Shown piece after piece: positions 1 through 64,000 of a DNA stretch of 64,000 bases; positions within the stretch are counted from its first letter, which is position 1, and every line of letters begins with the position of its first letter. Source of the DNA: Mycobacteriales bacterium (GTDB lineage: Bacteria; Actinomycetota; Actinomycetes; Mycobacteriales; SCTD01); assembly GCA_030447385.1 (NCBI GenBank), contig JAUJOY010000008.1, positions 1 through 64,000 on the forward strand. The letters run 5' to 3'. Below the pieces are notes generated by a model. It did not search any database. It saw only the letters and a program-made list of their open reading frames with translations, and was not told the origin of the DNA. Both the position numbers and the translations under genes were made by a program.

Positions 1-16
1 CCTCGCGGTGGGACCA

Positions 17-52
17 CCACAACGGGCGCCCCTGCCGGGGCGCCCGTTGTGG
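17..52. terminator. Perfect 16-bp hairpin upstream of the PCMT gene
   Basis: The left arm at 17-32 is the exact reverse complement of 37-52, with the 4-base loop TGCC. No T-run follows, as is common for actinobacterial terminators. It most likely ends a gene lying left of the window and isolates the methyltransferase gene that follows. Confidence 0.75.
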
Positions 53-104
53 CGTCCGGGCGGGACAGATGCACTCCGCGACCTCACCGGGAAACACTGC
101 TCCT

Positions 105-1313
105 ATGGCCGAGGACATGACGGTGCTGCGCGAGCGACTGGTGGACCAGCTGGTCGCGAACCAGCACCTGCACACCCCCCGGATCGAGCGGGCCTTCCGC
201 CGGGTGCCGCGGCACCTGTTCCTCCCTGCGCTGGAACCGGCGGAGGCCTATCTCGACCGGGCGATCCCCACGAAGTGGTCGAGCGAGGGACAGCCGATCA
301 GCTCGTCGTCGCAGCCCGCGATCATGGCGCGAATGCTCGAGCAGCTGCAGGTTGAGCGGGGCCAGCGGGTCCTGGAGATCGGCGCCGGTACGGGCTACAA
401 CGCCGCGTTGCTGGCCCACCTGGTGGGTTCCGCCGGGACCGTGACGACGGTGGACATCGACGAGGACACCGCCGATCGGGCGCGCCAGCACCTGCTGTCG
501 GTGGGGCTGCCCCAGGTCCGGGTGGTGTGCGGCGACGGCGCTGGCGGCTGGCCCGCCGACGCGCCGTACGACCGCATCATCGTGACCGCGGCCGCTGGGG
601 ACCTGCCACCGGCCTGGTCCGAGCAGCTCGCAGCACACGGGCGGCTCGTCCTGCCGCTGGTGCTGGGCTGGGTGCAGCGATCGGTCGCCTTCACCCCGCA
701 GCGCAACCACCTGGCGAGCGTGTCCATCGAGGAGTGCGGCTTCATGCCGCTGCGTGGCCAGGGCGCCGGTGCCGCCGACCGGGTGCTGGGGTTCCCCGAG
801 CTGGCGGGGTTGTTCGTGCACGTGCGCAACGACCGGACGGCGGACACCTCGGCCCTCTACGCCGCCCTTCAGCAGCCGGGACCGGAACGGCCGGCCGGTG
901 TGCAGGTCCGACAGGCGGACCTGTGGGGCGGGTTGGGGCTGTGGTTGGCGGTGCACGAGCCCGATGCGGGCCGGCTCGTCGCGCACGGCTCCGCCCTCGA
1001 GGCCGGGCTGGTACCGCCCCTTCTCGGCTCTCCCGCCATGATCGCCACCGTCGTAATCGTGGGCGCGCGCTCGATGGCGGCCCTGGCGGGTCGCGCCTCC
1101 ACCGGCAGCTTCCCGCTGTTCGTGCGGGCGTACGGGCCGGATGGAGTCCGGCTGGCCGAGCGGCTGGCGGCGGTCGTCCGCGCCTGGGAAGACGCCGGTC
1201 GGCCCTCGAGCGGCACGCTGCGGATCCGGGCCTACCCGGTGGAGCGGGCCGGCACCGAGACGGCGCCCGGTGTCCTGGTCGCCGGGCACACCCGGCTGCT
1301 GATCGAGTGGTGA
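105..1313 (+). CDS. Protein-L-isoaspartate O-methyltransferase family protein
   Basis: This class I SAM methyltransferase resembles protein-L-isoaspartate (D-aspartate) O-methyltransferases, which repair damaged Asp/Asn residues in cytosolic proteins. The N-terminus has the family pattern LRERLVDQLV followed by RAFRRVPRHLFLP. The SAM loop is VLEIGAGTGYNAALLA. The protein is about 400 residues, nearly twice the classical enzyme of about 210, with a C-terminal half of unknown role; this long form is common in actinobacteria. Starts at 69, 105 and 117 are all in frame. 105 and 117 fit family N-termini better, and 105 is used here without a strong ribosome site. The gene stands alone, downstream of a terminator hairpin and convergent with a VOC gene. 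The methyltransferase fold is certain, the substrate only likely. Confidence 0.85.
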   Translation: MAEDMTVLRERLVDQLVANQHLHTPRIERAFRRVPRHLFLPALEPAEAYLDRAIPTKWSSEGQPISSSSQPAIMARMLEQLQVERGQRVLEIGAGTGYNAALLAHLVGSAGTVTTVDIDEDTADRARQHLLSVGLPQVRVVCGDGAGGWPADAPYDRIIVTAAAGDLPPAWSEQLAAHGRLVLPLVLGWVQRSVAFTPQRNHLASVSIEECGFMPLRGQGAGAADRVLGFPELAGLFVHVRNDRTADTSALYAALQQPGPERPAGVQVRQADLWGGLGLWLAVHEPDAGRLVAHGSALEAGLVPPLLGSPAMIATVVIVGARSMAALAGRASTGSFPLFVRAYGPDGVRLAERLAAVVRAWEDAGRPSSGTLRIRAYPVERAGTETAPGVLVAGHTRLLIEW

Positions 1314-1344
1314 GCGCGAGCCCGGCGGCCGGCGCCGGGGAGGG

Positions 1345-1758
1345 TCAGGTGGAGGGCTCCAGGCACAGGCAGAACGGGTGCCCGGCCGGGTCGGCGTAGA
1401 CCCGGAACCCGGGATGGTCGTCGGAGGCGTCGAGCAGGACCGCTCCCAGCGCCAAGGCCTGCGCCTCCGCGTCCTCGTAGGAATGGACGTAGAAGTCCAG
1501 GTGGGACTGCTGCGGCACGCCGCCCTCGGGCCAGGTCGCCGGAGGCAGACCTGGGGCGAGCTGGAACGCCAGCACGGGCCCGCCGGGGTTACGCACGGCC
1601 ACCCAGTCCTCGTCGTTGGCCGCGGCGTCGATCTCCCAGCCGAGCAGCCCGCTGTAGAACTCGGCCAGGCCCCTCGGATCAGGTGTGTCCAGGACGACCA
1701 TGCCGAGCCGGATGCCCCCTGGCACAGCTCCCCCTCCGTACGTGCTGCCTTGCGTCAC
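1345..1758 (-). CDS. VOC (glyoxalase/bleomycin-resistance) family protein
   Basis: A 137-residue protein with one vicinal-oxygen-chelate unit pair. It shows the typical opening MVVLDTPDPRGLAEFYSGLLGWEI, the central QSHLDFYV strand with a metal-ligand-type His, and the closing DPAGHPFCLCL with another His. VOC proteins are usually metal-dependent lyases, isomerases, dioxygenases or drug-binding proteins; the substrate cannot be read here. The GTG start is supported by GAGGAGGAG about 4 bases upstream. It converges with the methyltransferase gene and lies upstream of a second, unrelated VOC gene on the same strand, about 190 bases apart. Confidence 0.85.
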   Translation of the reverse strand: MTQGSTYGGGAVPGGIRLGMVVLDTPDPRGLAEFYSGLLGWEIDAAANDEDWVAVRNPGGPVLAFQLAPGLPPATWPEGGVPQQSHLDFYVHSYEDAEAQALALGAVLLDASDDHPGFRVYADPAGHPFCLCLEPST

Positions 1759-1947
1759 TGGCTCCTCCTCCTCGCAAGGTCATCCTCGACGTCAGCGGGC
1801 CGCAGACTCCTGCTCGCGCAACCGTCTCTGGAACGGGCCGTCGGATCTCCTTCGTCGTGTCGGCCGGGGACCCTCTCCTCGGTTCTTGACCGCTGAACGA
1901 ACGACGTGTCCCCTGGGGCGGAGCGCCACCAGGAACAGGTGACCTGG

Positions 1948-2433
1948 TCAGGGCGCCGGCACGGCATCGGCCGCGGCGCGCAGCGCCGCCATGTCGAGCT
2001 TGCGCATCCCCAGCATCGCCTGCATCGCCCGCTGGGCCCGCGCTGGGTCGGGGTCTCTGAACACCTCCTCCATGCCTACCGGGACCACCTGCCACGACAG
2101 GCCGTACCTGTCCTTGAGCCAGCCGCACTGGGACTCCTCACCACCCTCGGGGAGCCGCTGCCAGTAGTAGTCGACCTCGTCCTGCGTCGTGCAGGTGATC
2201 TGGAACGACACGGCCTCGTCGAAGGTGAACTGCGGTCCGCCGTTGATGCCGACGAACCGGCAGCCGTCCAGCTCGAACTCCACCGTCATCACGCTGCCCG
2301 TCGGGCCCGGCGCCCCTTCGGGGTAGCGGGCGACGCTGACGATGCGCGAGTTGGGGAAGACCGAGGTGTAGAAGGTGGCTGCCTCCTCGGCCTGGGTGTC
2401 GAACCACAGGTTGGGGGTGATCGTGCACTGCAT
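1948..2433 (-). CDS. PhnB-like VOC family protein (3-demethylubiquinone methyltransferase-type fold)
   Basis: A 161-residue protein of the PhnB/DUF1338-like VOC branch, often mislabelled 3-demethylubiquinone-9 3-methyltransferase. Diagnostic pieces are the start MQCTITPNLWFDTQAEEAATFY, FPNSRI, the FVGINGGPQF strand and the CGWLKDRYGLSWQVVP segment before the C-terminus. The ATG at 2433 has GGAGAGG 8-9 bases upstream and matches the family N-terminus; the open frame extends about 20 codons further, but that part looks non-coding. It is not clearly co-transcribed with the transporter genes. A metal-binding small-molecule enzyme is likely; no substrate is inferred. Confidence 0.85.
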   Translation of the reverse strand: MQCTITPNLWFDTQAEEAATFYTSVFPNSRIVSVARYPEGAPGPTGSVMTVEFELDGCRFVGINGGPQFTFDEAVSFQITCTTQDEVDYYWQRLPEGGEESQCGWLKDRYGLSWQVVPVGMEEVFRDPDPARAQRAMQAMLGMRKLDMAALRAAADAVPAP

Positions 2434-2524
2434 GACGACGTCCTCTCCGCCAGCGGGACCGTCCCGCGGGTGCTTGCTGCAGATGTAGACCACGGACAGG
2501 GGCGGAACTGATCGGGCGCAGAAG

Positions 2525-3289
2525 TCAGTCGTAGTGACGGATCAGCCGCACGTTGAGCGCGACCATGACGACGCCGAGCACGGCGACCACGGCGAAACCA
2601 CGGGCGATCGGTGCCCACGCAAGATCCTGAAGGATCAGCGAGCGCAGCCCCTCCATGACATAGGTCACCGGGTTGAAGGTCGCGGCGATCTCCATCGGCC
2701 GGGTCAACAGCTCCCGTGGCACGAAGTTGGGCGTGAGGAACAGCAGCGGGAAGAAGACCAGGCCGCCGGAGTTGGTGGCCGCGGCGCTGCGCGTCTTCAG
2801 CGCGATGAGCTGCATGAAGCCGGCGAAGACCACGGCCCACAGCGCGGTGAGCACGAGCAGCAGCAGGAAGCCGACGGGCCCGCTCGCGATGCTGATCCCG
2901 AAGGGCAGGGACAGGACGACCAGGATCGCGGTGATGACGACGGACTTGGCCGCCTCGGCCAGCAGCCGACCGATCACCAGCGCGCTGCGGGAGATGGGTG
3001 CGGCCCGGAGCTTGTCGAAGTAGCCGCCCTCGATGTCCTCCACGAGGTAGAGCGCCGCGGTGCCGAAGGAGGCTGCCAGCAGCAGCGAGCTGGGCAGGGT
3101 GAAGGCGGCGTAGCTCTGCCCCTCCAGGAACGAGGTCGAGCTCGACGGGAAGATCTTGCCGGCCTGCCCGACGTTGACCACCAGGAAGAACAGCGGGATG
3201 AACAGCGTGGGCACCGCGGACTCAGGAGTCCGCAGCCCTTCCCGCAGCGCCCGTCCCCCGAGCACGCCCGCCTGCTGCACGGCGCTCAC
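2525..3289 (-). CDS. ABC-2 type transporter permease (DrrB-like)
   Basis: A 254-residue membrane protein with about six hydrophobic segments, typical of ABC-2 permeases such as DrrB of daunorubicin exporters. The cytosolic region includes EDIEGGYFDKLRAAPISRSALVIGRLLAE, the segment that contacts the ATPase in this family. It should form the membrane part of an efflux pump with the ATPase gene directly upstream. Its GTG start overlaps the ATPase stop by four bases (GTGA), so the two are translationally coupled. No dedicated substrate-binding or biosynthetic gene is nearby, so the exported compound (lipid, drug or pigment) is unknown. Confidence 0.9.
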   Translation of the reverse strand: MSAVQQAGVLGGRALREGLRTPESAVPTLFIPLFFLVVNVGQAGKIFPSSSTSFLEGQSYAAFTLPSSLLLAASFGTAALYLVEDIEGGYFDKLRAAPISRSALVIGRLLAEAAKSVVITAILVVLSLPFGISIASGPVGFLLLLVLTALWAVVFAGFMQLIALKTRSAAATNSGGLVFFPLLFLTPNFVPRELLTRPMEIAATFNPVTYVMEGLRSLILQDLAWAPIARGFAVVAVLGVVMVALNVRLIRHYD

Positions 3290-4170
3290 TCCGAGACCCC
3301 CTTCACGTCGCCGGCGACCCGCTCGCGAGTGCGTCCGGTCGCATCCAGGAAGACCTCCTCGAGCGTCGGCGGCGGCGCCGTGGCCCTGCGCCGCTGCAGG
3401 TCGCCCTTGAGCTGGCCGGGCGTCCCCTCGCGCACGATCCGGCCGCCGTCGATGATGGCGATCCGGTTGCAGAGCTGGTCGGCCTCCTCGAGGTACTGCG
3501 TCGTGAGGAAGACCGTGGTGCCGCGGGCGTTGATCCGCCGGACCTCGTCCCAGACGGTGAGCCGGCTCGCGGGGTCGAGCCCGGTCGTCGGCTCGTCGAG
3601 GAAGAGCACCTCCGGCTCGTGCACCAGCGCCGAGGCGAGGTCCAGCCGTCGCTTCATCCCGCCGGAGTAGCCCTTGATCCGGCGGTCCGCCGCGTCGACG
3701 AGGTCCACCAGCTCGAGCAGCTCCTGCGCCTTGGCCGACGCCTGCCCAGATGAGCTGCCGAACAGGCGGGCCTGCAGGACCAGCAGCTCGCGCCCGGTCT
3801 GCCGCGGGTCGAGCCCGGCCTCCTGCAGGGCCACCCCGATGCGCCGGCGGACCGCGTCGGGCTCGGCCATCACGTCGACCCCCGCCACCCGCGCCGTGCC
3901 GGAGGTGATCGACATCAGCGTGGTGAGCATGCGCACCGTCGTGGACTTGCCGGCGCCGTTGGGACCCAGGAAGCCGAACACCTCGCCGGCAGCCACGGCG
4001 AGGCCCACCCCCCGCACCGCGTCGACCGTCCCCGAGCGCCCGCGGTACTGCTTGACGAGACCCTGCGCCTCCACCGCCAGCTTCATGCCGGGAACGCTAG
4101 ATCGGTCCTGCGACATCTCCTGCTGCGGCACGACCGCCCTTTCCGTAGCCACTCCTGCGTCGAGCTCCAC
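3286..4170 (-). CDS. ABC transporter ATP-binding protein (DrrA-like)
   Basis: The nucleotide-binding partner of the downstream ABC-2 permease. It contains Walker A GPNGAGKST, the Q-loop region, the signature YSGGMKRRLDLA, Walker B VLFLDEPTTGLD and the H-loop region, followed by a short DrrA-type tail (LEEVFLDATGR). The GTG start at 4170 is chosen because AGGAGG sits 5 bases upstream. This adds a 28-residue leader before the usual family start (MKLAVEAQGLVKQY at 4086), which itself has no ribosome site. A further open stretch upstream to 4647 is antisense to the sigma factor gene and is not coding. Function as an export ATPase is secure, substrate unknown. Confidence 0.9.
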   Translation of the reverse strand: MELDAGVATERAVVPQQEMSQDRSSVPGMKLAVEAQGLVKQYRGRSGTVDAVRGVGLAVAAGEVFGFLGPNGAGKSTTVRMLTTLMSITSGTARVAGVDVMAEPDAVRRRIGVALQEAGLDPRQTGRELLVLQARLFGSSSGQASAKAQELLELVDLVDAADRRIKGYSGGMKRRLDLASALVHEPEVLFLDEPTTGLDPASRLTVWDEVRRINARGTTVFLTTQYLEEADQLCNRIAIIDGGRIVREGTPGQLKGDLQRRRATAPPPTLEEVFLDATGRTRERVAGDVKGVSE

Positions 4171-4221
4171 TGCGTCCTCCTGACGTGGACCCTGATGCTG
4201 TGCAGACCGGTGCACGTGCCG

Positions 4222-4256
4222 GAACTCACCGCGGATCCCAGGCTCCCGGTGAGTTC
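4222..4256. promoter_or_regulatory. Perfect inverted repeat between divergent ABC exporter and sigma-factor genes
   Basis: GAACTCACCG at 4222-4231 is exactly repeated in inverse orientation at 4247-4256, with a 15-base spacer. It lies in the 182-base divergent region, so it cannot terminate either gene and is better read as an operator for a dimeric regulator. No binding protein is identified. Confidence 0.4.
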
Positions 4257-4352
4257 TGCCGCGGCGCCCGGTCAGTGCACTGAAGACCGCGCGCAACCGC
4301 CCGCGGCATGATGACCTGCGGGTGAGCAGCATGCGACAAGAGAGGTCGGTCG

Positions 4353-5387
4353 ATGAGCCAGATCGAGCAGGCAGACCCGGTGGACGAGGCCGCTGCGCAG
4401 GGTCCGCTGGATCGGAGCGACTTCCCGGAGCGAACCGATCCCTATCGGCGCGAGCTGTTCGCGCACTGCTACCGGATGCTCGGCTCGACCCACGACGCCG
4501 AGGACCTGGTCCAGGAGACCTACCTGCGGGCCTGGCGGTCGTACGACAGCTTCGAGGGTCGCTCCTCGCTTCGCACGTGGCTGTACCGGATCGCCACCAA
4601 CGTCTGCCTGACTGCCTTGGACGGGCGGGACAAGCGGCCGCTGCCAACGGGCCTGGGCCAGCCCAGCTCTGATCCGGAGGGAGCTCTCGTCTCCTCGCCC
4701 GAGGTGCCGTGGCTGGAGCCGGTGCCCGACGCGATGACCGGCACCGAGGCCACGGACCCCGCCACAGTGGTTGCCTCCCGGGCCAGCATCCGCCTGGCGT
4801 TCATCGCGGCGCTCCAGCACCTGCCACCCCGGCAGCGGGCCGTCCTGATCCTGCGCGACGTGCTGGCGTTCCGCGCGGCGGAGGTGGCCGACGCCGTGGG
4901 CATCAGCACGGTCGCGGTGAACAGCACGCTGCAGCGCGCCCGCGCGCAGCTGGCGCTGGTCTCCCCGGACGAGGACACCATCACCGAGCCCTCGGAGCCG
5001 GAGCAGAAGGAGCTGCTGGAGCGTTACGCGCAGGCGTTCTGGGACAAGGACGTCAGCACGCTCATGAAGCTGTTCACCGAGGACGTGGTCTGGGAGATGC
5101 CGCCGTTCACCGGCTGGTACCAGGGCGCGGAGACCGTCAGCCGGCTCATCGACACCAACTGCCCCGGCGGCGCGCGTGACATGCGCATGGTCCGGACCAG
5201 CGCCAACGGGCAGCCGGCCTTCGGGCTCTACATGCGTGCCGACGATGGTCGCTTCTGGCCGTTCCAGCTGCAGGTGCTGACCGTCACGGACCGGGTGAGC
5301 CACGTGGCCGCGTTCTTCGACGTCAGCCTGTTCCGGCTGTTCGGGCTTGCGGACAGCGTTGCGGCGCCGGACGAGGACACCGGCTGA
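4353..5387 (+). CDS. RNA polymerase sigma-70 factor, SigX5/ECF-like with C-terminal SnoaL-type domain
   Basis: A 344-residue alternative sigma factor. Region 2 covers roughly residues 28-95, including LFAHCYRMLGSTHDAEDLVQETYLRAWR and the WLYRIATNVCLTALD motif. Region 4 at about 150-205 carries LPPRQRAVLILRDVLAF and the HTH AAEVADAVGISTVAVNSTLQRAR. Residues from about 215 onward form an NTF2/SnoaL-like domain, the architecture of stand-alone sigma factors that use a fused C-terminal domain instead of an anti-sigma factor. The ATG has GAGAGG about 8 bases upstream. The gene downstream begins 5 bases after its stop and is probably in the same operon. Targets are unknown. Confidence 0.9.
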   Translation: MSQIEQADPVDEAAAQGPLDRSDFPERTDPYRRELFAHCYRMLGSTHDAEDLVQETYLRAWRSYDSFEGRSSLRTWLYRIATNVCLTALDGRDKRPLPTGLGQPSSDPEGALVSSPEVPWLEPVPDAMTGTEATDPATVVASRASIRLAFIAALQHLPPRQRAVLILRDVLAFRAAEVADAVGISTVAVNSTLQRARAQLALVSPDEDTITEPSEPEQKELLERYAQAFWDKDVSTLMKLFTEDVVWEMPPFTGWYQGAETVSRLIDTNCPGGARDMRMVRTSANGQPAFGLYMRADDGRFWPFQLQVLTVTDRVSHVAAFFDVSLFRLFGLADSVAAPDEDTG

Positions 5388-5391
5388 CGTG

Positions 5392-6021
5392 ATGGCGCAG
5401 CCCGCGGCGGTGGCTCTGCGGGGCGCCACCGGGTTGCTCGAGCGGGCGATCGGCTACACGCGCGCCAGCCTGCTGCTCGTGACTCCCGACCAGCTGGCGA
5501 ACCGCACGCCGTGCCCGGGCTGGGACCTGAGCGCCCTGCTGCGCCACATGAGCGACGGGCTGGCCGCCCTGCAGGAGGCGGCGGAGCTGGGCGAGGTGCC
5601 GCTGCGCACCTGCGGGCTGGACGACGGCAGCATCGAGATCGTCACGACACTGCGTACGCGGGCGTGCTCGTTGCTGGGGGCCTGGAGCGACGCGGCCGTC
5701 GCCGGGGACGTCTTCGTCGGCGACCGGGCGCTGCCGACCATGCTGCTGGCCACTGCCGGCGCGATCGAGATCACCGTGCACGGCTGGGACGTGGCCGGGG
5801 CCTGCGGCCGGGCGGCCCTGCCGCCCGCGTCGCTGGCCGACGAGCTGCTGGAGCTGGCACCGCTGCTGGTGAGGGCTGACGACCGGGCGGGCCGCTTCGC
5901 CGCTCCGCACGATGTCAGCCTGCTGGCCCCTCCCGGGGAGCGACTGCTCGCCTTCCTCGGACGCAGGGACCCACCGGTGAGCAGCGCCGATCCGGCAGGT
6001 CAACACTACCCAGCGGTCTGA
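5392..6021 (+). CDS. TIGR03086-type DinB/mycothiol-maleylpyruvate-isomerase-like metal-binding protein
   Basis: A protein of about 210 residues with the actinobacterial DinB-like four-helix fold. The first helix contains RAIGYTRASLLLVTPDQL, followed by the signature TPCPGWDLSALLRHMSDGLA, where the His is a metal-ligand position, and later EITVHGWDVAGACG with a second His. Related proteins include mycothiol-dependent enzymes, but catalytic activity here is unproven. ATG 5392 and GTG 5389 are both possible starts directly after the sigma-factor stop at 5387, so the pair is likely co-transcribed and translationally coupled. The longer open frame from 5347 overlaps the sigma gene and is less likely. 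Confidence 0.75.
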   Translation: MAQPAAVALRGATGLLERAIGYTRASLLLVTPDQLANRTPCPGWDLSALLRHMSDGLAALQEAAELGEVPLRTCGLDDGSIEIVTTLRTRACSLLGAWSDAAVAGDVFVGDRALPTMLLATAGAIEITVHGWDVAGACGRAALPPASLADELLELAPLLVRADDRAGRFAAPHDVSLLAPPGERLLAFLGRRDPPVSSADPAGQHYPAV

Positions 6022-6084
6022 CGAGGAGCCCTCATGGACGCGCACTTCACGGCACGCTGCAGAAGAGCCCCAGCAAGCGCGGCA

Positions 6085-6531
6085 TCAGCGTCGGTGCGAC
6101 TCGAGACCGCGCTGCGGGTGCCACGACTCGATCAGCAGGGCGCCGACCTCCATGCGGGTGAGGACGACCTCGCTGAGGTCGAGCCGGAACCGGTGCGCCT
6201 GGCCCGGCGCGGACACCTCCCCCACCTCCACGGCGCGGCCCGCCATCTTCGCCTCGCCGACCCACGCTGAGGGGTTGTCGCTCGGCGGGTCCACCGAGGG
6301 CGAGTGCAGGGCGCAGCGCGGATCTCGACGCAGGTCGAGAGCCTTCAGCGCGCGGGGCATGCTCCCCAGCCAGACCTCCCCGTCGGTGAACCCCACCTCG
6401 GTGCCGCTGATCCGGGGCGAGCCGTCCCGGCGCAGGGTCGCCAGCGTGCAGTGCTTCGCCGACGTGAAGCGGACGTGGACACGCTCAGCGAGCTCTGGAG
6501 CCTCGGCGGCGAAGGCGGCCCAGCTGGTCAT
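6085..6531 (-). CDS. Pyridoxamine 5'-phosphate oxidase-fold family protein
   Basis: A 148-residue split-barrel flavin or F420-binding-type protein. The core is HCTLATLRRDGSPRISGTEV, followed by GEVWLGSM and RRDPRCALHS, the usual order of strands in PPOX/F420-dependent reductase family members. A later segment WVGEAKMAGRAVEV and the C-terminal FRLDLSEVVLTRME also match the family. Whether it binds FMN, F420 or neither cannot be decided. It is transcribed divergently from the SDR gene across about 100 bases. The ATG at 6531 is the only plausible start. Confidence 0.85.
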   Translation of the reverse strand: MTSWAAFAAEAPELAERVHVRFTSAKHCTLATLRRDGSPRISGTEVGFTDGEVWLGSMPRALKALDLRRDPRCALHSPSVDPPSDNPSAWVGEAKMAGRAVEVGEVSAPGQAHRFRLDLSEVVLTRMEVGALLIESWHPQRGLESHRR

Positions 6532-6629
6532 GTCCGGACTCTTGCACTGGCCTGCGACAGGATCGATCGCCGGCCAAGGGTTGGCCGCCCTGCTGGCCGC
6601 CGGCGATGCCGCTGTGCGACGTTGTCGCC

Positions 6630-7655
6630 ATGCCCTCTCCCGCTGCCCTGCTGACCGGAGCGACCGGCTTCATCGCCTCCCACCTCCTGCCTGCGCTGCT
6701 CGCGACGGGCTGGGACGTACGGGCCTGCGGACGGCGGCCCCGCCCGGAGGAGTTCCCGGAGCAGGTCGACTACCGGCGCGTCGACCTGACCAGGCCGGAG
6801 GAGCTCGACGGGCTCTACGACGGGGTCACCCACCTGTTCCACCTCGCAGGGGCGTCGAGCTCGACGGCCAACCAGCAGGAGATGCAGCTCTTCAACGTGG
6901 TCGCCACGCGCAACGTGCTGTCCGCAGCACCGAAGGACCTGGAGCGGGCCCTCTACATGAGCTCCACCTCGGTCTACGGCGAGGAGGTGCAGCTGCCCTC
7001 ACCCGTACCGGAGGACGTGCAGCCCACCCCCAGCCGCGGCTACGGCAAGGCCAAGTGGGAGAGCGAGCAGGAGGTCTGGGCGCAGCGCGACGCAGGGATG
7101 CCGGTCGTGGTGCTGCGCCCCGTGTCGGTCTTCGGTCCCGGCAACGTCAAGCTGCTCGGCAGTGCCGTCCTCGACACCGCCGTCGAGGCGTGGGCGGGCC
7201 TGTCCACCTTCGCAGTGCCGGCCGAGCCCATCGAGCAGCGACTGGTCCACATCGACGACCTCGTACGCGCCACGCTGCACCTGGCCGTGCACGACGGCGC
7301 GGTGGGCTCGGCCTACAACGTGGTCGCGCCGGAGTACCCCTCGAGCCACCAGGTCGCTCGGCTGCTCGCCGACGCCTTCGGGATGAGGGTGGAGCTCGAC
7401 GAGGACCCGGAGGCTGGGCTGGGCTACGAGGACCGGCGGGCCGCCCACCGCGAGATGGTCGAGCGCGGGATGTCGCCGCAGATCCTGCTGACCGAGCAGC
7501 GCCTGCGGTTCATGCGCAAGGCCAACCGCAACAACCGCCTGAGCGTCGACGCCCTGCTGTCGACCGGCTTCCGCTTCTCGCGGGGTGAGCTGGAGCCGGC
7601 CATCCGCGACACCATCGAGTGGTACCGGCAGCAGCGCTGGGTGCTGACGCGCTGA
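6630..7655 (+). CDS. NAD-dependent epimerase/dehydratase (extended SDR)
   Basis: An extended short-chain dehydrogenase of about 341 residues. The dinucleotide loop TGATGFIASHL is at residues 8-18, the catalytic Ser lies in MSSTSVYG and the catalytic Tyr-Lys in YGKAK around residues 138-142. After a small substrate domain it keeps EQRLVHIDDLVRATLHL and YNVVAPEY, typical of sugar-nucleotide epimerases/dehydratases. The start at 6630 gives the usual short N-terminus; 6606 is in frame but adds an unlikely MPLCDVVA leader. The substrate is not predictable and no glycan genes flank it. It converges with the bacterioferritin gene. Confidence 0.85.
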   Translation: MPSPAALLTGATGFIASHLLPALLATGWDVRACGRRPRPEEFPEQVDYRRVDLTRPEELDGLYDGVTHLFHLAGASSSTANQQEMQLFNVVATRNVLSAAPKDLERALYMSSTSVYGEEVQLPSPVPEDVQPTPSRGYGKAKWESEQEVWAQRDAGMPVVVLRPVSVFGPGNVKLLGSAVLDTAVEAWAGLSTFAVPAEPIEQRLVHIDDLVRATLHLAVHDGAVGSAYNVVAPEYPSSHQVARLLADAFGMRVELDEDPEAGLGYEDRRAAHREMVERGMSPQILLTEQRLRFMRKANRNNRLSVDALLSTGFRFSRGELEPAIRDTIEWYRQQRWVLTR

Positions 7656-7660
7656 GCGGT

Positions 7661-8140
7661 CTACCCGCTGGAGCTGCCGACCTGCTGCTGCAGGTAGAGC
7701 TGGTCGCCCAGGGTGTCCATCAGCGAGAGCTGGGTCTCGAGGTAGTCGACGTGCTCCTCCTCCGAGCTCAGGATCGACTCGAGCAGCAGCCGGGTGACGC
7801 TGTCGGCCGCCTCCCGGCAGACCTCGATCCCGCGGCGCAGGCTGACCATCGCGCGGACCTCGACCCCGAGGTCGGCCTGGAGCTGCTCGCGCACCTGCTC
7901 CCCGATGCTCAGCGGGTGAAGCCGCTGCAGGTTGGGATGACCCTCGAGGAACAGGATGCGGGAGATGAGCAGGTCGGCGTGCTTCATCTCGTCGATCGAC
8001 TCGTGGTAGGTGTAGTCGCCGAGCCTGGTGAAGCCCCAGCTCTTCTGCATCGCGGCGTGCAGGTAGTACTGGTTGACCGCCGTCAGCTCGTTGGTCAGGA
8101 CCTCGTTGAGGACCTCGATGACCTTCTCGTCGCCCCGCAC
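7661..8140 (-). CDS. bfr: Bacterioferritin
   Basis: The 159-residue iron-storage protein that oxidises Fe2+ at a di-iron centre and stores it in a 24-mer with haem. Ferroxidase ligands are visible: Glu in NELTAVNQYYLH, the pair in HESIDEMKHAD (Glu and His, with the haem-ligand-type Met between), Glu in GVEVRAMV and Glu/His in SEEEHVDYLE. The GTG start at 8140 has GAGGAG 5-6 bases upstream; the longer open frame is antisense noise. It is the last gene of a probable operon with bfd and a small membrane protein preceded by an iron-box-like site, which fits IdeR/DmdR control. Confidence 0.95.
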   Translation of the reverse strand: MRGDEKVIEVLNEVLTNELTAVNQYYLHAAMQKSWGFTRLGDYTYHESIDEMKHADLLISRILFLEGHPNLQRLHPLSIGEQVREQLQADLGVEVRAMVSLRRGIEVCREAADSVTRLLLESILSSEEEHVDYLETQLSLMDTLGDQLYLQQQVGSSSG

Positions 8141-8181
8141 GTGCTCTCCTCGGTGGTCGTCGTCCGTCGGCGCGAAAGGTA

Positions 8182-8403
8182 CTAGCCGGCCAGCTGCTCG
8201 TCCTCGGCTGCGGGAGAGGCCAGCTCGCAGCGCCGGCGCTCGTCGGCCGCCTGCGCGCAGACCCGGCGCAGCACTGGAAGGCAGCTCCCGCAGCCGGTTC
8301 CGGCATGCGTGGCCCGGACGACCCCGCGTACGCCGTCGGCTCCGGCGGCGAGGACCTGGGCGATGCGCGCGTCGTTGACCGCGTGGCAGTGGCAGACGAG
8401 CAT
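8182..8403 (-). CDS. bfd: Bacterioferritin-associated ferredoxin (Bfd-like (2Fe-2S) protein)
   Basis: A 73-residue Bfd-type ferredoxin. The four cluster ligands follow the family pattern CxC near the N-terminus (MLVCHCHAVND) and CxxC in HAGTGCGSCLP about 30 residues later. Bfd reduces bacterioferritin to release stored iron, which matches its position directly upstream of bfr on the same strand (41-base gap). The ATG has GGAGG 8 bases upstream and overlaps the end of the preceding small gene (TGAGCATG). The tail after the cluster is charged and variable. Confidence 0.93.
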   Translation of the reverse strand: MLVCHCHAVNDARIAQVLAAGADGVRGVVRATHAGTGCGSCLPVLRRVCAQAADERRRCELASPAAEDEQLAG

Positions 8404-8405
8404 GC

Positions 8406-8591
8406 TCAGGTCCCTCCGAACGTGGCTGTCGGGCTGCGAACCGGACGCACGGCGACCTGTGCCAGCGAGGAGCCGAGTGCGGCCGCTGCCAGCAAGGCGA
8501 GCGGAAGGGGCAGCACAGCGCCGGTGGGGACGAACGCGACTCCCGCAGCGCAGGCGGCAAGGAGCGCCCTGGCCCTCGTGCACCCGCTCAC
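8406..8591 (-). CDS. Small hydrophobic membrane protein, first gene of the bacterioferritin operon
   Basis: An unrecognised 61-residue protein. Almost its whole length is hydrophobic (ARALLAACAAGVAFVP, then LPLPLALLAAAALGSSLAQVAV), suggesting two short membrane segments with an inward loop. The GTG start is supported by GGAGG 4 bases upstream, while the overlapping ATG is followed at once by a stop. It ends two bases before the bfd ATG and begins just downstream of an iron-box-like sequence, so it should be co-regulated with iron release and storage. A role in iron transport or anchoring is inference only. Confidence 0.6.
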   Translation of the reverse strand: MSGCTRARALLAACAAGVAFVPTGAVLPLPLALLAAAALGSSLAQVAVRPVRSPTATFGGT

Positions 8592-8605
8592 ATCGCCTCC
8601 GGTAG

Positions 8606-8624
8606 TTAGGGCAACCTCACCTCA
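8606..8624 (-). promoter_or_regulatory. Iron-box-like (IdeR/DmdR/DtxR-type) site
   Basis: The 19-base stretch matches the actinobacterial iron-box consensus TTAGGTTAGGCTAACCTAA at 13 of 19 positions, with both conserved cores TTAGG and ACCT. It lies 15 bases upstream of the first gene of the small-membrane-protein/bfd/bfr operon, where a promoter would be. IdeR is known to control bfr genes in mycobacteria. The call is by eye and unscored. Confidence 0.5.
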
Positions 8625-8830
8625 CCCCGGCCGCGGCGTCAAGGGACGTTCCACTCGTCTCGGTGAGCCAGCGGACCCGCGAGCCGCCGTTCGTCCGGCC
8701 GACGGGCCACCGCTGGCAGGACGGGCCACTGCGGGCGGCGTGAGTGCTTCCCATGGTCTGCCGAGCAGAGGAGTCGAGGACCCACCCCCGGCCCCTATCC
8801 ACCAGGCTCAGCCGATGGGACGCTCCCGAC

Positions 8831-9022
8831 ATGAAGCACGAGTGGGTGGTCAGGACCGAGCAGACCGACGACGGCGGCGTCGGGAGTCGAGCCGCCTGCA
8901 CGTCCTGCTCATGGGTGGGGCCGCTGCGGCGACTGCCGGTGATCGGAGAGCTGCGGCAGACGCAAGAGGTGGCCCAGGAGGACGGACGTGCGCACGCGGC
9001 CGACGTCGAGCCGGGCGGATGA
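8831..9022 (+). CDS. Small hypothetical protein with a CxxC motif
   Basis: A 63-residue open frame starting MKHEWVVRTEQTDDGG and containing ACTSCSWVGP, a single CxxC followed by Trp, then a charged tail. Proteins of this kind (an N-terminal HEWVV strand, a Cys pair and an acidic tail) occur as uncharacterised actinobacterial small proteins, but no family name can be assigned. The ATG at 8831 is preceded by no clear ribosome site; the same frame opens further upstream at 8744. A perfect 9-bp hairpin follows at 9060-9091. Coding status is probable, not certain. Confidence 0.45.
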   Translation: MKHEWVVRTEQTDDGGVGSRAACTSCSWVGPLRRLPVIGELRQTQEVAQEDGRAHAADVEPGG

Positions 9023-9050
9023 CGATGCAGGACCGCAAGTCAGGCTCTTG

Positions 9051-9075
9051 TGGAGCCTGGTGTCGGGGTTGCACC
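9051..9075 (-). repeat. Degenerate copy of the tRNA-Thr 3' end (possible attachment-site remnant)
   Basis: 21 of 25 bases match the CCA end, acceptor and T-arm strand of the tRNA-Thr gene at 15784-15808, in the same orientation. No other tRNA part is present. Such copies usually mark the far end of an element integrated in a tRNA 3' end. Confidence 0.45.
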
Positions 9076-9091
9076 AGTGGCTCCCCGACAC
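9060..9091. terminator. Hairpin with 9-bp perfect stem
   Basis: GTGTCGGGG at 9060-9068 pairs perfectly with CCCCGACAC at 9083-9091 across a 14-base loop. It follows the small CxxC gene and could terminate it; it also overlaps the tRNA-like fragment. Confidence 0.4.
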
Positions 9092-9228
9092 GGCTCAGGA
9101 TGCCGGATCACAGCGTGTCTCGGTGAGGCCGGCGACAACCGCACTGGTCCAGGACAGCAGGCCAGCCCGTTCGTCGCCCGGCACTCGGCCGGCGCTGGCT
9201 GGGGCCAGAAATGCGGCACGAGGAGGGG

Positions 9229-9580
9229 TCAACCGCTTCGGCCGTAGTCGTCCTCGCCCGGATGATGTCGTCCTCACCGAAATAGGCTCCGTGCTGCACC
9301 TCCACGAACACGAGGTCGGCCGCCTCGTGGGTGTTCGTGATGCGGTGAGCCCCCCGACTGGCACATCCACCGCTGCCCCAGGCTCCACGTCGATGGAGGC
9401 GCCGTCGAGCGTCACCACGCCGGTTCCCTTGACGACGAACCAGTGCTCGGCTCTGCGAGCGTGCCGTTGGTAGCTCAGCCGCTTCCCCGGCCGGACCGTG
9501 ATCGCCTTCGTCTTGACGTCCGGCCCGTCGGACAGGACCTCATAGTGGCCCCAAGGCCGCAGACGCTCGTCGTCGCTCAC
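9229..9580 (-). pseudogene. Cupin phosphomannose isomerase-like gene (mannose-6-phosphate isomerase type II domain), two frameshifts
   Basis: The first frame from GTG 9580 (GAGGA upstream) reads RPWGHYEVLSDGPDVKTKAI, then LSYQRHARRAEHWFVVKGTG and VDVPVGG, the cupin of type II mannose-6-phosphate isomerases. At about 9345-9352, in a run of six Gs, one base is missing; the next frame continues with ITNTHEAADLVFVEVQHG then YFGEDDIIR. A second one-base loss near 9258 leads into EDDYGRSG and the stop at 9229. With both bases restored the protein is about 117 residues and complete. It would interconvert mannose-6-P and fructose-6-P. Either a decayed gene or sequencing error in G-rich runs. Confidence 0.75.
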
Positions 9581-9744
9581 TCGCCGAATCCTCGTGGCGG
9601 GCAGCGTGCACGGTGATGGTGGTGCACACGGATTAGCCTGGCGACCGTTGCCGTTCGACGGGCGCTGGTTCTTCGCCCGTTGCACCGTGAACGGGTAGGA
9701 CGTGCACGCCCGCGACCGCGGGCGACGGATCGGAAGGACCTGCT

Positions 9745-10695
9745 GTGGCCGGTGGACTGGTAGCCCTGCTCGACGACGTGGCGGTGCTCGCGCGAGCGGC
9801 CGCAGCGTCCGTCGACGACATCGGAGCGGCGGCGGCGCGGGCGGGAGTCAAGGCCACCGGCGTCGTCGTGGACGACACGGCCGTCACGCCGCAGTACGTG
9901 CGCGGGCTGACTGCCGAGCGCGAGGTCCCGATCATCCGGCGCATCGCGGTCGGGTCGCTGCGCAACAAGCTGCTGATCATCCTGCCGGCGATCCTGGTGC
10001 TCAGCCAGTTCCTTCCGGTGCTGCTCACACCGCTGCTGATGCTCGGCGGCGCCTACCTCTGCTACGAGGGCGCCGAGAAGGTGTGGCACCGCCTGCACGC
10101 CTCCGGCGACGCGCACGGCACGGTCGAGGAGGCGCTCCCCGACGAGGACACCGTCGTGAGCGGCGCCGTGCGCACCGACTTCATCCTGTCGGCCGAGATC
10201 ATGGTCATCTCGCTGAACGAGGTCGCGGACGAGCCGTTCGTCTCGCGCGCGGTGATCCTGGTGGTGGTCGCCCTCGCCATCACCGTCCTTGTCTACGGCG
10301 TCGTCGCCCTGATCGTGAAGATGGACGACGTCGGCCTGCGCCTGTCCGCACTCCCCCGGGCGTCGGTCGCCCGACTCGGGCGCGGCCTGGTCAAGGGGAT
10401 GCCGAAGCTCCTGACCGCACTCACCGTCGTCGGGACCGCCGCTATGCTCTGGGTCGGCGGCCACATCCTCTTGGTGGGGATGCATGAGCTGGGCTTCGAC
10501 CCGGTGTACGACGCCGTCAGCGCGCTGGCAAAGGCGGCCGGGAAGGCGACCGGAGCGCTCGGCGGGGTCGTGACGTGGCTCGTCGACACCGCCGCCAGCG
10601 CGCTGCTCGGGCTCACCGTCGGCGCCGCAGTGCTCGCCCTCATGAGCCTGACGCTGCACCGCCGCAAGGGGAGCGAGGCTGCGGCGCACCAGTGA
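9745..10695 (+). CDS. DUF808 family membrane protein
   Basis: A 316-residue integral membrane protein of the DUF808 (YedI) family. It opens with AGGLVALLDDVAVLARAAAASVDDIG, continues through KATGVVVDDTAVTPQYV and RIAVGSLRNKLLIILPAILVLSQF, and has GGAYLCYEGAEKVWHRL, all characteristic of the family. About six hydrophobic segments follow. The GTG start has GGAAGG 8 bases upstream. The family has no established biochemical function. It stands alone, convergent with the SOD-like gene, inside the decayed 9-15.8 kb stretch, but is itself intact. Confidence 0.92.
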   Translation: MAGGLVALLDDVAVLARAAAASVDDIGAAAARAGVKATGVVVDDTAVTPQYVRGLTAEREVPIIRRIAVGSLRNKLLIILPAILVLSQFLPVLLTPLLMLGGAYLCYEGAEKVWHRLHASGDAHGTVEEALPDEDTVVSGAVRTDFILSAEIMVISLNEVADEPFVSRAVILVVVALAITVLVYGVVALIVKMDDVGLRLSALPRASVARLGRGLVKGMPKLLTALTVVGTAAMLWVGGHILLVGMHELGFDPVYDAVSALAKAAGKATGALGGVVTWLVDTAASALLGLTVGAAVLALMSLTLHRRKGSEAAAHQ

Positions 10696-10878
10696 GGACA
10701 CAGCCGCGAGCACCACGCCGGACACGGCGCGGCACCCGGGTCGGGTCGGCGCCAAGCGCGGCCCGCCTCCGGTGCTGAAGCAACTCGTGCCCGACCATGA
10801 TTCAGGCGGCGGCATGTTGGAACAGCTAGACCGGTCGCCGACCGCACTGCCCAACAAGGCCTGGCTGCGGAGTGAGCA

Positions 10879-11433
10879 CTAGAACGGGACGGTCAGGCAC
10901 CCCAGCCGGGCCCCCGCGACGCCGGAGTCCTGCGGGCCGGTGTGGGTGTGCTCGACGTGGAGAATGACCGACTTGGCCCGGCGGGTGGGCTCGAACTGCC
11001 AAGGAACCCGCGTGGTCGCGACGCCGTGACCGGCGGCGTTGGTCGTCAGGTCGAGCCAGATCTCGTTGGTCGGGTTGGCATACCGCGGGTCGGTCGACGG
11101 GCTCGTCGGGTCGACCGAGTTCTGGAAGTGCGGTCCGGCCGCCGCGCCGGTGGCGCCGCACGCGTTGGTGTGGGCGTGCGCGCCGTACTCGGTGTTGGGC
11201 GCGAGCCCCCACACCTGCAGCTGCACGTGCGTGCGGCCGGCGCCGTCGTAGACGGCCTTCACGCGGGCCCGGGCGCCGTCGGGCAGCGCCTCCCCGTAGC
11301 GGATCAGGGCGCCCTCGGCGCGGGCGTGGCCGGCCGGCCCCGCGGTGGCGGGTGCTGCGGTGGCGGTCAGGGCCGCGGAGGCGCTGATCGCGAGGCAGGC
11401 GGCGGTGGCGAGCGAACGAGCGGTGCGGTGCAT
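10879..11433 (-). CDS. Secreted superoxide dismutase (Cu/Zn)-like protein
   Basis: A 184-residue exported protein. Residues 1 to about 32 form a signal peptide (HRTARSLATAACLAISASAA ending near ATAAPATAG). The mature part has the Cu/Zn-SOD-like pattern: strand VQLQVWGLAPNTEYGAHAHT with paired His ligands, NACGATGAAAGPHFQN, and HVEHTHTG near the end, plus a C-terminal Cys (GCLTVPF) that may pair with the NAC Cys. Some canonical Zn ligands are hard to place, so catalytic activity is likely but not certain; the fold could also serve as a copper-binding protein. ATG 11433 has a GGGGGA ribosome site; an upstream extension is less likely. Confidence 0.8.
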   Translation of the reverse strand: MHRTARSLATAACLAISASAALTATAAPATAGPAGHARAEGALIRYGEALPDGARARVKAVYDGAGRTHVQLQVWGLAPNTEYGAHAHTNACGATGAAAGPHFQNSVDPTSPSTDPRYANPTNEIWLDLTTNAAGHGVATTRVPWQFEPTRRAKSVILHVEHTHTGPQDSGVAGARLGCLTVPF

Positions 11434-11536
11434 CGGTGGTCCCCCAGAGTCATCGGTGCTGCTTTCCACCCTCCTGTCGCACACGGCCCCGGGAACGGTT
11501 CACGAGCCACCAGCTGAACCGCCGCCATGGCGCCCC

Positions 11537-11952
11537 TCAGGAGCAGCGGAGCGACGCGGATACGGCTACGGCAGCTTCCTGCCGATCCTGCCGTGCGCGG
11601 ACGACGCTCCATGACCCCAGCCCGGCGGCGGCGAGCAGCGTGAGCAGGTGCCAGGCCAGCGTGGCGCCCCTGGCGCGTTCCAGCAGCAGGAGGAGTGTCA
11701 CGAGGGGGAGCAGGCTGACCCAGGCGGCAGACAGCCGCGGTAGGCGAACCGCGTCAACGCAGCGACGAGCATGATCACCGCGCCGGTGTAGCCGAACGGG
11801 GCCGTGTCGCTGATCGCCTGGATCGCCTCATCCGTCGGCTCGAACACCACCCGTGCGGTCGCGGCCGGCAGGGCGAGCAGCCATCCGGCACCCCACGCCG
11901 CGCGAACGAGCACAGGCAGCAGCCGGGCAACGTTGCGGCGGGGGGTCGTCAT
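11537..11952 (-). pseudogene. Four-helix membrane protein gene with one frameshift
   Basis: ATG 11952 (GGAGGG 4-9 bases upstream) opens a frame reading TTPRRNVARLLPVLVRAAWG, then a segment ending SDTAPFGYTGAVIMLVAALTR. Near 11745 the frame breaks; shifting by one base gives LPRLSAAWVSLLPLVTLLLL and AWHLLTLLAAAGLGSWSVV, ending at TGA 11537. Together these form a coherent protein of about 138 residues with four hydrophobic segments. The family is not recognised. The break is a single-base indel, so either decay or a sequencing error. It is convergent with nothing and lies between two other disrupted or odd genes. Confidence 0.6.
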
Positions 11953-12224
11953 GCGGCCCTCCGCTTGTCCTCGCTTGCGCTTCACGTCCTCCGGCAACGG
12001 CTAGTGCCGGGGCCCATAGCCGGGACGGGAAGAGGAGCGGGACTTACGCGCTGGTGATCCGCTGCTGCAACACCTGCGCAAGCCGCCGCCCGAGTTGCCG
12101 ACCAACATGCAGCGAGGGTAACTGCGCGATCCGGGTGATCCACCACGAAAAGGTTCCAGCTCTGCATGACGCGCTCGGAAGCGGGCTTGCACTGGCCCCT
12201 GCGGACAGCCGGCGGCGCGCAGTG

Positions 12225-14433
12225 TCAAGGCGACCGTGGCCAGGCGGGCGGCGGGCGGGTACTCCACAAGCTGCCCACCGCCCCGATCCCGAACATCGCT
12301 GTGAGGAAGCCGGGCCAGCTCGCCCAATCGCCGTCGGCGCGCGTCCCGGCTACGACGGCGAGCGCGACCTGCGCTGCTGCGGAACCGGCGTTCGCCAGCC
12401 GGTACGCGGGCGGGCGTTCGCGCTCCCACCGACTCAGCCGGTGCGAGAGCTTTGTGCCGTCCGTCGGGTCGTACTCGCCCCGCGCGGCCGCGGTGATGCT
12501 CACGCGTACTCCACGCGCCCGCTCGTGCGTCAAGCCGTCGACACTGGCCGGATCGGCTCCCGCCAGCAGCGGCCCGGTCTGCTCCGGCACGCCAAGCACC
12601 TGCTCGAGCGCGGCCAGGACCTCGGCGGAAGTTCCGTCGTGCGCCAGCAGCCCGGCGATCCGCTCGGGGTCGGCCCCCAGGACGCTCGACAGCACCGCCG
12701 GGTCGTGCTTCTCGCCGGTCCACACGTGCAGGTCGCGCTCCCTGCCGCGATGGAAGACGACCAGGCGCAGCTCGCCGTAGGTCTGCTCCAGCAGCAGGAC
12801 GGCGCCGCGCCGGCCGACCATGCTGGAGATGCCGGCGGCGTTCGAGTACGCCTGCTCCTCCTGCTCAACGCGGGCTACCAGTGTCCACGCGGAGGTTTGT
12901 GCGACCCACGCGTCCTGCTTGGACGGCCACAGCGCCTCGAACGCCACGCTCGGCGAGGCGTGCACGAGAAGAACTCGACGGCCGGTTGCGGCGGTGCTGT
13001 CGGCGCACGCCTGCAGCGACGCGGGGACCGCGACGCGGATCACGTCCAAGGGCGCGCTCACCGTTGCGCCAGTCGCCCGGAGCGAGCGGCAGCGAGATGC
13101 CGTCGACCCCGACGAGTGTCCACTCCCCCGAGGCGACCTCGAGCAGCGCGACGACATCGGCGTAGCGCACCGTCCAACGCTTATCATCGCTCAGCACGAC
13201 TGTGACCCCTTCGTCCCCGACCACCAGACGCGCACCGCGCGGCGCGTCCGACCCGATCCGCCGTCGCGGAAACGACCTGCCCTGCACGGCGTCCTCAGAC
13301 GAGGACGGGACCGGTGTCAGCGCTGCGAGCCGAAGCTCGGTGCCCGCGGGCACACCGAGCAGCGGCCCGTCCAGCACTGCCTGCGCCGCCAACCGCACCT
13401 GCTCCGCGGTCAGCTCCGACAACTCGCGGCGCAGGTCCTCGCCCTTGCGGTGCTCGACGCCGATCACGAACGCCTCAGCGGCCGCTTCGACCTCGTCCAC
13501 GAGCGACCGGCCGTCCGAGAGGTACTCCGCCAGGCCTTCGCGGTCATGCGCCAGCTCCTCCTCGGTCGCGCCGGACTGGGCAAGCCGGGTCACGCCCTGC
13601 CACAGCGCGCGGGCGGCCACCGCCTCCTTGCCATCGCGACAGTCGGCGGTCAGCGCGACGAAACGGCGGGTCCGGTCGACGACCAACTGCTCGCAGGTCA
13701 CGCTGTACGACAGTCCGCGCCGGTGGCGCAGGTCGTCCTCGACGCGGTCGCGCAGGATGCGCGTCATCGCGCCCAGCCCAGGCAGCCGCGGCACCTCTGC
13801 GCCGAGCCCGACCGCACCGTCGACGGGGTGCTCGACAAGAGCCGGTGTGGTCAGCGGGCGCACCGGCTGCAGAGAGCGCACCGGTGCCCGCCCTTCGACC
13901 AGCGGCAGCGACAACCCTTCCGGCGGCGGAGCGGTCAGCCACAGCGCGGCGTTCCCGCGAACGAAGTACGTCCGCGCCCAGCCCTGGACCTCCTCCGTGG
14001 CCAGGGCGAGCATGGCCGGCTCGCCGAAGCCGGCAAGACCGACGCCGCAGGCGCCGTAACGCTCGGCCAGCAACGCTCCCACCGCCGGCGGCGCGACCCC
14101 ACCGCCCTCAGTGCGCAGCACATCGGCCTCCACTGCGAGCCGGGCCAGCGGGAGCTGCGAGAACGCCTGGCAGATCCGGCGCAGGAACTCCGTGACCCGC
14201 ACTGGCTCGCCGGAGACCGTGAACTGCGTGGTAGTCAGATCGACCGTGGCGTTGCACTCCAGCGTCGTCCGCCCCAGCGTGCCCATCGCGAGGTGCTCGA
14301 CGAGGTGCGTGATGCCACCGCGCAGGAACGACTCGTCCCGACGGCCCACCCCGAAGACCAGGCCGGCGGACAAAGGAGCTGGGGCGGCAGTCCAGAACAC
14401 CGGCACGCCGTTGACGAGGTCGCGCTGCACCAC
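12225..14433 (-). pseudogene. M16 (insulinase/pitrilysin-type) peptidase-like gene with membrane C-terminus, one frameshift
   Basis: The first part (14433 to about 13047) has the inverted zinc motif HxxEH in GGITHLVEHLAMGTLG near residues 40-55, followed by an M16 second-domain region (RHRRGLSYSVTCEQL, resembling the RGLAYSV segment). The frame breaks at 13047-13049, where CTTGGAC should probably read CTGGAC. After correction GDWRNGERAL runs smoothly into DVIRVAVP and on for another 270 residues, including VLLLEQTYGELRLVVFHRGR and two C-terminal hydrophobic segments. The corrected protein is about 735 residues. It may instead be two coupled genes with a GTG start at 13061. M16 members process peptides or signals; the target is unknown. 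Confidence 0.65.
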
Positions 14434-14541
14434 CTCAACCTACGGTTGCACGAGGCGGTACCCGTCGGGGATGGCCGGGCCGGGGATCGGCCGGCACGCG
14501 TGCAACGGCATCACGTGGCAGTCCTGCCTGGACGGGCGGCG

Positions 14542-14817
14542 CTACGGAGTACCGCGGCGCTCTCGGTGCTTGCAGCCAGGCCAGCAGCAGGGTCGCCGCG
14601 TGCCTTCCGAGAGTTCCTCCAGTGTCCGCCGGATGCGGCGCTCCCGGGTCGACTGCTGCTTCGCGTCTTCGACCCAGCAGATGAACTCGTTGCGGGCGAG
14701 GGGCGTGATGTCAGTCCAAGCGGCCAGCACGTCGGGGGCGGCGCTCAGGGCATCTCGCAGATCGGCGGGAAGCCGGTGGACCTGCACCACCCCCTCTGGC
14801 ACTCGGGCGATGCTCAT
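14542..14817 (-). CDS. YdeI/OmpD-associated (OmdA) family protein
   Basis: A protein of about 91 residues matching the C-terminal domain of the YdeI/OmpD-associated family: LPADLRDALSAAPDVLAAWT, DITPLARNEFICWVEDAKQ, then TRERRIRRTLEELSEGTRRP and CCWPGCKHR. Members are linked to cell-envelope or bacteriocin/peptide resistance in other bacteria, but the molecular role is unclear. ATG 14817 is used; a TTG at 14844 adds nine residues. No ribosome site is obvious. It lies between the M16-like gene and the frameshifted GNAT gene on the same strand. Confidence 0.8.
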   Translation of the reverse strand: MSIARVPEGVVQVHRLPADLRDALSAAPDVLAAWTDITPLARNEFICWVEDAKQQSTRERRIRRTLEELSEGTRRPCCWPGCKHRERRGTP

Positions 14818-14904
14818 GCAGGGCAAGCTACCGAGCAGGTCCAACGCCGGCCAGCCAGACCACCAGTAACGCGGGCCCGCGGTGTTCCGACGACGGCTCT
14901 TCTT

Positions 14905-15434
14905 TCATCGAGCCGAAGGGCACCTACCGGTCTGGACGTCGGGACTGACGTAGACCCAGAGGTCCAGCGGTGCACCGGCGCCAACGTGCAGTTCGAGCGC
15001 GCCTATTCGCTGCCAACCTCCGACTCGTACAAGGCCACCGGTGCCCGAAGGGTCGTTGCGACGTCCAGTACCGCCCGTTGCCCGCGTTGACCGGCCTGCG
15101 CCGTGGCGTAGCGCAACAGGGTTCTTCCGACACCACGTCGGCGCAGCCGGGGGGAGGTGAACAGTCTCGACACCACCGTGAGTCGGTCAGCGGGCAGGCC
15201 CGTCGAGCGTTGAGCCCTGACGAGCGTCGGGTCCACCGCTGCACGGTGCAGCGCGACGTGCCCGACGATGCAGCCTTCGTGCTCCGCTACCCACGCCGCT
15301 ACCTCGTAGTCGGGCGTGAGGAATGCCGGAACATCGTCGGGCAGGTGGAGCGGGTAGCCGTCGACTTGGTGCACCTCCAGCAGAAGCTCGGTGCACCGCG
15401 CCTGATCCCCTGTGGCCTTCTCGCGGACGAGCAC
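14905..15434 (-). pseudogene. GNAT N-acetyltransferase with a 3' frameshift
   Basis: A GCN5-type acetyltransferase. The visible N-terminal 143 residues include EVAAWVAEHEGCIVGHVALH, the acetyl-CoA loop motif SPRLRRRGVGRTLLRYA and VLDVATTLRAPVALYES. At about 15018 one base is missing; adding it continues the protein as GWQRIGALELHVGAGAPLDL and WVYVSPDVQT to a stop at 14905, the usual GNAT ending (EGW at the end of beta-7). The corrected length is about 176 residues. In the uncorrected frame the protein stops early at 15003 and loses its last strand. The substrate is unknown. Confidence 0.8.
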
Positions 15435-15446
15435 GCGACGGACGCT

Positions 15447-15483
15447 AGTCGCGGCCCTGCGCTGTTGCGGCAGGGCCGCGACT
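15447..15483. terminator. Perfect 14-bp hairpin upstream of the GNAT gene
   Basis: AGTCGCGGCCCTGC at 15447-15460 is the exact reverse complement of 15470-15483, with a 9-base loop. It lies between the end of the gene remnant at 15531 and the GNAT start at 15434, both on the minus strand, so it most likely terminates the former. Confidence 0.65.
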
Positions 15484-15530
15484 GGATCACGAGGCTAGGC
15501 ACCTGCCGTCTGCACCGCACCTACCCGACG

Positions 15531-15724
15531 CGTAAGCCGTAGGAGCCGTCGGGGACCGTGCCGTCCACCAAGGTCCTGGCGCTGGGCTCGACGTAGCCGT
15601 GCTCGTCGAGCTCCACGAGCATCTTGCGCAGCTGCTTCTCGGCGCTTGGTCGGGTAGCCAGCGTGCCACTTCTGCCGGCGCTTCCCGCCGGGGGGTTCGT
15701 GAGACAGCCGTGAGATAGCGCTAT
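15531..15724 (-). pseudogene. 3' remnant of an unrecognised gene
   Basis: One minus-strand frame ending at TAG 15531 reads convincingly like protein: SAEKQLRKMLVELDEHGYV followed by EPSARTLVDGTVPDGSYGLRVG, with an amphipathic basic helix and an ordered tail. The same frame is closed upstream by a stop at 15725-15727 and has no ATG or GTG before the helix. This is therefore a C-terminal remnant, or a gene interrupted by another indel. No family is recognised. A strong hairpin follows it, as expected for the end of a real gene. It abuts the tRNA-Thr gene. Confidence 0.35.
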
Positions 15725-15783
15725 TCACCTGATCTTGAAAGGCGGCCGGTCGACGCCCGCACCGCGTCTGACCTGGGCTTGTG

Positions 15784-15858
15784 TGGAGCCGGATGTCGGG
15801 TTTGAACCGACGACCTACCGCTTACAAGGCGGTTGCTCTACCACTGAGCTAATCCGGC
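15784..15858 (-). tRNA. tRNA-Thr (anticodon TGT)
   Basis: The reverse complement folds as a full cloverleaf. The acceptor is GCCGGAT with ATCCGGC, the D-arm begins TTAGCTCAGTGGTAGAGC, the anticodon stem ACCGC/GCGGT holds the loop CTTGTAA with anticodon TGT, and the T-arm is GTCGG-TTCAAAC-CCGAC. The discriminator is T and CCA is encoded at 15784-15786. It lies between a decayed region and the SigH-type sigma gene. Confidence 0.97.
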
Positions 15859-15886
15859 GAGGGGCGGCTACGGAGCGGCCCCGACG

Positions 15887-16747
15887 TCAGCCAGATTCGG
15901 CGAGGTTGCGCGCCTTGATGTGCTCCTCAAGCTTCTTCTTGATGCGCTGCAGCGCGTTGTCGATCGACTTCACGTGGCGCTGCAGGCGCTCGGCGATCTC
16001 CTGGTAGCTCTTGCCCTCGACGTAGAGGCGCAGCACCTCCGTCTCGAGCTCGGAGAGCACCTCGTCGACGTGCGCCTGTAGCGCACGGATCCGCTCCGCC
16101 GAGATGACCAGATCGGCCGGGTCGCTGATCGCGTTGGTCGGCAGGATATCGGCGAGCATCTGCTCGCCGGCGTCCTCGGAGGTGACCGGCCGCGAGAAGG
16201 ACACGTAGTTGTTCAGCGGGCCGTGCTTCTGGCGGGTCGCCGTCTTGATCGCCGTGAGGATCTGCCGCGTGATGCACAACTCGGCGAAGGCGCGGAAGGA
16301 GCTCTCGCGGTCGACGTCGAAGTCACGGATCGCCTTGAACAGGCCGATCATGCCTTCTTGGACGACGTCCTCGCGATCGGCGCCGACGAGGAAGTAGGAG
16401 CGCGCCTTGCTGCGCGCGAACATCCGGTACCTCTGCAGCAGCTCCGTCAGCGCCCCGTTGTCCCCCGCGCGCACTTCGAGGACCAGGACGTCGTCGGTCT
16501 TGCCCTCCGGACCTCCGCCGCGCTGGCCGCGGCCGGTACCACGCACCTCGCTGTCCAGCCGCGCGACCAGGGACTCGGCGTGCGTGATCTCCTCGCCGAG
16601 CGAGACCTCGACGTTCGGCGGCCCGAGGACGATCTCGGCCTCGAGCGTGGTGGCGAGCTCCTCGACCTGGACCGCTGTCTCAGCCGGGGCGGCAGCGGGC
16701 ACGGCGGGATGGTCCGGCGTCACTGCAGGCTCACCGACCACACGCAC
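15887..16747 (-). CDS. sigH: RNA polymerase sigma factor, SigH (Spo0H)-type
   Basis: A 286-residue sigma factor closely resembling Bacillus SigH. Region 2 is RYRMFARSKARSYFLVGADR then EDVVQEGMIGLFKAIRDFDV, and ELCITRQILTAIKTATRQKH follows. Region 4 at the C-terminus has LSELETEVLRLYVEGKSYQEIAERL and RHVKSIDNALQRIKKKLEEH. The N-terminal 95 residues are acidic and variable. GTG 16747 is chosen because AAGGAG precedes it by 6-7 bases; the open frame also allows TTG at 16801. The gene lies downstream of rlmB on the same strand, a common actinobacterial arrangement. The regulon in non-sporulating actinobacteria is unclear, and no anti-sigma gene is adjacent. Confidence 0.92.
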   Translation of the reverse strand: MRVVGEPAVTPDHPAVPAAAPAETAVQVEELATTLEAEIVLGPPNVEVSLGEEITHAESLVARLDSEVRGTGRGQRGGGPEGKTDDVLVLEVRAGDNGALTELLQRYRMFARSKARSYFLVGADREDVVQEGMIGLFKAIRDFDVDRESSFRAFAELCITRQILTAIKTATRQKHGPLNNYVSFSRPVTSEDAGEQMLADILPTNAISDPADLVISAERIRALQAHVDEVLSELETEVLRLYVEGKSYQEIAERLQRHVKSIDNALQRIKKKLEEHIKARNLAESG

Positions 16748-16889
16748 GTGGTGCTCCTTCCCCGTCGGGGCCGACCATCCGCTTACGTCCTGCAGGCTCA
16801 ACGACCTCGCATCCTAAGCGTGACGATGCATCACGGGACGTCACAAGTTGGCGACGTTTTGCCCTGTTGCCGCCCATCGCGTCCGTCCT

Positions 16890-17969
16890 TCACCCCGTAC
16901 GCCTCCGCCGCGCCACTTCGGCGAGGGTGACCGCGGCGGCGACGCCGGCGTTGAGCGACTCGCTGGTCTCCCTCATCGGGATGAACACCGTGAGGTCGCA
17001 CGTCTGCGCAACGAGCCGACCCAGACCCTCACCCTCGGACCCGACGACGACGACCAGCGGCTCGGTCGCGAGCTCGAGGTCGTCCAGCGCGACCTGGCCG
17101 TCAGCGGCCAGCCCCACGGCGAACAGGCCGTGCTCGCGGTAGCCCTTCAGGGTGCGGCTGAGGTTGGTGCAGCGGGCCACCGGAAGGCGCGCGGCTGCTC
17201 CGGCCGAGCTGCGCCACGCGGCGGCGGTCATCCCCGCAGCCCGGCGCTCCGGCACGAGCACGCCCTGCGCCCCGAACGCCGCGGCGGAGCGCACGATCGC
17301 GCCGAGGTTGCGGGGGTCGGTGACCCCGTCCAGCGCCACGAGCAGCGGAGCGGGAGCCGCCAGGGCACGCTGGAGCAGGTCGTCGGGGTGCAGGTAGGTG
17401 TAGGGCGGCACCTGGAGCGCCAGCCCCTGGTGCAGGGCCCGGTCGGTCATGCGGTCCATCTCGCCCCGGCTGATCTCCATCAGGGGCATGCCGGTCCTGC
17501 CGGCGAGTGCGACCGCCTCCTTCACCCGCTCGTCGGCCTCGACGCCCAGGGCGACGTAGAGCGCGGTGCCGGGCACCTTGGCGCGCAGTGCCTCGACCAC
17601 CGGGTTGCGCCCGACCACCGTCTCGGGCGCGTCGGGGCCGGACCGGCGCGGCCCCCGCGGCCCGGCCGCCCGATCCACCGGAGAGGCCGAGGACCCAGGG
17701 TTGGCGCCCGTGCGTCCGCCGGTGCCCGGAGGACGTCGCGCGTCGCCGGCTGCGCCGCTCTGCGCACGCCGGGAGGCCGCGGCAGCCTTGCGCGCGGCGG
17801 GGTGCTTGGGGCGCTGCTCGGCCGGCGGGGTCGGCCCGCGGCCTTCGAGCTTCTTGCGCCCCTGGCCGCCCGAGCCGACGGCGGCGCCCTTGCGGTGCGA
17901 GCCGGCCTTGCCCGCTCGGCCCCCCTGACCGCCCTTGGCGACGCCCCCAGCCCGCGGCTTGCCGGTCAG
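16890..17969 (-). CDS. rlmB: 23S rRNA (guanosine(2251)-2'-O)-methyltransferase RlmB
   Basis: A SpoU-family knotted methyltransferase that 2'-O-methylates a guanosine in the 23S rRNA peptidyl-transferase region. Motifs are [49 protein letters not shown] and [18 protein letters not shown]. The conserved catalytic part begins near GTG 17678, but the frame stays protein-like for 97 more codons upstream. That stretch is rich in Gly, Lys and Arg ([20 protein letters not shown]), as in actinobacterial RlmB tails. The only sensible start is CTG at 17969, with GGAGG 5 bases upstream and a CTGA overlap with the cysS stop; a miscalled ATGA is possible. RlmB is linked to cysS in many actinobacteria. Confidence 0.9.
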
Positions 17970-19387
17970 GACAACCTCCAGCGCACGCCGGGCTTGTCAC
18001 CCACCACGGTGTCCTCCAGGACGATGCCGGCTGCCGCCAGGGAGTCGCGCACCGCATCGGCCCGTGCCCAGTCCCTCCGCTCCCTCGCCTCCGCGCGCGC
18101 GGCGACCGCGATGTCGACCAGCGCGTTCACGACGGGCAGGAGCTCGCCGCCTCCAGAGGAGGGCCACTGCTCGACCGGGTCCAGCGCCAGGACCGCCAGC
18201 ATCCGGCGTACGACCGACAGCGTCGCGGCCAGCGCGGGCAGCTCTCCGCCGGCCAGGAGGGCGTTGCCGGCGCGTACGCCGGAGTGGATCGTCGCGAGGG
18301 CCTGCGGCACGCCGAGGTCGTCGTCGAGGGCCTGCGCGAACTCCTGCCAGGAAGCCTTGGACAGCGACTCGTCGACCGGCACCCCGCCGACCGCGGCGCC
18401 GGCGTGCCGCACGAAGGTCTCGATCCGGCCGTACGCCGCGGCGCCCTCCGCGAGCGCCTGCGCCGACCACTCCAGCGAGGAGCGGTAGTGCCCGGCACCG
18501 AGCACGTAGCGCAGGACCTGCGGGCGCACGTCGGCGAGCACCGCCTCGACGGTGGTGTCGTTGCCGAGGCTCTTGCTCATCTTCTCGCCGCTGGGGCCGG
18601 TGACCATCCCGTGGTGCAGCCAGTGCTGGGCGAAGCCGTGACCGGCGGCGCGGGACTGCGCGACCTCGTTCTCGTGGTGCGGGAACACCAGGTCGAGCCC
18701 GCCGGCGTGCAGGTCGAAGCTGGAGCCGAGGTGGTCCACCGCCATCGCGGAGCACTCGATGTGCCAGCCCGGCCGGCCGGGACCCCACTGCGACTGCCAG
18801 GACGGCTCGCCGGGCTTGGCCGACTTCCACAGCGCGAAGTCGAGCGGGTCGCGCTTGGCGCCGGAGTGGCCGTGCGCGACCGTCTTCTCCGACGCCCGCA
18901 GCGAGTCCAGGTTCTGGCCGGACAGCGCGCCGTAGCCGCCCACGGTCCGCACCGCCAGGTAGACGTCACCGCGGCTGACGTAGGCGGAGCCGCGCGAGAG
19001 GATCTGCTCGATGAGCGTCCGGATGCTCAGGATGCTCGCGGTGACCCGCGGCTCGGCCGTGGGCGGGAGGACCTGCACGGCGTCGTAGGCGGCGGAGAAG
19101 GCACGTGTCATCCGCGTCGCCAGCGCCCACCACGGCTCGTCGTTGTGGGCGGCCTCGTGCACGATCTTGTCGTCGATGTCGGTGACGTTGCGGACGAACG
19201 TGATGCTTCGCCCCCCGGCGAGCAGCCACCGGTGGAGCACGTCGAGCACGATCGCGCTGCGCAGGTGGCCGACGTGCGGCGGCGCCTGCACCGTCGGGCC
19301 GCACACGTAGATGCCGACGTGTCCGGGCCGCAGCAGGGTGAGCGGCCGCACCGAGCGCGTCGCGGTGTCGTACAGGCGCAGGCTCAC
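17966..19387 (-). CDS. cysS: Cysteine--tRNA ligase
   Basis: Class I aminoacyl-tRNA synthetase of 473 residues charging tRNA-Cys. The HIGH-type signature is [10 protein letters not shown] near residues 37-46, preceded by the zinc-site Cys in YVCGPTVQ. Other zinc ligands appear in [10 protein letters not shown] and the [10 protein letters not shown] segment. KMSKS is exact in [10 protein letters not shown] near residue 272. Length and order match bacterial CysS (about 460-480). The ATG at 19387 follows ispF by 45 bases, and the gene ends in a 4-base overlap with rlmB. ispD-ispF-cysS-rlmB is a conserved actinobacterial cluster. Confidence 0.97.
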
Positions 19388-19432
19388 TGGAGGAAGGATA
19401 GTGCCGCGGGCGGCACCTTCTGCTCCCCGAGC

Positions 19433-19912
19433 TCAGCTCCGGACGACCAGGGCGGTGGCCACCGCCGCCAGCCCTTCACCGCGACCGGTGAGCCCGAGTC
19501 CGTCCGTGGTGGTCGCCGACAGGCTCACCGGCGCGCCCAGCACCTCCGAGAGCGCGCTCTCCGCATCGGCGCGGCGCGGACCGAGTCGCGGCGCGTTGCC
19601 GACGAGCGAGATGGCGACGTTGCCGATCGTGAAGCCGGCAGCCTCGAGCAGCCGGCGCGTCTCGGCCAGCAAGGTGGTCCCGGAGGCGTCCTTCCACCGG
19701 GGCTCCGCCGTCCCGAAGGTGCTGCCCAGGTCGCCGAGCCCGGAGGCCGAGAGCAGGGCGTCGCAGGCGGCATGCGCGGCGACGTCCCCGTCGGAGTGAC
19801 CGGCGAGCCCGTCGACCCCCTCCCACAGCAGGCCGGCCACCCAGCAGGGGCGAGCCGGTTCGAAGGGGTGCACGTCGGTCCCGATCCCGACGCGGGGCAG
19901 CTCAGCGGCCAT
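19433..19912 (-). CDS. ispF: 2-C-methyl-D-erythritol 2,4-cyclodiphosphate synthase
   Basis: A 159-residue enzyme of the MEP isoprenoid pathway. It cyclises CDP-ME 2-phosphate to MEcPP and works as a trimer with Zn2+ and Mg2+. Signature pieces are [12 protein letters not shown], the metal-site [27 protein letters not shown] and the C-terminal [23 protein letters not shown] 19912 lies inside the end of ispD (11-base overlap), so the two MEP genes are coupled. The much longer open frame upstream in this phase is an ispD shadow. Product flux here would supply isoprenoids, including substrates for the nearby UbiA-like prenyltransferase. Confidence 0.97.
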
Positions 19913-20603
19913 GACGGCCCTCGAGCGGGACGCGCAGGGCCAGCACAGCCTCGGCGAGGACCAGGTCCAGCGGGCGGGTGATCTTGAACGCCTCGTCGTC
20001 CCCCGGGACGGTGCGGACCACCTCGCCGAGGGCCTCGACCAGCCAGGCGTCGTCGGTGGCCCCGCTGCAGGAGGCCGCATGCGCCCGCTCGAGCACCTCG
20101 CGGCGGAACCCCTGCGGCGTCTGGACCGCCCGCAGCACCGCGCGGTCGAGAGTCCCGACCACCCGGGTGCCGTCGACCTGCTTGACCGTGTCGCTCACCG
20201 GCAGCACCGGCACGACCCCCGCCGCCCCGGCGTGCAGCGCCTCGACCACCGCCTCGACGACGGACGGCGGCACGAGGCACCGGGCGGCGTCGTGCACCAG
20301 GACGAGGTCCACCTCCTCCGGCAGCGCGGCCAGGGCGAGGCGCACCGAGTCCTGTCGCTGCGGGCCGCCCGCCACGACGAGCACGTCGTACGCCGCGAGC
20401 AGCCGCGACACGTCCTCGACGTCCGGCGCGGGTGCGGCCACCACGAGCGTGCCGATCTGGGAGCAGGCGCGCAGCCCGCGTACGGCATGGACCAGCAGCG
20501 GCTCGCCCGCGAGGCCGCGCAGCGCCTTGGGTGCACCCGGGCCCAGCCGCACGCCGAGCCCGGCAGCGGGGACGACGGCGCCGACGACGGAGGCGCCCGT
20601 CAA
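19902..20603 (-). CDS. ispD: 2-C-methyl-D-erythritol 4-phosphate cytidylyltransferase
   Basis: A 233-residue nucleotidyltransferase making CDP-methylerythritol in the MEP pathway. The opening [20 protein letters not shown] is the CTP-binding loop. Later motifs are [31 protein letters not shown], the [15 protein letters not shown] signature and [11 protein letters not shown]. The TTG start at 20603 is chosen because it overlaps the PIN-protein stop by four bases (TTGA) and yields the family N-terminus. Longer upstream reading is antisense-like. It is followed by ispF with an 11-base overlap. Confidence 0.95.
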
Positions 20604-21922
20604 CGCCGGCGGTGCGCGGGCATGACCGCCGGGGTCGGTCGATCCGGGCCAGGGGGAGGGCCGGCCGGCGGTTCGAGGGGAGGCGGAACGAGGGTGGGCG
20701 ACCCGGAGGGCGGAGCGGACGGCGCCGCGGAGAAGGCCCCGGCACGGCGCGGTCGTGCCGGTGCGGCCTCGACGGGGTCGTCCGCGGGGCGGCCGAAGAT
20801 CATCCGCCCGTTCGCAGTGGTGAGCACGCTGGTGACCCGGACCTCGATCTCGTCGCCCAGCCGGTTGCGGCTGCGCTCGACCACCACCATGGAGCCGTCG
20901 TCGAGGTAGCCCACGCACTGCCCCGGCTCCCGGCCCGGCTTGAGCAGCAGCACGGTCACGTCCTCCCCGGCGGCCACTGACGGGCGCATGGCGAGGGAGA
21001 GCGCGTGCAGGTTGAGCACAGAGACGCCGGCGAGGGAAGCGGCCTTCGCGAGGTTGGTGTCGAGAGTCAGCAGCGCGGCACGGCGGTCGAGGCAGATGCG
21101 GACGAGCTTGGCATCGACCTCGGACACGCCCGGCACGTCGAGGTCAAGAACCGCGACGTCCACGCCGCTCTCGCGCTGCAGCGCCTCCAGGACCTCGAGC
21201 CCGCGCCGGCCCCGCGCGCGGCGCAGGTCGTCCCCGGCGTCCGCGAGGCCCTGCAGCTCGGCCAGCACCGGGGTGGGGACCAGCAGGTCGCCGTGCAGGA
21301 AGCCCGCCCGCACCACGTCGAGGACCCGGCCGTCGACGGCCACCGAGGTGTCGAGCACCTGGGGAAGGGCGGCGGCGGCCAGCGCACGTGGCGCGCGGCC
21401 GGCCCGCTCCCCGAACATCGCGAGCACCCCCTCGCGCTTGCTCACCGCCACCTGCGACCCGACGTAGCCGAGCACGACCACGACGAAGCCGAACAGCGGG
21501 AAGGCGAGGTAGGCCTGGGGGAGGAAGAACACCGGCCAGGCGACGCCGGCCCCCAGCATCACGCCGCCGATCAGGCCCACGCCGCCGGCCACCAGGGAGT
21601 CGGCGGAGACGTCGTGCAGCCGGGTGCGGGTGAGCTCGGCCGCGCTGGCCGTGCGCCGGCCGAGCACGCCCCCGAGGACGTAGCCGAGGCCGGAGCCCAG
21701 GACCAGCCCGAGCGCGGTGCCGTTGAGCGCGCCGAGCACGGCCCGGTCGCCACCGAGGGAGGCCCCGGTGGAGTAGCCGGCACCGGCGAAGAACACGACG
21801 ACGAGCAGGCGGAGGATCTCGATCACGGCGTACGGCGTGCGCGGCGGGCGGCGGCGGGACGTGACGGCGGCGCCGGACCGGACCTGCCCGAGGGGGCCGC
21901 TTCCGCCCGCGCCAACGCTCAT
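20600..21922 (-). CDS. PIN/TRAM domain membrane protein (YacL-like)
   Basis: A 440-residue protein. After a short leader it has four hydrophobic segments (residues about 30-165, for instance AVIEILRLLVVVFFAGAGYS). A PIN nuclease domain begins at LPQVLDTSVAVDGRVLDVVRAG, with acidic residues in LDTSVAVDGR and LLTLDTNLAKAA. A TRAM domain follows (LLLKPGREPGQCVGYLDDGS then MVVVERSRNRLGDEIEVRVT). The tail is Pro-rich. YacL-type proteins are conserved next to carD and ispD; they are predicted membrane-tethered RNases of unknown target. ATG 21922 is used; the upstream extension is antisense to non-coding sequence. Confidence 0.92.
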   Translation of the reverse strand: MSVGAGGSGPLGQVRSGAAVTSRRRPPRTPYAVIEILRLLVVVFFAGAGYSTGASLGGDRAVLGALNGTALGLVLGSGLGYVLGGVLGRRTASAAELTRTRLHDVSADSLVAGGVGLIGGVMLGAGVAWPVFFLPQAYLAFPLFGFVVVVLGYVGSQVAVSKREGVLAMFGERAGRAPRALAAAALPQVLDTSVAVDGRVLDVVRAGFLHGDLLVPTPVLAELQGLADAGDDLRRARGRRGLEVLEALQRESGVDVAVLDLDVPGVSEVDAKLVRICLDRRAALLTLDTNLAKAASLAGVSVLNLHALSLAMRPSVAAGEDVTVLLLKPGREPGQCVGYLDDGSMVVVERSRNRLGDEIEVRVTSVLTTANGRMIFGRPADDPVEAAPARPRRAGAFSAAPSAPPSGSPTLVPPPLEPPAGPPPGPDRPTPAVMPAHRRR

Positions 21923-21963
21923 AAGCCCTGTCTTCGGCAGGACTGCGCTGGAGCAGGAGCCCT

Positions 21964-22446
21964 CTAGGACGCGAGGACCTCGTCGAGCATCGTCTCGGCC
22001 TTGTCCTCGTTGGTGCCCTCGGCCAGCGCGAGCTCGCTCACGAGGATCTGCCGCGCCTTGGAGAGCATCCGCTTCTCGCCCGCGGACAGCCCGCGCTCGC
22101 GGTCGCGGCGCCACAGGTCGCGCACGACCTCACCCACCTTGTTGATGTCGCCCGAGGCGAGCTTCTCCAGGTTGGCCTTGTAGCGGCGCGACCAGTTGGT
22201 CGGCTCCTCGACGGCCGGCGCGCGCAGCACCTCGAACACCTTGTCGAGCCCGGCCTGGCCGACCACGTCACGAACACCGACGATCTCGGCGTTGTCGGCC
22301 GGGACGCGGACGGTCAGGTCGCCCTGCGCCACCTTGAGGACGAGGTAGATGCGGTCCTCACCAGCAATCGTGCGGGTCTCGATCGCCTCGATGAGCGCGG
22401 CCCCATGATGGGGGTAGACGACAGTCTCGCCAACTGCGAACGTCAT
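21964..22446 (-). CDS. carD: CarD family transcription regulator
   Basis: A 160-residue RNA polymerase-binding protein that stabilises open promoter complexes, especially at rRNA promoters in mycobacteria. The N-terminal Tudor-like RNAP-interaction domain reads [21 protein letters not shown] with [16 protein letters not shown]. The helical DNA-binding part holds [19 protein letters not shown], the conserved Trp in WSRRYK, and [20 protein letters not shown]. Length and order are typical. ATG 22446 has a purine-rich GAGAGGGG leader about 10 bases upstream. Neighbours PIN/TRAM, ispD and ispF are the usual actinobacterial context. Confidence 0.96.
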
Positions 22447-22569
22447 GAGTGTGTGGCCCCTCTCGCCGCTGCCACGGTAGCACGGGGCCACGACAGCCCT
22501 GGCGGCATCGTCGCAGGTCAGAAGGCATGCCGCCGCTTGACAGACGCGGTTTCGGGTGCTGCAGCGCCC

Positions 22570-23658
22570 TCAGTCGGTGCGGCGCAGCAGGGCCGCGTAC
22601 AGCGTCAGACCAGGTCCGAAGGCCAGGGCGACGACCGTCCCGCCCGGCGGCACCACCACGCGTTCGAGGACCAGGAGCACCGTCGCGCTCGAGCAGTTGC
22701 CCACCTCGCGGAGCACGTCGTAGGACGGCGCCAGGAGCTCCTCGGGCAGGTCGAGCGCCTCCCCGACCACCTCGACGATCCTGCGGCCCCCCGGATGGAC
22801 CGCCCAGCCGTCGACGTCCGCGACCGTTCTCCGGTGCCGCACGAGCAGGTCCTCGACCGCCGGTCCTACACACCTCGCCAGCACGTCGGGCACCGAGGCC
22901 GACAGGCCCATCCGGAAGCCCGCGTCGGTGACGGCCCAGGTCATGTGGTCCGCGGTGTGCGCGAAGGTGCGCGCGAGGACGTCCACCACCTCGAGCCCGG
23001 ACGGGGGCGAGGCCGGGCCGGTCGGCTCCAGCACCACGGCCGCCGCGGCGTCCCCGAACAGCGCGTGCGCGACCATCTGCTGGAGGTCCTCCGCCGTCGG
23101 CTCCCCACCCAGAGCGGACGGGGTCGCGGGCTGCACGTGCAGGCTGGGCAGCTCCAGGCACAGCAGCACGGCGGGCCGGCCTCGCGCGGACACGAAGTCG
23201 GCCGCAGCGCCCATACCGGGCAGGGCGGCGTAACAGCCCATGTGGCCGATGTGCAGCCGCTGGACCGAGTCCGCCATCCCGAGGTCGCGGGCGAGCAGGA
23301 TGTCGAGCCCAGGGGTGACGTAGCCGGTGCAGGAGGCCACCGTGAACAGCCCGACGTCGCTCGCGGCGAGGCCTGCGTCGGCGAGCGCGCCCGCCACCGC
23401 CTCCTTGCCGAGCGGCACCGCCTCGGCGAGGAAGCGCTGCATGCGGGCGGCGGTGCCCCACTGCGAGAGGTCCTCCGCGGTGGGGTCCACGGCGCCGCGG
23501 CGGGTCGTGATGCCCGCGGTCTGCCAGACCTTGCGGGCGACGGGCGCGTCGGCGTAGTGGTCGCGGAAGTAGCCGTCCCACAGGTGCTGCTGGTCCATCG
23601 GGGCGGGCAGGGCGTGCGCGGCACCGGTGAGCTGCGCCCGCGGAAGACGGACGGTCAT
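22570..23658 (-). CDS. Type III polyketide synthase (chalcone synthase-like)
   Basis: A 362-residue type III PKS, a homodimeric ketosynthase that extends an acyl-CoA with malonyl-CoA and cyclises the chain. The catalytic triad is visible: Cys142 in GHMGCYAALPGMG, His in AVHPGGRRIVEVV and Asn in REVGNCSSATVLL. The end ALAFGPGLTLYAALLRR matches the conserved GPG loop. Products of such enzymes in actinobacteria are alkylresorcinols, alkylpyrones or naphthalenes; which one cannot be read. The ATG overlaps the stop of the UbiG-like methyltransferase (ATGA), and a UbiA-like gene diverges 39 bases beyond it, suggesting a tailoring pathway. Confidence 0.95.
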   Translation of the reverse strand: MTVRLPRAQLTGAAHALPAPMDQQHLWDGYFRDHYADAPVARKVWQTAGITTRRGAVDPTAEDLSQWGTAARMQRFLAEAVPLGKEAVAGALADAGLAASDVGLFTVASCTGYVTPGLDILLARDLGMADSVQRLHIGHMGCYAALPGMGAAADFVSARGRPAVLLCLELPSLHVQPATPSALGGEPTAEDLQQMVAHALFGDAAAAVVLEPTGPASPPSGLEVVDVLARTFAHTADHMTWAVTDAGFRMGLSASVPDVLARCVGPAVEDLLVRHRRTVADVDGWAVHPGGRRIVEVVGEALDLPEELLAPSYDVLREVGNCSSATVLLVLERVVVPPGGTVVALAFGPGLTLYAALLRRTD

Positions 23659-24410
23659 GGCACAGGCGGAGAGCTCGGAGCAGGCGGGGTCATGGCGCCG
23701 TCCTTGGTCTTGCGACCGACAGCCTGGAACAGGCCGGCGGTCGAGCGGGTGGGGAGCATCCGGACGGCCTGTCTCCTGCCCGCGAGCCACGCGAGGTAGT
23801 CGAGTGCGCTTGGTCTCAGACCCGACAGGGACAGCCCTACGCCGCCGCGCTGCGCGGCCGCCACCAGGGCCTCGCGCTCCACGAACAGAGCCGGGTCGTG
23901 CAGTCGCGGGGGCGGCCCCGCCGGCACGCGCTCGCCGAGGGTCACGGAGGAGAACCGGCCCCACCAGGTCGCGGCGATGGTGTCGAGGACGAGCGTGCCG
24001 CCCGGCCGCAGGACCCGCACGGCCTCGTCGACCAGCCGCAGGGGCTCGGTCACGTGCTCGAGGACCTCCCCCGCCACGACGACGTCCGCCACCTCCTGGG
24101 CGAACGGCAGGTGCAGCACGTCGCCGCGGACCGGGACGACGCCGTGTCCCCGGGCGAGCCGCAGCGCCGGGTCGGACAGGTCGAGCCCGACGTGGCGGTA
24201 GCCGAGGGCGGCCACGTGCGGCGCCAGGACACCGCCCCCGCACGCGAGGTCCAGCAGCACCGCACCCTCGCGACCGGCGGGTGGTACGAGGCGCGCGCGG
24301 GCCGCAGCGATCCAGTGCAGCATCGCGAACGACCCCCGCGGGTCCCACCACTGGTCGGCGAGGTCGTCGTACTGCGCCGGGTCGTTGCGGGCGCGGATCG
24401 GCAGGGTCAC
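23655..24410 (-). CDS. UbiG-like SAM-dependent O-methyltransferase
   Basis: A 251-residue class I methyltransferase resembling UbiG, the enzyme that O-methylates catechol rings in ubiquinone synthesis. The N-terminus RARNDPAQYDDLADQWWDP is UbiG-like. The SAM motifs are VLLDLACGGGVLAPHVAALG, VADVVVAGEVLEHV and VLRPGGTLVLDTI. Since it overlaps the type III PKS gene by four bases, it most likely methylates that enzyme's phenolic product. GTG 24410 is the best family start; its ribosome site is weak. The open frame extends far upstream, antisense to the next genes, and is not coding there. Confidence 0.88.
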   Translation of the reverse strand: MTLPIRARNDPAQYDDLADQWWDPRGSFAMLHWIAAARARLVPPAGREGAVLLDLACGGGVLAPHVAALGYRHVGLDLSDPALRLARGHGVVPVRGDVLHLPFAQEVADVVVAGEVLEHVTEPLRLVDEAVRVLRPGGTLVLDTIAATWWGRFSSVTLGERVPAGPPPRLHDPALFVEREALVAAAQRGGVGLSLSGLRPSALDYLAWLAGRRQAVRMLPTRSTAGLFQAVGRKTKDGAMTPPAPSSPPVP

Positions 24411-24449
24411 CGCCTGAGACTGTCCCGGCAGAGACGGAACACTCCCCCG

Positions 24450-25274
24450 GTGCTCTCCGTGCCCGCGCTGGTGCAGGCCAGCCATCCCGAGCCGACGCTT
24501 GCCGTCACCGGGATCGTGACCGCACTGGCGGTGTCCACCGGGCTCGGTGCAGGAGCAGCCTGGGTGGCCGCTGCCGTGCTCACGGGCCAGCTGTCGGTGG
24601 GCTGGAGCAACGACTGGATCGACGCGGCCCGCGACGTCCGCAGCGGCCGTACGGACAAGCCGGTGGTGCGGGGCGAGGTGCCGGTGCCGGTCCTGCGGAC
24701 CGCGGCGCTGGTCGCCGCCGCGGCGTGCGTACCCCTCTCGCTGGCGATGGGGACCGCTCCGGGGCTGCTGCACCTGGCCGCGGTGGCGGGGGCGTGGGCC
24801 TACAACGTCCGGCTCAAGGGGACGGTCCTGTCCTTTCTGCCGTACGCGCTGGCCTTTGGCGCGGCACCGTCGACCATCACGCTGGGCCTCGACGGGCAGC
24901 CGCTCGCCCCGTGGTGGGCAACCGTCGCCGGTGTACTGCTCGGGGTCGGCGCCCACCTGTGCAACACCCTGCCGGACGTGGAGGACGACCTGGCCGAGGG
25001 GGTGAGGGGGCTGCCGCACCGCCTCGGCTCCCGGACGTCCGCTGCGCTGGCGGCGGCCCTGCTGCTGGGCGCCGCGCTGGTCCTGGCGTTCGGGCCCGGC
25101 CCGCCCGGACCCGGTCCGCTGGCGGCGGTGGGGGCCGCCACGCTGCTCCCCGCGGGTGGTCTCGTGCGCTCCCGCCGGCCGGGATCCCGAGCCGCCTTCC
25201 GCGCGTCGCTCCTCGTCGCCGCGCTCTGCGTCGCGCTGCTCGTCTCCCGCGGTGCCGTGCTCGCTCCGGGCTGA
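24450..25274 (+). CDS. UbiA-like prenyltransferase
   Basis: A polytopic membrane prenyltransferase of about 274 residues that attaches an isoprenoid diphosphate to an aromatic or other acceptor. The first Asp motif is WSNDWIDAARD (NDxxDxxxD), followed by RSGRTDKPVVRGEV. The second is NTLPDVEDDLAEG. Eight or nine hydrophobic segments are visible. The GTG at 24450 starts 39 bases from the divergent UbiG-like gene. With the type III PKS and methyltransferase it suggests prenylation of a PKS-derived ring. Homologues for menaquinone (MenA) usually sit elsewhere, so this may be a secondary-metabolite or archaeal-type lipid UbiA. Start uncertain by a few codons (GTG 24459 is an alternative). Confidence 0.88.
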   Translation: MLSVPALVQASHPEPTLAVTGIVTALAVSTGLGAGAAWVAAAVLTGQLSVGWSNDWIDAARDVRSGRTDKPVVRGEVPVPVLRTAALVAAAACVPLSLAMGTAPGLLHLAAVAGAWAYNVRLKGTVLSFLPYALAFGAAPSTITLGLDGQPLAPWWATVAGVLLGVGAHLCNTLPDVEDDLAEGVRGLPHRLGSRTSAALAAALLLGAALVLAFGPGPPGPGPLAAVGAATLLPAGGLVRSRRPGSRAAFRASLLVAALCVALLVSRGAVLAPG

Positions 25275-25286
25275 GACGATGGGCGT

Positions 25287-25994
25287 GTGCCCCACCTCCA
25301 CCCCCTGTCCCTGCTGCTGGGGGTGCTGCTGGCCGCCCTCTCCGGGTGCGCCACCGGGGGCGATGCGGCGCAGCGCCCTCCCGGTGCCGCGCCTGCGGCC
25401 TACCACGGGGTCCAGCCGGAGCCGGTGGCGGCGCGGCCGTCGTTCGTGCTGCGGGACACCGCCGGGGACGTGTACGACTTCGCGCAGAAGACGCGCGGGC
25501 GGCCGACGCTGCTGTACTTCGGCTACACCAGCTGCCCTGACGAGTGCCCCACGGCGATGGCCGACATCGCGGGCGCCCTGCGGGAGACGACGCCCGAGCT
25601 GCGGTCGAAGACCGTCGTGGTCTTCGTGACGACCGACCCGGCTCGTGACGACCCGCCGCTGCTGCGGCGCTGGCTGGACATGTTCTCGCCGGACTACGTC
25701 GGGCTCGTCGGCACGCAGGCAGAGGTGGACGCGGCGCAGCTCGCCGTGGGGGTGCGGCCGGCGGCCAGAGGCGGCGCCGTGGAGACGCTGCCCGGCCGGC
25801 CCGACGAGCACGAGCACCGGCCGGGGTCGGCCCCTCACCGCCACCTGGGCCCGCTTGGATACGGTGTTGCGCACGCCGACACGATCTTCGCCTTCGACGC
25901 CGACGACCGGCTGCCGGTCCTCTACCCCGGAGGCGTACGCCCCTCCGACATCGCCGCCGACCTTCCGCTTCTCGCTCAGGGAGACTCCCCGTGA
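25287..25994 (+). CDS. SCO1/SenC family copper-binding lipoprotein
   Basis: A 235-residue thioredoxin-fold protein for CuA-site assembly of cytochrome c oxidase or redox sensing. The signal peptide ends in the lipobox LSGC (around residue 20), so it should be membrane-anchored outside the cell. The copper site CxxxC is in YTSCPDECPTAMADI, and the third ligand His is in VAHADTIFAFDADD. A His-rich insert (DEHEHRPGSAPHRHLG) is unusual and may add metal binding. GTG 25287 starts 12 bases after the UbiA-like gene and the stop overlaps the next gene (GTGA), implying one transcript. Confidence 0.92.
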   Translation: MPHLHPLSLLLGVLLAALSGCATGGDAAQRPPGAAPAAYHGVQPEPVAARPSFVLRDTAGDVYDFAQKTRGRPTLLYFGYTSCPDECPTAMADIAGALRETTPELRSKTVVVFVTTDPARDDPPLLRRWLDMFSPDYVGLVGTQAEVDAAQLAVGVRPAARGGAVETLPGRPDEHEHRPGSAPHRHLGPLGYGVAHADTIFAFDADDRLPVLYPGGVRPSDIAADLPLLAQGDSP

Positions 25995-26578
25995 CCGCCC
26001 TCCGTGGCCGCAGCACCGCCGCAGCCCTGGCCCTGCTGGGGGTCGCGACGCTGGCCGGCTGCGGCGCGGGACGTGACGCGCAGACCTACCAGGAGCGGCG
26101 CCAGCCCGACTCGACGACGACGAGCGTCGGGGATCTGGTCCTGAGCAACGTCGCCGTGAAGCCACCGGAGGACGGCGACCTGTACGAGGTGGGCGAGGAC
26201 GCCGAGGCCGTCGTCTACATCACGAACAAGGGACGGGAGGACGACCGGCTCCTCACGGTCACCACCCCCGCCGCGCAGGACGTCGTGATCCTCGACGAGA
26301 ACGAGGAGCCCGGGCGCCCCGCGGAGCCTGGTCTCGTGCAGGAGAGCGGGCAGGTCACGCTGCTGCTCGAGAGCCTGAAGCAGCCGCTGCGGACCGGGGA
26401 GTACATCGCGATGTCCTTCCGCTTCCAGCAAGCCGGAACGGTGGAGGCGCTGGTGCCGATAGCACTGACCGGCAAGGCCGACCGGCCGGTCTACACCAAG
26501 GAGGAGGGCAGCGAGGAGGGCGAGCCCGCGCTGCAGGGGCCGACCGGCGGTCACGGCGAGAAGCCGCACTCCGAGTAG
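25991..26578 (+). CDS. Secreted PCu(A)C-like copper chaperone lipoprotein
   Basis: A 195-residue exported protein with lipobox LAGC at residues 21-24. The core resembles the DUF461/PCuAC domain: VGDLVLSNVAVKPPEDGDLY, AEAVVYITNKGREDDRLLTV, then an EYIAMSFRFQQAGTVEALVP strand. The usual Met/His copper ligands are mostly missing, except in the acidic His-containing tail (GGHGEKPHS). Function as a copper carrier to cytochrome oxidase is therefore plausible from position after the SCO gene rather than shown. It starts with GTG in a 4-base overlap with SCO. Confidence 0.75.
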   Translation: MTALRGRSTAAALALLGVATLAGCGAGRDAQTYQERRQPDSTTTSVGDLVLSNVAVKPPEDGDLYEVGEDAEAVVYITNKGREDDRLLTVTTPAAQDVVILDENEEPGRPAEPGLVQESGQVTLLLESLKQPLRTGEYIAMSFRFQQAGTVEALVPIALTGKADRPVYTKEEGSEEGEPALQGPTGGHGEKPHSE

Positions 26579-26649
26579 CACGCCCTCTCGGGCCGGCGGA
26601 CCGGCGGTTCTCCAGGGCGTTGTCGGCGGCCGCGGCTAGCGTCCGCGAC

Positions 26650-28101
26650 ATGGCCGCCCACCCTGCCCGCAACCGACCCCGGCCCGCCGTCAAGGACCGC
26701 GTCACGCACTCGTGCGCGGAGTGCGGTGCGGCAGTGGGCAAGTGGCTCGGGCAGTGCCCGCAGTGCCAGGCTTGGGGCTCGCTCGTGGAGCAGGGCGCCA
26801 CCCGCGTGAGGCTGTCGGCGGGGCCGGTGAGTGCGCCGGCCCGGCCCATCAGCGAGATCGACGTGGAGGCTGCGCGGGCCCGGCCGACCGGTGTGCCCGA
26901 GCTGGACCGCGTCCTCGGCGGCGGCCTGGTGCCCGGTGCCGTGGTCCTGCTGGCCGGCGAGCCGGGCGTCGGCAAGTCGACCCTGCTGCTCGAGTGCGCG
27001 AGCCGGTCCGCCCGCGACGGCTCCGCCGTCCTCTACGTCACCGGCGAGGAGTCGGCCGCGCAGGTGCGCCTGCGAGCCGGCCGCACCCGCGCCCTCACCC
27101 CGACGCTGTGGCTCGCCGCCGAGACCGACCTGGCCGCGGTGATCGCCCACGTGGACGCCGTGGCCCCGACGCTGCTCGTCGTTGACAGCATCCAGACGGT
27201 GGCCAGCACCCAGGTCGAGGGCGCTGCCGGCGGGGTCACCCAGATCCGAGCGGTCGCGGCGGCCCTCATCGGCCTGGCCAAGGAGCGCGGGATCGCCACG
27301 GTGCTGGTCGGCCACGTCACCAAGGACGGCGCGATCGCCGGCCCGCGCCTGCTCGAGCACCTCGTCGACGTCGTCCTGCACTTCGAGGGCGACCGGCACT
27401 CCCCGCTGCGCATGGTGCGGGCGGTGAAGAACCGGTTCGGCCCGGCCGACGAGGTCGGCTGCTTCACGCTCGGCGACAGCGGGATCACCGCCCTCGCCGA
27501 CCCGTCCGGGCTGTTCCTGTCCGCCCGCGGCGCCGCGGTCCCCGGGACCTGCGTCACCGTCACTGTCGAGGGGCGCCGTCCGATGCTCGCAGAGGTGCAG
27601 GCGCTCGTGGCGTCGACGCCCGCAGCCCACCCGCGCCGCGCGGTCTCCGGGCTCGACAGCGCCCGGGTCGCGATGGTCCTCGCCATCGTCGAGCGCCGGG
27701 GTTCGGTGCGGGTCACCGGCAACGACGTCTACACGGCCACCGTCGGCGGCATGCGCCTCACCGAGCCGGCTGCCGATCTGGCCGTGGCCCTGGCCGTGGC
27801 CAGCGCGGTCACCGACCGCGCCCTGCCGGTCGACGTCGTCGCCATCGGGGAGCTGGGGCTGTCGGGTGAGCTGCGTCCCGTCGGCGGCGTGCACCGGCGC
27901 CTCGCGGAGGCTGCCCGGATGGGCTTCTCCCGCGCCATCGTCCCGCGCGGCAGCGGCGAGGCGCCGAAGGGGATCCGCTCCCTCGAGGTGGGCGACCTCG
28001 GGCAGGCGCTGCAGGCGCTGGACAACCTCGCGGTCCTGCGGCTGCCCACGACGCCCCGGCCGTTCCGCCTGGTGGAGGGGGCCGCCGTGACCGAGCCGTG
28101 A
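26650..28101 (+). CDS. radA: DNA repair protein RadA (Sms)
   Basis: A 483-residue RecA-like ATPase that promotes branch migration in recombinational repair. An N-terminal C4 zinc finger (CAECGAAVGKWLGQCPQCQ) is followed by Walker A GEPGVGKSTLLLECA near residue 100. The RadA signature KNRFG is present in VRAVKNRFGPADEVG, and a Lon-like domain with VAIGELGLSGELRPVGGVHR follows. Length is typical. ATG 26650 is chosen over 26620 because the family starts close to the zinc finger. disA follows 72 bases downstream; radA and disA are functionally linked in Bacillus, where RadA modulates DisA. Confidence 0.96.
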   Translation: MAAHPARNRPRPAVKDRVTHSCAECGAAVGKWLGQCPQCQAWGSLVEQGATRVRLSAGPVSAPARPISEIDVEAARARPTGVPELDRVLGGGLVPGAVVLLAGEPGVGKSTLLLECASRSARDGSAVLYVTGEESAAQVRLRAGRTRALTPTLWLAAETDLAAVIAHVDAVAPTLLVVDSIQTVASTQVEGAAGGVTQIRAVAAALIGLAKERGIATVLVGHVTKDGAIAGPRLLEHLVDVVLHFEGDRHSPLRMVRAVKNRFGPADEVGCFTLGDSGITALADPSGLFLSARGAAVPGTCVTVTVEGRRPMLAEVQALVASTPAAHPRRAVSGLDSARVAMVLAIVERRGSVRVTGNDVYTATVGGMRLTEPAADLAVALAVASAVTDRALPVDVVAIGELGLSGELRPVGGVHRRLAEAARMGFSRAIVPRGSGEAPKGIRSLEVGDLGQALQALDNLAVLRLPTTPRPFRLVEGAAVTEP

Positions 28102-28173
28102 CGTCGTTCGGACGCGACCGGCTCCGCGCGCTCCTTACACTCCGGACAAGGGCAGCCGAGGGGGAGGACGCAG

Positions 28174-29253
28174 TTGGCGAGCATGAGCGACCTGCTCCGC
28201 TCCACGCTGGCGGCTGTCGCCCCGGGCACGGCTCTGCGCGACGGGCTCGAGCGCATCCTGCGGGGCAACACCGGCGCGCTGATCGTGATCGGGCACGACA
28301 AGGGCGTCCAGGCCCTGTGCACAGGGGGGTTCGCGCTGGACGTGGCCTTCGCCGCGACCCGGCTGCGCGAGCTGTCGAAGATGGACGGCGCCGTCGTCCT
28401 GACCGACGACCTGGAGCGCATCGTCGCGGCCAGCGTCCAGCTCGTGCCCGACCCGACGATCCCCACCGAGGAGACCGGCACCCGTCACCGCACCGCGGAG
28501 CGGGTCGCCAAGCAGACCGGCAACCCGGTCATCACGGTCAGCCAGTCGATGCGGATCATCGCGCTCTACGTCGACGGCCGCCGCTACGTCCTCGACGACA
28601 GCGCGTCGATCCTGAGCCGGGCCAACCAGGCGCTGGCCACCCTCGAGCGCTACAAGCTGCGGCTCGACGAGGTGGCGGGCACGCTGTCCGCCCTCGAGAT
28701 CGAGGATTTGGTCACGGTTCGCGACGCGATGGCGGTGAGCCAGCGGCTGGAGATGGTCCGGCGCATCGCCACCGAGATCGAGGGCTACGTCGTCGAGCTC
28801 GGCACCGACGGCCGGCTGCTCGCCCTGCAGCTCGACGAGCTGATGGCCGGGGTCGACGGCGAGCGCGAGCTCGTGGTCCGGGACTACCTGATCAGCGGGA
28901 GCGGACGGCGCTCGCGCAAGCTGGAGGACGCCCTGGGCGGGCTGGACAGCCTGTCCGCCGGCGAGCTGCTCGACCTGTCCGCGGTGGCGCGCGCCGTCGG
29001 CTTCCGGCCCGACGCCGAGGCGCTCGAGATGGCGGTCAGCCCCCGCGGCTACCGGTTGCTGGCCAAGGTCCCGCGCCTGCCCAACCTGGTCGTCGACCGG
29101 CTGGTCGAGCACTTCGGCGGGCTGCAGAAGCTGCTGGCCGCCGGGATAGACGACCTGCAGGTGGTCGAGGGAGTCGGCGAGACCCGCGCCCGCAGCGTGC
29201 GTGAGGGCCTGTCGCGCCTGGCCGAGAGCTCGATCCTGGAGCGCTACGTCTGA
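28174..29253 (+). CDS. disA: DNA integrity scanning diadenylate cyclase DisA
   Basis: A 359-residue octameric enzyme making c-di-AMP from two ATP, inhibited by branched DNA. The DAC domain shows [20 protein letters not shown], the DGA motif in [11 protein letters not shown] and the catalytic RHR in [16 protein letters not shown] helical spine and a C-terminal HhH DNA-binding domain follow ([22 protein letters not shown]). TTG 28174 is the best start: GGGGGAGG lies 6 bases upstream, whereas the in-frame ATG 28183 would be 15 bases away. Its position after radA is the standard order. Confidence 0.97.
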
Positions 29254-29312
29254 GGGCCGACCGACCGGCCGGGCCCGCCACCCTTCTTCCCCGCGCGCGG
29301 CGGACGTCGCGG

Positions 29313-30239
29313 ATGATCGTCCTCGCCGCCCTGGCCGGCAGCGTGCTAGGCAGCCGGCGGCGGCCCGGCGGCAAGGCGCAGCAGGCCGTCGTCCTCGGTG
29401 CACTCGCCCTCGGCATGCCGCACGGCGCCGCCGACACCGAGCTGCTTCGGGCCGCCGCGGCCGGCTCCCGGGGCAGGCACGTCGTGCTGGTCGGCGCCTA
29501 CGCGGTGCTGGCCACCGCCTCGACGGTCGTCGTCCGGCGCGGCGGCGGCCGGGTCGAGCGCGGCGTGCTCCTGGCCAGCGCCGTGCACTTCGGAGAGGGG
29601 GAGCTGGCCTGCTGGGGCCGGGCGCCGACGGGACACCCGCGGGCGCTGGCGTGCCTGCGGCTGCTCGCGGCCGCCGTCACGACGGTGGGGCTGCCGGCCG
29701 CGGTCGGCACAGCCAACGCGCGACCACCGGAGGTCGGCGTCAGCGGGGCGCTGGCGCACGCGGGGCCGCGCGCAGCCGGCGAGCGCACCGGGATGTCGCT
29801 GCTGAGCGAGCCGGCCACCCGGCGCACGGTCGCTCCGCTGGCGGCGGTCGCCGCCGGGGCGACCGCGGCCCTCGCGGTGTCCGGCGATCGCGAGGCCGCT
29901 GGTGACTCGGCCCTGCTCACCGCCCTCGCGCTGCTGGCGCCGCCCTCCGCGGCGTTCGCCGCCTACTTCGGCGGCTGGCATGCGCTGCGCCACACCGCCC
30001 GGGTCGTGGACGCGCTGGTCGCGGACGGCCAGCTGCCGCAGCAGCGGTCCCTGCCGGGCGCGGTCGGCGAGCTCGGGCGGCGCAGTGCGTGGGCCGCCGG
30101 CGTGGGACTGGTCGCCGCCGGCGCGCTGGCCGCCGCCGACCCCGACTCCGCCAGCGACAACGCCTTCGCGGCCGTGCTCGGGCTGACCGTGCCGCACATG
30201 ACCACCGTGGCTCTGGGGCTCTCGCGCCGGGGCCGGTGA
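29313..30239 (+). CDS. Brp/Blh family membrane protein (beta-carotene dioxygenase-like)
   Basis: A 308-residue polytopic protein carrying all the histidine motifs of the Brp/Blh family, which cleaves beta-carotene to retinal. They are GMPHGAADTEL near residue 36, VHFGEGELACWG near 92, GGWHALRHTARV (WHxxRH) near 222 and TVPHMTTVALGL near the end. These four sites would bind the catalytic iron. Sequence between motifs is Ala-rich and divergent, so the substrate may not be beta-carotene. No rhodopsin or carotenoid gene is in the window. It begins 59 bases after disA and converges with cheW. ATG 29313 has only a weak ribosome site. Confidence 0.75.
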   Translation: MIVLAALAGSVLGSRRRPGGKAQQAVVLGALALGMPHGAADTELLRAAAAGSRGRHVVLVGAYAVLATASTVVVRRGGGRVERGVLLASAVHFGEGELACWGRAPTGHPRALACLRLLAAAVTTVGLPAAVGTANARPPEVGVSGALAHAGPRAAGERTGMSLLSEPATRRTVAPLAAVAAGATAALAVSGDREAAGDSALLTALALLAPPSAAFAAYFGGWHALRHTARVVDALVADGQLPQQRSLPGAVGELGRRSAWAAGVGLVAAGALAAADPDSASDNAFAAVLGLTVPHMTTVALGLSRRGR

Positions 30240-30240
30240 C

Positions 30241-30690
30241 CTACGCCAGCAGAGCCTGGGCCGGAACGACGAGGGCGACCATCTGCGGGAGGTCGACGAG
30301 GAACACGACGCCGTCCGGCCCGCGCAGGACCGCCAGGACGTACGCCGGCAGCAGCCCGTTGCCGTCCGCGGACCCGGTGGGCGGGAGGTCCAGCGGGTCC
30401 ACGACAGCGCGCACGTGGTCCACCGCGACCCCCACCGGGCCGCCCTCCACAGCCCCCCCGACGTAGCGTCCGCCCTCCAGCACCAGCACGTCACCCGGGC
30501 TGCCCGGGGCGCAGCCGGCGCGCAGATCCAGCACGGGCAGGGCAGCGCCGCGCAGGTCGAGCACCCCGGCCAGCGGCGGCGCCATGCCGGGCAGGTCCGC
30601 CAGCTCGTGCAGGCGCACCACCTCGCGCACGTCGGCGAGCGGGGTGGCGTACTCCCGGCTCCCCAGCCGGAACGTGACGAGGCCGTTCAC
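30241..30690 (-). CDS. cheW: CheW-like chemotaxis coupling protein
   Basis: A 149-residue CheW domain protein that couples chemoreceptors to CheA. The pattern is NGLVTFRLGSREYATPLADV, REVVRLHELADLPGMAPPLAG, VLDLRGAALPVLDLR and VDHVRAVVDPLDL near the end, in canonical order. GTG 30690 overlaps the cheR stop by four bases. It is the last gene of the Hpt-CheB-CheR-CheW operon. No CheA or receptor gene is present in the window, so partners must be encoded elsewhere. Confidence 0.9.
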   Translation of the reverse strand: MNGLVTFRLGSREYATPLADVREVVRLHELADLPGMAPPLAGVLDLRGAALPVLDLRAGCAPGSPGDVLVLEGGRYVGGAVEGGPVGVAVDHVRAVVDPLDLPPTGSADGNGLLPAYVLAVLRGPDGVVFLVDLPQMVALVVPAQALLA

Positions 30691-32117
30691 CGCGGACCCG
30701 CGCGGAAGGCGCTGCGTCCCCGCGAGGCGGCCTGCCCGAGCAGGGCGGCCTCCAGCTGGGAGCACAGCGCAGCCAGCTCGCGGATGCTGCGCCCGCCCAG
30801 CTCGGCGGCGTCGGCCTCCGCGGGATCGCTGCCCAGCGTGGCGGCCGCGGCCCGGTACTCGCGGGCCGCCGCGGGCAGGTCTCCGCTACGGGCGAGCACA
30901 CCGGCCAGCAGGAAGTGGGCGAGCCCGGCGCTCGGATCGAGGTAGGTGGCCCGCCGCAGTGCCGGCAGCGCCTCGTCGTCCTGCCCGAGATCCATCAGCA
31001 CCCGCCCGAGCAGGTAGTGCAGCTGCGCGCGGAACGGCTCCGCGGCCGCGGCCGTCCTGGCCTGTCGGGCGGCCTCCTCGTACTGCCCGCCAGCCAGCGC
31101 CGCCCGGATCGCGACCCCAGGGTCGGGCGGCGGTACACGCGCGCCGGGCACGCCCTGACGAGGCACGAGCGCCTGCAGCCGGGGCGACGCAGCGGCGCCG
31201 CCCAGCCCGCTCACGGCGTTCCCGCGGATCGGCCGCGCAGAGCCGCGCGCGGTGACGGCCGGGCGTACGGGGGGCGCAGCCCCGGCTCGCTGGTAGACGT
31301 AGGCGGAGCTGTCCCCTTCGCCCATTGCCACGAGTCGGAAGTCCTCGTTGACCTGCCAGAGCGTCTCGGCGTGGCCGACGAGCAGGTAGCCGCCGTCGCG
31401 CAGCGACGCGTGGATGCGGGAGACCAGGGCCCGCGTCGTCTCGCGGCTGAAGTAGATCGTCACGTTGCGGCACAGCACGAGGTCCAGGCCGCCGGCCGGA
31501 GGGACGTCGAGGACCAGGTTGTGCCGGGAGAACGACACCAGCTCGGCCACCTCCTCCCGCACGACGTAGCGGCCGGCCGGGGTGCGGCGAAAGAAGCGGC
31601 GCAGCTGCGCAGGGGACACGAGCTGGACCGCCCGCTCGCCGTACGTCCGGGTGCGCGCCGCCGCGAGAGCCCCCTCGGACAGGTCCGTGGCGAGCACGCG
31701 TACGTCCCACCCCTTTGTCGAGGGGAGCAGCTCACGCAGCAGCAGCGCCAGCGTGTAGGCCTCCTCCCCGGTGGAGCAGCCCGCGCTCCAGATCCTCAGC
31801 CGCCGCCCCCCCGCCTGCGCCGCCGAGATCAGCTCCGGCAGGACCTGGGAGCGCAGAGCCTGCATCTGCGGCGGGTTCCGCAGGAAGTGCGTCTCCTGGA
31901 TCGTGACCTCGTCAAGCAGCGACTGCCGCTCCGGCGAGCGCGGGTCGGACACGAGGTCGAGGTAGGCGGAGACGTCGGCGATGCCGGTCGACCGCAGCCG
32001 CTCGCTCAGGCCGTAGGCGAGGGACTCGCGGCGCGAGTCGTCGAACGTCAGGCCGGCCGCGTCGGCCAGCAGACGCCGCAGCCGCCCGAGGTCCCGGTCG
32101 CTCAGCACCACCGTCAT
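30687..32117 (-). CDS. cheR: CheR methyltransferase with C-terminal TPR-like region
   Basis: A 476-residue protein-glutamate O-methyltransferase for chemoreceptors. Residues 1-75 form the CheR N-domain (LSDRDLGRLRRLLADAAGLT). The catalytic part has VTIQETHFLRNPPQMQALRS, the SAM motif IWSAGCSTGEEAYTLALLL and DLVLCRNVTIYFSRETTR. After about residue 280 a linker leads to TPR-type repeats (AALAGGQYEEAARQARTAAA, LLGRVLMDLGQDDEALPALR). Such TPR-extended CheR proteins occur in alternative chemosensory systems controlling functions other than swimming. ATG 32117 overlaps the cheB stop (ATGA). Confidence 0.95.
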   Translation of the reverse strand: MTVVLSDRDLGRLRRLLADAAGLTFDDSRRESLAYGLSERLRSTGIADVSAYLDLVSDPRSPERQSLLDEVTIQETHFLRNPPQMQALRSQVLPELISAAQAGGRRLRIWSAGCSTGEEAYTLALLLRELLPSTKGWDVRVLATDLSEGALAAARTRTYGERAVQLVSPAQLRRFFRRTPAGRYVVREEVAELVSFSRHNLVLDVPPAGGLDLVLCRNVTIYFSRETTRALVSRIHASLRDGGYLLVGHAETLWQVNEDFRLVAMGEGDSSAYVYQRAGAAPPVRPAVTARGSARPIRGNAVSGLGGAAASPRLQALVPRQGVPGARVPPPDPGVAIRAALAGGQYEEAARQARTAAAAEPFRAQLHYLLGRVLMDLGQDDEALPALRRATYLDPSAGLAHFLLAGVLARSGDLPAAAREYRAAAATLGSDPAEADAAELGGRSIRELAALCSQLEAALLGQAASRGRSAFRAGPR

Positions 32118-33241
32118 GCGGGCACCCGGCCGAGCGCACGAAGAACGGCGGGCGCGAGGTCGGCCAGCGCCAGCTGGCGGTCCACGGCGGCCAGGGCGTG
32201 GGCCGCAGCCGGCATCCCGTAGACCGCGCTGGTGGCCTCGTTCTGCCCCAGGGTCAGGGCGCCCTGCTGGCGCATGGCGAGCAGCCCGGCGGCGCCGTCG
32301 CGACCCATCCCGGTCAGGATCACCCCGATCGCCCGCGAACGCAGGGCGAGAGCCACGCTCGAGAAGGTCACGTCGATCCCGGGGATGTGGAACTGCCCGG
32401 CGGGAGGCGGTACGCACAGGATCCGCAGCCGGTCGTCCTGCACCAGCAGGTTGCTCCGGCTCGGCGCCAGCGTGACCGTCCCAGGAGTCAGGCGCCGGCC
32501 GCTCTCGCCGACGCACACCGGCAGCGGCACGAGCCCGTCGAGCCAGGAGGCGAGGCCGCCCATGAAGCCGTCAGCCATGTGCTGGACCACGAGGACGGCC
32601 TGCTCCAGGTCGGCCGGCAGCTGCCCGAGCAGGGTCAGCAGCGCCTGGGGCCCACCGGTGGAGGCGCCGACCGCGATCAGCCGGACCGGGCTGCCCCCGG
32701 TGTCGCGCGGCTCGGGGCCGGACGGGCGAAGCGACAGGCGGCTTCCGGTCGCGGCAGCGGGAGCCGGCGCCGTCATGCCCTGGGAGCGGAGCCTTCCTCG
32801 GGGGTGGGTGATGACGCGCACCCGGGCGGCGACACGCAGCTTGCGGCGCAGCGCCTCGGCGTACTCCTCCAGCGACCCAGTGTCCGCCGGGCCCGGCTTG
32901 GCCAGCACGTCGACCGCACCGGCGGCCAGCGCCTCCAGGGCGTTGACCTGGTTGCCGCGGTCGACGAAGGCGCTGTAGACGAGGATCGGCGTCGGGCTGG
33001 AGGACATGATCCGCTCGATCGCCTCGAGACCGCTCATCACCGGGAGGTCGAGATCCATCAGCACCGCGCCGGGGTGGAGCCGGCCGACCATGGCGACCGC
33101 CTCCCGGCCGTTGCGGGCCTCCCCGACCACGCAGAAGTCGGCGTCGGCCTCCACGGCCGCGCGCAGGAACCTGCGCTGCACCGCGGAGTCGTCCACGACC
33201 ACCACGCCCACGGGCGCCGGGTCGGCACCGGGCGCTGTCAT
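32114..33241 (-). CDS. cheB: Chemotaxis response regulator protein-glutamate methylesterase CheB
   Basis: A 375-residue two-domain protein. The receiver domain (residues 8-125) has VGVVVVDDSAVQRRFLRAAV, the phospho-acceptor Asp in LMDLDLPVMSG and Lys in DVLAKPG. The methylesterase domain carries the catalytic triad: Ser in AVGASTGGPQALL, His in LVVQHMADGFMGG and Asp in GMGRDGAAGLLAMRQQGA. It removes receptor methyl groups opposite CheR. Start at ATG 33241 overlaps the Hpt gene stop. All key residues are present, so it should be active. Confidence 0.96.
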   Translation of the reverse strand: MTAPGADPAPVGVVVVDDSAVQRRFLRAAVEADADFCVVGEARNGREAVAMVGRLHPGAVLMDLDLPVMSGLEAIERIMSSSPTPILVYSAFVDRGNQVNALEALAAGAVDVLAKPGPADTGSLEEYAEALRRKLRVAARVRVITHPRGRLRSQGMTAPAPAAATGSRLSLRPSGPEPRDTGGSPVRLIAVGASTGGPQALLTLLGQLPADLEQAVLVVQHMADGFMGGLASWLDGLVPLPVCVGESGRRLTPGTVTLAPSRSNLLVQDDRLRILCVPPPAGQFHIPGIDVTFSSVALALRSRAIGVILTGMGRDGAAGLLAMRQQGALTLGQNEATSAVYGMPAAAHALAAVDRQLALADLAPAVLRALGRVPA

Positions 33242-33609
33242 CGCCGCAACCAGGCATCGAGCAGGCCCGCCAGCCGCTCGGCCTGCGCGAGCACCTCCGG
33301 CGGCAGCGGAGCGAACGGCTGGAGCAGGCACTGCTCGAGCGCGCCTTCCAGCGCACGCGCACATCGCGCCGCCTCGGCCTCACCCACGACCACGGCGCTG
33401 CTGGCCAGGGAGTGGGCGTCGCGCTGGGCCTGGACCAGGACCGCACGGCCGGGGACGTCGCGCTGGAGCCGGCACAGCCGGGGGACCCGGCGGCGTACCT
33501 CCTGTTCGAAGGCGGCGCGCAGCGAGGCGACGACGTCGGGCGGCAGCGCGGCGCGGCGGCGCGACGCCTGGGCACCGGGCGCGCCCGCGGGACTCCGCTC
33601 GTCCGGCAC
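33238..33609 (-). CDS. Hpt (histidine phosphotransfer) domain protein
   Basis: A 123-residue four-helix protein. The likely phospho-accepting His lies in AQRDAHSLASSAVVVG (the HxLxGxA-type site), followed by an acidic helix (EAEAARCARALEGALEQ). Hpt modules relay phosphoryl groups between hybrid kinases and response regulators. It overlaps cheB by four bases and is first in the operon, so a kinase encoded elsewhere may signal to this CheB through it. GTG 33609 has AGGAG about 7 bases upstream. The typical GSA after His is changed to ASSA, which weakens the call a little. Confidence 0.75.
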   Translation of the reverse strand: MPDERSPAGAPGAQASRRRAALPPDVVASLRAAFEQEVRRRVPRLCRLQRDVPGRAVLVQAQRDAHSLASSAVVVGEAEAARCARALEGALEQCLLQPFAPLPPEVLAQAERLAGLLDAWLRR

Positions 33610-33680
33610 CGGGCACTCCTACCTGCCGGTGCAGCGCCGGCTCTGCCTTGTCTCGACGGGGCGGGCAGAACCCTTGAGCC

Positions 33681-34316
33681 TCACCCGACGATGCGGAAGG
33701 ACCCTCCCTGCACCCGCATCTCGCCCACCCGTCCGCTCACCCGGTAGGTGCCTGGCTGGGCCTCCGCCTTGGGACCCTCACAACCCGGCAGGGAGCGGCG
33801 GCCGGCCCACGTCAGCCGGGTGACGGCGGGCTTGGCCGGCTCCAGCGTGGTGATCTTCGCGCCGCGGCCGGACGCGCAGTCCTCGCTGGACCAGATGCGG
33901 TCCGACCCGGAGAAGATCAGCAGCTCGACGGCGCCCTGCCCGAGGTCGAGCGCGCACGCAGCCGGGCTGGTGTTGGTCACCGCGAGCTCGAGCACCGGGC
34001 GGCCGCCGACCGGATAGCTGTCCTTGTCCGCCCGTACCGCCACGGTCACCCCGCCGGCGGGGCAGGGCTCGGTCTGGCCGGGTGGGGAGGAGGCCGCCGG
34101 GTCGGGCGGGCCGGTCGGGGCGGCGGCGGCCGGCGGGCCGGAGGGCGAGCCCCCCGGCCCTGGCGAGGCGCCGGACAGGCGGTCCGCGTCGTCGCGGTCG
34201 CGCAGCAGGAACGCCACCAGGAGGGGCAGGAGGACCACCACGGCGGCGAGCACGGCACGCCGCCGCCAGTAGGTCTCCGCGGGCTCCGGGCCCACCGGCC
34301 TCCAGTGCAGCGCCAT
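33681..34316 (-). CDS. Membrane-anchored extracytoplasmic protein, DUF4232-like/hypothetical
   Basis: A 211-residue protein with one N-terminal transmembrane segment (AVLAAVVVLLPLLVAFLLRD, residues 21-40), a 45-residue Pro/Gly/Ser linker and a beta-sandwich-like domain. The domain reads GVTVAVRADKDSYPVGGRPV, LELAVTNTSPAACALDLGQG and ends GTYRVSGRVGEMRVQGGSF. Conserved Cys pairs (PCPAG, AACALD, SEDCAS, LPGCEG) could form disulfides. It looks like an extracellular binding or structural domain; no enzyme function is seen. It diverges from mutY. Start ATG 34316. Confidence 0.8.
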   Translation of the reverse strand: MALHWRPVGPEPAETYWRRRAVLAAVVVLLPLLVAFLLRDRDDADRLSGASPGPGGSPSGPPAAAAPTGPPDPAASSPPGQTEPCPAGGVTVAVRADKDSYPVGGRPVLELAVTNTSPAACALDLGQGAVELLIFSGSDRIWSSEDCASGRGAKITTLEPAKPAVTRLTWAGRRSLPGCEGPKAEAQPGTYRVSGRVGEMRVQGGSFRIVG

Positions 34317-34349
34317 CCCGCGCAGCGTAGCGCCGCCTACCCTGCGGAG

Positions 34350-35291
34350 GTGACCGGCACCGGCGTCGATGTCGGGATCGGGAGCGCCCTCACTGCCGCC
34401 GTCAGCGCCTGGTACGCCAGCGCCGCCCGGGACCTGCCGTGGCGCCGCCCCGGGGTCGACCCGTGGTCGGTCCTGGTCAGCGAGGTGATGCTCCAGCAGA
34501 CGCCGGTCGCCCGCGTTCTCCCGGCCTACACCGCCTGGCTGGAGCGCTGGCCGACCGCCGCGGGGCTGGCCGCCGCGTCCCCCGGCGATGCGGTGCGGAT
34601 GTGGGGGCGGCTGGGCTACCCGCGACGCGCCCTGCGTCTGCACGCCGCCGCGGTCACGGTGGTCGAGCGGTACGGCGGCCTGCTGCCGCGTACGCTCCCG
34701 GAGCTGCTGGCCCTGCCGGGCGTCGGGGACTACACGGCGCGAGCCGTCGCCGCCTTCGCCTACCGCGACCGGGTGCCGGTGGTTGACACGAACGTCCGCC
34801 GGGTGGTCGCCCGGGCGGTGCAGGGTCGGGCCGATGCGCCGGTGACCCGAGCGGATCTGGCGCTCGTGGAGTCACTGCTGCCGCTGGACCCCGAGCAGGC
34901 CGCCACCGCCTCGGTCGCGCTCATGGAGCTGGGCGCCCTGGTGTGCACCGCGCGGGCACCCCGCTGCGAGCAGTGCCCTGTGCGCTCGACCTGCGCCTGG
35001 CTGGCCGCGGCTCGCCCGCAGCTCGCCGCTCCCGTCCGCCGTCCGCAGGGCTTCGCCGGGACCGACCGGCAGGTGCGGGGCCGGCTGCTGCAGGTGCTGC
35101 GCGACAGCCCCGGCGCGGTCGACGCCGACCTGCTCGCTCGCGCATGGGGCGAGCCCGTGCAGCGCGCCCGGGCGCTGGACGGGCTGGTGTCGGACGGGCT
35201 GGTGGATCCACTGCCCGACGGGCGCTACGGCCTTCCGGGGGAACCTGCGGGCCGTTCCCCAGCTCCCCTTGACAGCCGCCGCATGGCGTAG
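34350..35291 (+). CDS. mutY: A/G-specific adenine glycosylase MutY
   Basis: A 313-residue base-excision enzyme removing adenine opposite 8-oxoguanine. The catalytic Glu is in VSEVMLQQTPVARVLPAYTAW, the HhH motif is LLALPGVGDYTARAVAAFAY and the catalytic Asp is in VVDTNVRRVVARAV. The 4Fe-4S loop CTARAPRCEQCPVRSTC has the C-x6-C-x2-C-x5-C spacing. The usual C-terminal NUDIX-like domain is absent; a short winged-helix-like tail (QVRGRLLQVLRDSPGAVDAD) replaces it, as in many actinobacteria. GTG 34350 gives a normal N-terminus; 34305 would overlap the divergent gene. Confidence 0.95.
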   Translation: MTGTGVDVGIGSALTAAVSAWYASAARDLPWRRPGVDPWSVLVSEVMLQQTPVARVLPAYTAWLERWPTAAGLAAASPGDAVRMWGRLGYPRRALRLHAAAVTVVERYGGLLPRTLPELLALPGVGDYTARAVAAFAYRDRVPVVDTNVRRVVARAVQGRADAPVTRADLALVESLLPLDPEQAATASVALMELGALVCTARAPRCEQCPVRSTCAWLAAARPQLAAPVRRPQGFAGTDRQVRGRLLQVLRDSPGAVDADLLARAWGEPVQRARALDGLVSDGLVDPLPDGRYGLPGEPAGRSPAPLDSRRMA

Positions 35292-35310
35292 CACCATCCG
35301 AACGGTGTTA
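35269..35310 (+). promoter_or_regulatory. Putative promoter and operator of the TetR-VOC-hydrolase operon
   Basis: TTGACA at 35269-35274 is a consensus -35 hexamer. The dyad TAGCACC (35289-35295) / GGTGTTA (35304-35310), six of seven pairs matching, overlaps the -10 zone and the TetR start codon, a classical place for TetR self-repression. No strong -10 box is visible. Confidence 0.35.
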
Positions 35311-35928
35311 GGGGAACCAGCGGGCGATTGGCGGACCAGTCGCCGTGCGGCGGCGACGACGGAGATCGTGGCCACCGCGTGGGAGCTGGCGCGGGAGAAC
35401 GGCCTGGCCGGTCTGTCGCTGCGCGACCTCGCCCGCAGGCTGGGCATGGCGGCGCCCTCGCTGTACTCCTACGTCGACTCCAAGGCCGACCTCTACGACG
35501 CGATGTACGCCGACGGGTGGCGCAGCGTGCTCGCGCTCGGACATCCCGAGCCCGCCGACGACGTGCGGACGGCGCTGCTGAACGTCCAGCGGCCGTACGT
35601 GCAGTGGGCCCTGGAGGACCCGGTCCGCTACCAGCTGCTGAACCAGCGCACCATCCCCGGGTTCGAGCCGTCGGCGCCGTCCTACGCCATCGCCCAGGAG
35701 GCCTACGCGCGCTCGTTCTCCAGCCTGGAGCCGCTCGTGGAGCTGACGCAGGGGGACCGCGACCTGATCACGGCCGTCGTCGCCGGCCTGCTGAGCCAGC
35801 AGTTCGCGAACGACCCGGGCGGTACGCGGTGGGTCCGCCTGCTCGAGGACGCCGTGGACCTCGTCGTGCCACGACTGGAAGCGAAGAAGAAGCCAGCGGC
35901 CTCAGCCCGAGGTCGCCATCCACAGTAG
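35305..35928 (+). CDS. TetR/AcrR family transcriptional regulator
   Basis: A 207-residue repressor-type protein. The HTH at residues about 20-55 reads TEIVATAWELARENGLAGLS, LRDLARRLGMAAPSLYSYVD, the usual TetR N-domain. The ligand-binding half includes PYVQWALEDPVRYQLLNQRT, similar to the TetR_C_13/WHG-type domain. GTG 35305 lies inside a dyad that may be its operator. The VOC gene starts 10 bases after its stop and a metallohydrolase follows, so it probably controls that operon. Ligand unknown. Confidence 0.88.
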   Translation: MLGEPAGDWRTSRRAAATTEIVATAWELARENGLAGLSLRDLARRLGMAAPSLYSYVDSKADLYDAMYADGWRSVLALGHPEPADDVRTALLNVQRPYVQWALEDPVRYQLLNQRTIPGFEPSAPSYAIAQEAYARSFSSLEPLVELTQGDRDLITAVVAGLLSQQFANDPGGTRWVRLLEDAVDLVVPRLEAKKKPAASARGRHPQ

Positions 35929-35938
35929 GGGGAGAGAG

Positions 35939-36370
35939 ATGAACGTTGCCACGCCACGCCTGCACCACCTCGCGCTCACGGTGCGCGACCTCGACGCCAG
36001 CGTCGAGTGGTACGCGCGGGTGTTCGGACTGCAGCAGCTGATGGACGTGCCCCATCCAGGTGGGCTGGGGCGGGTGATGGTGAGCGCCGACCAGCAGCTC
36101 GCCTTCGTCCTGCACCGCCACGACGCCAACTCCGGTGAGCCGTTCTCGGAGACCCGGACGGGCCTTGACCACCCAGGGCTCGTCGTGGACAGCCGGGACG
36201 ACCTCGTCGCCTGGCAGATGCACCTGGCGGCGCACGGCGTGCAGCCCGCTGAGGCCGCGGACCGCCCCTGCACGCAGTCGCCGATCGCGGACGAGCCCTA
36301 CGGCTCGGTGCTCGTCTTCCGCGACCCCGACAACATCCAGCTCGAGCTCGCGTCCCTGCCCACCGGCTGA
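35939..36370 (+). CDS. VOC family dioxygenase-like protein
   Basis: A 143-residue VOC protein: RLHHLALTVRDLDASVEWYA with a first-position His, LDHPGLVVDSRDDL with the second His and FRDPDNIQLELAS with the terminal Glu, the metal triad of glyoxalase I/extradiol dioxygenase-like enzymes. The ribosome site GGGGGAGAG is 5 bases upstream. It is co-transcribed with the TetR gene before it and the metallohydrolase after it. Activity may be on a small xenobiotic or lactone; the substrate is not indicated. Confidence 0.9.
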   Translation: MNVATPRLHHLALTVRDLDASVEWYARVFGLQQLMDVPHPGGLGRVMVSADQQLAFVLHRHDANSGEPFSETRTGLDHPGLVVDSRDDLVAWQMHLAAHGVQPAEAADRPCTQSPIADEPYGSVLVFRDPDNIQLELASLPTG

Positions 36371-36385
36371 GAGAGGAGAACCGTC

Positions 36386-37210
36386 ATGCACATCACCTCG
36401 TCCGCGGCGGACGTGACCTCCCTGGTCGACTGCGCGCAGATCCCCGGGCTCGGCTTCCTGCCGATCAACGCCTTCGTCCTGCACGCCGAGCAGCCCGTGC
36501 TCGTCGACACCGGGCAGCCGGCCTCGAGCGCGGACTTCCTCGACGCCCTGTGGTCGCAGGTCGACCCGGACGACCTGCGCTGGGTCTACCTGACCCACCC
36601 CGACCGGGACCACACCGGCAGCCTGGCCGAGGTGCTCGCGGCGGCACCGTCCGCCCGGCTCGTGACGACCTTCCTCGGCATGGGGATCCTGTCGATCGAG
36701 TACGAGATCGCGCCCGACCGGGTGTTCCGGCTCAACCCCGGGCAGTCGCTCGACGTCGGCGACCGGCGGCTGAGGGCCTTCCGGCCACCGCTCTACGACA
36801 GCCCGGCGACGACGGGCTTCTGGGACGAGCGCACCGGGACGTGCTTCAGCTCGGACTGCTTCGGCGCCCCGATGTCGGACCCGGACCTGGTGCGGGCGGA
36901 CGACATCACAGCGGTGCCGGCCGGCGACCTCGAGGCCGCCCAGCGGATGTGGGCCACCGTGGACAGCCCGTGGATCACGGGTGTCGACCGCAGCGCGTTC
37001 GAGGCGTCCCTGGACCCGCTGCGCCGGCTCGACCCGCCCGTGCTGCTCAGCACGCCACCGGCCCGGCGCGCGGTGCACCGGCTGCTGGACACGCTGGCCG
37101 CTGCGCCCGACGCGCCGCCCTTCATCGGCCCCGACCAGGCTGCGCTCGACGCGCTGCTGTCGGGCTTCACGCCGGGGCAGGGGGAGTCGCAGCGAGCTGC
37201 TGCCGGCTGA
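36386..37210 (+). CDS. MBL-fold metallo-hydrolase
   Basis: A 274-residue metallo-beta-lactamase-fold protein. The metal motif is YLTHPDRDHTGSLAEVL (HxxxDH), with earlier LVDTGQPASSADF and later SSDCFGAPMSD, which supplies the bridging Asp. The layout resembles flavodiiron/ODP-type MBL domains rather than lactamases. ATG 36386 has GAGAGGAG upstream and follows the VOC stop by 15 bases. With the TetR gene, it forms a small inducible catabolic or detoxification operon. Hydrolase or redox function is uncertain. Confidence 0.88.
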   Translation: MHITSSAADVTSLVDCAQIPGLGFLPINAFVLHAEQPVLVDTGQPASSADFLDALWSQVDPDDLRWVYLTHPDRDHTGSLAEVLAAAPSARLVTTFLGMGILSIEYEIAPDRVFRLNPGQSLDVGDRRLRAFRPPLYDSPATTGFWDERTGTCFSSDCFGAPMSDPDLVRADDITAVPAGDLEAAQRMWATVDSPWITGVDRSAFEASLDPLRRLDPPVLLSTPPARRAVHRLLDTLAAAPDAPPFIGPDQAALDALLSGFTPGQGESQRAAAG

Positions 37211-37329
37211 TGCTGGCGGCTACTCCGTCGCGCTGCCGCCCTTGGCGAGGTCCACCGGCGGGGCGTCCGGGATGTCCACCGGCTTCACCTCCGCGCGGAA
37301 GGTGAACTTCGCCTGCTCGCCCTCGCCCT

Positions 37330-37881
37330 CGACGTCCACCACGACGATGTTGCCGGGCGGCAGCGTGCCGTAGAGGATCTTCTCGGACAGGACGTCCTCC
37401 AGCTCACGCTGGATGGTGCGGCGCAGCGGCCGGGCGCCGAGGACCGGGTCGTAGCCCTTCTTGGCGAGCAGCGCCTTCGCGGGGCCGGTGAGCTCGAGGC
37501 CCATGTCCTTGTTGCGCAGCTGGGCGTCGAGGCGGGCCAGCATGAGGTCGACGATCTGGATGATCTCGGCCTCGGACAGCTGGTGGAACACCACGATGTC
37601 GTCGATGCGGTTGAGGAACTCGGGCCGGAAGTGGTGCTTGAGCTCGTCCTGCACCTTGGTCTTCATGCGCTCGTAGGCGCCGGTCGCGTCGTTGTCCTTC
37701 TGGAATCCCAGGTTGAAGCCCTTGGAGATGTCCCGGGTGCCGAGGTTGGACGTCATGATGAGCACGGTGTTCTTGAAGTCCACGACGCGGCCCTGGGAGT
37801 CGGTCAGGCGACCGTCCTCGAGGATCTGCAGGAGCGTGTTGAACACGTCCGGGTGGGCCTTCTCGACCTCGTCGAACAGCA
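37330..37881 (-). repeat. Tandem duplication in clpC, downstream copy (552 bases)
   Basis: This copy encodes 184 codons from [13 protein letters not shown] to GNIVVVDV and stays in one frame with the clpC ending. The middle part is identical to the upstream copy over about 250 bases, while both ends differ by scattered, mostly C/G substitutions. Confidence 0.85.
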
Positions 37882-38427
37882 CGACGTCCACGACGACGAC
37901 GGCCGGCGGCAGCGTGCCGTAGAGGATCTTCTCGGACAGGACGTCCTCCAGCTCGCGCTGGATGGTGCGGCGCAGCGGCCGGGCGCCGAGGACGGGGTCG
38001 TAGCCCTTGTCGGCGAGCAGCGCCTTGGCGGGGCCCCGAGGCCCATGTCCTTGTTGCGCAGCTGACCGTCGACGCGCGCCAGCATGAGGTCGACGATCTG
38101 GATGATCTCGGCCTCGGACAGCTGGTGGAACACCACGATGTCGTCGATGCGGTTGAGGAACTCGGGCCGGAAGTGGTGCTTGAGCTCGTCCTGCACCTTG
38201 GTCTTCATGCGCTCGTAGGCGCCGGTCGCGTCGTTGTCCTTCTGGAATCCCAGGTTGAAGCCCTTGGAGATGTCCCGGGTGCCGAGGTTGGACGTCATGA
38301 TGAGCACGGTGTTCTTGAAGTCGACGACGCGACCCTGGGAGTCGGTCAGCCGACCGTCCTCGAGGATCTGCAGCAGGGTGTTGAACACGTCCGGGTGGGC
38401 CTTCTCCACCTCGTCGAACAACACGAC
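37882..38427 (-). repeat. Tandem duplication in clpC, upstream copy (about 542 bases)
   Basis: Same 184-codon unit as the neighbouring copy but 10 bases shorter: 7 bases are missing near 38035 (breaking the frame) and one codon is lost at PPAVVVVDV. The junction with the second copy is at 37882-37886, within the shared bases GTCG. Confidence 0.85.
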
Positions 38428-39080
38428 CGAGAACGGCTTGCGGCGCACCTTCTCGGTGAGCTGGCCGCCCTCCTCGTAGCCGACGTAGCCGGGGGCGAGC
38501 CGACCAGGCGCGAGACGGTGTGCCGCTCCATGAACTCGCTCATGTCGAGCATGATCAACGAGTCCTCGTCGCCGAACAGGAACTCCGCCAGCGTCTTGGA
38601 CAGCTCGGTCTTCCCGACGCCGGACGGGCCGGCGAAGATGAACGAGCCGCCCGGGCGCTTGGGGTCCTTGAGGCCGGCGCGTGTGCGGCGGATCGCCTGG
38701 GAGACGGCCCTGATGGCCTGCTCCTGGCCGATGACCCGCTTGTGGCTTCGTCCTCCATGCGCAGCAGCCGGGCGGTCTCCTCCTCGGTCAGCTTGAAGAC
38801 CGGGATGCCGGTCCAGATGGCGAGGACCTCGGCGATCTGCTCGTCGTCGACCTCGGCGACGACGTCCATGTCGCCGGCCTTCCACTCCTTCTCGCGCTGG
38901 GCCTTCTCGCCGAGGAGCGTCTTCTCCTTGTCGCGCAGCGAGGCGGCCTTCTCGAAGTCCTGCGCGTCGATCGCGGACTCCTTGTCGCGGCGGACGTTGG
39001 CGATGCGCTCGTCGAACTCGCGCAGGTCCGGCGGCGCCGTCATGCGCTTGATGCGCATGCGCGAACCGGCCTCGTCGATG

Positions 39081-39114
<34 letters not shown>

Positions 39115-40475
39115 AGATGTAGCGGTCCGCGAGCGTCGCCGCCGCGACGAGGGCGCCATCGGTGATCGACACGCGGTGGTGCGCCTCGTAGCGGTCGCGC
39201 AGCCCCTTGAGGATCTCGATGGTGTGCACGAGCGAGGGCTCGGGCACCTGGATCGGCTGGAAGCGGCGCTCCAGGGCGGCGTCCTTCTCCAGGTGCTTGC
39301 GGTACTCGTCGAGGGTCGTGGCGCCGATCGTCTGCAGCTCGCCGCGGGCCAGCATGGGCTTGAGGATGCTGGCCGCGTCGATGGCGCCCTCGGCGGCACC
39401 GGCACCGACGAGGGTGTGCAGCTCGTCGATGAACAAGATGATGTCGCCGCGGGTGCGGATCTCCTTGAGCACCTTCTTCAGCCGCTCCTCGAAGTCACCG
39501 CGGTAGCGGCTGCCGGCGACCAGCGCGCCGAGGTCGAGGGTGTAGAGCTGCTTGTCCTTGAGCGTCTCCGGGACCTCGCCCTTGACGATCGCCTGAGCCA
39601 GCCCTTCGACCACGGCGGTCTTGCCCACGCCGGGCTCGCCGATCAGCACGGGGTTGTTCTTGGTGCGCCGCGAGAGCACCTGCATGACCCGCTCGATCTC
39701 CTTCTCCCGCCCGATCACCGGGTCGAGCTTGGACTCGCGGGCCGCCTGGGTGAGGTTGCGGCCGAACTGGTCGAGCACCAGCGAGGTCGACGGAGTGCCC
39801 TCGGCCGGGGCCGCCTGAGGTGGCGGTCTCCTTGCCCTGGTAGCCCGACAGCAGCTGGATGACCTGCTGGCGCACCCGGTTGAGGTCGGCGCCGAGCTTG
39901 ACCAGCACCTGCGCGGCGACGCCCTCACCCTCGCGGATGAGGCCGAGCAGGATGTGCTCGGTGCCGATGTAGTTGTGGCCGAGCTGCAGCGCCTCGCGCA
40001 GCGACAGCTCGAGCACCTTCTTCGCGCGGGGGGTGAAGGGGATGTGGCCGGAGGGGGCCTGCTGGCCCTGGCCGATGATCTCCTCGACCTGGCTGCGCAC
40101 ACCCTCCAGGGAGATCCCCAGCGACTCGAGCGCCTTCGCGGCGACGCCCTCGCCCTCGTGGATCAGGCCCAGCAGGATGTGCTCGGTGCCGATGTAGTTG
40201 TGGTTGAGCATCCGGGCTTCTTCTTGCGCCAGGACGACCACGCGGCGGGCTCGGTCGGTAAAACGCTCGAACATGCTGTCGCTCCTCACGGGGCGGGGAC
40301 GTCGTTCCCGTCGTCCTCCGCACACTAGCCGCGGTCGCGCCGTGCCGTCGGGTGATGCGCAGGGTGTGCGCACCGCCGGGCGGACCGACCCGTCGCGGTG
40401 CCCGTCCGGCGGTGCCGGCCGGGCTCGTACACGGTGACAACCGCAGCCGAGCACTGCCCGTTCCCGACGCGCCTA

Positions 40476-40489
40476 TGCCGGCAGCGAAC
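40476..40489 (-). promoter_or_regulatory. ClgR-like operator upstream of clpC
   Basis: On the minus strand GTTCGCTGCCGGCA matches the actinobacterial ClgR operator core GTTCGC-N5-GCG at all but the last base. It lies about 200 bases upstream of the clpC start, in the 250-base lsr2-clpC gap. ClgR activates clp genes in streptomycetes and corynebacteria. The match is by eye only. Confidence 0.3.
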
Positions 40490-40524
40490 GCCCCGTCAGC
40501 CGGCGGGACGTGCCCACCCGCCGG

Positions 40525-40893
40525 TCACTTCTGGTGGGCGCTCTCGTAGGCGGCGAGGACCTCGGCCGACAGACGGCCGCGGTTGCTGACCTCGTGTCCC
40601 TGGCTGCGCGCCCACTCGCGGATCGCCTGCACCCGCTCGCGGTCGCTGCCGGCCGGCGCCGGCCGCGAGCCGCCGCGGGAGGAGCGCCGGCTGGGTGGTC
40701 CGGAGGCGGCCCGACCCGCCCTGCGCGCGGCCCCCACGTAGGGCGCGAACGCGTCCCGCAGCTGCGCGGCGTGCTCCTCGCAGACGTCGATCTCGTAGGA
40801 CGAGCCGTCAAGGCCGAGGGCCACCGTCTCGGTGCCCTCGACCTCGTCCTCGTGCAGGTCGCACACGAGCAGGACCTGAACCCTCTGCGCCAT
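40525..40893 (-). CDS. lsr2: Lsr2 family nucleoid-associated protein (xenogeneic silencer)
   Basis: A 122-residue DNA-bridging protein that silences AT-rich foreign DNA. The dimerisation domain is MAQRVQVLLVCDLHEDEVEG, TETVALGLDGSSYEIDVCEE and AAQLRDAFAPYVGAAR. A basic linker follows. The C-terminal domain RVQAIREWARSQGHEVSNRG contains the AT-hook-like element, here RSQGHEVSNRGRL, which normally reads RxxGxxVxxRGR(I/L); the key RGR is present. ATG 40893 has GAGGA 7 bases upstream. Its position near lysS and clpC is the standard actinobacterial order. Confidence 0.96.
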   Translation of the reverse strand: MAQRVQVLLVCDLHEDEVEGTETVALGLDGSSYEIDVCEEHAAQLRDAFAPYVGAARRAGRAASGPPSRRSSRGGSRPAPAGSDRERVQAIREWARSQGHEVSNRGRLSAEVLAAYESAHQK

Positions 40894-40988
40894 TGTTCCT
40901 CGTTTCGACAAATGCTTTGGTAGGTGTGCGGAGAACCTACAGGAAAGCACTGTCCGCGGCCGAGCACAATCGAGGTGCGCTATTCTCG

Positions 40989-42323
40989 CTACGAATCTGC
41001 CTCCACCTTTGCCCGGGACGCGGAAACCCCCTCAATGCGGCCGTTGCGAAATGCGTCGACGAACAGCGCGTGGTCCTCGCGCACGCGGGCCGCGTAGTCC
41101 ATCGCGAACGTCGTCACGTCGGCCACGAGCTCCTCCCCGCGACCGCGGGTCACCTCCGCGATGGCGTCCTCGACCTGGAACTCCACCAGCGGCGTGGTCG
41201 CGTCGTCGACGTCGGAGACGCAGTGCACCTTCGCCGTCGCGCGTCCGAGCTGCTCGAGGACCGCCGCCATCTCCTCCGGCTCGGTCAGCGCCGACCAGTC
41301 GAGGTCGGCCTCGTACGGGGAGAACTCCGCGACGACGAAGCCGACGCCGTCCAGCGCGGTCCAGCCCAGCCACGGGTCGGAGTGCGCCTGCAGCGCGCGC
41401 TGGGAGACCGCGGTGCGGTGCCCGTGGTGCTCGAACGCGCTGCGGCACCGCTCGTCGTCCACGATGCGGCTCGGCGCGGCGACGTTGCCCTGCTTCATCG
41501 TCAGCACGACGTCGTTCTCCAGCGCTTCGGTGTGCCCCTCGACGAGCAGGTTGTACGCCGGGAGGCCGGCGCTGCCGATCCCGAAGCCGCTCTTGCCGAC
41601 CGCGTCCTTGAGGGTGTAGGTCAGGCTGCCGAGCTTCTTGGACTCCGGGATCGTCTCGAGGTAGGCCGTGAAGGCGTCCTCGACCGCCGTGCGCTCGTCC
41701 GGCTCGAGCCGGCGGATCCCCGGGCCGTCGCGAAAGCCCCGCTGGTAGTCCGAGATGGTCGTGACCTTGTCCAGCAGGGCGACCCGGGTCGAGAGCTGCG
41801 CCCGCTGAAGCGCCTCCTGCACCGCCCCGGTCGCGGTGCCGAGGCGCAGGGACCACTCGCAGTCGCGGTCGTGCTCCACGAAGTAGGTCACCTGGTCGAG
41901 GTAGGCCCGCAGGTAGGTCCCGATCAGGGAGACGATGTCCTCGTCGGGCAGCGCCTTGGTCCAACCCAGCAGCGCGACGCTGGCCGCGAGGCGCTGCAGG
42001 TCCCAGGTGAAGTGGCCCAGGTAGGCCTCGTCGAAGTCGTTGACGTCGAAGACGAGGTGGCCCTCGCCGTCCATGTAGGTCCCGAAGTTCTCGGCGTGCA
42101 GGTCGCCCTGGATCCAGACCCGGCTCGTGCGCTCGTCGGCCCAGGGATCGTCGCGGCTGCGCGCGTCTGCGTAGAACAGGCACGCCGTGCCGCGGTAGAA
42201 GGCGAACGGCTCGGCCGCCATGGTGCGGAACTTGCGGCGGAACGCCGGCGGGTCGGCGGCCATCAGGTCGGAGAACGCCTCGGCGAGGGCGGCGAGCAGG
42301 AAGTCGGTGCGGTCGTCGGTCAC
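40989..42323 (-). CDS. DUF2252 family protein (kinase-like fold)
   Basis: A 444-residue DUF2252 protein. Diagnostic stretches are FRTMAAEPFAFYRGTACLFY, VWIQGDLHAENFGTYMDGEG (a phosphotransferase-like HxxN catalytic loop with upstream Asp), LVFDVNDFDEAYLGHFTWDL (a DFD-type metal site) and WLGWTALDGVGFVVAEFSPY. Members resemble aminoglycoside-phosphotransferase/protein-kinase folds, but no substrate is established. GTG 42323 agrees with the family N-terminus. It is inserted between lysS and lsr2, separated from lysS by a hairpin. Confidence 0.92.
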   Translation of the reverse strand: MTDDRTDFLLAALAEAFSDLMAADPPAFRRKFRTMAAEPFAFYRGTACLFYADARSRDDPWADERTSRVWIQGDLHAENFGTYMDGEGHLVFDVNDFDEAYLGHFTWDLQRLAASVALLGWTKALPDEDIVSLIGTYLRAYLDQVTYFVEHDRDCEWSLRLGTATGAVQEALQRAQLSTRVALLDKVTTISDYQRGFRDGPGIRRLEPDERTAVEDAFTAYLETIPESKKLGSLTYTLKDAVGKSGFGIGSAGLPAYNLLVEGHTEALENDVVLTMKQGNVAAPSRIVDDERCRSAFEHHGHRTAVSQRALQAHSDPWLGWTALDGVGFVVAEFSPYEADLDWSALTEPEEMAAVLEQLGRATAKVHCVSDVDDATTPLVEFQVEDAIAEVTRGRGEELVADVTTFAMDYAARVREDHALFVDAFRNGRIEGVSASRAKVEADS

Positions 42324-42349
42324 GACCCCGTTCCTACCCCGTGCGGACC

Positions 42350-42381
42350 GGCACTGAGAACAGGCCGGTGTCCTCGGTGCC
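42350..42381 (-). terminator. Terminator-like hairpin after lysS, related to the 51.8-53.1 kb palindrome family
   Basis: GGCACTGAGAACA (42350-42362) pairs at 11 of 13 positions with 42369-42381 around a 6-base loop. It lies in the gap between lysS and DUF2252. Its arms are the same words as in the palindromic repeats near 52 kb (GGCACCGAGAAC / GTTCTCGGTGCC), but in reversed order. Confidence 0.6.
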
Positions 42382-42420
42382 ACCGGTGCCCGGACGGCTC
42401 GGCGGCCAGGGGTGGAGCCG

Positions 42421-43950
42421 CTATGCCTGCGCGCCCTGGGCCGGAGCAGGCCGGACGACCGGGAACAGGATGGTCTCGCGGATCGGGGCGCCGGTGAGCA
42501 GCATGACCAGCCGGTCGATGCCCATGCCCTGGCCCCCCGTCGGCGGCATCGCGTGCTCCAGCGCACGCAGGAAGTCCTCGTCGAGCTGCATCGCCTCCGG
42601 GTTGCCGCCGGCCGCCGACATGCTCTGCTCGACCAGGCGGCGGCGCTGCTCGACCGGGTCGACGAGCTCGGTGTAGCCCGTCGCGAGCTCGGTCCCGGCG
42701 ACCACCAGGTCCCAGGCCTCCGCGAGGCGCGGGTCCGCACGGGAGTCGCGCGCCAGCGGCCGGGCGCTGACCGGGTAGTCGCGCACGAAGGTCGGCTGCA
42801 GCAGGGTGTGCTCGACGAGCTTCTCGTAGAGCTCCAGCACCACCTCGCCCGAGCCCCAGCCCTCCTGCAGGGCCACGTCGTGCCGGGCGGCAAGGTCGAC
42901 GACCCGCTCCAGCGGCGTGCCCGGGTCGACCGGCTCCCCCACGGCTGCCGAGACCAGCTCGTGCAGGGTGGCGCTGCGCCACGGCTGCTCCAGGTCGATC
43001 TCGCCGCCCTGCCCGTCCGGCACGGTCGTGCGGCCGATGCGCCGCGCCGCCGCCAGCACCATCTCGCGGGTGAGGTCGGCGACGGTGTCGTAGTCGCCGT
43101 AGGCCTCGTAGAACTCCAGCATCGTGAACTCCGGGGAGTGGGTGGAGTCGACGCCCTCGTTGCGGAAGATCCGGCCGATCTCGAAGACCCGGTCGAGGCC
43201 CCCGACGACGAGCCGCTTGAGGTAGAGCTCCAGCGCGATGCGCAGCGTCATGTCGAGATCGAGGGCGTTCAGGTGGGTGACGAACGGCCGCGCCGCCGCG
43301 CCGCCGTGCACCACCTGCAGGACCGGCGTCTCCACCTCGACGAAGTCGTGGGAGTGCAGCACGTCGCGGACGGCACGCACGACGCCCGCCCGGTCGTACG
43401 CCATCCGGCGGCTGTCGGGGTTGACGAGCAGGTCGAGGTAGCGCCGGCGGATGCGCAGCTCGGGGTCGGTGAGCCCGGCGTGCTTGTCGGGCAGCGGGCG
43501 CAGCGCCTTGCTCGTCAGCAGCCAGCTGCTCGCGAGGACGCTCAGCTCGCCCCGGCGGCTGCTCAGCACCTCACCGGTCACCCCGACGTGGTCGCCGAGG
43601 TCGACGTCGGCCTTCCAGTCGGCCAGCCGGTCCTCCCCCACACCGGCGAGGCTGACCATGACCTGCAGCTGCGCGATGGCGGGGCCGTCGCCCTCCTGCA
43701 GCGTGGCGAAGCAGAGCTTGCCGCCGATCCGGGAGAGCACGACCCGCCCGGTGATGCTGACCGTGTCAGCGGTCGAGGAGTCCGTGGGCAGGTCGGCGTA
43801 GGTCTCGCGCAGCGTGGCCAGGGAGGTCGTCCTGGGGGCGCCGACGGCGTACGGGGGGGTGCCGCTCGCGAGCAGCCGGTCGTACTTCTCCCGCCGCACC
43901 CGCACCTGCTCGGGAAGCTCGTCCGGCGGCGGAGCAGGCGGGTCCGTCAC
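42421..43950 (-). CDS. lysS: Lysine--tRNA ligase (class II)
   Basis: A 509-residue class II aminoacyl-tRNA synthetase. The N-terminal OB-fold anticodon-binding domain includes VSITGRVVLSRIGGKLCFAT. Motif 2 is RIFRNEGVDSTHSPEFTMLE followed by FYEAYGDY; motif 3 is PTGGQGMGIDRLVMLLTG and the end is RETILFPVVRP. It is typical of LysS. The open stretch extends to GTG 43950, a normal start about 10 bases upstream of the coaX end. The C-terminal tail PAPAQGAQA is unremarkable. Confidence 0.96.
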   Translation of the reverse strand: MTDPPAPPPDELPEQVRVRREKYDRLLASGTPPYAVGAPRTTSLATLRETYADLPTDSSTADTVSITGRVVLSRIGGKLCFATLQEGDGPAIAQLQVMVSLAGVGEDRLADWKADVDLGDHVGVTGEVLSSRRGELSVLASSWLLTSKALRPLPDKHAGLTDPELRIRRRYLDLLVNPDSRRMAYDRAGVVRAVRDVLHSHDFVEVETPVLQVVHGGAAARPFVTHLNALDLDMTLRIALELYLKRLVVGGLDRVFEIGRIFRNEGVDSTHSPEFTMLEFYEAYGDYDTVADLTREMVLAAARRIGRTTVPDGQGGEIDLEQPWRSATLHELVSAAVGEPVDPGTPLERVVDLAARHDVALQEGWGSGEVVLELYEKLVEHTLLQPTFVRDYPVSARPLARDSRADPRLAEAWDLVVAGTELATGYTELVDPVEQRRRLVEQSMSAAGGNPEAMQLDEDFLRALEHAMPPTGGQGMGIDRLVMLLTGAPIRETILFPVVRPAPAQGAQA

Positions 43951-43959
43951 GCGGTCAGC

Positions 43960-44733
43960 CTAGAGGCGGGTTGCGCCTTCGCAGTTGCGCTCGTAGACCA
44001 GGCGCAGGCCGACCAGCGTGAGGTCCGGCTCGTGGTGGTCCAGGGTCTCGCAGACGTGGAACATCAACGACGACAGCCCGCCGGTCGCGAGGACGACGGG
44101 CTCGCCCCCCAGCTCGCGGGCGATGCGGCGGACGAGGCCGTCGACCTGACCCGCGAAGCCGTAGAGCAGGCCCGACTGCAGGGCCTCGTTGGTGTTCTTG
44201 CCGATGACCGACCGAGGCTCGACGAGCTCGACCTTGAACAGCCGGGCGGCTCGAGCGGCCAGCGCGTCCACGCTGATCTCGATCCCGGGAGCGAGCGCCC
44301 CGCCGAGGAACTCCCCGCGGGGGGAGACGACGTCGAAGTTGGTCGACGTGCCGAAGTCCACGACGATGCACGGCCCGCCGTAGAGGGCGGAGGCGGCCAG
44401 GGTGTTGACGATGCGGTCCGGCCCCACCTCGCGCGGGTTGTCGGTGAGGATCGGGACGCCGGTCTTCACGCCCGGGCCGACGACGATCGTGCGCACGTCG
44501 CCGAAGTACCGGTCGAACATGGCGGTGAGCTGGTCGAGGACCGCAGGCACCGTCGAGCAGACCGCCACTCCGTCCGGGGCTGGGTGCCCGGACAGCAGCC
44601 CGCGGAACATCAGCGCCAGCTCGTCCGCGGTCCCGCGGGTGTCGGTCTTGACGCGGTAGCTCTCGAACAGGCGCTCGCCGTCGAACAGGCCCAGCACGGT
44701 GTTGGTGTTGCCGACGTCCACGGTCAGGAGCAT
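43960..44733 (-). CDS. coaX: Type III pantothenate kinase
   Basis: A 257-residue enzyme phosphorylating pantothenate, the first step of CoA synthesis, in the ASKHA superfamily. The phosphate-binding start MLLTVDVGNTNTVLGLFDGE contains the catalytic-base Asp. Further motifs are VGPGVKTGVPILTDNPREVG, GPDRIVNTLAASALYG, CIVVDFGTSTNFDVVSPRGE and the monovalent-cation/ATP loop GFAGQVDGLVRRI. It overlaps the nadC end by 10 bases and is last in the pan/nad operon, so the operon carries both the pantothenate genes and its kinase. Confidence 0.96.
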   Translation of the reverse strand: MLLTVDVGNTNTVLGLFDGERLFESYRVKTDTRGTADELALMFRGLLSGHPAPDGVAVCSTVPAVLDQLTAMFDRYFGDVRTIVVGPGVKTGVPILTDNPREVGPDRIVNTLAASALYGGPCIVVDFGTSTNFDVVSPRGEFLGGALAPGIEISVDALAARAARLFKVELVEPRSVIGKNTNEALQSGLLYGFAGQVDGLVRRIARELGGEPVVLATGGLSSLMFHVCETLDHHEPDLTLVGLRLVYERNCEGATRL

Positions 44734-45611
44734 GTGAGGTCCATCCCCAGGTCGAGCACCGGTGCGGAGTGCGTGAGGGCCCCCACGGCGAGGTAGGTGA
44801 CGCCGGTCCCGGCCACCGCTCGGGCGGCCGGGAGGGTGAGGCCCCCGGAGGCCTCGGTGAGCACGCCGCGCGGGCGGCACAGCGCCACGGCCTCTCGCAG
44901 CTGCTCGACGGTCATGTTGTCGAGCAGCACCAGGTGGGCTCCCGCCTCGAGCGCCTCCGCCACCTGGGCGAGGGTGTCGCACTCGACCTCGACCGGGAGG
45001 GTGGGCGCGCGATCGCGTACGGCCTGGAAAGCGGCCCGGACTCCCCCGGCCGCCAGCACGTGGTTGTCCTTCACCAGAGCGGCGTCCGACAGCGACATGC
45101 GGTGGTTGGTGCCGCCGCCGCAGCGCACGGCGTGCTTCTCCAGCGCCCGCAGCCCCGGCGTCGTCTTGCGGGTGTCCCGGATGCCCGCGCCGGTGCCAGC
45201 GACCGCGTCGACCCAGGTGCGGGTGAGCGTCGCGATGCCGGACAGGTGGCAGAGCAGGTTCAGCGCGGTGCGCTCCGCGGTGAGCAGCTCGCGCACCGGC
45301 CCGGTCGACTCGAGGACCGCCCGGCCGGAGGGCACGGACGCGCCGTCGTCGGCGTGTACGCGATGGCGGACGTCCGGGACGACGACGTCCAGCACCGCCA
45401 TCGCTGCACCCAGGCCGGCGAGCGTCCCTGGCCGTCGCGGCACGAAGGCGGCCACGCCCTGCAGGTCCGGCGGCACGGTGGCCACGCTCGTGACGTCGGC
45501 CCCGCCGTCGAGGTCCTCGGCGACCGCGCGGCGCACCACGTCGAGGACGTACGCCGGGTCGAGCCCGGCCGCGTCGAGGGCAGCCCCGGTCGCGGCGCTC
45601 AGGCGCGTCAC
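44724..45611 (-). CDS. nadC: Nicotinate-nucleotide diphosphorylase (carboxylating), quinolinate phosphoribosyltransferase
   Basis: A 295-residue enzyme converting quinolinate and PRPP to nicotinate mononucleotide in de novo NAD synthesis. Characteristic stretches are AVAEDLDGGADVTSVATVPP, ERTALNLLCHLSGIATLTRT, IRDTRKTTPGLRALEKHAVR, CGGGTNHRMSLSDAALVKDN and EVECDTLAQVAEALEAGAH with LVLLDNMT. All substrate-binding Arg/Lys/His residues of the family appear present. GTG 45611 overlaps the nadB stop by four bases. Confidence 0.97.
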   Translation of the reverse strand: MTRLSAATGAALDAAGLDPAYVLDVVRRAVAEDLDGGADVTSVATVPPDLQGVAAFVPRRPGTLAGLGAAMAVLDVVVPDVRHRVHADDGASVPSGRAVLESTGPVRELLTAERTALNLLCHLSGIATLTRTWVDAVAGTGAGIRDTRKTTPGLRALEKHAVRCGGGTNHRMSLSDAALVKDNHVLAAGGVRAAFQAVRDRAPTLPVEVECDTLAQVAEALEAGAHLVLLDNMTVEQLREAVALCRPRGVLTEASGGLTLPAARAVAGTGVTYLAVGALTHSAPVLDLGMDLTCS

Positions 45612-47254
45612 GGCGCCCCGGAGGGCTCGAAGGTGATGCCGGCGGTGGTGGTGACAAGAGAGCCCCGCCAGGCGGGCGAGGCGTCGGGGTGGTCCTCGCG
45701 CCAGTGCGCCCCGCGGGTCTCCTCGCGGCGGGTGGCGACGGCCACCATCGCGGTGGCCACCGTGTGCAGGCCGGTCGCCTCCCACGCGGCCGGCCCAGGG
45801 GCGTCGCTGGTGCGCTCGGCGAGGCCGTCCAGCGCATCCGCGGTCGCGGCCAGGGAGGACTTGCTGCGCACGACGCCCGCGCCGAGGCTCATGACCCGCC
45901 CGAGCTCCTCGCGCACCGACGGGTGGAGCAGGGCGGCTGGCCCCGCGGGCCGCTCGGGCTCTGCGGGCGGCGGCAGCGCCTGCTCGAGATCCCTGCCGAT
46001 GCGGGCCGAGAACACCAACCCCTCGAGCAGGCTGTTGGAGGCCAGCCGGTTGGCGCCGTGGACACCCGTGCAGGCGACCTCCCCGCAGGCGTACAGGCCG
46101 GGGACGGAGGTGCGCCCGTGCAGGTCGGTGCGTACGCCGCCGCTGGCGTAGTGCGCGGCGGGGGCCACGGGGATGAGCTGGGTCACCGGGTCGATGCCGG
46201 CTGCCCGGCACCGGCCCACGATGTTCGGGAAGCGGTTCAGGATGTGCGACTGGCCGAGGGAGCGGGCGTCGAGGAAGACGTGGTCCTCGTCCCGCTCGCG
46301 CAGCCGCTCGTAGATGGCCTTGCTGACCACGTCACGCGGGGCCAGGTCGGCCAGCGGGTGGAGGTCGGGGGTGAGGACGCGGCGACCGGCCGCGTCGACC
46401 AGAAAGGCACCCTCGCCGCGCATCGCCTCGGAGATGAGCGGCTGCTGCCCGCTCGAACCCGGCCCCAGGTAGAGCGCCGTCGGGTGGAACTGCACGAACT
46501 CGAGGTCGGCCACGTCCGCCCCGGCCCGCAGCGCGAGGGCGATCCCGTCACCGGTCGCGACCGGCGGGTTGGTGGTGCTGGAGAAGATCTGACCCATGCC
46601 ACCGGTGGCCAGCACCACGGCGCGGGCGTGGACGGCGCCGACGCCGTCCTGCGTACCCGCACCGAGGACGTGCAGGGTCACCCCGGCGGCCGCGCCGTCC
46701 GTGGAGCGGAGCAGGTCGAGCACCAGGGCGTGCTCGACCAGGCGGATGGCCGGGTGCGCCCGCACCGCCGCCACCAGCGCCCGCTGCACCTCCGCGCCGG
46801 TGGCGTCGCCGCCGGCGTGCACGATCCGGTCCCGGGAGTGGCCGCCCTCCCGCGCCAGGGACAGCTCGCCGGAACGCTCCCGGTCGAAGGACGCCCCGAG
46901 GGCGGCGAGCTCGCGCAGTCGCGCCGGCCCCTCGCTGCACAGAACCCGCACAGCGGCCGGGTCGCACACGCCGACGCCCGCCTCGAGGGTGTCCCGCAGG
47001 TGCTGCTCCGGGCTGTCGTCGGGCGCCAGCGCGGCCGCGACACCGCCCTGCGCCCAGCGGGTGGAGCCGTCGTCCACGAGCACCTTCGTGACGAGCAGGA
47101 CGCTCCCCCGACGGGGTCCGAGGGCGGTCGCCGCGTGCAGGGCGGCCGTCAGGCCCGCGACCCCGGAGCCGACGACGACGACGTCCGCTGTGGTGACCCA
47201 GCCCGGCTCGGGTGCCAGCAGCCGGCGCCGACCCGTGTCCGGGGGAGAGCTCAC
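45608..47254 (-). CDS. nadB: L-aspartate oxidase
   Basis: A 548-residue FAD enzyme oxidising L-aspartate to iminoaspartate for NAD synthesis. The FAD loop is [20 protein letters not shown]. Further family motifs are [74 protein letters not shown] and [15 protein letters not shown]. Start GTG 47254 is preferred because it overlaps the panD stop (GTGA), the same coupling used throughout this operon; the frame remains open to GTG 47299. No nadA is in the operon, so quinolinate synthase must be encoded elsewhere. Confidence 0.96.
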
Positions 47255-47820
47255 CAGGACAGTGTCGGGGACAGGGTTGGAGGCAGGGCGGGCCTGCACT
47301 CTCCTACGTCTCGATACGGAGACGTCCCGGGGGGCGTCGGCGGCGACAGGGTGGGAGTCGCCCGCCGGTCGTCGGAGGCGGGGCCGGCCTGCTGGGGGTT
47401 CGGCGCGGTGTGCAGCAGGTCGCCCCGGAGCAGCCCGCTGCCGGGGAGGGCTTCGGCCGGGTCGCTGCCCCTCGCGACGATCCGGTTGTCGGCGTCGACG
47501 AACACCACGAGCGGGCGGTGGCGGCGAGCCTCGTCGTCGTCCATCTGCGCGTAGGCGATGAGGATCACCACGTCGCCCGGGTGGACCAGCCGGGCGGCCG
47601 CTCCGTTGATGCCGACGACGCCGCTGCCCCGGCGACCGGGGATGACGTAGGTCTCGAGCCGCGCGCCGTTCGTGACGTCGACGATCGCGACCCGCTCGCC
47701 GGGGAGCAGGTCCGCGGCGTCGAGCAGGTCCTCGTCGACGGTGACGCTGCCGACGTAGTGCAGGTCGGCCTGGGTGACCGTGGCGCGGTGGATCTTGCTC
47801 TTCAGCATCGTGCGGATCAT
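47251..47820 (-). CDS. panD: Aspartate 1-decarboxylase (pyruvoyl enzyme) with C-terminal extension
   Basis: The enzyme makes beta-alanine for pantothenate. The start [20 protein letters not shown] is canonical, and the self-cleavage site Gly-Ser is in [20 protein letters not shown], generating the pyruvoyl group. [39 protein letters not shown] and [16 protein letters not shown] follow. The usual length is about 120-140; this one has 189 because about 55 residues rich in Pro, Ser and Thr follow the core ([20 protein letters not shown]). ATG overlaps the panC stop (ATGA). Confidence 0.96.
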
Positions 47821-48629
47821 GGCCGCCTCCCTTCTGCTGCCGCCGGAAGCACCAGGTTGTCGATCAGGCGCGTGGCGCCCACCCGCGCGGCGACGACGAC
47901 GAGATCGCCTGCCGGGTCAGGGTGGAACGTCGTGCTGTCCACCCGCTCGAGGTAGTCCGGGACGACCCCCGGCTCGGCCGCCAGCAGCGCCCGGCCGGTC
48001 TGGAGGTCGCGGGCGCCGAGCGCCCGGCTCAGGACGAGCGCGCTCTGCCGCTCCTGCGGGGACAGGTAGCGGTTGCGGCTGGACAGCGCGAGCCCGTCCG
48101 GCTCGCGCACCGTCGGCACGCCGACGACGTCGACGGGCACGTCGAGGTCGCGCACCATCTGCCGGACGGCGGCGAGCTGCTGCGCGTCCTTCTGCCCGAA
48201 CAGCGCGACGTCGGGGCGGCTGAGCTGCAGCAGCTTGAGCACCACGGTGAGCACGCCGTCGAAGTGACCGGGCCGGCGGGCACCCTCCAGCACGTCCCCG
48301 AGCGGGCCGGCGCTGACGCGGACGACCGGCGGGCCCTCGGGGTAGACCACCTCCGGGGACGGGGTGAACACGACGTCGGTGCCCTCCCGCTCGCACAGCG
48401 CCAGGTCGGCCTGCAGGGTCCGCGGGTAGCGGTCGAGGTCCTCGTGCGCCCCGAACTGCAGGGGGTTCACGAAGATCGTCACGAGCACCGAGTCGGCGCT
48501 GCGGCGGGCGGCCCGCACGAGCGCGGCATGTCCCTCGTGCAGCGCGCCCATGGTCATGACCACGGCCACCCGTCCTGCTCTCGCCTCCCGCGCCGCGGCC
48601 AGGTCCGCCCGCTTCTCGACCACGATCAT
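47817..48629 (-). CDS. panC: Pantoate--beta-alanine ligase (pantothenate synthetase)
   Basis: A 270-residue cytidylyltransferase-fold ligase joining pantoate and beta-alanine using ATP. The HIGH-like motif is [20 protein letters not shown]. Other signatures are [60 protein letters not shown] and [15 protein letters not shown] (KMSKS-like). ATG 48629 overlaps the stop of the DUF2520 gene. No panB or obvious panE is in the window. Confidence 0.97.
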
Positions 48630-49537
48630 CGGGGCACGCTCCCTGCGGGGCTCGTCGCGAGCACCTCGAGCAGGGTCGCTGCACGCTCGGGCGGCAGCCG
48701 CCCGCCGGCCAGCGCCCGGTCGGCGGTCAGCCGGGCAAGGGCGACGTAGGCCGGCAGCACCTCCGGCGCCACGACGGCCAGCGCCTCGAGGTGAGCGCGT
48801 ACGGTGCCTGCGTCGCCCCGGGACACCGGCCCCGTGAGGGCGGCGTCGCCGCTGCGCAGAGCACCGTCGAGGGCGGCTCCGAGCAGCGGGCCGAGCACCT
48901 GTCCGGGCTGCTCGACGCCCACGGCGCGGAGCAGGTCGGCGGAGCTGGCCACGAGGGTGGTCAGGTGGTTGGCGCCGTAGGCGAGGGCGGCGTGCCAGAC
49001 CGGGCGCTGCGCCTCGGTCAGCCACACCGGCTCGCCGCCCATCTCGAGGACCAGTGCCTCGGCGGCCGGCCGCAGCGGGTCCGGCGCGGTGACCCCGAAG
49101 AACGTCCCGGTCAGCCGGTCGAGGTCGACCCGGGTACCGGCGAAGGGGAGGGCGGGGTGCAGGGCGAGCGGGAGGGCTCCGGCGGCGGCGGCCGGGCCGA
49201 GCACCTCGAGCCCGTGCCGGCCACTGGTGTGGGCCAGCAGGGTGCCGGGGCGGACCGCGGCCGTGGCCGCCAGCCCGCGTACGAGGTCGGGCAGGACGTC
49301 GTCGGGAACGGTCAGCAGGACCAGGCCGGCCCGCTGCAGCACCTCCTCGACGGCCACGACCGGCACACCGGGGAGCAGGTCGGCCGCCCGGCTCCGCGAG
49401 GCCGGTGACACGGCGGAGGCGGCGACCACCTGGTGCCCCGCGCGGGCGAGCGCGGCGCCGAGGACGGCGCCGACGCGGCCCGCACCGACGACACCCACCG
49501 CGAGGCGGGCAGGGCGCGCAGCGCTGTCGTAGTCCAT
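48626..49537 (-). CDS. Rossmann-like and DUF2520 domain protein
   Basis: A 303-residue dehydrogenase-like protein. The N-terminal NAD(P) loop [20 protein letters not shown] leads a Rossmann domain with [19 protein letters not shown]. The DUF2520 part has [38 protein letters not shown] and an all-helical C-terminus with [20 protein letters not shown]. It is similar in plan to 6-phosphogluconate/ketopantoate reductase-type enzymes. Its stop overlaps panC (ATGA), so a role in pantothenate supply is plausible but unproven. ATG 49537. Confidence 0.9.
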
Positions 49538-49660
49538 CGTCGTTCCAGTCCTCGGGGGGTACCGGACGGTGCCGGCTCAGCGTAGCCACGCAGAAGGTCT
49601 CCCAACCCCTGCTGTGCTGGGAATCACGCGCCGGTTCGCCGGCTCCGGCATGCTGCGGCG

Positions 49661-50626
49661 GTGCCCCCCTCCGACCCGTTCCGGCCGTGGTCGGTGGCGA
49701 TGTCGGACGCGCTCTACAGCGAGGACGGCTTCTTCCTGCGGCACCGGCCGGCGCAGCACTTCCGCACGTCCGTGACCGCCTCGCCCCTCTTCGCCGGGGC
49801 CGTACGTCGGCTGGCCGGGCTCGTGGACGCCTCGCTCGGGCATCCGGACCCGTTCGACGTCGTGGACGTGGGCGCCGGCGGCGGTGAGCTGCTGTCGGCG
49901 CTGCCCGACGTGCCGGCGCGGTGGCGGCTCACCGGCGTCGAGCTGGGACCCGACCCCGGCGGCGCCGGCCTCCGATGGCTCGGCTCGGTGCCACCGCTGG
50001 AGGGGCTCCTGCTGGCCAACGAGTGGCTCGACGACGTCCCGCTGGACGTGCTGTTCGACGAGCGGGTCGTGCAGGTGCAGGCGGACGGCACGGAGCGGCT
50101 GGGCGGGCCGGCGTCCGCCGAGGCGGTGCAGTGGTCGAAGCGGTGGTGGCCTCAGGGGCGGCGGGTGGAGGTCGGCCTGACCCGCGACCGCGCCTGGGCG
50201 GCCGCCGTCGCGCAGGTGCGGCGGGGGCTGGCTGTCGCGGTCGACTACGGGCACGTGCTCGGCGACCGCACCACCTACGGCGACCGGCGGCCGACGCTGA
50301 CCGGCTACCGGGACGGGCGGCAGGTGCGGCCCGCCCCCGACGGCAGCTGCGACCTGACGGCGCACGTCGCGCTCGACTCCTGCGCCGCCGCGGTCGGCGG
50401 TCACCTGGTCCGGCAGCGGGAGGCGCTCGCCGCGCTGGGCGTGCACGCGAGCGCGCCCCCGCCGTCGCTGTCGGTGGCCGACCCGCGGGCCTACCTCACG
50501 CAGGTGCAGGCCGCCTCCCAGGCGGCGGAGCTGCTCGAGCGGCGCGGGCTCGGCGGCTTCGGCTGGCTGCTCCGGGCGGTCGGGACGGCCTACCCGCCGG
50601 GGCTGGGGCCGCGGGCTGGAACCTAG
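49661..50626 (+). CDS. SAM-dependent methyltransferase, MidA/NDUFAF7-like
   Basis: A 321-residue protein of the MidA (DUF185) group. The start [20 protein letters not shown] with [11 protein letters not shown] is family-like, since MidA proteins begin with a region positioning the target. The SAM site is [18 protein letters not shown], then [17 protein letters not shown] and later [17 protein letters not shown]. Mitochondrial NDUFAF7 methylates an Arg of NDUFS2, the NuoD homologue. Here the next gene is exactly a NuoD homologue, 10 bases downstream, which supports the same role. GTG 49661 is the start used. Confidence 0.88.
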
Positions 50627-50636
50627 GCTGGCGCCT

Positions 50637-51767
50637 GTGGCGCCGCGGGAACGGCAGGCCGGTGAACTGGTCGTCGGCATCGGCGCGGCGGCGCATGCGG
50701 CCAGCGACGCGGTGCTCGTCCTCGGGCCGCACCACCCCTCCAGCCACGGCGTCCTGCAGGTCGCGCTGACCCTGGACGGGGACCGCATCGCGACGGCCGA
50801 GCCGATCGTGGGCTTCGTGCACCGGGGCGCGGAGAAGTTGTTCGAGGCCCGCGACTACCGCCAGCTGGTGATGCTCGCCAACCGGCACGACTGGCTGTCG
50901 GCGTTCAGCAACGAGCTCGGGATCGTCCTGGCGCTCGAGCGGATGCTGGGGATGCAGGTGCCGGACCGGGCGGTCTGGCTGCGCACGCTGCTGGCGGAGA
51001 TCAACCGGGTGCTCAACCACCTGCTGTTCCTCGGGACGGTGGATCCGGCTGTGCAGCTGGGCTTCTCGGAGCGGGAGGCGCTGCAGGGGGTCATGGAGGA
51101 GGCGACCGGCGGACGGCTGCACTACATGTACAACCGCGTGGGCGGTCTGAAGGAGGACGTCCCCGTGGGGTGGGCCGCGCGGGCGCAGGCGGCGCTGGCC
51201 GGCGTACGCCCGGTGGTTGCGCAGCTGGAGGCCTTGTTCGCCGAGGACCAGATGCGGGCGCGGACCGTCGGGATCGGGGTGCTGTCGGAGTCCGACGCGC
51301 TGTCCTACGGGGTGTCCGGACCGGTTGCCCGCGCGTCCGGCGTCGACATGGACCTGCGACGCGACGAGCCCTACCTGGCGTACGGCTCGCTGGACGTGCC
51401 GGTGGTCACCCGCGCTGCCGGGGATGCCGCGGCACGGTTCGCGTGCCTGCTCGAGCAGACGCGGGTCTGCGTCGACCTGGCGCAGGCGTGCCTGGCGCGG
51501 CTGCCACCGGGCCGGGTCAACCTGCGCCTGCCGAAGACGATCAAGGCGCCCGAGGGGTCGACCTACGCGTGGACGGAGAACCCGCTGGGCGTGCAGGGCT
51601 ACTACCTGGTCTCCCGGGGGGACCGGGTGCCCTGGCGGCTGGCGATGCGCACCGCGTCGTTCAACAACGTCTCCGCGCTGTCGGCGGTGCTGCCCGGGGT
51701 GGCCGTGGCCGACCTGGTGATGGTGCTGTGCTCGTTCTTCTTCGTGATCGGGGACATCGACAAGTAG
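50637..51767 (+). CDS. NADH-quinone oxidoreductase subunit D-like protein (stand-alone NuoD paralogue)
   Basis: A 376-residue homologue of the 49-kDa/NuoD subunit that forms the quinone site of complex I. It keeps [20 protein letters not shown] (the GPxHP loop), [39 protein letters not shown] and [14 protein letters not shown]-type C-terminal residues, ending GDIDK. No other nuo gene is nearby, so it acts with a nuo operon elsewhere or in a separate electron-transfer module. It is co-transcribed with the MidA-like methyltransferase. GTG 50637; the NuoD-specific substitutions at the quinone site were not scored. Confidence 0.9.
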
Positions 51768-51830
51768 GTGCCCACCCGCGGGGGGTGGTGGGGAGGGGGC
51801 GGGCCCGGCCCCCCCACGCTCCGGCCGCCC

Positions 51831-51882
51831 GGTTCTTGGTGCCCACTGCACGCGTCGGGCGGCACCCGTGGCACCGAGAACC
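51831..51882. repeat. Palindromic repeat unit 1
   Basis: Arms GGTTCTTGGTGCC (51831-51843) and GGCACCGAGAACC (51870-51882), 12 of 13 pairs matching, with a 26-base spacer. It lies in the 345-base gap between the NuoD-like gene and the DUF559 gene. Confidence 0.75.
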
Positions 51883-51915
51883 GCCGGCCGGGCACGGGTG
51901 GCCCTTCTGCATCAC

Positions 51916-51988
51916 CCTGTCCCGCTCCACCGTCTACCGTTCTCGGTGCCGTCCGCAGCACGCCGCGGGCGCTCTTGGCGCCGAGAAC
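51916..51988. repeat. Palindromic repeat unit 2
   Basis: Arms GTTCTCGGTGCC (51939-51950) and 51977-51988, 11 of 12 pairs matching, spacer 26. The 18-base leader at 51916-51933 and part of the spacer (GCAGCACGCCG, GGCGCTCTTGG) are shared with unit 3, so units 2 and 3 are about 74-base direct repeats, 105 bases apart. Confidence 0.8.
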
Positions 51989-52020
51989 GCGGGTCACCGC
52001 TCAGCAGGCCTCCTGTGTCA

Positions 52021-52097
52021 CCTGTCCCGCTCCACCGTCGGCTGTTCTCGGTGCCGGTCTGCAGCACGCCGTAGGCGCTCTTGGCACCGAGAACAGC
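52021..52097. repeat. Palindromic repeat unit 3
   Basis: Perfect 15-bp arms at 52041-52055 and 52083-52097 with a 27-base spacer, and the same 18-base leader as unit 2 at 52021-52038. It ends 16 bases before the DUF559 gene stop. Confidence 0.85.
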
Positions 52098-52112
52098 AAC
52101 CCCGCGGCTTGC

Positions 52113-53012
52113 TCAGCCGGTGGAGCGTTGCGCGGCCTGGCGGCGCTGAAGCAGGAACTGCGCCAGCTCATCGGCCAGCACTGCCAGATCGTCAGCGACC
52201 TCGGCTGCGTCGATGCGCAGGGTGACGATCTCGTGCTCCGCGTGCATCCAGCGGTCCCGCCGTCGGTCCGCCCGGAAGCGCTGACGCTCGAGGTGGGACA
52301 GGAAGCCGTCGACCTCGGGAACCGTGCTCGCCGCCTCATCGAGCACGTCCGCGTAGGCGGAGCACCCGGCCGCGTTGACGAAGCGGACCTCGGTGCGCAG
52401 GCCGGTCACCCCCCTCGCCGCGAGCTGCGCACACAGGATGCGCACCGCGCTGTCCAGGCTCACCCCCAGCAGCTCGTCCAGCACGCTGCGGGTGGCGGCA
52501 GACCCGCTCACGCCCCGGCGGCACCGCGCCCGCACCCGCGGGATGGTCGTACGGCGCTCCCGCAGCACCCTCTCGAACAGGGCAAGGCGCGCTTCAGCCT
52601 CGAGCAGAGCGGCCGCCTGGACGAGGGCGACCTCCAGCGCGACGACGGACGTCCCGTCGACGACGCGGCGACCCTCCAGCAGGTGAGGCGCGATTCGCCT
52701 GACCTGTGTCGGCGGGTGTGCCCGCAAGCGCGTCCCGTGGCGGACACCGACGCGAACGACCACCGGTTCAGCCGTCAGGCCGTACTTCCAGAGGGCGGTC
52801 ACGTCCAGCAGCGCGTACGGGCCACGCGCGCTCATGCGGACGGCCGCCACCTGCTCGGGAGCCTGCACCGGTTGTGTCGCGGCGATCCAGACCCGTGGCT
52901 GCACCGGCACGAGCCCCGCCCGCCGGGCGAAGCGGGCCGGGTGGCCGCCCAGCTCAGCGCTGCTCAGCAGCCCGTCATGCAGGCGCGCCTGAGCCGCGAG
53001 GTCCCTGTCCAT
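52113..53012 (-). CDS. DUF559/AbiEi-type protein (Vsr-like nuclease-fold C-terminus)
   Basis: A 299-residue protein of a common actinobacterial type: an N-terminal winged-helix-like region (LSSAELGGHPARFARRAGLV, then VQPRVWIAATQPVQAPEQVA), a middle part RLRAHPPTQVRRIAPHLLEG with TSVVALEVALVQAA, and a C-terminal DUF559/Vsr-like segment (SAYADVLDEAASTVPEVDGF, HLERQRFRADRRRDRWMHAE and IVTLRIDAAEV). In relatives the last strand reads VVEVDG with an acidic metal ligand; here it is TVPEVDG. Such proteins are annotated as type IV toxin-antitoxin AbiEi-like or endonuclease-like; function is unproven. It is bracketed by palindromic repeats. Confidence 0.72.
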   Translation of the reverse strand: MDRDLAAQARLHDGLLSSAELGGHPARFARRAGLVPVQPRVWIAATQPVQAPEQVAAVRMSARGPYALLDVTALWKYGLTAEPVVVRVGVRHGTRLRAHPPTQVRRIAPHLLEGRRVVDGTSVVALEVALVQAAALLEAEARLALFERVLRERRTTIPRVRARCRRGVSGSAATRSVLDELLGVSLDSAVRILCAQLAARGVTGLRTEVRFVNAAGCSAYADVLDEAASTVPEVDGFLSHLERQRFRADRRRDRWMHAEHEIVTLRIDAAEVADDLAVLADELAQFLLQRRQAAQRSTG

Positions 53013-53090
53013 GTGGCAACCCTCATCGCCCAGGAGACGAGCGCGAGGGCTCGAGGCCGAAGCTGTGGACGAGCACGCCGGCCTTGTCCT

Positions 53091-53142
53091 GATCTCGGTG
53101 CCGCCAGCGCGCTCCCTGCGGGCAGGCCTGGCACCGAGAACC
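53091..53142. repeat. Palindromic repeat unit 4
   Basis: GATCTCGGTGCC (53091-53102) and GGCACCGAGAACC (53130-53142) form the same arm pair as units 1-3, 10 of 12 pairs matching, spacer 27. It is the only copy on the upstream side of the DUF559 gene. Confidence 0.7.
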
Positions 53143-53270
53143 AGCGGGGGTGGGGCAGACCCGGGCGGATCCGGCGAGCCGGGGCGAACCAGCGGGGTGG
53201 GGCAGACCCGGGCGGATCCGGCGAGCCGGGGGGACCAGTGGGGCGGGGCGCATCCGGACCCGGGCGCAAC
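53141..53270. repeat. 46-48-base tandem direct repeats (about 2.7 copies)
   Basis: Copy 1 begins CCAGCGG at 53141 and copy 2 at 53189; their shared core TGGGGCAGACCCGGGCGGAT continues as CCGGCGAGCCGGGG. A third, degenerate partial copy begins at 53235. The array starts inside the right arm of palindromic unit 4 and fills the gap before the next gene. No open frame is conserved across it. Confidence 0.8.
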
Positions 53271-53284
53271 CGGCCCGCGTGGCA

Positions 53285-53554
53285 TCAGCTGCGCAGGTAG
53301 TCCAGGAAGCGCGCCCGCAGGAGCGGCTCGTCCTCGCCGAGCGGCTCCTTGCCCAAGAGCTCGCGGACCACGTGCACGGCCTCGGAGATCGAGCCGGTGA
53401 TCCCGCCGGAGGAGCCGTCCTCGGCGGCGATCGCCTGCGCACCGCGCATGTGCTTGACGAGGTCCCAGAAGAAGCCGCGGTCCTTGGCTGCCTCCGCCTT
53501 CTCGAACGCCAGGCGCCGCAGGTCGTCTGTGGACAGCGCGTCGAGGTCGGTCAC
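53285..53554 (-). CDS. Small conserved hypothetical protein
   Basis: An 89-residue acidic protein: ALSTDDLRRLAFEKAEAAKD, RGFFWDLVKHMRGAQAIAAE, DGSSGGITGSISEAVHVVRE, then a C-terminal LLRARFLDYLRS. It looks like a folded two- to three-helix protein, typical of short actinobacterial genes found beside the folate cluster; no family function is known. ATG/GTG 53554 is the only start. It lies 9 bases downstream of the DUF3180 gene, likely the end of that operon. Confidence 0.75.
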   Translation of the reverse strand: MTDLDALSTDDLRRLAFEKAEAAKDRGFFWDLVKHMRGAQAIAAEDGSSGGITGSISEAVHVVRELLGKEPLGEDEPLLRARFLDYLRS

Positions 53555-53563
53555 CGCAGCACC

Positions 53564-54043
53564 CTAGCGGCGGCCGGGCTCGTCGCTCGTACGGCAGGCC
53601 CGCTCGAGCAGCAGCGCGGCCACGACCACGCCCAGGCTGGCGAGGACGGAGAAGCCGGCCACCGCCGCGTCCCGGTCGGCCAGCGCCAGCGCGTCGCGAC
53701 GGGGCAGCGTCCAGGCGAACACCCCCGCGTAGCCGCCCAGCAGCACCGCTCCGGTCGTGCTGGACGCCTTGGCCAGCACCGCGGCCCGCGCGACCTGCAG
53801 CGGGTGCAGCGGCCGGGGGCTGGCGGCCAGCTCGGCGGCCTGCCGTGCCTGTGCCGCCCCGCTCAACCGGTCGCGGATGACCCGTGCCATCCCGGCCTCG
53901 ACGATCGCGAGCAGCACGAGGGTGACCGGCGCGTAGAGCGGCAACGGGGGAAGGGACCCGTACGCCAGGTCGAGCAGCAGGTAGCCCAGCACGACGAAGA
54001 CGGCCACGAGCCCGAGCAGCGTCCCCGGGCGGGTCGGCGTCAT
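53564..54043 (-). CDS. DUF3180 family membrane protein
   Basis: A 159-residue protein with two N-terminal hydrophobic segments (TLLGLVAVFVVLGYLLLDLA, LYAPVTLVLLAIVEAGMARV) and two more (ASSTTGAVLLGGYAGVFAWT, AVAGFSVLASLGVVVAALLL). The polar stretch IRDRLSGAAQARQAAELAAS lies between. DUF3180 is characteristic of actinobacterial folK neighbourhoods, of unknown function. ATG 54043 overlaps folK (ATGA). Confidence 0.92.
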   Translation of the reverse strand: MTPTRPGTLLGLVAVFVVLGYLLLDLAYGSLPPLPLYAPVTLVLLAIVEAGMARVIRDRLSGAAQARQAAELAASPRPLHPLQVARAAVLAKASSTTGAVLLGGYAGVFAWTLPRRDALALADRDAAVAGFSVLASLGVVVAALLLERACRTSDEPGRR

Positions 54044-54504
54044 GGACGCAGAGGCAGGTCGTCGCGGCGGCGCAGGCCAGCCCGCCCCACCGTGGACAGC
54101 AGGTCCGAGACGAGGCCGTGGCCGGGCAGCGCAGCCTGCGGATCCAGGTCCAGCCACGGCGCGAGCACGAACGCGCGCTCGTGCGCCCGCGGGTGCGGGA
54201 CGAGCAGGCCGGGGGGCGCGGGCGGCGGCGCGTCGACGACGTCGACGTCCAGCGTCCGCGGCCCGCCGGGCACCGCCCGCTCTCGACCCGCCCGCCGCTC
54301 GGCCACCCGGCCGAGGTCCCAGGCCTCCTGCGCCGACAGCTCGCACAGCAGCACCGCGTTGAGGAAGTCGGGCTGGTCCACCTGGCCGACGGGGGCGGTC
54401 TCGTAGACCGGGGACAGCGCCCACGGAGCAAGCACCTCGACGGCGACGCGCAGGAAGGCCAGGCGGTCGCCGAGGTTGCTCCCCACCGACAGCACGGCCG
54501 TCAT
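54040..54504 (-). CDS. folK: 2-amino-4-hydroxy-6-hydroxymethyldihydropteridine diphosphokinase
   Basis: A 154-residue HPPK enzyme transferring pyrophosphate to 6-hydroxymethyl-dihydropterin. The N-terminus MTAVLSVGSNLGDRLAFLRV, then SPVYETAPVGQVDQPDFLNA and GPRTLDVDVVDA carry the pterin- and Mg-binding residues (the DxD in LDVDVV), with VPHPRAHERAFVLAPWLDLD following. Length is normal. ATG 54504 overlaps the folB stop; the frame extends upstream into the folB gene as a shadow. Confidence 0.95.
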   Translation of the reverse strand: MTAVLSVGSNLGDRLAFLRVAVEVLAPWALSPVYETAPVGQVDQPDFLNAVLLCELSAQEAWDLGRVAERRAGRERAVPGGPRTLDVDVVDAPPPAPPGLLVPHPRAHERAFVLAPWLDLDPQAALPGHGLVSDLLSTVGRAGLRRRDDLPLRP

Positions 54505-54878
54505 GGACGTACGACATGCACGGACACGTCCGCGAACGGCACCCGGATCGGCGCCTGCGGCTTGTGCACGGTGACCTCGGCGGTGCGTACGGCCGCGTCC
54601 TCGAGGCACACCTGCGCCAGCCGAGCGGCGAGGGTCTCGATCAGGTCCACCGGCGGACCGGCGACGACCGCCGCCAGCCGCTCGGCCAGCTCGCCGTAGT
54701 CCACCGTCAGCGCGAGGTTGTCCTCGTCGCCGGCCGGGCGCAGGTCGACGTGGAGCACGACGTCGACGAGGAAGTCCTGGCCGTCGCGCCGCTCGGCCGG
54801 CAGCACGCCGTGGTGGCCGCGTACGCGCAGGCCCTCGAGCCGGATCCGGTCCCGGGACCGGCTGGCGTGGTCACTCAT
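54501..54878 (-). CDS. folB: Dihydroneopterin aldolase
   Basis: A 125-residue enzyme cleaving dihydroneopterin to 6-hydroxymethyl-dihydropterin. Signature pieces are IRLEGLRVRGHHGVLPAERR, DGQDFLVDVVLHVDLRPAGD, LALTVDYGELAERLAAVVAG, PPVDLIETLAARLAQVCLED and VTVHKPQAPIRVPFADVSV, where the catalytic Glu and Lys positions of the family sit. ATG 54878 overlaps the NTF2-like gene by 8 bases. All folate genes here run in the same direction. Confidence 0.95.
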   Translation of the reverse strand: MSDHASRSRDRIRLEGLRVRGHHGVLPAERRDGQDFLVDVVLHVDLRPAGDEDNLALTVDYGELAERLAAVVAGPPVDLIETLAARLAQVCLEDAAVRTAEVTVHKPQAPIRVPFADVSVHVVRP

Positions 54879-55296
54879 CGACGAGCCGCCCGAGCACCGG
54901 CGAGCCGTGGTGCACCTGGACGCGCCAGCCCGAGGGGCGGCGGACCAGCACGTTGGTGGCGATCACCGCTGCGTTGCCGTCGCCCTCCTCGCTGACCTCG
55001 GTCAGGACGTTCTCCTGGCAGGTCACGATCGCCGTGTCCCCGAGGACGCTGATCCGCACGTCGGTGAGGAAGAACTGGATGTAGTCGGTTGCGGCCATGA
55101 CCGCGGACCAGGACCGCAGCACCGTGTCGCGGCCCCGCAGCATCGGCCAGCCCGGGTGCACGCAGACCACCGCGTCCGGGTCGACGTCGTCCCACAGCCC
55201 CTGCATCCGGTCGACGTCCGCGGTCTCGAACGCCTCGTAGAGCGCGGCATTCGTCGCCGCCACCGCCTCCTCCACCGCCGCGGCGTCCCCGCTCAC
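54871..55296 (-). CDS. NTF2/SnoaL-like (DUF4440) family protein
   Basis: A 141-residue alpha+beta-barrel protein: EAVAATNAALYEAFETADVD, RMQGLWDDVDPDAVVCVHPG, WPMLRGRDTVLRSWSAVMAA, DTAIVTCQENVLTEVSEEGD and PSGWRVQVHHGSP, the classic ketosteroid-isomerase-like pattern. Its GTG overlaps the folP stop by 4 bases and its end overlaps folB by 8, so it is embedded in the folate operon. No folate enzyme of this fold is known to be needed; it may help handle reactive pterins. Function inferred only from position. Confidence 0.88.
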   Translation of the reverse strand: MSGDAAAVEEAVAATNAALYEAFETADVDRMQGLWDDVDPDAVVCVHPGWPMLRGRDTVLRSWSAVMAATDYIQFFLTDVRISVLGDTAIVTCQENVLTEVSEEGDGNAAVIATNVLVRRPSGWRVQVHHGSPVLGRLVDE

Positions 55297-56168
55297 GACC
55301 CTGCCCCGGCGGGCACGCGCGCCGCGGAGCAGGCGGCCACGACGCGTACGGCATCGGCGCTCGCGCCCACCTCGTGCACGCGCACCGCCCACACGCCGGC
55401 CTGCGCGGCCAGCACGGTGACCGCCGCCGTCGCCGCGTCCCGACCCTCCGGCGGCCGCGGCGCACCCTCCGGCGAGGCGAGCAGCTGCCCGAGGAACCGC
55501 TTGCGGGAGGCGCCGACGATCAGCGGGCTGCCCAGCGCGGCCAGCTCCGAAAGCGCGGCGAGCAGGGTCCAGTTGTGGCCGGCGTCCTTGGCGAAGCCCA
55601 GCCCGGGGTCGAGCACCAGCAGCTGCGGGTCGATCCCGGCCGCGAGCGCCGCGTCCCGCCGCCCCAGCAGCTCGTGGCGGACGTCGGCGGCGACGTCGTC
55701 GTAGCTCGCCCGGTCCTGCATGTCGATGCTGGCTCCACGCGAGTGCATCGCGACGTAGGCGACGCCGGCCTCCGCGACCGTCGGGAGCATCCGCGGGTCG
55801 GCGAGCCCGGCCGACACGTCGTTGACCAGCACCGCGCCGGCCTCCACGGCGGCGGCGGCGCAGGCGGCGCGCATGGTGTCCACGGACACGACCGCCCCGT
55901 GCGCCACCAGCGCGACGACGACGGGGAGGACCCGGCGCAGCTCCTCCTCCGGCGGCACCCGGGAGGCACCCGGTCGCGTGGACTCGCCGCCGACGTCGAG
56001 CAGGTCGGCCCCTGCCTCGAGCAGGCGCAGCCCGTGGCGGACCGCGCCCGGCGTGTCGGCGTGCCGCCCGCCGTCGCTGAACGAGTCGGGCGTGACGTTG
56101 ACGACGCCCATGACGCGGGTGCGGCCGAGGTCGGGGAAGCCCCGCACCAAGGGGCGGATGCCGCTCAT
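55293..56168 (-). CDS. folP: Dihydropteroate synthase
   Basis: A 291-residue TIM-barrel enzyme joining p-aminobenzoate to the pterin diphosphate; the sulfonamide target. Motifs: [95 protein letters not shown] and [17 protein letters not shown]. All catalytic loop residues look intact. ATG 56168 overlaps the folE stop by four bases. Confidence 0.97.
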
Positions 56169-56740
56169 CGACCCAGGATCAGGCTCATGGCCTCCGCCCG
56201 GGTGACCGCCGACCGCTTCAGCGAACCGCGTACGGCGGAGGTGACCGTACGCGCACCGGGCTTGTGCACGCCACGCACCGTCATGCACATGTGCTCGGCC
56301 TCGACCACGACGATGACCCCGCTGGGCGCCAGCCGGTCGACCATCGCGTCCGCCACCTGCGCGGTCAGGCGCTCCTGCACCGAGGGCCGCTTGGCGTAGA
56401 GGTCGACCAGCCGGGCGAGCTTGGACAGCCCGGTGATCCGCCCGTCGGTCCCCGGCAGGTAGCCGACCGCCGCGGTGCCCGTCCACGGGATGAGGTGGTG
56501 CTCGCAGAAGCTGGACACCGGGATGTCCTTGACGATGATCAGCTCGTCGTGGTGCTCGTCGAAGATGGGCAGCAGCAGCTCGTCCGGCTCGGCCTGCAGG
56601 CCCGAGAAGACCTCGGCGTACATGCGGGCGACCCGCGCGGGGGTCTGCTTCAACCCGTCGCGCTCCACGTCCTCACCCAGAGCGTCCAGCAGCTCGCGTA
56701 CCGCCGCTTCGACCCGCGGCCCGTCGAACGCTCGCGCCAC
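56165..56740 (-). CDS. folE: GTP cyclohydrolase I
   Basis: A 191-residue enzyme opening the purine ring of GTP to start folate synthesis. Features are [20 protein letters not shown], the zinc-site [40 protein letters not shown] and [20 protein letters not shown], which contains the second zinc Cys. The GTG at 56740 gives a normal N-terminus 8 bases after the ftsH stop; no strong ribosome site is visible, suggesting coupling to ftsH. ftsH-folE-folP-folB-folK is a conserved actinobacterial cluster. Confidence 0.96.
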
Positions 56741-56748
56741 GGGCCTGC

Positions 56749-59076
<2,328 letters not shown>

Positions 59077-59107
59077 CGGCGCGGGGCGAGCAGCCCCGTC
59101 CCTCCTC
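59077..59107 (-). promoter_or_regulatory. Hairpin between Shine-Dalgarno and ATG of ftsH
   Basis: Upstream of the ftsH ATG (59074-59076) the Shine-Dalgarno GAGGAGGG lies at 59100-59107, 23 bases away, which is too far. Between them CGGGGC and GCCCCG (59093-59098 and 59082-59087) form a 6-bp stem with loop TGCTC; folding this 17-base element brings the effective spacing to 6 bases. No better site is visible. Confidence 0.45.
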
Positions 59108-59206
59108 TAGAGAAGATGGGCACGACGGTACACCGGGGTCGGTGGTCCCTGAACCTGCTCAACGGACGCGTGGACGACGGTGTTCCGGTGCCAGTCTGAA
59201 CCCTGC

Positions 59207-59755
59207 TCAGATCTCGTGCACATCCGGCCGGAGCAGCCCCACGAACGGCAGATCGCGGTAGCGCTCGGCGTAGTCCAGGCCGTACCCCACGACGAACTCC
59301 GAGGCGATGTCGAAGCCCACGTAGTTCACCGGGACGTTGACCTTGGCGGCCTCGGGCTTGCGCAGCAGCGCGACGACCTCCACGGACGCGGGGCCGCGGG
59401 AGCGCATGTTGCGCAGCAGCCACGACAGCGTGAGCCCCGAGTCGATGATGTCCTCCACGACGAGCACGTGCTTGTCGGCGATCTCGCGGTCCAGGTCCTT
59501 GAGGATCCGCACCACCCCGCTGCTGCTGGTGGACGAGCCGTAGGACGTCACCGCCATGAACTCCATGGACACCGGTGTACGCAGCGCCCGCGCCAGGTCG
59601 GCCATGAACATCACGGCCCCCTTGAGGACTCCCACCAGGAGGACCTCCCGGCCCACGTAGTCCGCGTCGACGCGGGCCGCCAGCTCGGCCACCTTGCTGG
59701 CGATGTCCTCCTCGGAGATGAGGATGCGCTCGATCTCCGGCGGGACGTCCCTCAC
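59207..59755 (-). CDS. hpt: Hypoxanthine phosphoribosyltransferase
   Basis: A 182-residue purine salvage enzyme converting hypoxanthine/guanine and PRPP to IMP/GMP. The start [20 protein letters not shown] is typical, followed by [40 protein letters not shown], the PRPP loop [20 protein letters not shown] and [23 protein letters not shown] 59755 gives the family start, but the frame upstream is open into tilS without a stop (see tilS). Gene order tilS-hpt-ftsH is a conserved bacterial cluster. Confidence 0.95.
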
Positions 59756-60793
59756 GGCGCCGAGGCTAGTTGCTGCCCTCGCAGGGCTCGTCGGGGGCGG
59801 GGGTCGGGCGCGCGCCGTCCGGGTGGGCCCGGGGGTGGGCCCGGCGGTCGGGCCCGGCGCCTCGAGCCGGCCGTCGCGGCGCACCGCGCGTACCCCTCCC
59901 GGCAGGGCCACAGCACCCTGGCCGTGCCAGTCGTCGACCAGTGCCCGCAGCGCCTCGACGTGCGCCGAGGTCACCGGCATCCCGCACTGCTGCTCGGCCC
60001 ACCGCTTGAGGACGCGCGCGCGTACGGCGGCCGGCGTCGCGGCCAGCTGGGCGCAGGCGGGGGTGGGGCCGGCTGCGTCGGCCGCTTCGGTGGCGAGCGC
60101 GTCGAGGGCGTCGGCGTCCGCACGCAGCTGCCCGGCGCTGCGGGCGAGGTTCGCGGCGACGCCCGGACCGAGCTCGCGCTCCAGCAGCGGCAGCACGTCG
60201 TCGCGGACCCGCACCCTGGCGTACGCCGGGTCGCGGTTGTGGGGGTCCTCCCACGCCGGCAGGCCGGCCTCTGCGCAGGCCTGCCGGACGGTTGCCCGGT
60301 CGAGGGCGAGCAGGGGCCGGCGGTAGCGCCCGCGCACCTCGGCCATCCCCGCGAGCGCCCGCGCCCCGCTGCCGCGAGCGAGGCCGAGCAGCACCGTCTC
60401 CGCCTGGTCGTCGAGCGTGTGGCCGAGCAGGACCGCCTCCAGGTCCAGCTCCTCCGCCGCGGCGTCGAGGGCGGCGTAGCGGGTTCGCCGGCCGGCCGCC
60501 TCCGGCCCGCCGGCGCGTACTCCTCGTGCCGGTGCCAAGATCTTCGCGCTCAGACCGAGGGACCGGCACTGCCCGGCGGCGCGCGCGGCGATCTCCGCCG
60601 AGTCCGCCTGCAGGCCGTGGTCGACCACCAGCGCAGCAGCACCGGGACGCAGGAACGCCAGCGCTGCGGCCAGTGCGAGGGAGTCCGCCCCTCCGCTGAC
60701 AGCGGCGGCCACCGCCGCGCCCGCAGGGAGGTCGGCCAGGCAGCGGCGCACGGCCACGCGTACGGCCGCCGTCGCTGCCGGCGGACCCGTCAC
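59756..60793 (-). CDS. tilS: tRNA(Ile)-lysidine synthase TilS, apparently fused in frame to hpt
   Basis: TilS makes lysidine at the wobble position of tRNA-Ile(CAU) so it reads AUA. The PP-loop ATP motif is [20 protein letters not shown], followed by [40 protein letters not shown], the [18 protein letters not shown] motif and [23 protein letters not shown] 60793 is the start. No stop separates it from hpt: after [10 protein letters not shown] comes a Pro/Thr/Ala-rich stretch of about 35 residues leading to [11 protein letters not shown] one-base indel in the C-runs would instead give the end DEPCEGSN and a stop at 59764. Confidence 0.93.
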
Positions 60794-60894
60794 CGCCCGG
60801 CCCCCCTCTCGCCCCTCCTCCTGCCGCCGGTCATGGAGCTCGTGCCCGCTGTCCGAGCGTGGCCGGTGAGCAACAACTCCACGATCAGCGCCAG

Positions 60895-62028
60895 TCAGGC
60901 GGTGATCGCCGAGCCGCCGTGGATGCGGCGGACCCAGGCGAGCGGCTCGCGGATCTCGGTACGCGTGGGCAGCGTCGCCGGGGACTCCCACACGCGGTTG
61001 AACCGCTCCATCCCGACCTCGCGCACGACGGTGTCGACGAACACCTTGCCCTCGGCGTACTGCAGCGCCTTGAGGTCCAGCCCGAGCGCGCGGCGCAGGA
61101 TCTTGTCGAGCAGGCCGCCGTGCTCCTTGCGGCGCTGGTCGAACTTGGCCCGGATGTGCGCCACCGTCGGAACCACCGCCGGGCCGACCCCGTCCATGAC
61201 GTGCTCGGCGTGTCCCTCGAGCAAACTCATGAAGGCCGTCACCCGGTCGAGCACGACCTTCTGCTCGGGGGTCTGGAGCAGCTCGACGAGGGAGCCCCCC
61301 CGGGGCAGGCCGCCGACGACCGCCTTCAGTCGCTCCACCAGCTGGGCCGGGTCGTCCAGGGAGGCCGCCTCGAGCAGGGCGGTGAGCTCGGCGCGCACGT
61401 GCTCGTGCATCCACGGCACCGCCGTGAACTGCGTGCGGTGCGTGACCTCGTGCAGCGTGACCCACATCCGGAAGTCGTGCGGGTCGACGTCGAGGCGGCG
61501 CTCGGTCTCGACGATGTTCGGCGCGACGAGGATCAGCCGACCGGCCTCACCCTCGGGACGGAACGCCTCGTACTGACCGAGGACCTTGTTGGACAGCCAC
61601 GCGAGCACCGAACCGATCTGGACACCGGTGACCCTGGCCGTCACTCCCGCGGCGAGCGCGTTCGGCGCCTTCTGGGCCAGCTTGGCCGTGAGCGGCTCGA
61701 GGACGACCTGGAACCCCTCCACGTTGGCGGCCGCCCACCCCGGCCGGTCGACGACGGTCGCCTCCAGGATGTCGCCGGGCGGTACGAGGCCGGTCACCGC
61801 CCGGACGTGCTCCTCGGCCTGCACCGCGAGCCGCCGCAGCTCCGCCACCACCTCGCCGGCCTCCGCCCAGGACACCTGCGGCGGGGTGGGGGCGAGCCGC
61901 CTGGCGGTCGCGATCGCGAGGTCGTAGTCGATGGGGCTGGGCCGCCCGCCCGGGGCCCGGTCGTTTCGGGGGGAGTCGCCGGAGCGACCATCGGGCTCGG
62001 GCTCGGAGAAGTTCGGCACCTCCGGCAC
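60895..62028 (-). CDS. Zinc-dependent metalloprotease family protein (DUF2342)
   Basis: A 377-residue protein of the DUF2342/TIGR03624-type family, conserved in actinobacteria beside dacB and tilS. The core is [40 protein letters not shown] and the HExxH zinc motif in [20 protein letters not shown], with [20 protein letters not shown] and a C-terminal EREP-like [10 protein letters not shown]. It lacks a signal peptide, so is cytosolic. It was once proposed to link with F420 genes in other bacteria; substrate unknown. ATG 62028. Confidence 0.92.
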
Positions 62029-62050
62029 GCTACGCCGCCGGGCCTCGCGA

Positions 62051-62086
62051 GCCCCGCCACTCGCCCGCGCGGAGGGCGGGCGGGGC
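62051..62086 (-). terminator. GC-rich hairpin after dacB
   Basis: GCCCCGCC (62051-62058) pairs exactly with GGCGGGGC (62079-62086); inside, a further GCCC/GGGC can pair with bulges. It lies in the 64-base gap between the end of dacB and the start of the metalloprotease gene, so it probably terminates or attenuates dacB transcription. Confidence 0.5.
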
Positions 62087-62092
62087 CCCCGG

Positions 62093-63535
62093 TCAGCGGC
62101 AGCCGCACGCCGCCAGCGCGGCGGCCAGCCGGTCGAGCGCCTTCTCGGCGCCCGCGTTCGCGCCCACCGGGACGCCGTCGGCGACGAGGTGGAAGGCCAG
62201 CAGCCGGCCGTCGTTGGTGCGCACCACCCCGGCGAGGGCGCTCACCCCCTCGAGCGTCCCCGTCTTCGCGCGGACGGCACCGGCACCGGGTGCGGCGGCG
62301 GTCCCGGTGCGGTAGCGGCCGGCGAGAGTGCCGGAGAAGCCACCCACCGGCAGTCCGGTCAGCAGCGGCGCCAGCCGCGGGTCGGTGCCCGAGCCCGCCC
62401 GCGCCAGCAGCCCGGTCACAGCGGACGGCGGGATCCGGTTGGAGCGGGACAACCCGCTGCCGTCGGCCAGCAGGACCGCCGCGGGGTTGACACCGAGCGG
62501 CGCGAGCACCTGCTCGAGCGCCGACGAGGCACCCGAGAAGGAGGCGGGCTGGCCCTGCGCGAGCGCGACGTGGCGGGCCAGCGCCTCGGCCAGGTCGTTG
62601 TCGCTGCGGGCGAGCATGCGCTCGACCAGCGCGACGATCGTCGGGCTGGTGACCTCGCCGAGCGGCGTCGGGGCGGCGGGGGCGGTACCGCGCACCACCT
62701 CCACCGGAGCGGGCTTCGTGCCCGGTGCCGGAACGGGAGCGGGCGCGGGGGCGAGGGGGTCGGCCGGGGTGGACGCGGCCAGCAGCGTCGCCAGCTGCCG
62801 TCCGGCCGCCAGGGCAGGGTCGGCATGACGGCGGGGCTTGTCGCGCGAGACCCGGCCCCCGTCCACCATCAGCGGGCCCACAGCGGCCACGGCGCCGTCG
62901 CTGAGGTAGGTCGGCTTCCAGCCCGGGGCGACCCGCTCGCCGCTGTAGAGGGACTCGTCCACGACGACGCGGGTGACGGGCGCCGGCCCGAGGGACACCC
63001 GCACCTTCGCGGCGAGCTCGGCCAGGCTCGCCGAGGCCGGGTAGTCCCCCTCGCCGCCGGGCCCGGCCAGCGTGGGGTCGCCGCCGCCGACGAGGACGAT
63101 CTCCCCCGGCACGGCTCCGGCCACGACGCGGGTGGTGAGCCGACGGTCGGCCGGCAGCGCGGTGAGGGCTGCCGCGGCGGTGGCGATCTTGACCGTCGAC
63201 GCGGGCAGCACCGGCGTACCGGCTCCCTGCTCGAGCAGGGGCGTCCCGTCGAGCCCGTCCACGATCGAGACGGCCAGGCGGCCGGCGATGGCGGGGTCGG
63301 CCAGCACCTGGCCGACCGCGGCCTGCAGACCCGCAGTCGTGGGAGCGACGGCGGCGGTGGGGGCCCCGCCCAGCAGCGCGCCGCGTGCCGGCGCCTTGCT
63401 GGGCGCGGGGGAGGGAGCGACGGCGACGGATGGCGCCTCGCCGTCCAGGGTGACGACGGCCGCGCCGGCCCCCCCGACGGCCAGCATCGTCACCGCCACC
63501 AGCAGCGCGCCGCGCCAGGCCCCACCCCGTGCCAC
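62093..63535 (-). CDS. dacB: D-alanyl-D-alanine carboxypeptidase/endopeptidase (PBP4, class C)
   Basis: A 480-residue penicillin-binding protein of the S13 type that trims peptidoglycan peptides. An N-terminal hydrophobic segment ([20 protein letters not shown]) is a signal or anchor, followed by a Pro/Ala linker. Active-site motifs are SxxK in [23 protein letters not shown] in [20 protein letters not shown] and KTG in [23 protein letters not shown] 63535 has GGAGG 8 bases upstream. The gene is divergent from ppa across 100 bases, the normal actinobacterial layout. Confidence 0.95.
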
Positions 63536-63635
63536 CGTGCCCACCTCCGCGTCGACCCCGCTCCGAGACCAGGGACCAGTACGCGAGACTAGGTCGCGCA
63601 CCCTCCGGGCAGGGGCACCGCGAGGAGGAGCCTGC

Positions 63636-64000
63636 ATGATGGAGTTCGACGTCACAATCGAGATCCCCAAGGGACAGCGCAACAAGTACGAGATGGACCA
63701 CCACACCGGCCGGATCCGCCTCGACCGGCGGCTGTTCACCTCCACGAGCTATCCCGCGGACTACGGGTTCGTGGAGCACACGCTGGGCGGCGACGGCGAC
63801 CCGCTCGACGCGCTGGTCCTGCTCGACGAGCCGACGTTCCCCGGCTGCCTGATCCGGGTGCGCGCACTCGGCATGTTCCGCATGAAGGACGAGGCGGGAC
63901 CGGACGAGAAGCTGCTGTGCGTGGTCGCCGGTGACCCGCGGCAGGCCCACCTGCACGACATCGAGGACATCGCGGAGTTCGACAAGCTGGAGATCAAGCA
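63636..64000 (+). CDS. ppa: Inorganic pyrophosphatase (partial, runs off window)
   Basis: The first 121 codons of a family I soluble pyrophosphatase, which hydrolyses PPi from biosynthesis. Sequence seen: [80 protein letters not shown] and [20 protein letters not shown]. The catalytic Asp/Glu/Lys set of the family is present in GDGDPLDAL and DYGFV. ATG 63636 has GAGGAGGAG 5 bases upstream; a second ATG is at 63639. The C-terminal third lies beyond the right edge. Confidence 0.96.

Follow-up and report, generated by a model that had tools for sequence, protein, structure and literature searches.

Palindromic repeats bracket AbiEi-like/DUF559 nuclease genes in Actinobacteria: a probable protein-repeat partnership resembling REP/RAYT units

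Introduction

The closest described systems to the one reported here are the REP sequences and their RAYT tyrosine transposases, in which two inverted REPs always flank the RAYT gene and the REPs, which are also dispersed, coevolve with it and stay palindromic (PMC2817692). RAYTs are the sole enzyme class tied to REP repeats in the literature searched, and REP families with no dedicated transposase, as reported for the CGTC-tagged REPs, are an acknowledged gap (PMC3733652).

The locus described here lies in a window of 64,000 nucleotides, this being the whole stretch of DNA analysed (positions 1 to 64,000 of contig JAUJOY010000008.1), from a Mycobacteriales bacterium (GCA_030447385.1, genome G000 in what follows). 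An earlier note made from these letters had proposed that a Vsr/DUF559-type nuclease encoded there may be the partner of a palindromic repeat family, in the way that a RAYT serves REPs. We describe the repeats and the gene, their occurrence in related genomes, and a wider family of two-domain proteins with similarly bracketed genes.

Results

The repeats and the protein in the window

The nuclease-like gene is surrounded by four palindromes of ~51 bp with 12-nt arms (Table 1). Their positions agree with those in the earlier note and, as the gene is read from the minus strand, copies 1 to 3 lie downstream of it and copy 4 upstream. The constant distance of 26-27 between the arms was borne out by measurement (26, 26, 27, and 27), and the two copies noted as longer direct repeats are copies 2 and 3, which both lie within one ~105-bp tandem duplication. 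The arms are GTTCTCGGTGCC/GGCACCGAGAAC with 0-1 mismatch per arm, five of the eight being exact and the others having single mismatches (arms at 51832, 51977, and 53091), and arms with two mismatches or fewer number 38 in the window compared to 11 ± 3 in shuffles. The hairpins have energies of −34 to −40 kcal/mol, and each of the four copies folds 2.8 to 6.1 standard deviations more stably than shuffled sequence. The GTAG/GTGG head is absent, the palindromes starting with GTTC, GATC, and the like, and a search for known RNA families with the palindrome gave no match above noise. Two other elements were seen in the window. At 42350-42381, two outward-facing near-copies of the arm, GGCACTGAGAAC...GTCCTCGGTGCC, are 8 bp apart and followed by a TGCCCG interior motif, an arrangement that may represent a copy of the repeat that is broken or only half present. 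The interval from the upstream palindrome to the small open reading frame contains, at 53147-53234, two instances of a 41-nt unit that are 98% identical and 47 bp apart.

Table 1. Features of the bracketed locus, with positions in the window.
Feature	Position	Strand	Location	Arm positions	Arms	Spacer (nt)	Remarks
nuoD-like gene	50637..51767	+	left border of variable slot
Palindrome copy 1	51832..51881	+	downstream of gene	51832-51843/51870-51881	GTTCTTGGTGCC / GGCACCGAGAAC	26
Palindrome copy 2	51939..51988	-	downstream of gene	51939-51950/51977-51988		26	first half of ~105-bp tandem duplication
Palindrome copy 3	52044..52094	-	~19 bp from stop codon of gene	52044-52055/52083-52094		27	second half of duplication
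Nuclease-like gene	52113..53012	-					299 aa; AbiEi-like N-terminal half and DUF559/Vsr-like (PD-(D/E)XK) domain
Palindrome copy 4	53091..53141	-	upstream of gene	53091-53102/53130-53141	GATCTCGGTGCC / GGCACCGAGAAC	27
Small conserved ORF	53285..53554	-	right border of variable slot				89 aa

The window protein had been described as DUF559/AbiEi-like, a description that stands on its relatives and not on a profile match of its own. It has no match at E ≤ 1 in Pfam or NCBIfam, and hence the DUF559-type label rests on its homologs, that of G011 scoring 25.3 bits against DUF559 (PF04480), where the cut-off is 20.6. Residues D222, E233-x-D235-G, and D249-R-x-R-D-R-W of the window protein are common to six homologs, and those of the catalytic D..ExD motif (D222, E233, and D235) are invariant in them. 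The N-terminal half aligns with a paralog in the same genome, the AbiEi_4 plus DUF559 protein L012, which itself matches the AbiEi model of PADLOC at 7e-21 and also Pfam AbiEi_4. A profile of six sequences had no match among solved structures, and an AlphaFold model made with two sequences was too poor for use (mean pLDDT 43). An AbiEii nucleotidyltransferase toxin is not adjacent, the neighbours in the window being the nuoD-like gene and the 89-aa conserved open reading frame.

Dispersal of the repeat in its own genome

The exact pattern of 9-nt arms occurs ten times in the 3.41 Mb of G000 and the reversed-pattern control not once, while a covariance model built from 12 copies places the repeat at 23 distinct sites (E ≤ 1e-4). 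Aligned copies are all 50-51 bp long and agree in both arms and in an asymmetric TGCCCG-like interior motif, the rest of the spacer being variable, and it is the arm sequence, beyond pairing alone, that is conserved within the genome. RNAalifold found no covariation among the G000 copies because their arms are nearly identical. All but one of 21 copies are outside gene calls and, with these rough calls, 6 of the 21 are between convergent genes, 8 between tandem genes, and 1 between divergent genes, with 5 undetermined; the copies adjoin ordinary genes such as those for cytochrome oxidase, hemL, and secA. Clustering of copies within 1 kb of DUF559 genes, which the earlier note had put forward as a check, was not found, as most copies are dispersed and near no DUF559 gene. 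Literal DUF559 clustering was rejected on the position of L012 (G000:C1:307820), the sole Pfam DUF559 match of the genome, which is unbracketed and has no copy within 20 kb. A RAYT partner for the repeat was also rejected, since a search of 13 genomes for Y1_Tnp (PF01797) found none, with positive controls.

The stability of the hairpins and the location of the copies, which are mostly intergenic and often near 3′ ends, are what would be expected if the palindromes were terminators or mRNA-stabilizing hairpins that merely happen to be at gene ends. We regard this as very improbable, given that none of the window copies has a T-run 3′ of its arms, the criterion for an intrinsic terminator, that the arm sequence itself is conserved, and that the model does not explain why, as described below, a single gene family has matching arms to its left and right and paralogs in the same genome have differing ones.

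Close homologs and their arms

Among relatives, the repeat was found in the congeners G002 (38 places) and G003 (9 places) but in none of ten others tested, and some of its positions are shared between G000 and G003 (L027/L052 and L030/L054) while others are not. Similarity between dispersed copies in G002 (L037, L058, L060, and L053) spans 150-430 bp and includes two palindromes, from which it would seem that composite units have spread in that genome. Homologs of the window gene are present in G002 (57% identity) and in G021 from another genus (46%). When 399 genomes of the order were searched with a profile, using our own gene calls as for the other relatives' genomes, three more close homologs (G020, G011, and G018) and a distant one (G163) were found. 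Protein searches of named genomes matched only a Frankiales MAG contig, the gene content of which is that of the G021 contig.

All six members of this close family (39-61% pairwise identity), of which G000/G002 and G011/G018 are orthologous pairs rather than independent cases, are bracketed by palindromes of ~45-53 bp that have matching arms on both sides and a sequence specific to the lineage. The arms are GTTCTCGGTGCC in G000 and in G002, where the homolog is bracketed by the same palindromes as the window gene, CTTTG/CTCTGTGGGT...ACCCACAGAG in G021, TGATCAAGGTGC in G020, GATCACCGCCG in G011, and GATCACTGCCG in G018, and the distant homolog in G163 is bracketed on both sides by TGCACANTNTC...GACAATGTGCA. 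The earlier note would have taken related strains with the gene but without the arms as a refutation. Read literally, G021 is such a case, as it has the gene without the arms seen in G000 and has instead four palindromes with different arms, two on each side. The G021 repeat is at 21 places in that genome, with many pairs 76 bp apart, and is essentially missing from 23 other genomes. The repeats of G011 and G018 each have single further copies in the sampled 6-10% of each genome; copy numbers for these two and for G020, G163, and G026 come from samples, while those for G000, G002, G003, and G021 do not.

The changes in the arms between lineages are paired. With nine aligned arm pairs from G000, G020, G011, and G018 (G021 was excluded as its register is uncertain), double changes were counted in 7 of 11 base pairs, pairing cells reached 97% compared to 74% in shuffles, and the covariation score was 0.568 compared to 0.183 (0 of 500 shuffles), the signal being lost when the partner arm was slid. 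It is visible only between genomes and not among the G000 copies and, as the set consists of nine short and related arm sequences, it supports rather than proves that the two arms have changed together.

In G000, G002, and G021, the gene with its palindromes occupies the slot between nuoD and the small open reading frame. The two border genes are separated by 30 bp in G003, where the slot contains neither the gene nor a palindrome, and a homolog was not found at the slot in the other relatives in which it was read. Of the traits of a MITE, neither a target-site duplication nor a clean edge of insertion could be established, the transposase search having covered the Y1 type. The G020 unit also adjoins nuoD, and those of G011 and G018 adjoin GAPDH. 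The 9 repeat places in G003 are accompanied by no detected homolog of the gene, and this genome either has the repeat without its partner or has the gene in a gap of an assembly that is 87% complete (L105).

The recurrent use of the nuoD slot (four genomes) and the GAPDH slot (two), together with the G003 repeat, could also indicate that a mobile gene inserts at or near pre-existing palindromes of another origin, such that bracketing merely records where it landed, and Vsr-like EDxHD enzymes are one known family of homing endonucleases (PMC6083498). However, the arms follow the lineage of the gene and not the genome, as shown by G163, in which five different palindromes accompany at least five such genes, and the nuoD slot of G003 has no palindrome to land on. 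We therefore consider landing at older palindromes to be quite unlikely.

Bracketing in a wider two-domain family

A family profile was made from 11 proteins (the six close homologs, the G163 protein, two from Tsukamurella, L012, and L153), and a gene counted as bracketed if inverted repeats (gap 6-45, stem score ≥ 8) lay no more than 300 bp away on each side and their arms matched over 9 nt, one mismatch allowed. In all of the fetched sequence, 16 of 22 genes encoding an AbiEi-like winged helix with a DUF559/PD-(D/E)XK domain are bracketed on both sides by matched arms, the flanks of all 11 profile-building proteins having been seen before the test. The controls gave 0 of 3 for AbiEi antitoxins with a toxin partner, 0 of 2 for solo DUF559 genes, and 0.2-0.6% for random 900-bp placements (17 of 3000 and 9 of 1500 with the final settings; with stricter gaps 6 of 2500, including two true cases, the G002 locus and L153). 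By way of the L153 match among the controls, another AbiEi-like plus nuclease gene was found blindly. Among genes found with the profile and with flanks not previously looked at, L199, L215, L220, L228, L231, and L250 are bracketed and L153b, L167, and L240 are not, while from a protein search an Arthrobacter gene (L202) passes and a Nonomuraea gene (L203) fails. One bracketed gene is in G026, which was fetched after the test had been fixed. Some of the 6 failures among the 22 have a palindrome on one side, and strong one-sided palindromes were observed at L167:4846-4901 and L240:~4430-4490. The ExD motif is altered in the L153 and L231 proteins.

In Tsukamurella tyrosinosolvens, the gene for WP_068740572.1 is flanked by 41-bp palindromes, TGCGGTGGAT-21-ATCCACCGCA, in inverted orientation, and up to nine occurrences of this palindrome were counted over three records of the strain. 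Two of the further copies examined are intergenic, one in a 58-bp gap between convergent genes and another between divergent genes. A second AbiEi-like gene (WP_074850915.1, NZ_LR134465.1) lies between runs of GTGGGGGA-TCGGCG direct repeats that are not palindromes (L204:1232-1480 and 2385-2650). The records NZ_LR134451.1, NZ_LR134454.1, and NZ_LR134464.1 of strain NCTC13231 are labelled "plasmid" and contain housekeeping genes; they look like pieces of chromosome.

Of the palindromes in G163, the one with GCGAATGTATA arms has 19 copies in the 600 kb sampled (none for the reversed control), while those of L215 and L228 were seen only at the gene in the sampled sequence. Tandem palindromic arrays with a period of ~80-101 bp are on both sides of the L220 nuclease gene (G163:C12, L220:1122-1584 and 2637-3319), and the same type of repeat forms a further array at a second site (L218:8288-8619). 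The flanking pairs are inverted in Tsukamurella, G011, G018, G021, and probably G002 and direct in G020, L228, L220, and others, and so there is no uniform transposon-end geometry.

The main rival to a nuclease-repeat partnership is that the palindromes are operators at which the AbiEi-like winged helix represses its own gene, with the dispersed copies as its regulon and the nuclease half incidental or inactive. The promoters of AbiEi antitoxins do contain inverted repeats to which the antitoxin itself binds (PMC7319586), every bracketed case has an upstream palindrome (79 bp before the start codon in G000), and the arms co-vary with the protein. Such a role accounts for the upstream copies but not for those immediately 3′ of the gene, a position in which an operator would serve no evident purpose, nor for those between convergent genes, which in G000 outnumber those between divergent genes (6 versus 1, n = 21, rough gene calls) and in Tsukamurella include the one filling the 58-bp gap, albeit with another between divergent genes. 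In addition, none of the three true AbiEi antitoxins paired with a toxin was bracketed, and the motif of the nuclease has been conserved. On these grounds the operator reading is unlikely.

Discussion

As an association, the proposal of the earlier note that a Vsr/DUF559-type nuclease partners a palindrome family is strongly supported by the bracketing of all close homologs and most of the wider family and by the covarying arms. The gene and its bracketing palindromes probably form a dedicated, REPtron-like partnership of protein and repeat, the enzyme of which is unrelated to RAYT. The proposed unit consists of a solitary protein with an AbiEi-like winged helix and a DUF559/Vsr-like PD-(D/E)XK domain, together with its cognate palindromic target repeat. 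The protein would recognize the arms of its own palindrome, whether these are in a duplex or in a hairpin that is extruded or single-stranded, and would nick or cut there. Repair would then copy the palindrome into other intergenic sites and keep copies on both sides of the gene, although this copying step is put forward with some reserve. Repeat and protein would shift specificity together, giving each lineage, and each paralog within a genome, arms of its own.

A broader and equally tentative possibility is that solitary actinobacterial proteins of this type are a second, independently evolved enzyme class that both makes and maintains REP-like repeats, each cutting and spreading its own palindrome, and that many dispersed actinobacterial palindromes are their footprints. 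If true, a nuclease of unrelated fold would have the same genomic signature as the RAYTs and gene-plus-palindrome units would have evolved more than once, a function could be given to a common gene family annotated as "DUF559" or "AbiEi-like," and dispersed palindromes in Actinobacteria would be explained. The predicted target of each gene can be read from its flanks, and specificity can be controlled for with paralogs from the same genome. A literature search, with most subscription journals outside its coverage, found no DUF559 or AbiEi-like nucleases tied to palindromic repeats, which suggests that this partnership is unrecorded.

The proteins resemble the DUF559 (PF04480)/MTES_1575 nucleases and Vsr in their C-terminal domain and its D..ExDG motif, with the G011 homolog over the Pfam cut-off. 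Vsr, however, is a stand-alone mismatch endonuclease, while here the nuclease domain shares a polypeptide with an AbiEi-like half and is associated with flanking repeats. The N-terminal half resembles, through its alignment with L012, the AbiEi of AbiE type IV toxin-antitoxin systems (AbiEi/AbiEii), which binds inverted repeats, but there is no adjacent AbiEii toxin gene, the nuclease domain replaces the antitoxin C-terminal domain, and the palindromes are on both sides of the gene and not at the promoter alone. CGTC-tagged REPs are likewise abundant dispersed palindromes without a Y1 partner and differ in that a candidate partner enzyme is present here.

The likeness is greatest in form to the REP/RAYT systems, with their REPtrons, REPINs, and BIMEs (PMC2817692; PMC3733652). 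In both, a nuclease gene is flanked by a short palindrome that is also dispersed between genes, paired changes preserve palindromicity, the repeat changes along with its gene, there are several gene-repeat pairs per genome, and copies occur as doublets and arrays. The units described here differ in their actinobacterial hosts and usually in having fewer copies. Their enzyme, a PD-(D/E)XK/DUF559 nuclease with a winged-helix half, replaces the Y1/HUH tyrosine transposase, the palindromes lack the GTAG head and are for the most part longer (26-68 bp in all, with long spacers), and the flanking copies can be direct as well as inverted. Judged by this comparison, they share the anatomy of REPtrons but are not members of that group.
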